A DNA stretch of 34,591 nucleotides from positions 1 through 34,591 of the forward strand of contig SHUW01000005.1 in the NCBI GenBank assembly GCA_009694465.1, read 5' to 3'. Each line of letters begins with the position of its first letter. The stretch's first letter is position 1. The position numbers were made by a program, and so were the translations under genes. This document shows positions 1 through 34,591 of the stretch, one piece after another. A model generated the notes under the pieces. It saw nothing but the letters and a program-made list of their open reading frames with translations. It searched no databases and was not told the origin of the DNA. This DNA is from Ilumatobacteraceae bacterium (lineage in GTDB: Bacteria > Actinomycetota > Acidimicrobiia > Acidimicrobiales > Ilumatobacteraceae).

Positions 1-1
1 C

Positions 2-775
2 TTTGAGACGGCGGGCAGAGTGCCCGACAAAGTGAGTAAGAAAAAGTTGGTTGAAGATGGTGCTTTGATGGCAGGTGAAAGTACTGACTATCTAGTGGGT
101 GACAATGTGCAACTTGCGGTTGGTCAGGGGCTTTTGGCGGCGTCACCGTTGCAGTTGGCACAGGCGTACGGTGCCCTGGCGAATGGCGGAGATGTCAACC
201 GCCCACTCGTGGGACGGGCCTTACTACAACCTGGAACTCCCAATTCCGACATAGTTGGCTACGCCGATATGAGTCAGGCTGTCGTTGAAACTTTCTTGGC
301 TAACAAAGACACCATTCGTAGTCTGAATATTCCTGACGAAATTCGTGCTCCGATTATCAGAGGACTGACTCGGGTGATTACCGGTCCTGGGGTGACCTTT
401 GGGTCGTATCACTCCACAACGGGAGAGCGTTTGTTTCAGACTTATCCGTATGACATCCTCCCGATTGCTGGAAAAACCGGTACCGCTCAAGGACGCGCTG
501 GACTTCCGTGGAACGACTCATCAGCATTTGGTGCTTTTAGTCTTGATCCCGCTCAGCCGATCGTTGTCACCGCATACTTGGAGAAAAGTGGCTATGGAGC
601 GAAAGCCGCAGCACCTGTAGTGAAATGCATGTTCATGGCGGTAGCAGGCGTGGCCAAGATGGGCGAGGTTTTGCCATCCAACCCGCTTGATATCACTGCC
701 ACTGTTGCTGCTCCGCAAAGGTTGCTTTCCAACAAAAGTTGTTTGGGCGGCGCGGCGTATGGCGGTCGTGACTGA
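2..775 (+). CDS. mrdA: Penicillin-binding protein 2 (class B transpeptidase), C-terminal part
   Basis: Only the C-terminal ~258 residues are present; the frame is open to the left edge, so the start, dimerisation domain and SxxK serine lie outside the window. The visible part is a class B PBP transpeptidase domain: the KTGT box is encoded at 473-484, and upstream is the family's run of small residues leading to SPLQLAQAYGALANGG. The enzyme cross-links peptidoglycan stem peptides on the outer face of the membrane. Its stop codon overlaps the ATG of rodA by one base, and PBP2-RodA is the cognate elongasome transpeptidase/glycosyltransferase pair, so PBP2 (MrdA) is preferred over the division enzyme FtsI. 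There is no C-terminal PASTA domain. In related genomes mreBCD usually lies just upstream, which cannot be checked here. Confidence 0.88.
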   Translation, partial: FETAGRVPDKVSKKKLVEDGALMAGESTDYLVGDNVQLAVGQGLLAASPLQLAQAYGALANGGDVNRPLVGRALLQPGTPNSDIVGYADMSQAVVETFLANKDTIRSLNIPDEIRAPIIRGLTRVITGPGVTFGSYHSTTGERLFQTYPYDILPIAGKTGTAQGRAGLPWNDSSAFGAFSLDPAQPIVVTAYLEKSGYGAKAAAPVVKCMFMAVAGVAKMGEVLPSNPLDITATVAAPQRLLSNKSCLGGAAYGGRD

Positions 776-1938
776 TGAGTCTGCCATTCTTGAATAGGCG
801 ACCCAATTCAGGGCTTGGCAATATTCGATCTGGACCAAGTGATCCCCAGCGCAATATCGACTGGGTGATGTTGGGCTCAATTTTGACGCTGGGAATTATC
901 GGGGTCTTTGCGATTTATAGTGCCACTTTTTGGAAGGTCAATAGTGACCCCTACTGGTTTACTGTTCGCCAGGTTGCGTACCTTATTGTGGCCGCACTGG
1001 CTGCCGCATTCGTGATGTCGTTTGACTATCAGATACTGCGCGAGCGGGCGTATTTCCTCTACGGCTTATGTTTAATAGCGTTGCTCCTAGTTTTGTCGGT
1101 CGGTGCGTTGAAAGGCGGAGCACGATTGTCATTTGACTTTGGACCCATTGCTTTTCAGCCAGCTGAGTTCGCAAAACCGGCGGTGCTGTTGGCGCTCGCA
1201 GCGTTCTACAGCGACTCTCGTGAAGACTCCATGAGTTATTCCAAATTCATCACTGGACTTGTACTCCTCGGCGTGCCGACAGTCTTGATCATTGTTCAAC
1301 CTGACTTAGGGTCGGCTTTTGTTTTGATCGTCGGAGCTTTGAGCATCATGATTATGGCTGGAGCGCGTGTGCGTTATTTGCTTTTGATCAGTTTTTTGAC
1401 CGTGACGACTGTGGCGGCGGCAGTCTTGTCGGGAATCGTGGACCGCTATCAGTTGAAGCGAATTACGGCCTTCATCAACCAGAACTCCACGGACGAAGAT
1501 TTGGCTCGCTATGTCTTTCAGGTGCGCTATGCCAAAAGGGCCGTGGCCACGGGTGGCTGGTTTGGCAAGGGCTACCTTCAGGCGCCGCTGACAAATGGCA
1601 AATTCATTCCAGTGCAGCAAAGCGATTTCATTTTTTCCGCTATCGGTGAACAGTTCGGCATGCTCGGCGGGGGAGTCGTTTTGGGTCTCTTCGCTCTGTT
1701 GCTGTTTCGAATCTGGAGGGTCGGACACCTCAGTAAAGACCTCTTTGGGGCGTATATCTGCGCAGGGGTTTTCGGAGTTCTGCTCTGGCATGTTTTCCAG
1801 AATGTTGGGATGACCATGGGGATTATGCCCGTGACGGGGGTACCCCTGCCCTTTGTCAGTTACGGAGGGTCTTCACTTGTTTCCTTCGCCGTCATGATTG
1901 CGCTTGTTGAGAATGTTCATATGCGGCGGATGCGCTGA
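775..1938 (+). CDS. rodA: RodA, SEDS-family peptidoglycan glycosyltransferase
   Basis: 387 aa polytopic membrane protein (about 10 hydrophobic segments). SEDS landmarks are present: FQPAEFAK at residues 127-134, QPDLGS at 175-180, SDFIF at 283-287 containing the conserved extracellular-loop Asp (D284) required for polymerase activity, NVGM at 343-346 and PFVSYGGSS at 359-367. RodA polymerises lipid II into glycan strands together with PBP2. Its ATG shares one base with the PBP2 stop (TGATG), indicating translational coupling. FtsW is the alternative paralogue; adjacency to PBP2 and to the RNase E/G-rplU-rpmA block favours RodA. The ~30-residue N-terminal cytoplasmic tail is polar. Confidence 0.92.
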   Translation: MSLPFLNRRPNSGLGNIRSGPSDPQRNIDWVMLGSILTLGIIGVFAIYSATFWKVNSDPYWFTVRQVAYLIVAALAAAFVMSFDYQILRERAYFLYGLCLIALLLVLSVGALKGGARLSFDFGPIAFQPAEFAKPAVLLALAAFYSDSREDSMSYSKFITGLVLLGVPTVLIIVQPDLGSAFVLIVGALSIMIMAGARVRYLLLISFLTVTTVAAAVLSGIVDRYQLKRITAFINQNSTDEDLARYVFQVRYAKRAVATGGWFGKGYLQAPLTNGKFIPVQQSDFIFSAIGEQFGMLGGGVVLGLFALLLFRIWRVGHLSKDLFGAYICAGVFGVLLWHVFQNVGMTMGIMPVTGVPLPFVSYGGSSLVSFAVMIALVENVHMRRMR

Positions 1939-1948
1939 AAATCCCCAG

Positions 1949-1968
1949 AAGTGCCACGTCAGGCACTT
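1949..1968 (+). repeat. Perfect 7-bp inverted repeat just after rodA
   Basis: AAGTGCC, a 6-nt loop and GGCACTT form a perfect hairpin 10 bp after the rodA stop. There is no T-tract after it, so it is not a standard intrinsic terminator. It could be a processing or pausing structure or an operator. Its right arm overlaps a perfect DnaA-box consensus. Confidence 0.5.
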
Positions 1969-1975
1969 ATCCACA
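1967..1975 (+). promoter_or_regulatory. Perfect DnaA-box consensus (isolated)
   Basis: TTATCCACA matches the high-affinity DnaA box exactly. It stands alone in a non-coding spacer and overlaps the right arm of the 1949-1968 hairpin. A single 9-mer match is expected about once per four windows of this size by chance, so function is uncertain. Confidence 0.25.
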
Positions 1976-2017
1976 GGCTCACAGGTCGATAAGTATCCCT
2001 TTGGGCAGGGGTGGCGG

Positions 2018-2023
2018 TACAAT
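2018..2023 (+). promoter_or_regulatory. Candidate -10 element TACAAT before the RNase E/G gene
   Basis: TACAAT matches TAnnnT and differs from TATAAT at one position. No convincing -35 is visible 16-18 bp upstream. Transcription would start near 2030, giving either a long leader for the nuclease gene or a near-leaderless message for the doubtful ORF at 2033. Confidence 0.35.
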
Positions 2024-2262
2024 CGGCTAAACATGACATCGCTCTGGTCGCGGCTTGAACCGTTCCTGGTAAGGGTGCGCCAACTAGCCAACCGACAAGG
2101 GCCCCAGATCCTCGTTGGGAATCTGGATGAGCGCTCCACTGCCCTGACTGCTTGTGCGGTCGCGTGGCACATTGATCTGTCTCAGCAAAATGTCTTGGAT
2201 ATTCCGGCGCTTCCCAGCGCGGGGCTATTACCCCTTCACCATCGAATTGAGCGAGATACGGA

Positions 2263-2276
2263 GCACAGTTCTGTGC
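2263..2276 (+). repeat. Hairpin 1 upstream of the RNase E/G gene
   Basis: GCACAG and CTGTGC flank a TT, so RNA would fold as a 5-bp stem with a 4-nt loop. It lies 52 nt before the start codon of the nuclease gene and pairs with the stronger hairpin at 2289-2310 as part of the putative leader. Confidence 0.45.
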
Positions 2277-2288
2277 CCGTGACCCGCA

Positions 2289-2310
2289 AAGCGCACCTTC
2301 GAGTGCGCTT
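2289..2310 (+). repeat. Hairpin 2 immediately upstream of the RNase E/G ribosome-binding site
   Basis: AAGCGCAC and GTGCGCTT form a perfect 8-bp stem around CTTCGA (UUCG-containing loop). The stem ends one base before the AGAGAGGAAA Shine-Dalgarno region and 18 bases before the ATG. There is no downstream T-tract, so a role in translation or mRNA turnover is more likely than termination. Confidence 0.55.
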
Positions 2311-2327
2311 AAGAGAGGAAACTTCCC

Positions 2328-4352
2328 ATGAACGAGTCACTATTCCCCGACGACAGTCACGAGCCAGAAGCGGTTTCGCAGTCATCTGAATCGCCAGAAT
2401 CGCCAGAATTATCTGAATCATCTGTGACGTCCGACAGCCCACACAAAAAGCGTCGTCGCGGATCACGTGGGGGGCGTGGGCGAACACGTCCTGCGGGTGC
2501 TCCTGAGTCTGCTGAAGACGGAGATGATTTTGAAGACGGCGATCTTGAGGACGGCGATTCTGCGGATGACGATTTTGCGGATGACGATGATCTTGAAGAT
2601 GGCGATTTTGAAGATGATGTAACTGTTGATGAATCAGCAGAGTTGCCCGGTGTGGCACTTGATTTTGAATTACCAGAGCGTATGAGTGAGGGGCGGCCCG
2701 ACGCAGATGTCGCCGAGGCAGCCTTGGTTCAACGGCCGAAAATCGGGGACACTCGATCAAGTTCAGTTCCCGCGACTCCGCCACTATCGGCTCAAGGCCC
2801 GCGTGGCGTTACGATGCCCGGAGGCACTCGCGCCGGTGGACCTCGTCCGGGGGAGCGTCGCGCCAAGGGTCGAACGGCAGCGCCCAAAAATTCTTCCGAG
2901 GTTGCCGGTGAAACGGTGGAGAACCCAGTTGATGGTGCTGCGGTTGAAGGTTCAGGCGCCGATGCACCCGCAAAGAAAAAGCGTAAGCGCAACAATAAAG
3001 CTCGCGGTGGCGCAGATATTCGTCACAACGACCGAACCGATGCTGATGTCGTTGAGCGCCGCCGAGGTCGTGAACGCAATGGGCGTCCGATCGGGCGTTA
3101 CTTTATGGCCGTGCAAGTGCGTGCCGACATTACCCAAGTGGCGGTCATGGAGGGGCGCAGCCTGATCGAGCATTACGTGAGTCGTCCCGCAGACGATGAA
3201 TCGCAGATTCACGGAAATATTTATGTCGGAAAAGTGCAAAATATCTTGCCTGGTATGGAAGCGGCTTTTGTTGACATCGGCACGCAGAAAAACGCAGTTC
3301 TTTATCGCGGTGATGTGCAATATGACGCCGAGGACATTGTGGATAGTGAGCCACGTATTGAGCAGATCCTCAAGGGTAAGCAACTCATCGTGTGTCAGAT
3401 CACTAAGAACCCAATCGGTCTGAAGGGGGCACGTCTGACACAAGAAGTCTCCTTGGCTGGTCGTTTTGTCGTTTTGATTCCGAACTCAAGGACCTACGGC
3501 ATCTCGAAGCGTTTGCCTGATGATGTGCGTAAACGATTGCGCAGCATTCTTGACCGCGTCAAACCAGAACAGCATGGGTTGATTGTGCGAACGGCAGCCG
3601 AAGCCGCTACTGAACATGAATTACATGCCGATATGACGCGCCTATTGGATCAGTGGGCTGCGATTGAAGCCAAGGCCGCCAAAGCTGGTGGGCCCACGCT
3701 GTTATATCGCGAACCTCCACTCGCTGTGCGAGTGATTCGCGAAGAGTTCAACTCGGATTATCGAGGGGTCATTATTGACGATCGTCAACTCTTTGAAGAT
3801 GTGCATTCTTATGTTTCAGCCTTTAATCCGGAGCTTGCTGATCGTGTTGAATATTTTGATCCAGCCGTCGAGGGATTGCCGATTTTTGAGAAAAACCATG
3901 TGCATGAGCAGATCCACAAAGCTTTGGATCGCAAAGTTTGGTTGCCCTCTGGGGGCTCTTTGATTATTGAGCACACCGAAGCCCTCACCGTTATTGACGT
4001 CAATACGGGTCGCAATGTGGGTACCTCGAACCTGGAGGCCACAGTCTTCGCCAACAACCTTGAGGCGGCCGAGGAGGTCGCCCATCAACTGCGGTTACGC
4101 GATATTGGCGGCATCATCGTCATTGACTTCATTGACATGGAGATCAAGGAAAACCGCCGCAAGGTGGTCGATGCCTTCAAGTCCGCTCTGTCTCGCGATA
4201 AGACCAGAACTCAGGTTTTTGACATTTCTGAACTCGGTCTAGTGGAAATGACTCGCAAGCGGATCGGCGAGGGATTGCTCACCAATTTCGCTGATCAGTG
4301 CCCTAATTGTGAGGGTCGCGGGATTCAAGTGAACCACGATTTGCTGAACTGA
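2328..4352 (+). CDS. rng: Ribonuclease E/G family endoribonuclease
   Basis: 674 aa. Residues 1-250 are predicted disordered: an acidic Asp/Glu/Gly-rich stretch (about 63-97) followed by Pro/Ala/Arg-rich and KKKRKRNNK-type basic patches. An S1 RNA-binding domain follows (about 255-340, with GNIYVGKVQNILPGMEAAFVD). The catalytic region carries IDVNTGR (Asp557) and IVIDF (Asp600), the Mg2+-binding aspartate pair of the RNase E/G family, and the C-terminal CPNC (Cys658, Cys661) forms the Zn-link used for dimerisation. The protein ends right after the Zn-link region, so it lacks the C-terminal degradosome scaffold of E. coli RNase E; disorder has been placed N-terminally instead, as in other actinobacterial homologues. 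The ATG at 2328 follows AGAGAGGAAA. It endonucleolytically processes mRNA and rRNA precursors. Its stop overlaps an ATG that could extend rplU upstream. Confidence 0.92.
   Translation: MNESLFPDDSHEPEAVSQSSESPESPELSESSVTSDSPHKKRRRGSRGGRGRTRPAGAPESAEDGDDFEDGDLEDGDSADDDFADDDDLEDGDFEDDVTVDESAELPGVALDFELPERMSEGRPDADVAEAALVQRPKIGDTRSSSVPATPPLSAQGPRGVTMPGGTRAGGPRPGERRAKGRTAAPKNSSEVAGETVENPVDGAAVEGSGADAPAKKKRKRNNKARGGADIRHNDRTDADVVERRRGRERNGRPIGRYFMAVQVRADITQVAVMEGRSLIEHYVSRPADDESQIHGNIYVGKVQNILPGMEAAFVDIGTQKNAVLYRGDVQYDAEDIVDSEPRIEQILKGKQLIVCQITKNPIGLKGARLTQEVSLAGRFVVLIPNSRTYGISKRLPDDVRKRLRSILDRVKPEQHGLIVRTAAEAATEHELHADMTRLLDQWAAIEAKAAKAGGPTLLYREPPLAVRVIREEFNSDYRGVIIDDRQLFEDVHSYVSAFNPELADRVEYFDPAVEGLPIFEKNHVHEQIHKALDRKVWLPSGGSLIIEHTEALTVIDVNTGRNVGTSNLEATVFANNLEAAEEVAHQLRLRDIGGIIVIDFIDMEIKENRRKVVDAFKSALSRDKTRTQVFDISELGLVEMTRKRIGEGLLTNFADQCPNCEGRGIQVNHDLLN
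2514..2618 (+). repeat. Degenerate Asp-rich codon repeat inside the RNase E/G gene
   Basis: Imperfect tandem GAT/GAC/GAA units encode alternating DGD, DDF and EDG tripeptides (residues about 63-97). The repeat is in frame and coding; slippage here could vary the length of the acidic tail between strains. Confidence 0.55.
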
Positions 4353-4373
4353 TGACGAGTCCTGACGGTGGCG

Positions 4374-4403
4374 TTGTTATTGGGTCATTATTGCAGGTAG
4401 AGT
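4374..4403 (+). promoter_or_regulatory. Candidate promoter for rplU-rpmA
   Basis: TTGTTA (4374-4379) and TAGAGT (4398-4403) are separated by 18 bp and precede the L21 start codon by 11 bp. This would give the two ribosomal-protein genes a transcript independent of the upstream nuclease gene. The -10 match is partial. Confidence 0.35.
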
Positions 4404-4414
4404 CGCAATTCGCT

Positions 4415-4726
4415 ATGTACGCAGTGATCGCAACCGGTGGCAAACAGGTCCGAGTGGCCGAGGGCCAGCAAGTGCATGTAGAACTTCTCGGCCTCGAACA
4501 GGGTGCCGAGGTGGACTTCACGCCCGTGCTGGTCGTCGACGGCAGTACCGTTCTCGCCACACCTACCCAACTCGCCGGATCGAAAGTTTCGGGTCGCATT
4601 GTCGGCTCGGCTTCTGGTCCTAAAATCAACGGCTTTGTCTATAAGCGCCGCACTAATCAGCGCCGTCGTTATGGTCACCGCCAGCACTATCAGGTGGTCG
4701 AGATCACCTCAATCGTGAAAGGCTGA
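4415..4726 (+). CDS. rplU: 50S ribosomal protein L21
   Basis: 103 aa, the normal bacterial L21 length, starting MYAVIATGGKQ, the hallmark N-terminus. Conserved blocks GRIVGSASGPKI and YKRRTNQRRRYGHRQ are present; the latter is the basic rRNA-binding segment. The frame is open upstream to an ATG at 4352 that overlaps the nuclease stop, but the extra 21 residues are unlike L21, so ATG 4415 is chosen. L21 binds 23S rRNA domain I in the large subunit. It is followed after 3 bp by rpmA, the near-universal L21-L27 pair. Confidence 0.95.
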   Translation: MYAVIATGGKQVRVAEGQQVHVELLGLEQGAEVDFTPVLVVDGSTVLATPTQLAGSKVSGRIVGSASGPKINGFVYKRRTNQRRRYGHRQHYQVVEITSIVKG

Positions 4727-4729
4727 CAC

Positions 4730-4984
4730 ATGTCGAAGACTAAAGGCGGCGGTTCTACAAGGAACGGCCGTGACTCAAACGCACAACGCCTCGGCGTAAA
4801 ATCTTTTGGTGGAACTTCAATTACTGCTGGAACGATTTTGATCCGCCAGCGTGGCACCACTTTCCATGCAGGTAAAAATGTAGGCCGTGGCGGCGATGAC
4901 ACATTGTTCGCTTTAGTCGATGGAACTGTTCAGTTCGGTAGCCGTAAAGGGCGCCGAGTGATTGATGTGGTTCCAGCCGAATAG
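4730..4984 (+). CDS. rpmA: 50S ribosomal protein L27
   Basis: 84 aa with the classic N-terminus [20 protein letters not shown], which reaches toward the peptidyl-transferase centre and contacts tRNA. There is no Firmicutes-type cleavable N-terminal extension. GAAAGG 4717-4722 sits just before the ATG and overlaps the end of rplU, consistent with coupling. An intrinsic terminator follows within 25 bp, making rpmA the last gene of the transcription unit. Confidence 0.96.
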
Positions 4985-5007
4985 GTCTTTTCATATTTGG
5001 TATTTTT

Positions 5008-5037
5008 AAACGACCGCCTTCGGGCGGTCGTTTTGTA
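5008..5037 (+). terminator. Intrinsic terminator after rpmA
   Basis: AAACGACCGCC, a TTCG tetraloop and GGCGGTCGTTT give an 11-bp perfect stem followed by further T residues. A/T-rich sequence flanks both sides (the left flank carries TATTTTTAAA), so it can also serve the convergent dgt gene on the minus strand. It is the only clear rho-independent terminator in the window. Confidence 0.92.
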
Positions 5038-5049
5038 TCTCAGGACATG

Positions 5050-6213
5050 TCAGACGTCAATGCCTTGCGGGAGGCGATCCTCGCTCCATCCAAGGAGCAC
5101 CGCTCCTTGACGGCATGCGAAACGGTCAGTCATGCCAGCCACATATCCCACAGCGGAGTGCTGCGCTTGGGTTGAACCACTTGTGAAACGCAGATCTTCG
5201 GGGAGATGGTCTGGCGAAACGGTGTAGAACTCCACGAGAGCACGTAAGAGTGCGATGACTTGATCTGCTTGGTGACGACTTTCGGGTCGCAGATACACCT
5301 CTTCGTAGTTGAACTTGCGAAAAGCAGCGAGAGCTTCGGCAATATCTGGCTCCATGCCGATGCGACCAGTCTTCATCGCGGCCTGCACCATTGAGGTAAT
5401 GAAAGTACCGAGCTGCTGCGAACGAGTGGTGCCACAACGTGATTTCACTAATGGTGGTAATTGATCGGGGGTAACGATCCCAGCATCAACTGCATCCTCA
5501 AAGTCATGACATACATAAGCAATACGATCAGCCCAACTGACTACTTCGCCTTCAGGAGTTGCCGGTGCGGGGCGACTCCACGAATGGTTGCGGATTCCGT
5601 TGAGGGTCTCGATACACAAATTGAGTGGTACGAGGGTCACGTCTGCACCCCACACCGCGTGATCAAAGCCACCCTCAATGTACGGCGCTAATGCATCCTC
5701 GCTGGCATGGCCACCAGGTCCATGACCGCAATCATGGCCGAGGGCGATGGCCTCAGTGAGCGTGACATTGAGTCCGAGTGGGCGGGCAACAGAGGCGGCC
5801 ACCTGGGCGACTTCGATGGCATGTGTGAGGCGCGTCCGTTGGTGATCATCGGGGAATACGAATACTTGTGTTTTGCCTGCCAGTCGGCGAAATGCCGGAG
5901 CGTGCAGAATACGATCGCGATCGCGTTCAAAACATGTGCGAAATGGATCGGCTTGTTCGGCAATGGCCCGATTGCCAGCGTCAAATGAACGTGTCGCTAA
6001 GCGACTTAAAGATGAGTCCTCGGCCTCTTCTCGTTCTGAACGGGAGCGATGTTGAACTGAGCCAGTTCCTGCCCACGAGTCGGCATGGGCCAAGGTCACT
6101 CCAGATCCAGTGTCTGAGCCGGCCATTGTGCTAGCCCAGCGTTCGGCCCGTTCCTGCATATCTGGATCCGTATGAGGGCTGTCGTTAGGTGATGTCAAAG
6201 GATCGTCGCTCAC
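5050..6213 (-). CDS. dgt: dGTP triphosphohydrolase-like HD-domain protein
   Basis: 387 aa. The HD-domain metal ligands are visible: His131 (RLTHAIEVAQ), His160-Asp161 (LGHDCGHGPGGH) and Asp229 (SWADRIAYVCHD), preceded by the family signature FERDRDRILHAPAFRRLAGKTQV (about 95-117). These enzymes hydrolyse dNTPs to deoxynucleosides and triphosphate and help set dNTP pools. The GTG at 6213 gives a polar ~90-residue N-terminus that is longer than usual; a perfectly placed TATTGT 6 nt upstream supports that start as a leaderless one, while the in-frame ATG at 6159 (Met19) is the main alternative. Divergent from obgE; convergent with rpmA across the shared terminator. Confidence 0.87.
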   Translation of the reverse strand: MSDDPLTSPNDSPHTDPDMQERAERWASTMAGSDTGSGVTLAHADSWAGTGSVQHRSRSEREEAEDSSLSRLATRSFDAGNRAIAEQADPFRTCFERDRDRILHAPAFRRLAGKTQVFVFPDDHQRTRLTHAIEVAQVAASVARPLGLNVTLTEAIALGHDCGHGPGGHASEDALAPYIEGGFDHAVWGADVTLVPLNLCIETLNGIRNHSWSRPAPATPEGEVVSWADRIAYVCHDFEDAVDAGIVTPDQLPPLVKSRCGTTRSQQLGTFITSMVQAAMKTGRIGMEPDIAEALAAFRKFNYEEVYLRPESRHQADQVIALLRALVEFYTVSPDHLPEDLRFTSGSTQAQHSAVGYVAGMTDRFACRQGAVLLGWSEDRLPQGIDV

Positions 6214-6219
6214 GCCACA

Positions 6220-6225
6220 ACAATA
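6220..6225 (-). promoter_or_regulatory. -10 element of a leaderless dgt transcript
   Basis: On the minus strand TATTGT lies exactly 6 nt before the GTG start of dgt. That is the spacing expected if transcription starts at the first base of the start codon. Confidence 0.5.
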
Positions 6226-6282
6226 CGTCGGGGGTGTGGGTGTTGGTGGAGGTATCGTAGAAGTTCATAGTGAGAGGTCGCA

Positions 6283-7536
6283 ATGAGCCAGTTCGTTGAT
6301 GAATGCCAACTAAATGTGCGGGCCGGTGACGGCGGAGCAGGCTGTGTGTCTTTTCGTCGCGAAGGTCCTGAGGCTATGGGCGGCCCAAATGGCGGCGACG
6401 GTGGTCAAGGTGGCGATGTGTGGATGATCGCAGACCGCAATGTGGCCTCGCTCCTGGCTTTTCGTGATCATCCTCACCGTATTGCTGGCAATGGCGTCCA
6501 CGGAAAAGGTAAAGACCTTCACGGCAAGCGTGGCGATGTCATGGAAGTCAGGGTTCCCGAAGGCACTTTGATCAAGGATATGTACTCGGGGGAAATTCTT
6601 GCCGACCTTACTGATCATGGGGATCGTTGGTTGGCTGCCCACGGTGGTCGTGGGGGACGCGGCAATGCACGTTTCATGGCGAACCGTCGGCGCGCTCCGA
6701 ACTTTGCCGAGCAAGGTGAAAGCGGCGTTGATCGGTGGCTGAAACTCGAACTTAAACTCATCGCTGATGTGGCTTTAGTTGGCTTTCCCAACGCTGGAAA
6801 AAGCACATTGATCAGCGTCATTTCTGCGGCTAAACCAAAAATCGCGGCTTATCCATTTACAACTCTTGAACCAAACTTGGGAGTCGTGCGCATTGACAAT
6901 GTCACCGAATTTATCGTGGCCGACATCCCAGGTCTGATTGAAGGTGCAGCGGAGGGAAAGGGACTCGGTCACCGATTCTTACGTCATGTTGAGCGGGCAC
7001 GGGTGTTGTGTATTTTGATTGACTTAGCGCCAGTTGATGACACATCACCTGAGGATCAACTAAATATTTTGTTGCACGAATTGGAATCATATGATCCCCG
7101 TCTTCTCGAACGTCCGCGAGTCATCGTCGGCACGAAGACTGACTCAGCGACTGTTGCCATGGTTGATGAATGGGAAGGAATGCTGATTTCGGCTGTCACC
7201 AATCAGGGTTTACGTGAATTAGTTGGTCGCCTAGCAAGTTTGGTGCACTCGGCGCGAGCAGATTTACCGGTGCTTGAAGGTCGTGTCATTCTTAAGCCTG
7301 AGTCGGACGGTTCGTGGGTGGAAAAAATAGCTGCCGGTGGTGGGTTTCGCGTCCACGGTCGCAAAGCTGAACGCGCTGTGCACCTCAACGACGTCACGAC
7401 TCCTGAGGCGATGACCTACATCGAGGAACGGCTCAAAAAGTTGGGTGTACCGCGTCTCTTATCGCGTGCTGGAGCTGTTGCAGGTGATGTGGTGTGGATC
7501 GGTGATTTCTCCTTCGACTACGCGCCGGATATCTGA
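6283..7536 (+). CDS. obgE: Obg-family GTPase (ObgE/CgtA)
   Basis: 417 aa with the three Obg modules in order: the Gly-rich Obg fold (1-158), the GTPase domain (about 159-325) and a C-terminal OCT domain (about 335-417). G motifs are GFPNAGKST (167-175), the switch-I TT pair (193-194), DIPG (214-217) and ISAV (302-305). The G4 motif reads TKTD (284-287) instead of NKxD, losing the Asn that normally contacts guanine. Obg proteins associate with the 50S subunit and link ribosome assembly to growth and stress. GAGAGG at 6272-6277 is a good Shine-Dalgarno for ATG 6283. The rplU-rpmA-obgE-proB order is conserved, here interrupted by dgt on the other strand. proB starts 1 bp after the stop. Confidence 0.95.
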   Translation: MSQFVDECQLNVRAGDGGAGCVSFRREGPEAMGGPNGGDGGQGGDVWMIADRNVASLLAFRDHPHRIAGNGVHGKGKDLHGKRGDVMEVRVPEGTLIKDMYSGEILADLTDHGDRWLAAHGGRGGRGNARFMANRRRAPNFAEQGESGVDRWLKLELKLIADVALVGFPNAGKSTLISVISAAKPKIAAYPFTTLEPNLGVVRIDNVTEFIVADIPGLIEGAAEGKGLGHRFLRHVERARVLCILIDLAPVDDTSPEDQLNILLHELESYDPRLLERPRVIVGTKTDSATVAMVDEWEGMLISAVTNQGLRELVGRLASLVHSARADLPVLEGRVILKPESDGSWVEKIAAGGGFRVHGRKAERAVHLNDVTTPEAMTYIEERLKKLGVPRLLSRAGAVAGDVVWIGDFSFDYAPDI

Positions 7537-7537
7537 G

Positions 7538-8641
7538 ATGCGCGTCGTAGCCAAGATTGGGACATCCTCGCTCACCGACAAGGTCGGCGTGATTGATCGC
7601 GTCATGATTGCGAGCATCTGTCGACAAATCGCAGAGTTACGTCGCGACGGTCACGAGGTTGTACTCGTGACTTCAGGGGCCGTGTCAGCAGGCGTATCAG
7701 CACTAGGGCTGACGCAACGTCCGACCGATATGCGAACCCTACAAGCTTTAGCAGCAGCTGGACAAAGTCGTTTGATGGAGGTCTACAACGCCGAGTTCTC
7801 CAGCCACTCTTTAGTTGCTGCCCAAGTGTTGTTGGTGCCCCATGATTTCGTTGACCGATCTCAATATCTTCACGCTCGCGACACTCTTGAGCGTTTGCTT
7901 GAGTTGGGATGCATTCCAGTCGTCAATGAAAATGATGCAATTGCTAACGATGAGATTCGTTTCGGCGACAACGACCACATTGCGGCTTTACTTTCTCATT
8001 TGCTCAAAGCAGATATCTTGATTTTGTTGACTGATACTGACGGTCTGTATACCGCGGATCCCCGTTCTGATGCACAAGCCACACTGATCACTGATGTCTT
8101 CGAAGGTGACCCATTGATGAGTGTTGATGCGGGATCATCGAGTTCGAATCGTGGTAGTGGCGGCATGGCCTCAAAATTGTCGGCAGCTCGTATCGCTTCT
8201 TGGTCTGGTGTGCGCGCTGTCATCGCCCAAGCGCACATCGAATCTGTCCTGAATCAGATCGTGGCTGGGCCAATTGCTGGGACATCAACGATCGGCACAA
8301 CCTTCCACGGCTCTGATCGTCATCTGTCCTCGCGTCAACTATGGGTCGCTTTCGCTAGTGAGGTACGCGGGCGAGTAGTTGTTGATGCGGGGGCCGCTCT
8401 TGCCTTGCGTCGCCAAGCAGTATCTTTGTTGCCTGCCGGTGTTGTTAGCGCGGCAGGTGATTTTGAAGTGGGGGACACAGTTGAAGTGATTGATCCAGAT
8501 GGAGGAATCATTGCCCGCGGTAGTTCCCTGATGTCTTTGCAACAAGTACAAGTTTCTGCGGGACGACGAACAGCAGATCTAGATGAGCATTTTCCGCAAT
8601 TGGTCATTCATCGTGATGGATTAGTCATCCTGCCGAGTTAG
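7538..8641 (+). CDS. proB: Glutamate 5-kinase
   Basis: 367 aa, identical in length to E. coli ProB. Amino-acid-kinase fold at residues 1-255 with KIGTSSL (Lys6), the SGAVSAG loop (46-52), NENDAIA (130-136), FGDNDHIAALL (142-152), TDTDGLYTADP (165-175) and GGMASKL (208-214). A PUA domain occupies about 275-357. It phosphorylates glutamate as the first, usually proline-inhibited, step of proline synthesis. ATG 7538 is chosen because it is 1 bp after the obgE stop and gives the expected MRVVAKIGTS start; the longer frame from 7445 overlaps obgE. proA, often next, is absent: the 3' end overlaps the convergent murJ by 21 bp. Confidence 0.95.
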   Translation: MRVVAKIGTSSLTDKVGVIDRVMIASICRQIAELRRDGHEVVLVTSGAVSAGVSALGLTQRPTDMRTLQALAAAGQSRLMEVYNAEFSSHSLVAAQVLLVPHDFVDRSQYLHARDTLERLLELGCIPVVNENDAIANDEIRFGDNDHIAALLSHLLKADILILLTDTDGLYTADPRSDAQATLITDVFEGDPLMSVDAGSSSSNRGSGGMASKLSAARIASWSGVRAVIAQAHIESVLNQIVAGPIAGTSTIGTTFHGSDRHLSSRQLWVAFASEVRGRVVVDAGAALALRRQAVSLLPAGVVSAAGDFEVGDTVEVIDPDGGIIARGSSLMSLQQVQVSAGRRTADLDEHFPQLVIHRDGLVILPS

Positions 8642-10306
8642 ATCATCACTCTGTGGCGTAGGGCGCAGTGGAAACAAGCCGCGGGTTAGTGTGCGCCAAT
8701 AACTTGCCTCAGGAACTTTGAGTAAGGTCAGCGCAGTGAAATAAACAACCGCTCCGCTGACTGTTCCAAAAGCGATGCGCAGGAGTGCTCCGAGACCGCT
8801 ATTTGCACCCACCGGTTTGATGATGAACCACAGCACAATCCCCATGACTATTGCGGCCGAGAACATCCGCAGTAAATCCATGAGCACACTCACGGCGGGG
8901 AAAGTTCTGACTTTGATCTGCAGGGTCAGTAAAGCAATGACGGCTCCGACAAGGTACGAAACAGCGAAGGCAATGCCGAGACCGAGGATGTCATACTTTG
9001 AGACGAGGGCAAAAGCCAGAATGATGTTGATGATATTTTGCACGACATTAATGAGAAATGGTGTGCGCGTATCTTGGTGAGCGTAGAAGCCGCGCAAAGC
9101 AAAGAGATAAATCGAGTAACCGACGAGGCCGAGCGATAATCCAGCGAGGGCACGCGCCGTCAGATCTGCGTTTGCCGCGGTAAATTTTCCGTGTTGCAAA
9201 AGAGCCCCGATAATGGGTCGCGACATCACCAAAAATCCGAAAGCTGCCGGCAAGGTCATCAGTCCAACGAGGCGCAGGCCGAGGGTTGTGCGCTCAACAA
9301 AGGCCCGTTGATCGCGACGGGCGACAGCGCGTGCCATTTCTGGGATGAATGTAGTGGCGATACTCATTGCCAAAAGGCCATGGGGGAAATAGAAAAAGGT
9401 GGTCGCCTTAGTGAACGCATCCTGTCCACCGCTACCGGGTCTGGCAAGATTTTTAACAACGATGATCGTGATTTGATTTGCCAACACATAACCGAAGGTC
9501 CACGCTGATAACGAAATAAGACGCTTCACCGCCGGATGTCGGGGTTGAAAGCGAAAGCGAAGAATTAGCCCCGAGCGACGAATCGCAGGCAGCAAGATGA
9601 GAGCCTGAAGAGCGATACCGCCAGTTGCTCCGATGCCGAGTAGCCACTTGAAGGATGGTCTCAGCAAGACCTCCGATAGTGCAATTTCTTGACCAGGGTG
9701 ATGTAACAAAATCGGGACATACAGCAATGTGCAAATGATCACAATATTTGCCAGCACAGGCGACCATGCAGCTGCAAAGAATCGCCGTTGTGCATTGAGC
9801 AAAGATCCTAAGACCGCCGAAAGACCGTAGAAAAAAATCTGCAACAAAAAGATTCGAGTGAGCGCCGTGCCAACCGTACGGAATTGGTCGACATCAATTC
9901 CGTCGGCGGGGTTCAAGGAAAAGAGTCGAAAAATAAAAGGAGCACAAAGAACAGAAATTGCGGTGATAAAAGCCAAAAGAATAACTGAGGTGCTGACAAC
10001 GGCCTCAGCAGATTCGCGGTCATCATTTTCAAGCATGCGGGTAAACATGGGAACCAAGGTGGCTGATAAAACCCCGCCGAGTAACAATTCATACACAGCG
10101 TTAGGGGAGTTGTTGGCACCGTCGTAGACATCGGCTAGAGCGGTTTGTCCAATGACAACACCAAAGACGATGATGCGCAGCATTCCGGTCAGACGCGAGA
10201 GTCCTGTGCCAAGCGCCACAATTGCGTTGCTGCGCAACAACTGTGAGCCTGCGGCGTTCGCTAATGGTTCGGGTGCAGGCTGCGGATCGGCATTGGCAGA
10301 ACTCAT
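8621..10306 (-). CDS. murJ: MurJ/MviN-type lipid II flippase
   Basis: 561 aa polytopic protein (about 14 hydrophobic segments) of the MOP superfamily. The N-terminal block with SRLTGMLRI, and NAVYELLLGGVLSATLVPMFTRML shortly after it, is the MviN signature, including the conserved Arg residues of the central cavity. MurJ flips undecaprenyl-PP-linked peptidoglycan precursor to the outer leaflet for PBPs and SEDS enzymes such as RodA at the left end of this window. The ~25-residue Pro/Ala-rich N-terminus precedes the first TM. ATG 10306 has TACTGT 8 nt upstream. Some actinobacterial MurJ proteins carry a pseudokinase extension; this one stops after the membrane domain with a short polar tail. 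Confidence 0.92.
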   Translation of the reverse strand: MSSANADPQPAPEPLANAAGSQLLRSNAIVALGTGLSRLTGMLRIIVFGVVIGQTALADVYDGANNSPNAVYELLLGGVLSATLVPMFTRMLENDDRESAEAVVSTSVILLAFITAISVLCAPFIFRLFSLNPADGIDVDQFRTVGTALTRIFLLQIFFYGLSAVLGSLLNAQRRFFAAAWSPVLANIVIICTLLYVPILLHHPGQEIALSEVLLRPSFKWLLGIGATGGIALQALILLPAIRRSGLILRFRFQPRHPAVKRLISLSAWTFGYVLANQITIIVVKNLARPGSGGQDAFTKATTFFYFPHGLLAMSIATTFIPEMARAVARRDQRAFVERTTLGLRLVGLMTLPAAFGFLVMSRPIIGALLQHGKFTAANADLTARALAGLSLGLVGYSIYLFALRGFYAHQDTRTPFLINVVQNIINIILAFALVSKYDILGLGIAFAVSYLVGAVIALLTLQIKVRTFPAVSVLMDLLRMFSAAIVMGIVLWFIIKPVGANSGLGALLRIAFGTVSGAVVYFTALTLLKVPEASYWRTLTRGLFPLRPTPQSDDLTRQDD

Positions 10307-10314
10307 TGATGTAC

Positions 10315-10320
10315 ACAGTA
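10315..10320 (-). promoter_or_regulatory. -10 element TACTGT for murJ
   Basis: On the minus strand TACTGT lies 8 nt before the murJ ATG, consistent with a leaderless or near-leaderless message. No Shine-Dalgarno is evident in the intervening bases. Confidence 0.4.
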
Positions 10321-10364
10321 GGTCCTCAGTCCACTCCGCTGGCTCTATTAAGGGGTCTCAATTC

Positions 10365-10391
10365 TTGTGAATGGTCGTGAACTTGTAAGAT
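10365..10391 (+). promoter_or_regulatory. Promoter of the MoxR-led gene run
   Basis: TTGTGA (10365-10370) and TAAGAT (10386-10391) are 15 bp apart; TAAGAT ends 7 nt before the ATG of the MoxR gene. The -35 spacing is short, so the -10 hexamer is the firmer part. It probably drives a leaderless transcript for the long gene series that follows. Confidence 0.5.
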
Positions 10392-10398
10392 AAAAGGC

Positions 10399-11268
10399 AT
10401 GGAACACCGTTTTTCGTCAGTTCAACAAGTGCGTGATGGCTTGCGCAACGTCAATTATTTGGCGGATGATGGCATCGCCGGAGTCGCATTTTTGGCTGAC
10501 CGCCTTGCCAAGCCGATTTTAGTTGAAGGTCCTGCTGGTACGGGTAAGACCCAACTTGCCAAGAGCGTGGCGGACATGTTGGGGGCCCGACTCATTCGTC
10601 TGCAGTGTTACGAAGGTCTTGATGAGTCAAAGGCCTTATATGAATGGAACTACAAGAAGCAGTTGTTGCGCATTCAAGCCGACCGCAACAGTGATTCGTG
10701 GAATGAAGTCCATGACGATATTTTCAGCAAAGAGTTCTTGTTGACCCGACCCCTATTGGAGGCCATTAGTGCTCCAGACCCAGTGGTCCTACTGATTGAC
10801 GAAGTTGACCGTGTAGAGGTTGAAACCGAAGCGCTGTTGTTAGAGATTCTCTCGGAGTACCAAGTCTCGATCCCCGAACTGGGAACAATCACCGCCACTC
10901 AGATTCCGATGGTTTTTTTGACATCAAATAACACTCGCGAACTATCCGAAGCTCTGAAGCGCCGTTGCCTGTACTTGCATGTTGATTACCCATCACTTGA
11001 GCGCGAGAAGGAAATTGTGTTGGCTAAAGTGCCCGATATCACCGAGCATTTAGCTGATCAGGTTGCTCGTATCGTTCGCAGTATCCGCTTGTTGGATCTC
11101 AAAAAATCACCGAGCGTGAGCGAAACTTTGGACTGGGCGCGCACCATGATGCTGCTCAATATCGACTCAATTGATGCTCAGACAGCTAAAGAGACTTTGC
11201 ATGTTTTGTTGAAGTATCAGTCTGATATCGCCAAGGCTTCCAAGGAACTTTCCGTCGACCTGGTTTAA
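10399..11268 (+). CDS. MoxR-family AAA+ ATPase
   Basis: 289 aa. The Walker A motif is GPAGTGKT (44-51), Walker B is LLIDEVDR (131-138), sensor-1 is the TSNN region and the arginine-finger segment is ALKRRC, followed by the MoxR-type lid helices. MoxR ATPases act as chaperones, typically with a VWA-domain partner, to insert cofactors or mature enzyme complexes (for example CoxD with CoxE in CO dehydrogenase maturation). The next gene, 23 bp away, is exactly such a VWA protein, so the pair is likely one functional unit. No CO dehydrogenase structural genes are in the window, so the client is unknown. Confidence 0.9.
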   Translation: MEHRFSSVQQVRDGLRNVNYLADDGIAGVAFLADRLAKPILVEGPAGTGKTQLAKSVADMLGARLIRLQCYEGLDESKALYEWNYKKQLLRIQADRNSDSWNEVHDDIFSKEFLLTRPLLEAISAPDPVVLLIDEVDRVEVETEALLLEILSEYQVSIPELGTITATQIPMVFLTSNNTRELSEALKRRCLYLHVDYPSLEREKEIVLAKVPDITEHLADQVARIVRSIRLLDLKKSPSVSETLDWARTMMLLNIDSIDAQTAKETLHVLLKYQSDIAKASKELSVDLV

Positions 11269-11273
11269 CCAGG
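11259..11273 (+). repeat. 15-bp odd palindrome across the MoxR stop codon
   Basis: CCTGGTT-T-AACCAGG is perfectly symmetric around one T and contains the TAA stop (11266-11268). It could be a small hairpin (5-bp stem, 5-nt loop) in the mRNA between the ATPase and VWA genes or a protein site. A short palindrome like this may also be chance. Confidence 0.3.
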
Positions 11274-11291
11274 AAAACTGGAATCCATAAC

Positions 11292-12728
11292 GTGCTCGAC
11301 TTACTCTCTGGTTTTGTCCAGGAACTCCGCAATGCAGGGCTTCCGGTCTCGCTGACGGAGAACCTTGACGCCATGGAGGCGGTGCGACACATTCCTCTTG
11401 AAGATCGTGACGCATTCAAGTATGCGTTAGGTGCCACGATGGTCAAGAACAGCGCCCATTGGCGATCATTTGAGACCGTATTCGAGGTGTACTTCTCGTT
11501 GCGCGGACCGGAGTACAAAATCGTTGAGGGTACAGAGGACGAACTCGAGCAGATGTGGCGCGAGATGCAAGAGCAAATGCAACAAGGCGAAGGCAAAGGG
11601 TCTTCTGGTGGGATGGACAGCCTGACCCCCGAGGAAATAGCGCAGATGCTGATGAAAGCCTTGATGAATGGCGACCAGGCCATGATGCGTGCTTTAGCTA
11701 AACAATCCGTGCAACGCTTTGCTGGGATGGAGCCAGGTCGTCCAGTCGGCGGTACGTATTACTTGTACCGCACTCTGAGAAATCTTGATCTGGACAACAT
11801 GTTGCAAAAACTCATGGAGGCCAGCAAACAAGAAACTGGTAGTGATCTGACAGCTCTCGAGGAACGCCTCGAAAAAGATGAATACGAAAGTCGAATCGAT
11901 TCCTTCAAAAAAGAGATTGAAGCCGAGATTCGTCGCCGTCTTGTGGCTGACCGGGGTGCCGAAGCAATGGCGAAAACATTGCGTAAGCCATTGCCAGAAG
12001 ATGTTGAGTTCATGCATGCCAGCCGCGACGAAATGCAGTTGCTGAAAAAGTCCTTATACCCACTGACACGTAAATTGGCTGCGCGTTTGGCGCGTAAGCG
12101 TCGTCATGGTCGCAAGGGACCCTTGGATTTTCGTAATACTGTGCGCCACTCTCTGTCTTACGGTGGTATTCCTGCCGAGCCAAAGTTCAAGCAACCACGG
12201 CCATCAAAACCAGAACTGATGGTTGTGGCTGACATCTCTGGCAGTGTCGCCGCTTTTGCTCGATTCACTTTGATGTTGGTGTACGCCATGCAGAACCAGT
12301 TTTCTAAGGTTCGTTCATTCGTGTTCATTGACGGGATTGATGAAGTCACTGAGTATTTCAAAGGCACCGAAGATATCGGTGAAGCAATTCATCGTGTCAA
12401 TACCGAAGCCGACGTGGTGTGGGTTGACGGTCATAGCGATTACGGTCACGCCTTTGAAGTTTTCTGGGATCGTTACGGGAAAAGTATCGGGCCAAAAACA
12501 ACGGTGCTTTTCTTGGGTGATGCACGTAATAACTATCATGCTTCTCAAGCCTGGGTAGTTCAAGAAGTGCGCAAGAAAGCGCGTCAGGTGTATTGGTTGA
12601 ATCCGGAACCAAAGTCGTATTGGAATACTGGTGACTCCATCGTGGGAGAGTACGCAGGTCATACCGATGGAGCCTACGAATGCCGCAATCTGCGACAACT
12701 CGAAGCGTTCGTCGAGAAATTAGCCTAA
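11292..12728 (+). CDS. CoxE-like VWA-domain protein, partner of the MoxR ATPase
   Basis: 478 aa, GTG start. Residues 1-80 form an N-terminal helical domain (VQELRNAGLPVSLTENLDAM is typical of CoxE-like proteins). A Met/Gln/Glu-rich charged helical region follows (about 80-265), with a KLAARLARKRRHGRKGP basic patch at 261-277. The VWA domain starts about 305 with an intact MIDAS DxSxS (Asp314, Ser316, Ser318) and a later SDYGHA / LFLGDAR pair (about 382-412) that would complete the metal site. An intact MIDAS implies metal-dependent ligand binding. Together with the preceding ATPase this resembles MoxR-CoxE/ViaA-type chaperone pairs. The target may be one of the downstream enzymes or lie elsewhere. 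The stop is 6 bp before the next gene. Confidence 0.88.
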   Translation: MLDLLSGFVQELRNAGLPVSLTENLDAMEAVRHIPLEDRDAFKYALGATMVKNSAHWRSFETVFEVYFSLRGPEYKIVEGTEDELEQMWREMQEQMQQGEGKGSSGGMDSLTPEEIAQMLMKALMNGDQAMMRALAKQSVQRFAGMEPGRPVGGTYYLYRTLRNLDLDNMLQKLMEASKQETGSDLTALEERLEKDEYESRIDSFKKEIEAEIRRRLVADRGAEAMAKTLRKPLPEDVEFMHASRDEMQLLKKSLYPLTRKLAARLARKRRHGRKGPLDFRNTVRHSLSYGGIPAEPKFKQPRPSKPELMVVADISGSVAAFARFTLMLVYAMQNQFSKVRSFVFIDGIDEVTEYFKGTEDIGEAIHRVNTEADVVWVDGHSDYGHAFEVFWDRYGKSIGPKTTVLFLGDARNNYHASQAWVVQEVRKKARQVYWLNPEPKSYWNTGDSIVGEYAGHTDGAYECRNLRQLEAFVEKLA

Positions 12729-12734
12729 GAGATC

Positions 12735-13403
12735 ATGGCGCGCTTAATTTTTGTCCGCCACGGTGAATCGCAAGTGTCAGTAAATCGTGTGATTGGTGGA
12801 CCACGTTCATGTATCGGACTTTCAGATCTCGGTCGTCAACAATCTCAACGCTTGTTTGAGCGATGGAGTGGTGTCGAGAACTTTCGTCCCGACATGGTGA
12901 TTTCCAGTGCCTATCCGCGTGCAAGAGAGACCGCTGCAATCGTCGCTCCAGCTTTCGGTGCCGAACCTATTGAAGTCATCAGCGAATTTGGTGAACATGA
13001 TCCGGGTCCACAATGTGATGGACTCTTGTACACGGACTTTACGGCTCGATTCGGAGATCCCGATTGGGAGAACGATCCATTTGGAATGACATTTCCAGGT
13101 GGGGAAACGATTGCTGAATTTCAATTTCGTATCGGCACTGCTGTTCGCTCGCTAGTGGATCGCTTAGGTGACGGTACCGCAGTAATTTTCTGCCATGGCG
13201 GGGTTGTTGACACGGCGCTGCGTCAGTCAATGCGCGCTGCAGGTACTGGAGTATTCGAGATTTATACGGTCAATACCTCAATCACAGAATTGTTGTTGGT
13301 GAAGCCGGGACGCTGGCGGGTGATTCGTTACAACGATTCAGCCCATCTGGTCGGCTTGCCAGTGTCCACGAATCATGGCTTGAGTTCGGACGAAGCACAG
13401 TAA
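12735..13403 (+). CDS. Histidine phosphatase superfamily (phosphoglycerate-mutase-like) protein
   Basis: 222 aa. The catalytic RHGE motif is at residues 8-11 (phospho-accepting His9) and the second catalytic His is His154 in FCHGGVVD. An Arg in the SSAYPRARETA segment completes the phosphate pocket. The family includes cofactor-dependent phosphoglycerate mutases and many phosphatases; length and lack of the dPGM C-terminal region suggest a phosphatase, with no substrate readable from sequence. It is cytoplasmic, with no signal peptide. It starts 6 bp after the VWA gene and ends 3 bp before the GMC oxidoreductase, so it is co-transcribed with both. Confidence 0.85.
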   Translation: MARLIFVRHGESQVSVNRVIGGPRSCIGLSDLGRQQSQRLFERWSGVENFRPDMVISSAYPRARETAAIVAPAFGAEPIEVISEFGEHDPGPQCDGLLYTDFTARFGDPDWENDPFGMTFPGGETIAEFQFRIGTAVRSLVDRLGDGTAVIFCHGGVVDTALRQSMRAAGTGVFEIYTVNTSITELLLVKPGRWRVIRYNDSAHLVGLPVSTNHGLSSDEAQ

Positions 13404-13406
13404 ACC

Positions 13407-14840
13407 ATGAACATCTTGCAGCGTCCCGATGTCATCGTGGTTGGTGCAGGTTCTGCTGGATGTGTGTTGGCTGATCGGCTCTCGCAGTCTGGCCGCTCAG
13501 TTCTTGTGATCGAGGCGGGACCTGATCTACGGTTCGGGGCCGCACCGAGTGGCATTTCTGGTCCATCATTTTTTGCTGCAATGAGTGAGCCAGGGCGGGT
13601 TTGGTCGCAAGTTGAGGCACAACGTGTTGCGGGCCAAGCGCGACGCCCGTACGCACGAGGGCGAGGTATCGGAGGCTCATCGGCGGTCAACGCAATGATT
13701 GGCTTATGGGGCGAAGTTGAAGACTATGACGCATGGGAGAGTGATTTCGGCTGTCAGGGATGGTCGTGGCGCGATGTTGAACCGTATTTTCGGCGCATTG
13801 ACATTCCTTTGACAAAGGCGGATCCAGGAAGCCCCGCGCGGGTTGGAGCGGCGCTGTTTGAAGCGTGTCGCCTTGAAGGGTGGACGTGGCATCGCGGTCC
13901 GTTTCCATTGGGTGGCGTTGGTCGTGATGTGGGTCCGGTGATGTTGACTCGTTCAACAGACGGACGTCGAGTGACAGCCTCGGATATTTATCTGGAACGG
14001 GCCCGTGAACGCAGTCATGTTCGTATTCTTTGCGACACCTTGGTTGATCGTGTGGCGATGCAAGGCACGCATGCGGTTGGCGTGATTTTGGCCGATGGCA
14101 CCCTGATTGAGTCAAAAGAGACGGTGATTTGTGCGGGTGCTATTCACAGTCCAGCCATCTTGTTGCGCAGCAAGATTGAACGCCCTGGAATTGGACTGGG
14201 ACTGCAAGATCATGCCTCGGCACCGTTGACTTTGGCGTTGCGCGAATCATGCCCCACGGATTCGGTTGCGGCCACCACTCTGGCTCGATTGAGTTCTGGA
14301 TTTGAACCTGCGGATCTACAGATTCTCGCACTTGACCATTTCGGCGAGGGGGCCAATGAATTTGGTCAGTTGGCTGTGGCTTTAATGCACCCGAGATCTC
14401 GCGGTCAGGTGACATTGGCATCGCAGGACCCAACAGTTGATCCGATCGTTGATTTCCAGATGTTGTCAGATGAACGCGATGTCGAAGCCTTGAAGGTTGG
14501 TGTCAATGTGGCGCGTCAACTTCTTCAATCCTCCCCGCTCAAAGATATGTCCAACGGGGTGTTCATTGATGATCTCGGTACGCCGGTCGAAGCCCTTGAT
14601 CAATCGCCCGATGCGGTCGGTGAATGGTTACGGGCGTACACAGGTGATTACGTCCATGCCTCAGGAACCTGTGCCATGGGAGATCCTGACTCGGAGTTAT
14701 CTGTGGTGGATTGCTTCGGTCGAGTCATCGGGGTCACTGGCTTACGGGTGTGTGATGCGTCGATTTTCCCCCAAGTGCCCCGTGCTAATACGCATTTCCC
14801 CGTGATGATGGCCGCTGAGGTCATCGCAGACCGCTGGTAA
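13407..14840 (+). CDS. GMC-family FAD-dependent oxidoreductase
   Basis: 477 aa. The Rossmann FAD-binding motif VVGAGSAGCVLADRLS covers residues 11-26, the GMC signature GRGIGGSSAVNAMIGLWG is at 85-102, and the C-terminal HASGTCAMG (His417) and ANTHFP (Asn461, His463) supply the catalytic His/Asn pair that activates the alcohol. GMC enzymes oxidise alcohols such as choline, glucose or aromatic alcohols to aldehydes or lactones. The protein is compact compared with the usual 530-560 aa choline dehydrogenases and lacks a signal peptide or Tat motif, so it is cytoplasmic. The substrate cannot be named. The gene is tightly linked to the MoxR/VWA pair and the phosphatase. A run of eight C follows 2 bp after the stop. 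Confidence 0.88.
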   Translation: MNILQRPDVIVVGAGSAGCVLADRLSQSGRSVLVIEAGPDLRFGAAPSGISGPSFFAAMSEPGRVWSQVEAQRVAGQARRPYARGRGIGGSSAVNAMIGLWGEVEDYDAWESDFGCQGWSWRDVEPYFRRIDIPLTKADPGSPARVGAALFEACRLEGWTWHRGPFPLGGVGRDVGPVMLTRSTDGRRVTASDIYLERARERSHVRILCDTLVDRVAMQGTHAVGVILADGTLIESKETVICAGAIHSPAILLRSKIERPGIGLGLQDHASAPLTLALRESCPTDSVAATTLARLSSGFEPADLQILALDHFGEGANEFGQLAVALMHPRSRGQVTLASQDPTVDPIVDFQMLSDERDVEALKVGVNVARQLLQSSPLKDMSNGVFIDDLGTPVEALDQSPDAVGEWLRAYTGDYVHASGTCAMGDPDSELSVVDCFGRVIGVTGLRVCDASIFPQVPRANTHFPVMMAAEVIADRW

Positions 14841-14888
14841 GACCCCCCCCTCGCTGTCTCTGCCATACCCCCTTGGCACAGTCAAGGT

Positions 14889-15149
14889 ATGAGCAACCTG
14901 AACCCCCCGTCACGAAAAATACCCATCCCCTTGGAGTCCACACTGATTGACTGCGGGACCTGTGTGATGCATGAGACCACTGTTTGCGCCGACTGTGTGG
15001 TGACCTTTTTATGCCGTGACGACGAGCCAGATAGTGGCTCGGATAGGCAAACTGGGGCCATTGTGTTCGATATCGCAGAGATTAGAGCGATGCGTGCCCT
15101 CGCAGAGGCCGGTTTAGTGCCTACGCTTCGTCATCGTGAGTCGGGTTAA
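14889..15149 (+). CDS. Small CxxC/CxxC protein of unknown function
   Basis: 86 aa, not assigned to a named family by me. Five cysteines cluster in CGTC (22-25), CADC (33-36) and Cys42, with His28 between them. This pattern suits a Zn ribbon or a small Fe-S site. The C-terminal half (57-80) is a helical segment IAEIRAMRALAEAGLVPTL. AAGG (14884-14887) is a possible Shine-Dalgarno but could pair with CCTTG 14871-14875, burying it in a small hairpin. The last 14 bp overlap the GTG start of queG, so the two are translationally coupled; a role linked to QueG, for example electron transfer or metal supply, is inference only. Confidence 0.65.
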   Translation: MSNLNPPSRKIPIPLESTLIDCGTCVMHETTVCADCVVTFLCRDDEPDSGSDRQTGAIVFDIAEIRAMRALAEAGLVPTLRHRESG

Positions 15150-16317
15150 ACGAAATCAGATCTTTGTTGACTCGACGGACCCCGCGTACCTTGAAACATT
15201 GTTTCAGTTGGCCGCGTCGGCAGGTCTAGACCGCGTTGGTGTTTGTGATGCCACGGTTTTAGACCGTGCTCGTTCGGCGATTGACGATCGCAATGAACGC
15301 GGTCTGAGCGACACTATGGGTTTCACTTTTCGTAATCCAAGTCGATCAACTGATCCCGACCGCTCTGTCAGCGGAGCTCGTTCAATCATCGTCGGCGCGC
15401 GGAGTTATTACGGCGAACAACCCGATCATCCAGGCGGACTTGTGGGACGCGTGGCTCGTTACGCTCAGGCCGACCACTACACGCCGCTACGGCAGTCACT
15501 GCAGCAGGTGGCATTGCGTTTGCGCGCTGACGGATTTCGTGCTGTCGTGTTTGCTGATGAAAATGCGATTGTTGATCGCGAGGTTGCTCATCGTGCCGGT
15601 TTGGGTTGGTTTGGTAAGAATGCCAATTTGCTCTTGCCGGGCGCAGGAAGTTTTTTCAGTCTTGGGTCGATAGTGACTAATGCAGTTTTGAGCCCAGCCA
15701 AGCAACCTGCTCCCGACGGCTGTGGTACATGCCGATCATGTTTTGATGATTGTCCAACGCAGGCCATCGTGGCTGAAGGGGTCATTGACGCACGTCGCTG
15801 TTTGGCTTGGTTGGTGCAAAAGCCTGGAGTATTCCCACGTGAGTTCCGAGTTGCTTTGCACGATCGTCTCTATGGCTGCGATGACTGTCAAACCAGTTGT
15901 CCCCCCACTGTGCGACTCGGTCGCCGACATACCGCATCAACGCCACCAGCGATCGGTCCAGGGGCTTTTGTCGATGTTCTCGGGGTCTTGGATTCCACTG
16001 ATCAAGAATTGCTTGAGAGATTCGGCAGTTGGTACTTGGCTGAGCGAAATCCGAAATGGTTGAGGCGCAACGCCCTGATTATTTTGGGCAATATCGCGCC
16101 TCTGACGATGACCAATGATCCCAGCGATTCAGTCGAGCGGATGTTGCGCAAGTATCTTGGAGACATCGACCCTCTACTTCGTGCTCATGCCCTATGGGCG
16201 GCGATTCGCCTGGGACGCCAAGACCTAGTGAGTCTGGTCGAGCGTGATGTAGACAGTCTTGTGCAGGACGAATTGAATCATCAATCATCGGTACCTATTC
16301 GAACGGTAACGCTATGA
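15136..16317 (+). CDS. queG: Epoxyqueuosine reductase (QueG) family
   Basis: 393 aa. The N-terminal cobalamin-binding domain has GLDRVGVCDA (30-39), GRVARYAQADHYTPLR (104-119) and VDREVAHRAGLGWFGKN (146-162). The 2x[4Fe-4S] ferredoxin domain follows with CGTCRSCFDDCP (Cys196, 199, 202, 206), Cys222 and GCDDCQTSC (Cys248, 251, 255), exactly the QueG pattern. The C-terminal HEAT-like helices cover about 290-375. QueG reduces epoxyqueuosine to queuosine at tRNA position 34 using cobalamin. GTG 15136 is chosen because the conserved domain begins soon after; no later start fits better. No other queuosine gene (queA, tgt) is in this window. The stop overlaps the next ATG (ATGA). Confidence 0.88.
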   Translation: MSRVKRNQIFVDSTDPAYLETLFQLAASAGLDRVGVCDATVLDRARSAIDDRNERGLSDTMGFTFRNPSRSTDPDRSVSGARSIIVGARSYYGEQPDHPGGLVGRVARYAQADHYTPLRQSLQQVALRLRADGFRAVVFADENAIVDREVAHRAGLGWFGKNANLLLPGAGSFFSLGSIVTNAVLSPAKQPAPDGCGTCRSCFDDCPTQAIVAEGVIDARRCLAWLVQKPGVFPREFRVALHDRLYGCDDCQTSCPPTVRLGRRHTASTPPAIGPGAFVDVLGVLDSTDQELLERFGSWYLAERNPKWLRRNALIILGNIAPLTMTNDPSDSVERMLRKYLGDIDPLLRAHALWAAIRLGRQDLVSLVERDVDSLVQDELNHQSSVPIRTVTL

Positions 16318-17435
16318 AGCATCTCTTGGTGACCAATGACTTCCCCCCAAAAATTGGCGGGATTCAGTCCTTGCTGTGGGAATGGTGGCGTCGGCTACCA
16401 GCAGATTCCTTTGCCGTTCTCACTAGTCCCTATAAAGGTTCAGAGGAATTCGACGCATCCCAACCATTTCATATTGAGCGCACTCGGGAACCGGTTTTGT
16501 TGCCGCACCCGTGGATGGTGAGGCGTGTCAATGAAATGGCGAAGCGAGTTGGAGCGGACTTGGTGGTGCTCGACCCTGCTGTTCCTCTCGGCATCATCGG
16601 ACCTCGTTTGGCTTTGCCTTATGACGTGGTCTTACACGGTGCCGAAGTGACAGTGCCTGGTCGTATCCCCGGGTCAAAACAAGTTCTTGCTCATGTCCTT
16701 CGGGGAGCGCGCCACGTAGTGGCCGCGGGGCAATACCCCGCAGCTGAAGCAGAGCGTGCGGCTGGTCGGGCATTGCCGATGACCATTGTTCCACCAGGGG
16801 TGGACATTGACCGTTTCACCCCATTGAGTAGTGAACAGCGATCATTGGCCCGTCAAGATTTTGGTTTCAGTGACGAAACTGAACTTGTGATCGGCATTAG
16901 CCGTTTGGTGCCGCGCAAAGGATTTGATACGGCAATTCGTGCTGTGGCGCGACTCAAGAAATCGCGTCCGCATCTTGTCTTAGCCATTGCTGGTTCGGGC
17001 CGAGATCGCCAACGTCTGGAAAAACTTGCACGTGAACTAGATGCACCAGTGAAGTTTTTAGGTCGAGTCGCTCATGAAGATCTACCCCGTTTGTACGGTT
17101 GTGCGGACGTCTACACAATGTTGTGTCGTAATCGTTGGGGAGGACTCGAACAAGAAGGTTTCGGCATTGTCTTTGTCGAAGCTGCTGCCTGTGGCATTGC
17201 CCAGATTGCTGGTTTAAGTGGCGGGGCTGCCGATGCCGTGGCGCATGAAGAAACTGGTTATGTAGTCAATGATTCCACTGATGTGAACACTGTGGCGCAA
17301 CATATCGCTGACCTTTTGGACGATCCCGATCTCCGACAGCGGATGGGTGTGGCCTCGCGCCAGAGAGCGATTACCGAATTTTCGTACGAGATGCTTGCCA
17401 AGCGTCTCGGTAATGTTTTCGGAGTGTGGTCATGA
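16314..17435 (+). CDS. pimB: GT4 glycosyltransferase, PimB'-like phosphatidylinositol mannoside mannosyltransferase
   Basis: 373 aa GT-B enzyme. The N-terminus LLVTNDFPPKIGGIQ is characteristic of PimB'-type GT4 enzymes. The donor site has SRLVPRKG (196-203) and the EX7E motif with Glu281 and Glu289 in EQEGFGIVFVE, then GLSGGAADAV, which is close to the actinobacterial PimB' pattern. PimB' adds the second mannose from GDP-Man to Ac1PIM1 on the cytoplasmic face of the membrane. A synteny clue is the SRPBCC gene two genes downstream, which also sits near pimB' in mycobacteria (from memory). Another GT4 acting on a different lipid or trehalose acceptor remains possible. ATGA overlaps at both ends indicate translational coupling. 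Confidence 0.78.
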   Translation: MKHLLVTNDFPPKIGGIQSLLWEWWRRLPADSFAVLTSPYKGSEEFDASQPFHIERTREPVLLPHPWMVRRVNEMAKRVGADLVVLDPAVPLGIIGPRLALPYDVVLHGAEVTVPGRIPGSKQVLAHVLRGARHVVAAGQYPAAEAERAAGRALPMTIVPPGVDIDRFTPLSSEQRSLARQDFGFSDETELVIGISRLVPRKGFDTAIRAVARLKKSRPHLVLAIAGSGRDRQRLEKLARELDAPVKFLGRVAHEDLPRLYGCADVYTMLCRNRWGGLEQEGFGIVFVEAAACGIAQIAGLSGGAADAVAHEETGYVVNDSTDVNTVAQHIADLLDDPDLRQRMGVASRQRAITEFSYEMLAKRLGNVFGVWS

Positions 17436-17941
17436 ACGGTCTCAGAATTATTCGTTTCAATATTTTGGGAACATTGATTTTTTCGGTGTCGGCTCTGTGG
17501 GCGGCAATAGTTTTTGATGGCCTCGCCAAGTCGCAAGGAGTTGTCGTGGCCCTCGTGCTGTTTGCTATCGGTACAGGGGTTTTTCTGTGGGGCTATTGGA
17601 CAGCTGTGCAGCGCAGTCGGCAAGAAGAGATCTCTGTCGCCGAACTGTATTTCCTCATGGGTCCGGTCATCCCGCGAAGCGTCAAAATCGCCATGCATTC
17701 CTGCTTGGCAACACAAGTTTTGGTTGCGCTGGCCACGGCCCTCTCGCGGCCCAACAGTCCGAGCAGCGATGGACTGAGCAGCAACCCTGGTTCCACTTTG
17801 GCATTTGGCGTACTGGTACCCGTCTTAGGTCTTGGACTCAACGGTTTATGGGCGGCCAGTCATGGAAAATTTGCTCCGCGACGACTAAAGAATGGGACTG
17901 AGGGCGCTGTTTGCCACCCTGACACTGATCCGATCGGCTAG
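17432..17941 (+). CDS. Hypothetical membrane protein (four predicted TM segments)
   Basis: 169 aa, no family recognised. Hydrophobic segments fall at about 8-30, 37-56, 90-110 and 123-145 counted from ATG 17432, with a short polar C-terminus. The ATG at 17432 overlaps the stop of the glycosyltransferase (ATGA), favoured over the in-frame GTG at 17426. A helper of the mannosyltransferase is conceivable from the coupling, but nothing in the sequence shows it. Confidence 0.7.
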   Translation: MNGLRIIRFNILGTLIFSVSALWAAIVFDGLAKSQGVVVALVLFAIGTGVFLWGYWTAVQRSRQEEISVAELYFLMGPVIPRSVKIAMHSCLATQVLVALATALSRPNSPSSDGLSSNPGSTLAFGVLVPVLGLGLNGLWAASHGKFAPRRLKNGTEGAVCHPDTDPIG

Positions 17942-17950
17942 AACTAAGTA

Positions 17951-18391
17951 ATGGCCGACACGGCGTCTTTGACGATCACCATTAATGCCCCTCATGACAA
18001 ATGTTGGGATATCGCAACAGCATTTGAGCAGTACCCTGAGTGGGCTCACGATATTAAATCGGCAGTTATTCTTGCCCGTGATGATCAAGGTCGAGCGACG
18101 CAGGTTGAATTTCGTACCTCGGCTCTTGGACGCAGCACGCACTACACCTTGTCCTATGACTACAGCGCGGCCCCTGCGCGATTGGCGTGGCACATGGTTT
18201 CGGGTGACATTATGCGCGCCGTTGACGGAGCATTTATGTTTTCTCCCGAGTCGAGCGGAGGGGTGGTCTTGACCTACAACTTGTCCATTGAACTTGTAGT
18301 ACCGCTGCCTGGCTTCGTGAAGCGACGCGCTGAAGTGCGTATCTTGAATACCGTCAAGCAATTGAAGGTTCAAGCTGAATCTCAGGGGTGA
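17951..18391 (+). CDS. SRPBCC (START-like/polyketide-cyclase fold) protein
   Basis: 146 aa. The N-terminal strand followed by APHDKCWDIATAFEQYPEW, and the pattern VEFRTSALGRSTHYTLSYDY ... WHMVSGDIM ... LSIELVVPLPGFVKRR, fit the small helix-grip SRPBCC family (polyketide cyclase 2 / START-like). Such proteins bind hydrophobic ligands, often lipids or quinone-like molecules; the ligand here is unknown. It is cytoplasmic with no signal peptide. Its place next to a PimB'-like enzyme suggests a lipid-related role, by context only. Nine bases separate it from the gene before and four from the ROK kinase after. Confidence 0.8.
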   Translation: MADTASLTITINAPHDKCWDIATAFEQYPEWAHDIKSAVILARDDQGRATQVEFRTSALGRSTHYTLSYDYSAAPARLAWHMVSGDIMRAVDGAFMFSPESSGGVVLTYNLSIELVVPLPGFVKRRAEVRILNTVKQLKVQAESQG

Positions 18392-18395
18392 ACCC

Positions 18396-19337
18396 GTGAG
18401 TTTGACTGTAGACACATCGCGGCGAGTCGGCATTGATGTCGGCGGGACCAAATGTTTGGGCGTTGTTTGGAGCGAGGGTCGGATTGTCGACGAAGTTCGC
18501 CGAATGACCCCAGTCGGAGCCGATGCTCTCACTGATGTTTTGGTTTCAATCGTCAACGATTTTGGCGAGGTTGATTCGGTTGGCATTGGAATATGTGGAC
18601 TTGTGGCTCGCGGTGGGGTTCTACGCGCTTCGCCGAATCTGCACGGAATTACTGATTTCCCTATTGGGGCCTTACTGAGTGAGCGACTGGGGACCCAAGT
18701 TTGGGTGGATAACGATGCCACGTGTGCCACAGTCGCCGAATGGTCCGCTGGTGCGGCAATGGGTTGTCAAGATGTCGTTGTTGTTGCCCTCGGAACTGGA
18801 AACGGCGGGGGCATTATCGCCGGCGGTCAATTGATTCGTGGAACTAATGGTTTCGCTGGCGAAATCGGACACATGATCGTCGAACCTGATGGCCCTTTGT
18901 GTCCGTGCGGTCGCCGAGGTTGTTGGGAGCGTTACGCCTCGGGCAATGGATTGGCTCACATTGCGCGGCAGGCTGCCGAAGGCGGCAAGCAAAAGTGCAT
19001 TATTGAACTCGCTGGATCGATTGAACTGATACGTGGGGAGCATGTCGTTCATGCCGTCACCATGGGGGACACCGAAGCCTTATTGATCATCGATGAGTTC
19101 GCCCACTGGATCGCCCTCGGTCTCGCCAACCTGACGAATGCTCTTGACCCTGAGATGTTTGTCATTGGTGGGGGTCTAGCAGCTTCAGGAGATGTATTTC
19201 TTGACCCAGTTCGGCGCGCCTTCAGCGAGATTTTGTATGCACCAACCTTGCGTCCCCACCCCAAAGTTGTCGTCGCTCGCTTTGGTGAGCAAGCCGGCGC
19301 TATCGGGGCAGCGCTGTTGGCGACTCAAACGCACTAA
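18396..19337 (+). CDS. glk: ROK-family glucokinase
   Basis: 313 aa, GTG start with AGGGG (18384-18388) upstream. The ATP site is IDVGGTK (13-19), catalytic Asp107 lies in VDNDATCATVAEW, and the ROK zinc site is His159 plus Cys169, Cys171 and Cys176 in CPCGRRGC followed by WERYASG. The GTGNGGGI loop (134-140) and EIGHMIVEPDG are typical of glucokinases. It phosphorylates glucose or a similar hexose in the cytoplasm. There is no N-terminal helix-turn-helix, so it is not a ROK repressor. A second ROK kinase lies at 29428-30324. N-acylmannosamine or fructose kinase activity cannot be excluded from sequence. Confidence 0.83.
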   Translation: MSLTVDTSRRVGIDVGGTKCLGVVWSEGRIVDEVRRMTPVGADALTDVLVSIVNDFGEVDSVGIGICGLVARGGVLRASPNLHGITDFPIGALLSERLGTQVWVDNDATCATVAEWSAGAAMGCQDVVVVALGTGNGGGIIAGGQLIRGTNGFAGEIGHMIVEPDGPLCPCGRRGCWERYASGNGLAHIARQAAEGGKQKCIIELAGSIELIRGEHVVHAVTMGDTEALLIIDEFAHWIALGLANLTNALDPEMFVIGGGLAASGDVFLDPVRRAFSEILYAPTLRPHPKVVVARFGEQAGAIGAALLATQTH

Positions 19338-19378
19338 GAGGACACCTCTCGTTCACGATCCCGTGACATCAGAGTGGT

Positions 19379-19384
19379 TAGCCT
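19379..19384 (+). promoter_or_regulatory. -10 element TAGCCT for the ACT-domain gene
   Basis: TAGCCT ends 6 nt before the GTG at 19391, the same geometry as several other genes here, pointing to a leaderless transcript that separates this gene from the preceding run. Confidence 0.4.
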
Positions 19385-19390
19385 GCTGAC

Positions 19391-20035
19391 GTGCAAACCT
19401 ACGTGCTTCGACTCTGGCTGCCGGACTTTCCCGGAACTCTAGGTCGCGTCGCGGCAGCCATTGGCCAAGCCGGTGGAGATGTCATTGGTATTGAGATTTT
19501 AGAGCGTGGCGCGGGTATGGCGATTGACGAATTGATCGTCGTCATTCCTTCCGACGCAGAAAATGCGATGGAGCAATTGATTGCTGAAGTGAGTCAGGTG
19601 GAGGGTGTTGCCGTTGAAGATGTTCACACCGTGGCCCTTGACCGACCAGACCAAAGTGTTTTAGCTCTTGATACTGCGGCGCGGATCATGGAGTCTCCAC
19701 GAGATGAACGTCTAGAAGCGACCTGCGAGTTGGTGCGCGAGATGCTGGAATCTGATTGGTGCACGATCATGCGAAGGGACACTGCGATTCCTTTAGCAGT
19801 ATCAGGTGATGTCCCAGACTTGCCATGGGTTATTGCATTTTTGGCGGGCACAACTCATCTTGCCGGTGACGCTGCTCACGAACATACACCAGCAGACATT
19901 GCTTGGGCACCGTTAGATCTTTTGGATGCGGTGATAGTGGTCGGTCGCATTCGCGGGGCCTTTCGTTTGCGTGAGCGTCAACACGTCACGTTAATTGCGC
20001 GTATTGTCAGTTCTGCTTTTGTCGGTTTTGACTGA
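19391..20035 (+). CDS. ACT-domain protein with a GAF-like C-terminal half
   Basis: 214 aa. Residues 1-78 form an ACT domain (LPDFPGTLGRVAAAIGQAGGDVIGIEILE, then a second beta strand with DELIVVIP), a small-molecule-sensing regulatory fold that commonly binds amino acids. Residues about 90-214 resemble a small GAF-type sensor domain (WCTIMRRDTAIPLAVSG, then LDAVIVVGRIRGAFRLRERQHVTLIARIVSSAF). No catalytic or DNA-binding domain is attached, so it may act through a partner. A similar ACT-plus-sensor layout is seen in actinobacterial proteins of unknown role. Convergent with glpK, with only 4 bp between stop codons. Confidence 0.7.
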   Translation: MQTYVLRLWLPDFPGTLGRVAAAIGQAGGDVIGIEILERGAGMAIDELIVVIPSDAENAMEQLIAEVSQVEGVAVEDVHTVALDRPDQSVLALDTAARIMESPRDERLEATCELVREMLESDWCTIMRRDTAIPLAVSGDVPDLPWVIAFLAGTTHLAGDAAHEHTPADIAWAPLDLLDAVIVVGRIRGAFRLRERQHVTLIARIVSSAFVGFD

Positions 20036-20039
20036 AGAA

Positions 20040-21542
20040 CTAATGCTCAGCCCAATGCAGAGAACGTTGCACAGCGCGTAGCCACGTGGCGTGCAAGATA
20101 TCAGCAGCTTTGCGTTCGCCAGACTCGGGGTCATGTGGAGTGACCAAGAGATCGGTCTTCCAACGTGTCCTCAAAGCATCAATGGACGGCCAAACATTTT
20201 CGGCGAGACCAGCCAAAAAGGCCGCACCAAGGGCGGTGGTCTCTTGATCGACTGGACGACGTACGGGAATACCAAGTTGGTCGGCTTGGATGTCTAGAAG
20301 AAGATTCATCACCGATGCTCCTCCGTCAACGCGTAGTTCAGCGATCGTTTGACCACTCGCAGCGCTCATGGCTTCAATAGCATCACGTGTTTGGAGGGCC
20401 ATTGCTTCAACAACTGCACGCGCAATATGGGCCCGAGTAGTGCCACGAGTAATTCCCACGACGGTTCCTCTGGCATATGGATCCCACCAAGGGCTTCCCA
20501 GCCCTGTGAATGCTGGAACGACAAAGACCCCACCGTTATCGGCTACCGATTCGGCGAGAGGACCGATTTCATCGGATGAGGAAATGATCCCGAGAGCATC
20601 GCGCAACCATTGCACCGCCGCTCCAGTCACAAAGATTGCTCCCTCGAGGGCGTAAGTAGTGGTCACTGTGCCATCGTGATTTTTGATTGACCAGGCGACT
20701 GTGGTCAGTAGACCTTGTGATGCAAGAGGACAGGAATCTCCAACATTCATGAGGATGAAACTGCCAGTGCCGTAAGTATTTTTGGCCATCCCATTGTCGA
20801 AACATGCTTGTCCAAAAAGGGCTGCTTGTTGATCGCCAGCGATTCCTGAGATCGCGATGCCGAGGGGGAGTTCTGAGGTGGCGGTGATGCCGAAGCGGCC
20901 GCTAGAGGGTCTGACTTCAGCCAAATACTCAAGTGGAACTCCGAGAATCTCACTCATCGTTGGGCTCCACTTGAGGGTCGTGATATCAAACAGCATGGTG
21001 CGACTGGCGTTAGAGGGATCAGTTGCAAATACTGCGCCATCGGTCAACTTCCATAGCAGCCAGGTGTCAATCGTCGCCAGAGCAAGATCTGGGGACTTGG
21101 GAACCCCGTGTTGCAACATCCATGACATCTTCGTGCCTGAAAAGTACGGGTCGAGGACAAGACCTGTGAGGGCACGCACGGTCGCAAGATGGCCAGCCTG
21201 GTCAAGATCTTGACAGTGTTGAGCGGTGCGGCGGTCTTGCCAGACGATTGCTCGACCGTACACTTCACCAGTGCGGCGATTCCACGCGACGACTGTCTCG
21301 CGTTGATTGGTGATACCGATGGCGCGCGGTAGACCAGCCTGTTTCACGACATCATTGAAGGTGGCCACGACTGCCCGCCAAATTTCTTCAGCATCGTGTT
21401 CAACCCAGCCTGGTTCGGGGAAGTGCTGCGTGAACTCTTGGTATGAGGCAATGCTCGGTCGATCGTCTTGAAACACTGCGCGGCAGCGAACTCCCGTCGT
21501 ACCAGCGTCAATCGCTAGGACATACGCCTCGGCCTCCGCCAC
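20040..21542 (-). CDS. glpK: Glycerol kinase
   Basis: 500 aa FGGY-family kinase. The phosphate-binding AIDAGTTGVR (10-19), NQRET (Arg81-Glu82, glycerol contacts), DPYFSGTK (Tyr133), GIAGDQQAALFGQ (Asp237, catalytic base) and the C-terminal GGASVMN and ETTALGAAFLAG motifs are all present and match GlpK. It phosphorylates glycerol to sn-glycerol-3-phosphate in the cytoplasm for lipid synthesis or catabolism. The GTG at 21542 lies 2 bp after the stop of the preceding minus-strand gene, so the two are co-transcribed. No glpF or glpD is in the window. Xylulose and other FGGY kinases are less likely given the glycerol-site residues. Confidence 0.93.
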   Translation of the reverse strand: MAEAEAYVLAIDAGTTGVRCRAVFQDDRPSIASYQEFTQHFPEPGWVEHDAEEIWRAVVATFNDVVKQAGLPRAIGITNQRETVVAWNRRTGEVYGRAIVWQDRRTAQHCQDLDQAGHLATVRALTGLVLDPYFSGTKMSWMLQHGVPKSPDLALATIDTWLLWKLTDGAVFATDPSNASRTMLFDITTLKWSPTMSEILGVPLEYLAEVRPSSGRFGITATSELPLGIAISGIAGDQQAALFGQACFDNGMAKNTYGTGSFILMNVGDSCPLASQGLLTTVAWSIKNHDGTVTTTYALEGAIFVTGAAVQWLRDALGIISSSDEIGPLAESVADNGGVFVVPAFTGLGSPWWDPYARGTVVGITRGTTRAHIARAVVEAMALQTRDAIEAMSAASGQTIAELRVDGGASVMNLLLDIQADQLGIPVRRPVDQETTALGAAFLAGLAENVWPSIDALRTRWKTDLLVTPHDPESGERKAADILHATWLRAVQRSLHWAEH

Positions 21543-21544
21543 GA

Positions 21545-21892
21545 CTAGCGCTTCTTTGGCTTGTTAGTCGGACGTCGCGAGGATGGTCCAGAACTTGTAC
21601 GTCGCGTGGCCGCAGGCTTCGAGCGCGTCATAGGAGCAGATGGGGGAGCATTCTTGCGAGCCAGTGTTTGCTCGCGCAAGGCCCGATATGTCTGACGTTG
21701 ATAACCGATCTTGGCCAGAACCCAACCGAATAACAAATACATGGGCAGAGATGCCAGGAGCCCAATGACTGATCCAGTGGTCACCTTGTCGCGTAGGAAA
21801 ATTGCGAATATGACGGCCATAACACCGACGTACACCAACCATTCACGGATCAGCCTTTGCCAGTTAACAGTTCTCGACGAATCCCAACCCAT
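21545..21892 (-). CDS. Small two-TM membrane protein with a basic Ser/Pro/Lys tail
   Basis: 115 aa, no named family recognised. Hydrophobic segments are at about 18-33 (LVYVGVMAVIFAIFL) and 41-62 (GLLASLPMYLLFGWVLAKIG). The tail from ~75 is rich in Arg, Lys, Pro, Ser and Thr and ends NKPKKR, so it is probably cytoplasmic and disordered, possibly binding nucleic acid or acidic lipid. It is encoded directly upstream of glpK and divergent from pfkA across 31 bp. AGGGAG abuts the ATG too closely to be an ideal Shine-Dalgarno. Function is unknown. Confidence 0.65.
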   Translation of the reverse strand: MGWDSSRTVNWQRLIREWLVYVGVMAVIFAIFLRDKVTTGSVIGLLASLPMYLLFGWVLAKIGYQRQTYRALREQTLARKNAPPSAPMTRSKPAATRRTSSGPSSRRPTNKPKKR

Positions 21893-21911
21893 CTCCCTAT
21901 TGTTTCATGTC

Positions 21912-21917
21912 TAGGCT
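21912..21917 (+). promoter_or_regulatory. -10 element TAGGCT for pfkA
   Basis: TAGGCT ends 6 nt before the pfkA ATG. The same hexamer at the same distance precedes the polyprenol mannose synthase gene at 26890. No Shine-Dalgarno is present between the hexamer and the ATG, so a leaderless mRNA is likely. Confidence 0.5.
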
Positions 21918-21923
21918 GACCTG

Positions 21924-22958
21924 ATGCGCATTGGAATCATGACTGGCGGCGGAGATTGTCCAGGACTCAATGCTGTCATTCGTGCCATTGTGCGAAAAGG
22001 CGATGCAGTTTATGGCGACGAGTTCATTGGATTCCTAGATTCTTGGGATGGGGTCATGGCGCAGCGCTTCATTGAGTTGCCTGCATCGGCTGTGCGCGGC
22101 TTATTGCCACGCGGTGGAACGATTCTCGGCACCCGACGTGGAAGCCCATACGATTCGAAAGATGGAGTTCAGCAAGTACAGAAATGCTTTAGTGAACAAC
22201 GTCTTGATGCCTTAATTGTGATTGGTGGAAATGGTTCACTGACTGTCTCCTCTTTGTTATTTGCCGAAACTCATTTGCCGATTGTTGGTGTCCCGAAAAC
22301 AATTGACAATGATGTTTTTGGAACTGAACTCTCTTTTGGATTTCACACTGCGGTACAGATCGCCACGGATGCAATTGATCGACTACACACCACAGCCGAA
22401 AGTCATGATCGTGTCATGGTCGTCGAGTTGATGGGTCGAGATACTGGATGGATTGCGGTGTACGCCGGTCTCGCCGGAGGAGCAACCGTCATCTTGATAC
22501 CCGAAGAACCTTTTGACATCGCCGAAGTCTGTGCCGAAGTCGCAAGTCGTCATCAAGGCGGACGCTTTGCATCAATCGTTGTTGTCGCTGAGGGAGCACA
22601 GCCCATAGTCGGAACGATGACTCAAATTGACTACGCCACAGATCATCTTGGTCGACCGCGTTATGGCGGCATATGTGTGGGTATCGCTGAGGAAATTGAA
22701 AAGCGCACAGGGTTTGAAGCCCGTGTAGTGCAAATCGGTCATGTGCAAAGGGGCGGTACGCCAACGGCTTTCGATCGCATTTTGTGTACTCGCTTTGGTC
22801 TGGCTGCTGTTGACGCTGTCCACGAAGGAGCATTTGGGTACATGGTGTCGCTTGATGCCACAAAAATTAGTCGGGTCCCATTGAGCGACGTAGTGGGCAA
22901 GATTCGTACCGTTGACCTTGAGCTCTTCCACGAAATTGGTGATGTCTTTTTTGGCTAG
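21924..22958 (+). CDS. pfkA: 6-phosphofructokinase (actinobacterial PfkA type)
   Basis: 344 aa. The N-terminal TGGGDCPGLNAVIR (7-20), the catalytic VPKTIDND (123-130, with Asp128 as base), MGRDTGWIA (170-178) and GHVQRGGTPTAFDR are typical of the actinobacterial PfkA clade. It phosphorylates fructose-6-phosphate in glycolysis. The nucleotide-specificity loop reads GGNGS (101-105): Gly104 is the ATP-type residue, Lys125 is the residue seen in both PPi enzymes and actinobacterial ATP enzymes, but the usual acidic residue at 103 (Asp in GGDGS, Glu in GGEGT) is Asn, codon AAT 22230-22232. ATP is the likeliest donor; the substitution leaves doubt. Convergent with the LpqB-like gene, 21 bp apart, with no terminator. 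Confidence 0.9.
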   Translation: MRIGIMTGGGDCPGLNAVIRAIVRKGDAVYGDEFIGFLDSWDGVMAQRFIELPASAVRGLLPRGGTILGTRRGSPYDSKDGVQQVQKCFSEQRLDALIVIGGNGSLTVSSLLFAETHLPIVGVPKTIDNDVFGTELSFGFHTAVQIATDAIDRLHTTAESHDRVMVVELMGRDTGWIAVYAGLAGGATVILIPEEPFDIAEVCAEVASRHQGGRFASIVVVAEGAQPIVGTMTQIDYATDHLGRPRYGGICVGIAEEIEKRTGFEARVVQIGHVQRGGTPTAFDRILCTRFGLAAVDAVHEGAFGYMVSLDATKISRVPLSDVVGKIRTVDLELFHEIGDVFFG

Positions 22959-22979
22959 GTCAGACCCTAAAAAGAATTT

Positions 22980-23591
22980 TCAGAGAAGTGGATCAACGAT
23001 GGTAGGAAAGGCGGGCTGACTACTGGCGGCGCGCCCGGGATAATCAAAAGATGTCAATGGTTCCGATGTGAGCGATCCGTCGCCTCGTGGCCATTCTTGG
23101 GTTTGGCCTTGTACAACAAGGAGGATTCGTTCAACGCCCTGAATCTCGCTGAGTGTCAAAACAATTTGAGCCACAGCGGAAACCAAGTCATCACCTGTGG
23201 CCTGAAAGATATCTTCTGAAACATCAATCTTCACGATGTCTGTTGCCACGTAGCGCGCAGAAATTAGTTTCGTACCTTGAGGTATGGCCGATCGCAAACT
23301 CTCATCTTGTTCACTGGTCGTCGGGCCGTCAAACAAGGCCTTGATGATCTGGGGCGGTTCATTGAGGACATCACGTTGAACCACGACCAGGCGTTGGGTG
23401 CTCTCATCATCGGTGCGTTGTAAGTAGATGCGCCCAATGCCCGATTCGCTTGAAGCAGAAGGTGATGGCTCGTTCATGTCGCTTTGCAGATCGCGTCCAA
23501 TGACTTGCGAAGAATCTTGGGCGCCATACGAACAACCGCCACCAAGTATGAGCATCAGGCTGGCAAGAAAAACTGGACGGCGCGTTGGCAT
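22980..23591 (-). CDS. lpqB: Short LpqB-like GerMN-domain lipoprotein
   Basis: 203 aa. The N-terminus MPTRRPVFLASLMLILGGGC is a lipoprotein-type signal with Cys20; the lipobox is atypical (GGG before Cys). A Ser/Glu-rich linker leads to one GerMN domain (about 50-165, with RIYLQRTDDES, VLNEPPQIIKALFDGPT, AIPQGTKLISARYVATDIVKIDVSED and QIVLTLSEIQGVERILL). ATG 23591 is 4 bp after the mtrB stop; the longer frame reaching 24047 is a shadow of mtrB. In mycobacteria LpqB is encoded after mtrAB, modulates MtrB and has a large C-terminal beta-propeller. That part is absent here, so this is a minimal version at about one third of the usual length. Confidence 0.75.
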   Translation of the reverse strand: MPTRRPVFLASLMLILGGGCSYGAQDSSQVIGRDLQSDMNEPSPSASSESGIGRIYLQRTDDESTQRLVVVQRDVLNEPPQIIKALFDGPTTSEQDESLRSAIPQGTKLISARYVATDIVKIDVSEDIFQATGDDLVSAVAQIVLTLSEIQGVERILLVVQGQTQEWPRGDGSLTSEPLTSFDYPGRAASSQPAFPTIVDPLL

Positions 23592-23595
23592 AGTG

Positions 23596-25062
23596 CTAGA
23601 CCCTCTCCGCTGGTAGTTCGATGATAAAGCAGGCGCCTTCGCTACCGTCGTGTCGCTCTTCAACCCACACTCGTCCACGGTGAAGTTTGACGTGTTCGTC
23701 CACAAGAGACAGACCCAAGCCAGCGCCGTCAGATCCGCTTCGTCTTCCTGCGACAACGCCTCGAGCGAAGCGTTCAAAGATGAGATCGCGTTCTTCAAGA
23801 GGCACGCCGAGACCGTGATCTTCCACAGTGATCCATACCTGCGATGGTGGATCCTCATCATCTGGCACGAAGACGGAGATCTCCAGTTCTCCACCCCCGT
23901 AAGCGCGACCATTATCAACAAGGTTGGCGATGACGCGTGCGAGCCGTCGACGGTCACCGCGAATGATGATTTGATCGGCTGTTGAAGAGACCAAGACGCT
24001 TGTGGCCGGGAGACTGCTGATAGCGACGGCCTGGCGGACGAATTCACCCACGAGCAACTCCTCGACGTTCAGTCGAATGGCCCCTGCATCAAAGCGCGAA
24101 ATCTCTAGGAGATCCTCAACCAGCCCTTGGAAACGGGCCACGTCAGCAATGAGAAGATCGAGAGCAACTTGGGCGCGTTCGGGCATCTCTTCGCGACGAG
24201 CGTGCATGACTTCAACAGATGCAGCGAGGGTCATTAATGGTGAACGCAATTCGTGACTGACATCAGATGTAAAGCGAGTGTCGCGCTCCACACGTAATTC
24301 GAGAGCAGCAGCCATGTCGTTGAACGAAGAAGTGAGGGCCGACAAATCCGGATCGTCTGTTTCTTCAAGTCGAGTGTCAAGACGCCCACCGGCGATTGCT
24401 TGGGCCGCCTGACTTGCTGCGGTGAGCGGTCGAACGGCACGAGAGGCAACGATTGCACCCAGAAAAACACCTAGGAGAGTGGTGATGATTGCGGCCAAGG
24501 TGAGGGCGAGATTGATGCTGTTGAGGGTTGAACGCACGTCTTGCATTGAGGGAAATTCGAAATAAGCAGCGTCCACTGAATCCAAGGGGATGCCAATTGC
24601 CAAGACCAATTCCTTGTCAACTTCAATGCGCATGGTCCGCGGTTCTCGGTTGTCGATGATTGCCACGAGCATGTCTCGATCAATGACATTGGATGAAAAG
24701 CGCGCGTTATCACCTGTCCATGTGCCACGGAAATACAACAAAGGGCGATTGGCTGTGAGACGTTCGATAACCGTCTGGGTATTTGACGGATTTGAGCGAA
24801 GATCAATGGCTAACTGAGCGGCATTTTCATAAGCCTGCTCGATGACATTTTTTTCGCGGTCTTCAACCAAGTTCGAACGGGTGAAATTGTATGTCGCTAG
24901 AGCAAGGAAAAGCGATAGGGCAAAACTCCCTAAGCCGAAAGTAATCAGAATCCGCGAGCGCAATCCTATGGGTTTGAGTAATCGTGGGCGAGTGCGCTGC
25001 GTTCGATGAACTTTCGGCGACTTCCCACTGACTGGCTCAGAGATGACAGATTTTTTGGCCAC
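23596..25062 (-). CDS. mtrB: MtrB-like sensor histidine kinase
   Basis: 488 aa, GTG start 6 bp after mtrA. TM1 is at about 37-58 and TM2 at 184-206, bracketing a ~125-residue extracytoplasmic sensor. HAMP follows (207-260), then the HisKA phosphoacceptor SDVSHELRSP (His270), and the ATPase domain with N-box NLVDN (380-384), G1 DHGLG (415-419), the F-box ERF (430-432) and G2 GAGLGL (446-451). SDVSHELRSPLMTLAAS strongly resembles actinobacterial MtrB. MtrAB coordinates cell-wall metabolism and division in Mycobacterium and Corynebacterium. The basic N-terminus (Lys/Arg-rich, 1-33) is cytoplasmic. Confidence 0.9.
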   Translation of the reverse strand: MAKKSVISEPVSGKSPKVHRTQRTRPRLLKPIGLRSRILITFGLGSFALSLFLALATYNFTRSNLVEDREKNVIEQAYENAAQLAIDLRSNPSNTQTVIERLTANRPLLYFRGTWTGDNARFSSNVIDRDMLVAIIDNREPRTMRIEVDKELVLAIGIPLDSVDAAYFEFPSMQDVRSTLNSINLALTLAAIITTLLGVFLGAIVASRAVRPLTAASQAAQAIAGGRLDTRLEETDDPDLSALTSSFNDMAAALELRVERDTRFTSDVSHELRSPLMTLAASVEVMHARREEMPERAQVALDLLIADVARFQGLVEDLLEISRFDAGAIRLNVEELLVGEFVRQAVAISSLPATSVLVSSTADQIIIRGDRRRLARVIANLVDNGRAYGGGELEISVFVPDDEDPPSQVWITVEDHGLGVPLEERDLIFERFARGVVAGRRSGSDGAGLGLSLVDEHVKLHRGRVWVEERHDGSEGACFIIELPAERV

Positions 25063-25068
25063 GAAGAA

Positions 25069-25749
25069 TCAGGCCTGAAGTCGATAACCGAGACCGCGAA
25101 CAGTCACCACGTGACGAGGGTTGGCGGGGTCTTTTTCTACTTTTGTGCGCAGTCGACGAATGTGCACATCAACTAAGCGACCATCGCCGAAATATCCGTA
25201 GCCCCAGACATCGTCAAGCAGTTGTTCGCGACTGAAAACACGACCAGGATTTTGGGCGAGTTCACAGAGCAGTCGAAACTCAGTTTTTGTGAGACCAAGT
25301 TCTATGCCATCTCGTAAGACTTTTCCTTCGTCGGGAATGATCTCGAGGTCGCCAAAGACGAGTTTCGGGTGAGCAGGATGCGCAGGGCGAGCTCGTCGTA
25401 GCAACGCACGGATGCGCGCCGATAACTCTTTAGGGGCAAAGGGTTTAGTGAGATAGTCATCAGCACCTGCCTCGAGACCAGCGACAACATCATGAGTGTC
25501 GGATCTGGCGGTGACCATCACAATGGGCACATCGCTGTGGCGACGGATCGTTCGGCACAGTTCAAAGCCGTCAATACCGGGCAACATGATGTCAATCAGT
25601 ACGACATCGGCTGGTTGGCGTAAGAACAAAATGACGGCTTCTTCACCGCTTGCAGCCTCATCAACAGTCCAGCCTTCATCTTCTAAAGCCAATTTGACTG
25701 CAGCGCGTATCCGCTCGTCATCTTCTACAGCCAGAATTCTGGTTCCCAC
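25069..25749 (-). CDS. mtrA: MtrA-like OmpR-family response regulator
   Basis: 226 aa. The receiver domain carries the acidic pocket Asp10-Asp11, phosphoacceptor Asp53 (VVLIDIMLPG), Thr80 and Lys102 (LTKPFAPKEL). The winged-helix DNA-binding domain covers about 128-226 with LTKTEFRLLCELAQNPGRVFSREQL and RRLRTKVEKDP ... TVRGLGYRL. Sequence and context (mtrB and an LpqB-like gene immediately downstream) identify it as MtrA, a regulator of cell-wall hydrolases, osmotic response and division in actinobacteria. The GTG at 25749 has CAAGAT 6 nt upstream, suggesting its own leaderless promoter besides read-through from the phosphatase gene 59 bp upstream. Confidence 0.92.
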   Translation of the reverse strand: MGTRILAVEDDERIRAAVKLALEDEGWTVDEAASGEEAVILFLRQPADVVLIDIMLPGIDGFELCRTIRRHSDVPIVMVTARSDTHDVVAGLEAGADDYLTKPFAPKELSARIRALLRRARPAHPAHPKLVFGDLEIIPDEGKVLRDGIELGLTKTEFRLLCELAQNPGRVFSREQLLDDVWGYGYFGDGRLVDVHIRRLRTKVEKDPANPRHVVTVRGLGYRLQA

Positions 25750-25755
25750 GCTTAC

Positions 25756-25761
25756 ATCTTG
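25756..25761 (-). promoter_or_regulatory. Candidate -10 element CAAGAT for mtrA
   Basis: On the minus strand CAAGAT ends 6 nt before the mtrA GTG. It fits the A2/T6 positions of a -10 hexamer but has C at position 1, so confidence is modest. Confidence 0.33.
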
Positions 25762-25808
25762 CCTGATGGAAGGGGTAGTAGTTGGCTAACTGGAATTGTT
25801 TTTTATCT

Positions 25809-26600
25809 TTACGAGGCAAGAATCGCCAAAATGGCTTGGTGAATGCCGGGAGTGCTGAGCAGTGTTTGCTCAGATCGAATAGGGGAACCTGAGAAATCAG
25901 AGGAGACAGCCCCAGCCTCGGTGGCGATGAGTAGGCCTGCGGCTAAGTCCCATGGTTGCAGAAACTCTTCGAAATAGGCGTCAAGGCGACCATCGGCTAC
26001 GTAGCACAGATCCGCCGCGGCGGCACCACATCGCCTGATGTCGCGAACCTGGGGGAGCATTTTCGCAATCCGCGTGCCTTGCGCATCACGGCGCTCTGAC
26101 GAATAGGAGAACCCGGTTCCAATCAGCGCCATGCTGAGGTCGTGGCAGGGTGAACATGTTAATTTCCGTGCACCGAGCCATGCCCCATGACTTCGAGCGG
26201 CGACAAAAAGTTCGCGGGTGACGGGCAGATAGACCGCAGCAGCCAAAGTTCCAGCCTTGTCGGTAGCGGCGATGGAGACGGCATAGCCAGAAAGGTTGTA
26301 TAAAAAATTCGTCGTGCCATCAATGGGATCAACTAACCAAGTAATGCCCGATGTGCCGGGTGTCTGAGTTCCTTCTTCACCGAGCACCGAGTCGTTGGGG
26401 CGTAAGTCTCCTAGTCGTCCAACAATAAGACTTTCACTTGCCTGATCCCACTGAGTGACGACATCGGTGGGCGAGGATTTGATATCAACGTTGCCTGTTC
26501 CTCGGGCGCGTCCAGTGGCGACAAGATCACCTGCCTGGCGCGCAATGCTGGCAGCGATATTCATCAACTCAAGAGCATTGTGGGGCGCGATAGGAGACAT
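25809..26600 (-). CDS. suhB: Inositol monophosphatase family protein
   Basis: 263 aa. Metal and substrate motifs of the family are complete: GEE (Glu75-Glu76), WLVDPIDGTTNF (Asp91, Asp94) and QPWDLAAG (Asp218). The Mg2+-dependent fold dephosphorylates myo-inositol-1-phosphate, histidinol phosphate, fructose-1,6-bisphosphate or PAP depending on subfamily. In an organism with a PimB'-like enzyme, inositol production for phosphatidylinositol is attractive, but histidinol-phosphatase activity is equally allowed by the motifs. It lies 6 bp after a small membrane-protein gene and 59 bp before mtrA on the same strand. Confidence 0.85.
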   Translation of the reverse strand: MSPIAPHNALELMNIAASIARQAGDLVATGRARGTGNVDIKSSPTDVVTQWDQASESLIVGRLGDLRPNDSVLGEEGTQTPGTSGITWLVDPIDGTTNFLYNLSGYAVSIAATDKAGTLAAAVYLPVTRELFVAARSHGAWLGARKLTCSPCHDLSMALIGTGFSYSSERRDAQGTRIAKMLPQVRDIRRCGAAAADLCYVADGRLDAYFEEFLQPWDLAAGLLIATEAGAVSSDFSGSPIRSEQTLLSTPGIHQAILAILAS

Positions 26601-26605
26601 AAATA

Positions 26606-26611
26606 ATTATG
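26606..26611 (-). promoter_or_regulatory. Possible internal -10 CATAAT before the inositol-phosphatase gene
   Basis: On the minus strand CATAAT (one mismatch to TATAAT) ends 5 nt before the ATG at 26600, overlapping the stop of the preceding gene. It may allow separate, leaderless expression. Confidence 0.25.
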
Positions 26612-26867
26612 CGCGGTCAGAGAGATCGCGCCACTCGCCGAGCGCCCTCAGGCTGAGAACAGCGACGATTGAAGTGCCACCTGAGGTCAAGACTGCGCCG
26701 ATCAATAGCCCGAGTCCGAGTGGTAGTGAACTTCTGCCGTCGTATTGGATGTCAACGAGGGCGTAACCAATCAATGAGCCGATGAGGCCCCCAAAAATAA
26801 TGGAGATAAAGGCCGCCGAGCGAGCGCCACGAGATGGCAGGGCGGAGAGTGGTCGTTCCTCGGGCAT
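26607..26867 (-). CDS. Small two-TM membrane protein of unknown function
   Basis: 86 aa. Two hydrophobic helices at about 17-40 (SAAFISIIFGGLIGSLIGYALV) and 48-74 (LPLGLGLLIGAVLTSGGTSIVAVLSL) are joined by a short polar loop; the ends are charged. No family recognised. ATG 26867 is fixed by TACGAT 6 nt upstream. It heads the minus-strand run leading to mtrA-mtrB and is divergent from the mannose synthase gene across 22 bp. Confidence 0.65.
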   Translation of the reverse strand: MPEERPLSALPSRGARSAAFISIIFGGLIGSLIGYALVDIQYDGRSSLPLGLGLLIGAVLTSGGTSIVAVLSLRALGEWRDLSDRA

Positions 26868-26873
26868 GCAAAC

Positions 26874-26883
26874 ATCGTAGGCT
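26874..26883. promoter_or_regulatory. Overlapping back-to-back -10 elements in a 22-bp divergent spacer
   Basis: The 10-bp core ATCGTAGGCT holds TAGGCT on plus (26878-26883, 6 nt before GTG 26890) and TACGAT on minus (26874-26879, 6 nt before ATG 26867). The two hexamers share the TA at 26878-26879. Both genes would be leaderless and would compete for one RNA polymerase site. Confidence 0.5.
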
Positions 26884-26889
26884 CACAAC

Positions 26890-27654
26890 GTGAGCCAAGG
26901 TTTGTTTACCCGTCAAATAGTTGTGGTGATCCCCACTTATAACGAGGCTGGAAACATCGAGAAAGTTCTCAATGGAGTTCGTGCCGCTCTCCCGCAGGCC
27001 AGATTATTGGTCGTTGATGATGACAGTCCTGATGGCACGGGTGACATTGTTGAGCGCTATCAGTCTTCTCATCGAACAGACGGCTTAGGTGAGGTCAGTG
27101 TTCTGCATCGCTCTGCTAAGACAGGTTTAGGGGCGGCTTATCGTGCGGGATTTACGACAGCCTTGTCAATGGGTGCAGAGATCTGCGTACAGATGGACGC
27201 CGATCTATCCCACGATCCGATGTATTTGCCAGCGATTGTCTCAGCCGTCGAGATGGGTGCTGATGCCGCCCTAGGAAGCCGCTACACGCCGGGTGGTCAG
27301 ATCGACAATTGGCCGCCTTTACGACGTTTTCTCTCACGCTGGGGGAATCGATTCGCTGCAGGCATGTTGGGTTTGGCGATCAATGACGCCACTAGTGGAT
27401 ACCGGGCTTATTCGGCCTCGGTTTTGCAGAAGATGGATTTTTCCACCGTGCAAGCTGAGGGTTACGGATTCCAAATTGAAATGACCCATCGCGCAGTGCG
27501 CAGTGGCGCACGCATGATCGAAGTTCCTATCCTGTTTACGGACCGCGTTGTTGGCGAATCGAAACTAAATCATCACATTATTGGTGAGGCTTTCACACTT
27601 GTCATGCAGTTGTGGTTCAGGGATCGACTGTGGCACCGCCGTCGACGTCGGTGA
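26890..27654 (+). CDS. ppm1: Polyprenol monophosphomannose synthase (DPM1/Ppm1-like GT2)
   Basis: 254 aa GT-A family 2 enzyme. IPTYNEAGNIEKVL (14-27), VVDDDSPDGTG (41-51), the DxD-like QMDADLSHDP (101-110), GSRYTPGG and NDATSGYRAY match dolichol/polyprenol-phosphate mannosyltransferases. It transfers mannose from GDP-Man to polyprenyl phosphate, the donor for extracytoplasmic mannosylation of lipids and proteins, complementing the PimB'-like enzyme at 16314. There is no C-terminal TM or fused Lnt domain, so an apolipoprotein N-acyltransferase partner, if any, is encoded elsewhere. The C-terminus is very basic (RDRLWHRRRRR). The stop overlaps the dinB GTG (GTGA). Confidence 0.85.
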   Translation: MSQGLFTRQIVVVIPTYNEAGNIEKVLNGVRAALPQARLLVVDDDSPDGTGDIVERYQSSHRTDGLGEVSVLHRSAKTGLGAAYRAGFTTALSMGAEICVQMDADLSHDPMYLPAIVSAVEMGADAALGSRYTPGGQIDNWPPLRRFLSRWGNRFAAGMLGLAINDATSGYRAYSASVLQKMDFSTVQAEGYGFQIEMTHRAVRSGARMIEVPILFTDRVVGESKLNHHIIGEAFTLVMQLWFRDRLWHRRRRR

Positions 27655-28973
27655 TACCTGCAGTGGACCGCTCGGCATCTTCAACTCGAACCATTCTTCA
27701 CGTCGATATGGACGCATTTTTTGTCTCCGTAGAAATGCGACGGCATCCAGAACTAGCGGGCCGACCAGTTGTCGTAGGTGGTTCGGGGGCACGAGGAGTA
27801 GTGGCGGCGGCGAACTATGAAGCCCGACGATATGGAGTGTTCTCAGCGATGGCTTCTGCAAAGGCTCGGCGACTGTGTCCAGATGCAGTTTTTCTTGCCG
27901 GTGACTACGCAGAATATTCATCGGTCAGCACTCAGGTACACGAAATTTTTGGTAGGTACACCCCGTTCATTGAGCCGATAGGTCTTGATGAGGCATTTCT
28001 TGATGTGACTGGCTCAGTCAATCTTTTTGGTGATGGCACGATGATTGGTTGGAAAATCAAACAACAGATTGCCGAGGAACTTGATCTCGCTTGCGCTGTA
28101 GGGGTTGCTAGTTCAAAATTCATTGCCAAGTTGGCCTCAAAAAAAGCCAAGCCGATACCTACGGCAGCGGGCATCGAAGCCGGTCATGGAGTGTTGTGCA
28201 TCACACCTGGTAACGAATTGGAATTTTTGCATCCCCTTCCAGTGAAATCCTTATGGGGTGTGGGCCCAGCAACCTTGGCAAAATTGGAACGACTTGGAAT
28301 CGCTGTTGTCGGCGATTTGATCACTCTGGGCGCAACGAATTTGGAACATGCGCTAGGAAAGTCGCATGGCCGCCATTTGTTTGCGTTAGCCCAAGGAGTT
28401 GATGAGCGCCCTGTTGAAGTTGAGCGAGATCTGAAATCTATTGGTCATGAAGAGACCTTCTCTCATGACATCACTGATCGCGATGCTATGCGCCGTGAGG
28501 TTGTGCGACTGGCTGATGCAGTCGCTAGTCGCTTGCGTGCTCACGGCTGCGCAGCTCGCACTTTGACATTAAAGATCCGCTATGCGAACTTTGAGACGAT
28601 TACTCGTTCAACGACGCCAGGGTCATCCCTGTCCTCGGCGCCAGCGATGGTCAAGGCCTTGGAGTCGGTGTTGGAACTCATCGATCCCTCCGTCGGAGTG
28701 CGCCTGATTGGTTTTAGCGTGAGTGGTTTGGTGGAACCAGTTGAGCAACTTTCATTGCTTGGCTTTGATGCGCTCGCTCAAGAGAGCGATTCGGGTGGGG
28801 GCCAGACGGCGGCTGACATTGATGGTCACTGGAGTTCGGCAAGTGCGGCGATTGATGAGATACGAAAAAGGTTTGGACGCGATGCGATCAACCCGTTCAG
28901 CGCGCTTGTGCGACCCGACAGACGCAAACTTGGAGAATCGCCATGGGGGCCGAACGGCAATGACACGAAATGA
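27651..28973 (+). CDS. dinB: DNA polymerase IV (DinB, Y-family)
   Basis: 440 aa from the GTG at 27651, which overlaps the preceding stop (GTGA); the longer frame from 27612 is possible but overlaps the synthase by 43 bp. Catalytic residues are in HVDMDAFFVSVE (Asp19, Asp21) and GLDEAFLDVT (Asp113-Glu114). Family blocks YEARRYGVFSAM, SSKFIAKLASKKAKP, the helix-hairpin-helix LWGVGPATLAKLERLGI and the little-finger domain follow. A QLSLL motif near the C-terminus (28745-28759) looks like a beta-clamp-binding peptide. It performs translesion synthesis past damaged bases. No LexA box was evident upstream, and the gene sits inside the synthase transcript. Confidence 0.92.
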   Translation: MIPAVDRSASSTRTILHVDMDAFFVSVEMRRHPELAGRPVVVGGSGARGVVAAANYEARRYGVFSAMASAKARRLCPDAVFLAGDYAEYSSVSTQVHEIFGRYTPFIEPIGLDEAFLDVTGSVNLFGDGTMIGWKIKQQIAEELDLACAVGVASSKFIAKLASKKAKPIPTAAGIEAGHGVLCITPGNELEFLHPLPVKSLWGVGPATLAKLERLGIAVVGDLITLGATNLEHALGKSHGRHLFALAQGVDERPVEVERDLKSIGHEETFSHDITDRDAMRREVVRLADAVASRLRAHGCAARTLTLKIRYANFETITRSTTPGSSLSSAPAMVKALESVLELIDPSVGVRLIGFSVSGLVEPVEQLSLLGFDALAQESDSGGGQTAADIDGHWSSASAAIDEIRKRFGRDAINPFSALVRPDRRKLGESPWGPNGNDTK

Positions 28974-28984
28974 TTGCCCATGCT

Positions 28985-29012
28985 TTGATTTCAGGTGGCG
29001 GGGCTGTAAGAC
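28985..29012 (+). promoter_or_regulatory. Candidate sigma-70-type promoter for the DUF3040 gene
   Basis: TTGATT (28985-28990) and TAAGAC (29007-29012) are 16 bp apart. A transcript would have a ~40-nt leader carrying a strong Shine-Dalgarno, unlike the leaderless pattern elsewhere. Confidence 0.35.
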
Positions 29013-29046
29013 TAGAGATCTAAACAGTGACATTCCAGCAATAACC

Positions 29047-29055
29047 AGGAGGTGA
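29047..29055 (+). promoter_or_regulatory. Full-length Shine-Dalgarno sequence of the DUF3040 gene
   Basis: AGGAGGTGA matches the 16S anti-Shine-Dalgarno over nine bases and is 4 nt before the ATG at 29060. It is by far the strongest ribosome-binding site in the window. Confidence 0.75.
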
Positions 29056-29059
29056 CGCC

Positions 29060-29395
29060 ATGTCTTTGTCAGATGATGAACAGCGCATACTGCGACAAAT
29101 TGAACAAGAACTACAAAATGACTCCAAGTTTGCTCAAGCAGTGTCCCCATCCGGTTTGTACTCCCATTCGGCGCGAACTGTCCGTCGAGCGATCTTCGGT
29201 TTAGTTATCGGACTGGTACTTCTTGTCGCCCTTTTACAAGTGCACTTCATGGCCGCCTTCGTGGCCTTTGTGGCGATGTTGGCGCTGACCGCCGTCATTG
29301 AACGAAATGCGCGGGCAATGGGTAAAGCGGGACTTCAAGATGTTGCGGGAGCGATTCGCAAAGCGCGAGCTTCTGCAGGTCGTCGACTTCCTTAA
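29060..29395 (+). CDS. DUF3040 small membrane protein
   Basis: 111 aa. The N-terminal MSLSDDEQRILRQIEQEL is the DUF3040 signature (DEQR.L..IE..L), followed by a juxtamembrane segment and two adjacent hydrophobic helices at about 44-62 and 64-80, then a basic tail ending GRRLP. DUF3040 proteins are common in actinobacteria, often near dcw or dinB genes, with no established function. It lies 86 bp after dinB, with its own candidate promoter and an unusually strong ribosome-binding site, implying high expression. Confidence 0.82.
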   Translation: MSLSDDEQRILRQIEQELQNDSKFAQAVSPSGLYSHSARTVRRAIFGLVIGLVLLVALLQVHFMAAFVAFVAMLALTAVIERNARAMGKAGLQDVAGAIRKARASAGRRLP

Positions 29396-29427
29396 TACTG
29401 ACATCGAATAGTTGTGTCGAGGAATAC

Positions 29428-30324
29428 GTGTCAACAGTGTTAGGCGTCGTCAACGAGCAAGAAAAAGTTGCCGCAATTTTGGCTGTTGATATTGGGGGAA
29501 CCAAGTTGGCGGCGGCGGTCGTAGGCCTTGATGGGAAGATCATCCTGAGAGATCGGGTGCCGACGCCAGCGCGTGACCCGTGGACAACTTTGGCAAATCT
29601 GATCAAAAGAGTTCAGGCTTCAATTTCAGATGTTGAGTTGCTGGCTTGCGGTGTGGCATGCGGTGGGCCGATGACCCCCAACGGCGAGAAGGTATCACCG
29701 TTGCACATTGCGGCATGGCGTGACTTCGAGTTGCGCTCGATGGTGGCTGACATCACTGCTCTGCCAACTTTCGCGGATAACGATGCCAAAGCATTGGCTC
29801 TCTCTGAGGGCTGGATGGGGGCTACGGCGCACCTACAAAACTTCATGGCAGTAGTTGTCGGTACTGGGGTGGGAGCAGGATTAGTGCTCGACTCACAACT
29901 TCTCGATGGGCGTCAAGGTAATGCTGGGCATATTGGTCACATCATTGTTGAACCCGATGGGCGCGCCTGTTTATGTGGCGGTTTTGGGTGTCTTGAGGCG
30001 TATATCTCAGGGCCCGCGATTCTTCTACAGACTGGTCGTGACCCAATGTACGCGCCCGCCAATGTGGTGCAACGGAGTGGACAACTTTTAGGTCGTGCAT
30101 GTGCCAGCGTGGCGGCTGTGGCCGATATTTCGCGAGTCGTTGTGGGAGGGAGTGTCGCTCTCGGATGGGGAGAAGCATTTTTTCAGGCGGCCAACAGCGA
30201 ATTCGTCTTGCGATCCAAACTGTCCTTCTTGGCTGGGGCGGATATTGTCCCAGTGGGACTCGGTGACAGCTCTGCTTTGATCGGTGCGGCAGCAATTGCG
30301 CGACGCAAGATCGGCGAAACCTGA
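29428..30324 (+). CDS. Second ROK-family sugar kinase
   Basis: 298 aa, GTG start preceded by GAGGA (29419-29423). The ATP site is VDIGGTK (20-26), catalytic Asp119 lies in FADNDAKALAL, the zinc site is His171 plus Cys181, Cys183 and Cys188 in CLCGGFGC followed by LEAYISG, and GTGVGAGLVLD (145-155) fits a kinase. There is no helix-turn-helix. It shares the general architecture of the ROK kinase at 18396 but differs in the acceptor region (GHIGHIIVEPDG versus GEIGHMIVEPDG); the Glu of GEIGH that contacts the sugar in glucokinases is replaced by His168, so substrate preference may differ. It could act on glucose, mannose, fructose or an amino sugar. Confidence 0.78.
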   Translation: MSTVLGVVNEQEKVAAILAVDIGGTKLAAAVVGLDGKIILRDRVPTPARDPWTTLANLIKRVQASISDVELLACGVACGGPMTPNGEKVSPLHIAAWRDFELRSMVADITALPTFADNDAKALALSEGWMGATAHLQNFMAVVVGTGVGAGLVLDSQLLDGRQGNAGHIGHIIVEPDGRACLCGGFGCLEAYISGPAILLQTGRDPMYAPANVVQRSGQLLGRACASVAAVADISRVVVGGSVALGWGEAFFQAANSEFVLRSKLSFLAGADIVPVGLGDSSALIGAAAIARRKIGET

Positions 30325-30334
30325 GCATCGCGAC

Positions 30335-30340
30335 TAGGTT
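30335..30340 (+). promoter_or_regulatory. -10 element TAGGTT for the acyl-CoA dehydrogenase gene
   Basis: TAGGTT ends 7 nt before ATG 30348, in the leaderless geometry seen at other genes in the window. Confidence 0.4.
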
Positions 30341-30347
30341 CACACCT

Positions 30348-31562
30348 ATGCGTCCGATGTACGACTCCGAAGTAGAGGTTTTTCGAGACCAAGTAAAGTC
30401 ATTTTTGAAGGCCAATCTGTCCGATGATTGGCAGGGCATCGGCACCTTGCCCGCCGATGAAGCACAAGCGTGGGTCACCGAGTGGCGCAAAATTCTCTAT
30501 CACCAGCGCTATCTAGCCCCCGGTTGGCCAGCGATGTATGGCGGCGGCGGAATGTCGGCTCTTGAGCAGGTGATTTTGGCAGAGGAATTCGCCAAGGCCG
30601 GTGTGCCGACGGGTGGAAGTAACGATGCTTTTGGTATCACGATGCTCGGCAATACTCTGCTGGCCTGGGGCACCGAGGAGCAAAAAGAGCATTACCTGCC
30701 GCGGATTTTGTCCAACGAAGATATCTGGTGCCAGGGTTATAGCGAACCCAATGCAGGAAGCGATTTAGGAAGTTTGGGGCTTCGGGCCACTCTTGACGGA
30801 GATCAGTGGATCCTCAATGGTCAAAAGATTTGGACATCAGCAGGACATTTGGCTGATCACATTTTTACTTTGGCACGCACCGACCCGGATAGTCCGAAGC
30901 ATAAGGGGATCTCCTTTCTTCTCGTCGATATGCGTCAGCCAGGAATTGAAGTTCGCCCCATAAAAATGATCAACGGTGACAGCGAATTCAATGAGGTTTT
31001 CTACACCGATGCGGTGTGCCCGAAAGAAAATGTCATCGGTGGTCTAAATAATGGCTGGGCAGTAGCGATGACATTGTTGGGATACGAACGTGGTGAAGGT
31101 GCAGCTACTGTGCCGGTTCGTTTCCAGGCTGAACTGGATCGTTTATTGTTGTTGGCCAAAGAATACGGAGTCGACCAAGATCCACGGATGCGCCAGAAGT
31201 TGGCATGGGCTTATTCGCAGGTGCAAATCATGCGTTATCTAGGTTTGCGAACGCTGACTAAATTTTTAAAGGGCGGTCATCCGGGTCCAGATGGTGGAAT
31301 CTTTAAGCGCTATTGGAGTGAATATCATCAGGCAGTGACCGAGATATCTCTAGAAATTCTTGGCGCAGCAGCGATGTGTCCTGAGGGACGACAACCATTA
31401 AATGCTTTCCAGCCCGATGATCGCAGTGCTCCGAACTCAAGCGCCAGTTGGACTGGTGCATTTCTCAATGCTCGGGCAGGAACTATTTACGCAGGATCCT
31501 CACAAGTTCAGTCGAATATCATTGGTGAAATGGTGCTTGGACTTCCAAAAGAACCGCGCTAG
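30348..31562 (+). CDS. Acyl-CoA dehydrogenase (FadE-like)
   Basis: 404 aa in the normal three-domain layout: N-terminal helices (1-125), the beta domain with FAD/substrate motif CQGYSEPNAGSDL (128-140) and IWTSAGHLADHIF (161-173), and the C-terminal helical domain ending NIIGEMVLGLPKEP. The catalytic Glu of the medium-chain enzymes is not at its usual C-terminal place: the sequence there is IYAGSS (380-385) with Ala382. Glu247 in LLGYERG matches the alternative helix position used by isovaleryl-/long-chain and actinobacterial FadE types, so activity is probably retained. It catalyses alpha,beta-desaturation of an acyl-CoA; chain type is unknown. An alternative ATG is at 30357. Confidence 0.88.
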   Translation: MRPMYDSEVEVFRDQVKSFLKANLSDDWQGIGTLPADEAQAWVTEWRKILYHQRYLAPGWPAMYGGGGMSALEQVILAEEFAKAGVPTGGSNDAFGITMLGNTLLAWGTEEQKEHYLPRILSNEDIWCQGYSEPNAGSDLGSLGLRATLDGDQWILNGQKIWTSAGHLADHIFTLARTDPDSPKHKGISFLLVDMRQPGIEVRPIKMINGDSEFNEVFYTDAVCPKENVIGGLNNGWAVAMTLLGYERGEGAATVPVRFQAELDRLLLLAKEYGVDQDPRMRQKLAWAYSQVQIMRYLGLRTLTKFLKGGHPGPDGGIFKRYWSEYHQAVTEISLEILGAAAMCPEGRQPLNAFQPDDRSAPNSSASWTGAFLNARAGTIYAGSSQVQSNIIGEMVLGLPKEPR

Positions 31563-31564
31563 GT

Positions 31565-31831
31565 ATGGCTATTTTCCGGCGTACGCAGAGCATGATGATG
31601 ATCATTTTCGGGCTCTTGCTGCGGCCACATTATTGGCTCATAGCGCTCAGCGTCGGTACTCGGATGATTCCCCAGCGGTGGTGGGCTCATTGGCCGTATT
31701 TGCCAATTCCTCGAAAGGACTACCTGAAGTTTCGCCTTGAGACGCAATACGGTGGTCATTCGCCGCAGGCAAACTTGCCTGATGTCCTGAGGTATTTGCG
31801 TTGGGTGCGCGACTGGGATGCGCGGTCGTGA
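31565..31831 (+). CDS. Small conserved-looking protein downstream of acyl-CoA dehydrogenase
   Basis: 88 aa, starts 2 bp after the dehydrogenase stop. The N-terminal third is hydrophobic (MMMIIFGLLLRPHYWLIALSV) and may be one membrane helix. The C-terminal part has WWAHWPYLPIPRKDYLKFR, TQYGG and a YLRWVRDW end. I recall similar short actinobacterial proteins with a YLRFR..TAYGG pattern and no assigned function; this is recollection, not a search. Its tight spacing suggests co-translation with the dehydrogenase. Confidence 0.62.
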   Translation: MAIFRRTQSMMMIIFGLLLRPHYWLIALSVGTRMIPQRWWAHWPYLPIPRKDYLKFRLETQYGGHSPQANLPDVLRYLRWVRDWDARS

Positions 31832-31872
31832 ATTTTTCCTTTTTTCATTGTGCGCAAGGTCATTGAGTTCTG

Positions 31873-32367
31873 ATGCAAAGTGCCCTCGTTCTAAACGCAA
31901 CTTATGAGCCGTTGAGTGTGGTGTCGTCGCGTCGCGCTATTTGCCTTGTTCTGGGCGATAAGGCTGACCTCATTGAGCACGATGAAAGTTTTCTTCGTTC
32001 GGAGCGATTGTCTTTGCCAAATCCATCGGTGATTCGTCTGCGCTATGTAGTCAAGGTGCCGTATCACCGTCGTACCTCGTTATCGCGACGCGCCGTTTTC
32101 GCACGCGATGACAATCGCTGTCAGTACTGCGCTGGAATCGCCGATTCACTTGATCATGTCATGCCCCGTTCGCGAGGGGGCCTGCACATTTGGGAAAATG
32201 TGGTTGCCGCCTGTCGCAAATGCAATCTTGGTAAGCGAGATCGGACTCCCGATGAGGCTGGAATGAAATTGGCGAAAACACCGCTGATTCCCAAGGAATT
32301 AGCGTGGGTGACCGTTGCTGCGGGAAGTGTGCCTGATCTTTGGAAGCCATATCTGGCGCAGTTATGA
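31873..32367 (+). CDS. HNH endonuclease family protein
   Basis: 164 aa. The HNH core is FARDDNRCQYC (77-86), LDHVMPRSRGGLHIWENVV (93-111) and CRKCNLGKRDRTP (114-126): Cys83/Cys86 and Cys114/Cys117 form the zinc site, His95 is the catalytic His and Asn109 the central Asn. The N-terminal ~70 residues (LVLNATYEPLSVVSSRRAI) match the common stand-alone actinobacterial HNH family, found as a chromosomal single copy and not tied to phage. Its substrate is not known. The stop overlaps the ATG of the LplA-like gene (ATGA), so the two are translationally coupled. Confidence 0.85.
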   Translation: MQSALVLNATYEPLSVVSSRRAICLVLGDKADLIEHDESFLRSERLSLPNPSVIRLRYVVKVPYHRRTSLSRRAVFARDDNRCQYCAGIADSLDHVMPRSRGGLHIWENVVAACRKCNLGKRDRTPDEAGMKLAKTPLIPKELAWVTVAAGSVPDLWKPYLAQL

Positions 32368-33044
32368 CTGGCGTTGTGACCGAGATTGTCGTTGGCTCGG
32401 CGGTAGATTTTCATGCTCGACCATTGCCGACTGATCCTCATCCTCATATTTGGTGGTTCACACCGACACACTCGGCGTTGGTCTTGGGATCAACGCAAGA
32501 CCTTTCCGTGGTCAATTCAACGGAATGTCTCAAACGTGGCATTGAAATTGTGAAGCGTCGCAGTGGCGGCGGGGCAGTGCTGCTCTCAAGTGAGACAACA
32601 GTGTGGATTGATGTTGTGCTGCCTGCTACACACGAACTGTCAGTCAACGATATTGGTCAGGCCCCGTTGTGGTTAGGGAAGTTGTTTCAGCAAGTTCTGA
32701 CCGATCTTGGCGTGGCTGATCTAACTCTTCATGAAACAGCGATGGAGAAAACTGACTGGTCAACGCTCATTTGTTTTGCGGGCCGGGGTCCAGGAGAAGT
32801 CTTTACGAACGATGGGCATAAAGTCGTCGGCATCAGTCAGCGCAGAACTCGTGAGTGGGCGCGCTTTCAAATAGTTGTATCGCTTGCTTGGAGACCAGAG
32901 ATTTTCTTGGCTCTGCTTCATGCGCCTAAGCCGAATCTTGAGGACATTTTTCACTGTGGTAGCAACATTTCCCTTGATGCTCATCTCGTGGGTCAAACAC
33001 TGTTTGATGCACTAAGAGAAAAACTCACTATCAAGGGGCAATAG
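32364..33044 (+). CDS. Lipoate-protein ligase A family protein (BPL/LplA/LipB fold)
   Basis: 226 aa from ATG 32364, preferred over 32340 because it overlaps the preceding stop as ATGA. Motifs are VKRRSGGGAVLL (63-74, the lipoyl-AMP-binding loop) and GHKVVGISQRR (151-161), where Lys153 is the invariant catalytic Lys of the superfamily. It likely attaches or transfers lipoate or octanoate to E2/GcvH domains; a C-terminal accessory domain of bipartite LplA is missing, so it may be an octanoyltransferase/amidotransferase type. Biotin-protein ligase is less likely, because the RRSGGGAV and KVVGISQ patterns are closer to the lipoate side. The 3' end overlaps the convergent peptidase gene by 14 bp. 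Confidence 0.8.
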   Translation: MTGVVTEIVVGSAVDFHARPLPTDPHPHIWWFTPTHSALVLGSTQDLSVVNSTECLKRGIEIVKRRSGGGAVLLSSETTVWIDVVLPATHELSVNDIGQAPLWLGKLFQQVLTDLGVADLTLHETAMEKTDWSTLICFAGRGPGEVFTNDGHKVVGISQRRTREWARFQIVVSLAWRPEIFLALLHAPKPNLEDIFHCGSNISLDAHLVGQTLFDALREKLTIKGQ

Positions 33045-34591
33045 TTGTCGTCGGAGGAATAGTCGTCGGGGGAGTCGTGATCTTGCATCCGTCAATGGCT
33101 TTGACTGGGGGATACGGGTTGACTGCGGCCCCACCGTAGGGGTGATATTCGAAGTGTAAGTGGGGTGTTGAACTGCTACCGGTATTGCCGACATATCCAA
33201 TGACTTGTCCGGCCACGACTTCGGATCCGACAGCGATGCCATCGGCGAAAGTGGAGAGGTGGGCGTAGAAGAAGTATGTTCCGTCAGCCGCGGTGAGGGT
33301 GATTGTGTTGCCCCCCAAGGATCCGACACGGTCGAAAGATTGGCGTGAAATTCTTCCGTTGTTGGCGGCGTAGAGCGGTGTGCCGGACTTGGCGATGATG
33401 TCAACACCTTGATGCTGACGACCACCAGGGCGGGGTGCTTGCCATGTGTCACCGAACCAGCAGGGGCCAAGAACGGGGAAAACGGCGACTTTCATTGCAG
33501 GTGGCGCAGGTGGCGCCGTAGTTGGAGGCACTGATGTGCTCGTCGTTGGGACACTGGTGACGATCCGCCCGGGAATAACTCCGAGAGCGAGGGCCGTGAG
33601 GAGATCGACGATTCCGGTCGTAGCAAAACCCTGAGTCGTTTGATATGCGGCAATCGCTTTTTGTGTGGCAGGTCCAAACTTCCCGTCAGCGCCACCAGGA
33701 ACTGTGATCGCAGCGGTAATCAGGAGCGTCTGCATCTTCGCCACAGATGAACCAGAGTCACCCAATTTCGGGAGAGCAGGTCCAGCCACAAGTCCAAGAA
33801 GTTGAGCAGTGAGTTGATCAACAATGCCCGTCGAGATAATTCGTAATGCAGTTTGGAATTCCTTGATTGCCGCTGCTGTGGCAGGTCCAAACTTGCCATC
33901 CGCCCCGCCTTGAAGAGCGACTCCAGAGGTCAGCAAAGCTTTCTGGAGAGTCTTGACGTTTTCCCCTGTTTGACCCACAGCGGCGAATACGGCAACGATC
34001 GGCACAGTCGTTGTCGTAGGCGCAACGGTTGTTGTTGTTGTTGCGATAGTTGTCGTTGTCGTGGGTTGGACATTGAGGGGTTGGCTTCCGGGAACGAGGC
34101 CGAGAGCGATAGCAGTCGTGAGGTTCACGACACCGGTGACTTTGATCCCATGGGATGTTTGGAATGCTGTAATTGCCGCCGCTGTTGCGCCGCCAAAAAT
34201 TCCGTCTGCGCCTCCCTTGACAGAAATTGATGAATTAATCAGTGCTTGCTGGAGTTGGGTGACTCCGATTCCGCGTTGGCCGCGCTGCGGCAACGTTGGG
34301 ATTGGTCCAAGTCCCAGTAAATAAGCAGTTGTTGAATTGAGTTGTCCATCAGGGATCAATTCGTTGTTGGATTGGAAAGTTTTCAGAGCCTTGCGGGTCA
34401 CTTTGCCGAAGATGCCATCAGCGCCACCAGCGACGGCCACGCCGCGGGTGATCAGCGCCTGTTGAAGGGCAATAACCGCTGATCCTCTCGCTCCAAATTT
34501 CAAGCTGGATTGAAGGGAGAGCGGACCTTGGGAATTCTGGCCCGTCTGGGAGGACTGAACGGACTGGGCATTGGCGACGGGAGTGAAAAGC
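33031..34591 (-). CDS. Secreted M23 (LytM) peptidase with four peptidoglycan-binding repeats, N-terminus cut by the window edge
   Basis: The frame runs open through the right edge, so the start is outside. The first residues read from the edge are LFTPVANAQS, the end of a signal peptide with an ANA cleavage site; the TTG at 34503 is therefore not the start. Four PG_binding_1 repeats, each with a GGADGxFG core, follow as two pairs (about 34500-34309, 34284-34096; 33978-33790, 33768-33580). The pairs are separated by a Thr-rich linker, and a second Thr/Pro linker precedes the M23 domain (about 33441-33124). Zn ligands are intact: HQGVD (His and Asp), YAHL, and HLHFE. It should cleave peptidoglycan cross-bridges outside the membrane. 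A short TTPPTT-type tail ends the protein. Confidence 0.9.
   Translation of the reverse strand, partial: LFTPVANAQSVQSSQTGQNSQGPLSLQSSLKFGARGSAVIALQQALITRGVAVAGGADGIFGKVTRKALKTFQSNNELIPDGQLNSTTAYLLGLGPIPTLPQRGQRGIGVTQLQQALINSSISVKGGADGIFGGATAAAITAFQTSHGIKVTGVVNLTTAIALGLVPGSQPLNVQPTTTTTIATTTTTVAPTTTTVPIVAVFAAVGQTGENVKTLQKALLTSGVALQGGADGKFGPATAAAIKEFQTALRIISTGIVDQLTAQLLGLVAGPALPKLGDSGSSVAKMQTLLITAAITVPGGADGKFGPATQKAIAAYQTTQGFATTGIVDLLTALALGVIPGRIVTSVPTTSTSVPPTTAPPAPPAMKVAVFPVLGPCWFGDTWQAPRPGGRQHQGVDIIAKSGTPLYAANNGRISRQSFDRVGSLGGNTITLTAADGTYFFYAHLSTFADGIAVGSEVVAGQVIGYVGNTGSSSTPHLHFEYHPYGGAAVNPYPPVKAIDGCKITTPPTTIPPTTTIAP
33580..34500 (-). repeat. Four in-frame repeats encoding peptidoglycan-binding domains
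   Basis: Units of about 63-65 codons share GGADGxFG and end in LLGL or ALGL/V. Spacings are ~72, ~102 and ~70 residues because a Thr-rich linker splits them 2+2. The repeats are diverged at DNA level, so duplication is old; two successive doublings of one unit would give this arrangement. Confidence 0.75.

Follow-up and report, generated by a model that had tools for sequence, protein, structure and literature searches.

Can a spacer of 22 bp hold the start signals of two divergent genes, and can these signals share bases? This question is raised by one locus in the window (the whole stretch of 34,591 bases that was analysed), which belongs to a genome of 1.48 Mb in 103 contigs, judged 69% complete. 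An earlier sequence-only reading had described two start codons here, each preceded at 6 nt by a -10-like hexamer, and a TA overlapping between the two hexamers; its coordinates, hexamers and distances proved exact when positions 26865-26892 were read again.

The spacer and its flanking genes

Read directly, this segment is CAT GCAAAC ATCGTAGGCT CACAAC GTG, that is CAT-N6-ATCGTAGGCT-N6-GTG. The minus-strand gene starts with an ATG whose A is position 26867 (CAT at 26865-26867), the plus-strand gene with a GTG that begins at 26890; 22 bp lie in between, and each of the two codons is the first start after an in-frame stop in the list of open reading frames. On the plus side, the hexamer TAGGCT (26878-26883) is followed by CACAAC (6 nt) and then by GTG; on the minus side, TACGAT (plus-strand ATCGTA, 26874-26879) is followed by GTTTGC (6 nt) and then by ATG. 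The TA at 26878-26879 is common to both TANNNT hexamers, which together make up the shared core at 26874-26883.

The plus-strand gene (26890-27654) encodes a GT2 glycosyltransferase of 254 aa (PF00535, 4e-27), predicted to be leaderless and similar to dolichol/polyprenol-phosphate mannose synthases. Its best solved-structure match is the dolichol monophosphate mannose synthase 5mlz (1.1e-30), while none of the 16 matched NCBIfam models reaches its cut-off and no curated equivalog is passed. DNA polymerase IV, DUF3040 and ROK genes follow in this run. The minus run begins with an 86-aa protein (26607-26867), also predicted to be leaderless, which has hydrophobic stretches (by eye), no Pfam or NCBIfam match, and relatives beside the GT2 gene. 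Next on the same strand come an inositol monophosphatase-family protein (25809-26600; PF00459, 3.2e-58, and synteny), an MtrA-like response regulator (25069-25749; NF040689), an MtrB-like protein and a Germane-domain protein in the position of LpqB. Names are best-hit calls; the models for MtrA, MtrB and LpqB are the best hits but stay below their curated cut-offs (270.8 of 300, 219.9 of 450 and 21.9 of 881 bits), and the gene order in the sister genome G019 agrees. G019 keeps this order, and so do the eight others that were looked at, within the extent of their loci.

The reading that we favour, and hold to be likely, is that of a bidirectional housekeeping promoter (sigma-70/sigma-A type) giving two leaderless mRNAs. 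Specifically, two -10 elements on opposite strands would share one TA, with -12 on one strand coinciding with -11 on the other, and a distance of 23 bp is predicted between the start sites. Polymerase could load in either orientation and, by steric exclusion, presumably never in both at once. Since each predicted start site coincides with a start codon, both mRNAs would be leaderless, one for the mannose-synthase-like GT2 and the other for the 86-aa protein and the inositol phosphatase. What the sequences themselves show is the coordinates, the hexamers, their spacing and their conservation; that the site is transcribed from these starts, that the two directions exclude each other and that translation is leaderless is what we infer. 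Several points count against parts of this reading. No sigma-70 consensus -35/-10 pair was found in 25600-27000, so that a -35 embedded in the opposing genes was also rejected as a candidate, and the AGG within TAGGCT might serve the plus gene as a weak ribosome site. In Mycobacterium tuberculosis, too, no conserved -35 was found (PMC3898074).

Conservation within and outside the genus

The shared-TA core is kept in 23 of 23 loci of the same genus, as ATCGTAGGCT in 22 and as AGCGTAGGCT in one (L008), which amounts to 229 of 230 core cells. The gap between TACGAT and the minus start codon is always 6 nt, whereas the gap on the plus side is 6 nt in 16 loci and 7 nt in seven. Around the core, the base that adjoins it on each side is invariant and most other spacer positions vary, the commonest base filling 91 of 138 cells in the six columns of the minus side and 82 of 138 in the first six columns of the plus side. 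An alignment of the spacer across relatives had been suggested as a check of both hexamers and both 6-nt distances; within the genus the hexamers and the minus distance are kept while the spacer drifts, but the plus distance may be 6 or 7 nt. Depending on the species, 15 to 51 nt separate the GT2 start codon from the codon further downstream that aligns with residue 12, and despite this variable N-terminus the start codon stays 6 or 7 nt from TAGGCT; the start therefore appears to follow the promoter. At one codon GAA stands instead of GAG in 22 of the 23 loci (GAA makes up 38% of such Glu codons in G019); as a hint of a -35 embedded in an opposing gene, this is too weak for use.

These counts need to be read with their sampling in mind. 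The GT2 search covered 61 genomes, 60 of which gave a match, and loci were taken from the best 30; the 24th genus genome (G012) gave no match to the GT2 query. The genus set consists of 22 loci from a scan that required a match to the 86-aa protein, plus L020, which was read by hand, lacks the 86-aa gene at a contig edge and is repeated by L038. Because the sequences are related, the locus counts are not independent events.

The near-invariance of the core also bears on a different explanation, in which a transcription factor binds it as an operator and the true promoters lie inside the opposing genes. The 12 bp of C-ATCGTAGGCT-C are almost invariant, as an operator might be, and a perfect 7-bp inverted repeat at the core (GGCTCAC-AAC-GTGAGCC, 26880-26896), overlying the end of the plus -10 and the start codon, is carried by the four closest species (L005-L008). 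Yet this repeat is missing from the other 19 of the 23 loci, the invariant part is just the two hexamers plus one base per side, and TAGGCT is likewise conserved in front of pfkA (18 of 20 loci), which is taken as a one-way promoter. We regard an operator as highly improbable. As for the repeat itself, a hairpin or terminator was rejected for the plus mRNA because a leaderless transcript contains just one of its arms.

Outside the genus, the picture differs. A match to the 86-aa protein was present in 56 of the 110 loci L005-L114, and exclusion of five repeats (L035, L036, L037, L044, L048) left 51, of which 22 belong to the genus and 29 do not; L004, the window's own site again, was excluded, and the spacer was read only at loci with this match, plus L020. 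The named relatives among the best 80 of 589 matches are mostly Acidimicrobiia, with further Actinomycetota records and one Ilumatobacteraceae (L037). The record titled Bifidobacterium breve (L035) carries a locus of Acidimicrobiia type and is probably a mislabelled MAG.

Twenty of the 29 non-genus loci with both genes have separate hexamers, 10 to 87 bp apart, three share the TA (L033, L034, L040) and six have one hexamer only. TANNNT thus stands 6-8 nt from the start on both sides in 23 of the 29, and the six loci where the same scan misses one hexamer count against the promoter reading. Loss of the symmetric core with the genes retained had been named as the case that would speak against the site; this is not so within the genus, where 23 of 23 keep the core, and it is so for the 20 separate loci outside it. 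The overlap is therefore not essential to the gene pair, since in most of these relatives both genes are present, each with a hexamer, but without a shared core. On a tree of 52 loci, which unites the 23 genus loci in one supported clade, the shared-TA state requires at least four changes, three of them forced by starred branches. The tree was made by a quick method, has L028 on a long branch and L020 with 39% of positions filled, and does not order the shared and separate states as ancestral or derived. As both states occur on it with at least four changes, the gene pair, judged by its sequences, tolerates both layouts. L043 (about 2449-2501) appears to hold the core twice in tandem (AATCTAGGGT ... 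AATCTAGGCT), with a copy placed for each gene; such a duplication may offer a way between the shared and the separate layout.

The loci with separate hexamers also help with the idea that a true promoter exists in one direction only and that the second hexamer is kept as its -13 to -16 region. Each hexamer does occupy the other's upstream contact region, and the bases inside both are nearly invariant. However, in the 20 separate loci each gene has a TANNNT of its own 6-8 nt from its start, and in the genus both start codons keep their register in all 23 loci, so that a single direction seems unlikely to be the whole explanation. The claim that two leaderless-type starts diverge from one shared core, as far as sequences can support it, is borne out by those 23 loci.

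Leaderless-type signals and shared cores elsewhere

The bidirectional promoter that we favour would be built from ordinary parts. In the sister genome G019 (800 kb, 710 starts), TANNNT lies 6 nt before 76 starts and 7 nt before 30, with 12 at 8 nt, 11 at 9 nt and 0-4 at each of the remaining distances up to 29 nt. The window's own genome (402 kb, 370 starts) has 41 at 6 nt and 17 at 7 nt, with 14 at 8 nt, seven at 9 nt and 0-6 elsewhere. A rough gene caller stands behind these counts and those of divergent pairs below. According to PMC3898074, 22% of expressed genes are leaderless in M. tuberculosis and TANNNT is found at 73% of primary starts; for Actinobacteria, PMC3160421 gives an average of 19.2% leaderless TA-led genes, in which TANNNT is placed some 12 nt ahead of the start codon. 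From the genome-wide peak at 6-7 nt and these published frequencies, TANNNT at 6 nt can be taken as an ordinary leaderless start signal in the genus, and on both sides of the window's spacer the first T of TANNNT stands about 12 nt before the start codon.

Three control genes allow the conservation of the core to be put into perspective. All 20 loci given for the leaderless-type neighbour pfkA have TANNNT at 6 nt, and all 21 for an acyl-CoA dehydrogenase gene have it at 6 or 7 nt; for an ACT-domain gene (domain name by eye) it is found in 15 of 19, where three of the 15 (L205-L207) look spurious. Truncated or paralogous loci had been excluded, leaving 20 of 25, 21 of 30 and 19 of 30, respectively. 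As the controls are similar, the core appears to be conserved like a good one-way leaderless-type promoter, but on both strands.

Divergent pairs with such signals on both sides are found elsewhere as well. When starts were allowed to move towards TANNNT, 17 of 122 divergent pairs in G019 were leaderless on both sides, and two of these are separated by exactly 22 bp, one being the counterpart of the window's locus. The moving step shifted starts to TANNNT in 134 of 710 G019 genes, as compared with 0-14 for six control distances. Without it, G019 has 9 both-sided pairs among 140 and the window's own genome 3 among 61; this gene call did not list the divergent pair of the window.

More specifically, the exact geometry, CAY-N6-ANNNTANNNT-N6-RTG, occurs at four sites in the window's own genome versus one control site, and at 61 sites in 24 genus genomes versus 32 for the reversed control pattern. 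Sorted by sequence, 16 of the 61 are the locus of the window and ten are a selD-like locus, leaving 35 versus 32, a near-equality that counts against the promoter reading. No genome-wide preference for the shared-TA geometry is claimed, because the excess comes from these two conserved loci. Within the genus, the 18-bp form that keeps both start codons in register occurs less often than its control (14 versus 36), and hexamers set edge to edge gave 0 sites and 0 controls in the genus genomes.

With the reversed control occurring 32 times in 24 genomes, a chance coincidence of common TANNNT motifs has to be weighed for the window's locus too. Against this, the core is common to 23 of 23 orthologous loci while their flanks drift, and chance is hardly credible as an explanation. 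ANNNTANNNT occurs 15 times in the 34,591 bases (about 4e-4 per position), and its exact register in one given 22-bp spacer is thus unlikely by chance. The shared-core arrangement is nevertheless judged real because it is conserved at orthologous loci, and not because the pattern is rare.

The second conserved site lies between a gene with AIRS domains, called selD-like after a motif, and one for a MOSC-domain protein that diverges from it. ORFs were checked at three of its ten loci (L003, L260, L270), with both present in L260 and L270. At L003 (1501-1528 of G000:C45), which is in the window's own genome, the ORF on the MOSC side ends after 20 codons and both hexamers remain; no tRNA was found opposite selD in L003. 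Altogether, 25 sites were opened. Real-looking pairs of long ORFs were also seen at L265 and L269 (domains on both sides) and at one site in G019 (74 and 262 aa), while L271 and L274 have two ORFs of over 100 aa each, one of each being judged spurious by eye. Most of the remaining opened sites have an ORF of at most 52 aa on at least one side.

Reach of the site and comparison with known systems

The sequence-only reading had gone further, with one polymerase site dividing its traffic between the mannose synthase run and the run leading to mtrAB-lpqB. This part does not find support. The mtrA start region is present in 22 of the 23 genus loci, and in all 22 a -10-like hexamer stands 6 nt before its GTG (by eye), as CAAGAT in 18, TAACAT in three and CAACAT in one; in the window, CAAGAT and the 6 nt occupy 25750-25761 on the minus strand, within the 59 bp between mtrA and the gene before it. 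The first T of TANNNT is lacking in 19 of the 22, and the TANNNT scan itself found just the three TAACAT. The hexamer looks like a leaderless start signal that mtrA has to itself, its first base being weaker in most species, a reading that stays conditional because of these 19. Given this signal, the shared site need not control mtrAB-lpqB; its sole control of these genes was set aside as not needed, and it is probably not their only promoter. Read-through from it into mtrA is possible.

That bidirectional promoters based on -10 symmetry are known in bacteria, as had been noted, agrees with PMC10268837, where they are defined by starts 7-25 bp apart. The likeness lies in reciprocally overlapping -10 elements on opposite strands with divergent starts at such a distance, and the window's site shows this overlap at the sequence level, with a predicted spacing of 23 bp. 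That class usually has 18 bp with -7 and -11 co-located, a typical but not a required feature. In the window's site the spacing is 23 bp, which counts somewhat against the favoured reading, -11 coincides with -12, and leaderless products are predicted on both sides. In five E. coli bidirectional promoters, basal firing is reported to be too rare for the directions to compete unless one side is strongly activated (PMC12825309). Juxtaposed divergent promoters are described as common in M. tuberculosis, and prpD and its divergent regulator Rv1129c both map as leaderless, but a shared TA, as in the window, is not described in the portion of PMC3898074 used here. The TA-led genes of Actinobacteria carry TANNNT at this distance as well, though they are treated as single genes, with 0 occurrences of 'divergent' in the text of PMC3160421. 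No paper on divergent leaderless pairs sharing a -10 was found in the open-access literature; the 23-bp form may already be described in Warman et al. 2021, which deals with bacterial bidirectional promoters of this symmetric kind.

Bidirectional promoters and juxtaposed divergent leaderless promoters are therefore already known, and the site of the window is a further, well-preserved example. It is tempting to go beyond this and to see in the TA-sharing 23-bp form a distinct class of bidirectional promoter suited to leaderless-rich genomes, kept here by selection since exclusive loading would fix the balance between the enzyme for a lipid-linked mannose donor and the 86-aa protein with the inositol phosphatase, but we consider this doubtful. 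If the favoured reading is true, one core of 10 bp would carry two promoters and, through the leaderless design, would also set the translation start of two genes. A genus with the shared core beside relatives with separate elements would then offer a natural series for asking whether the sharing of a -10 is useful or merely tolerated.
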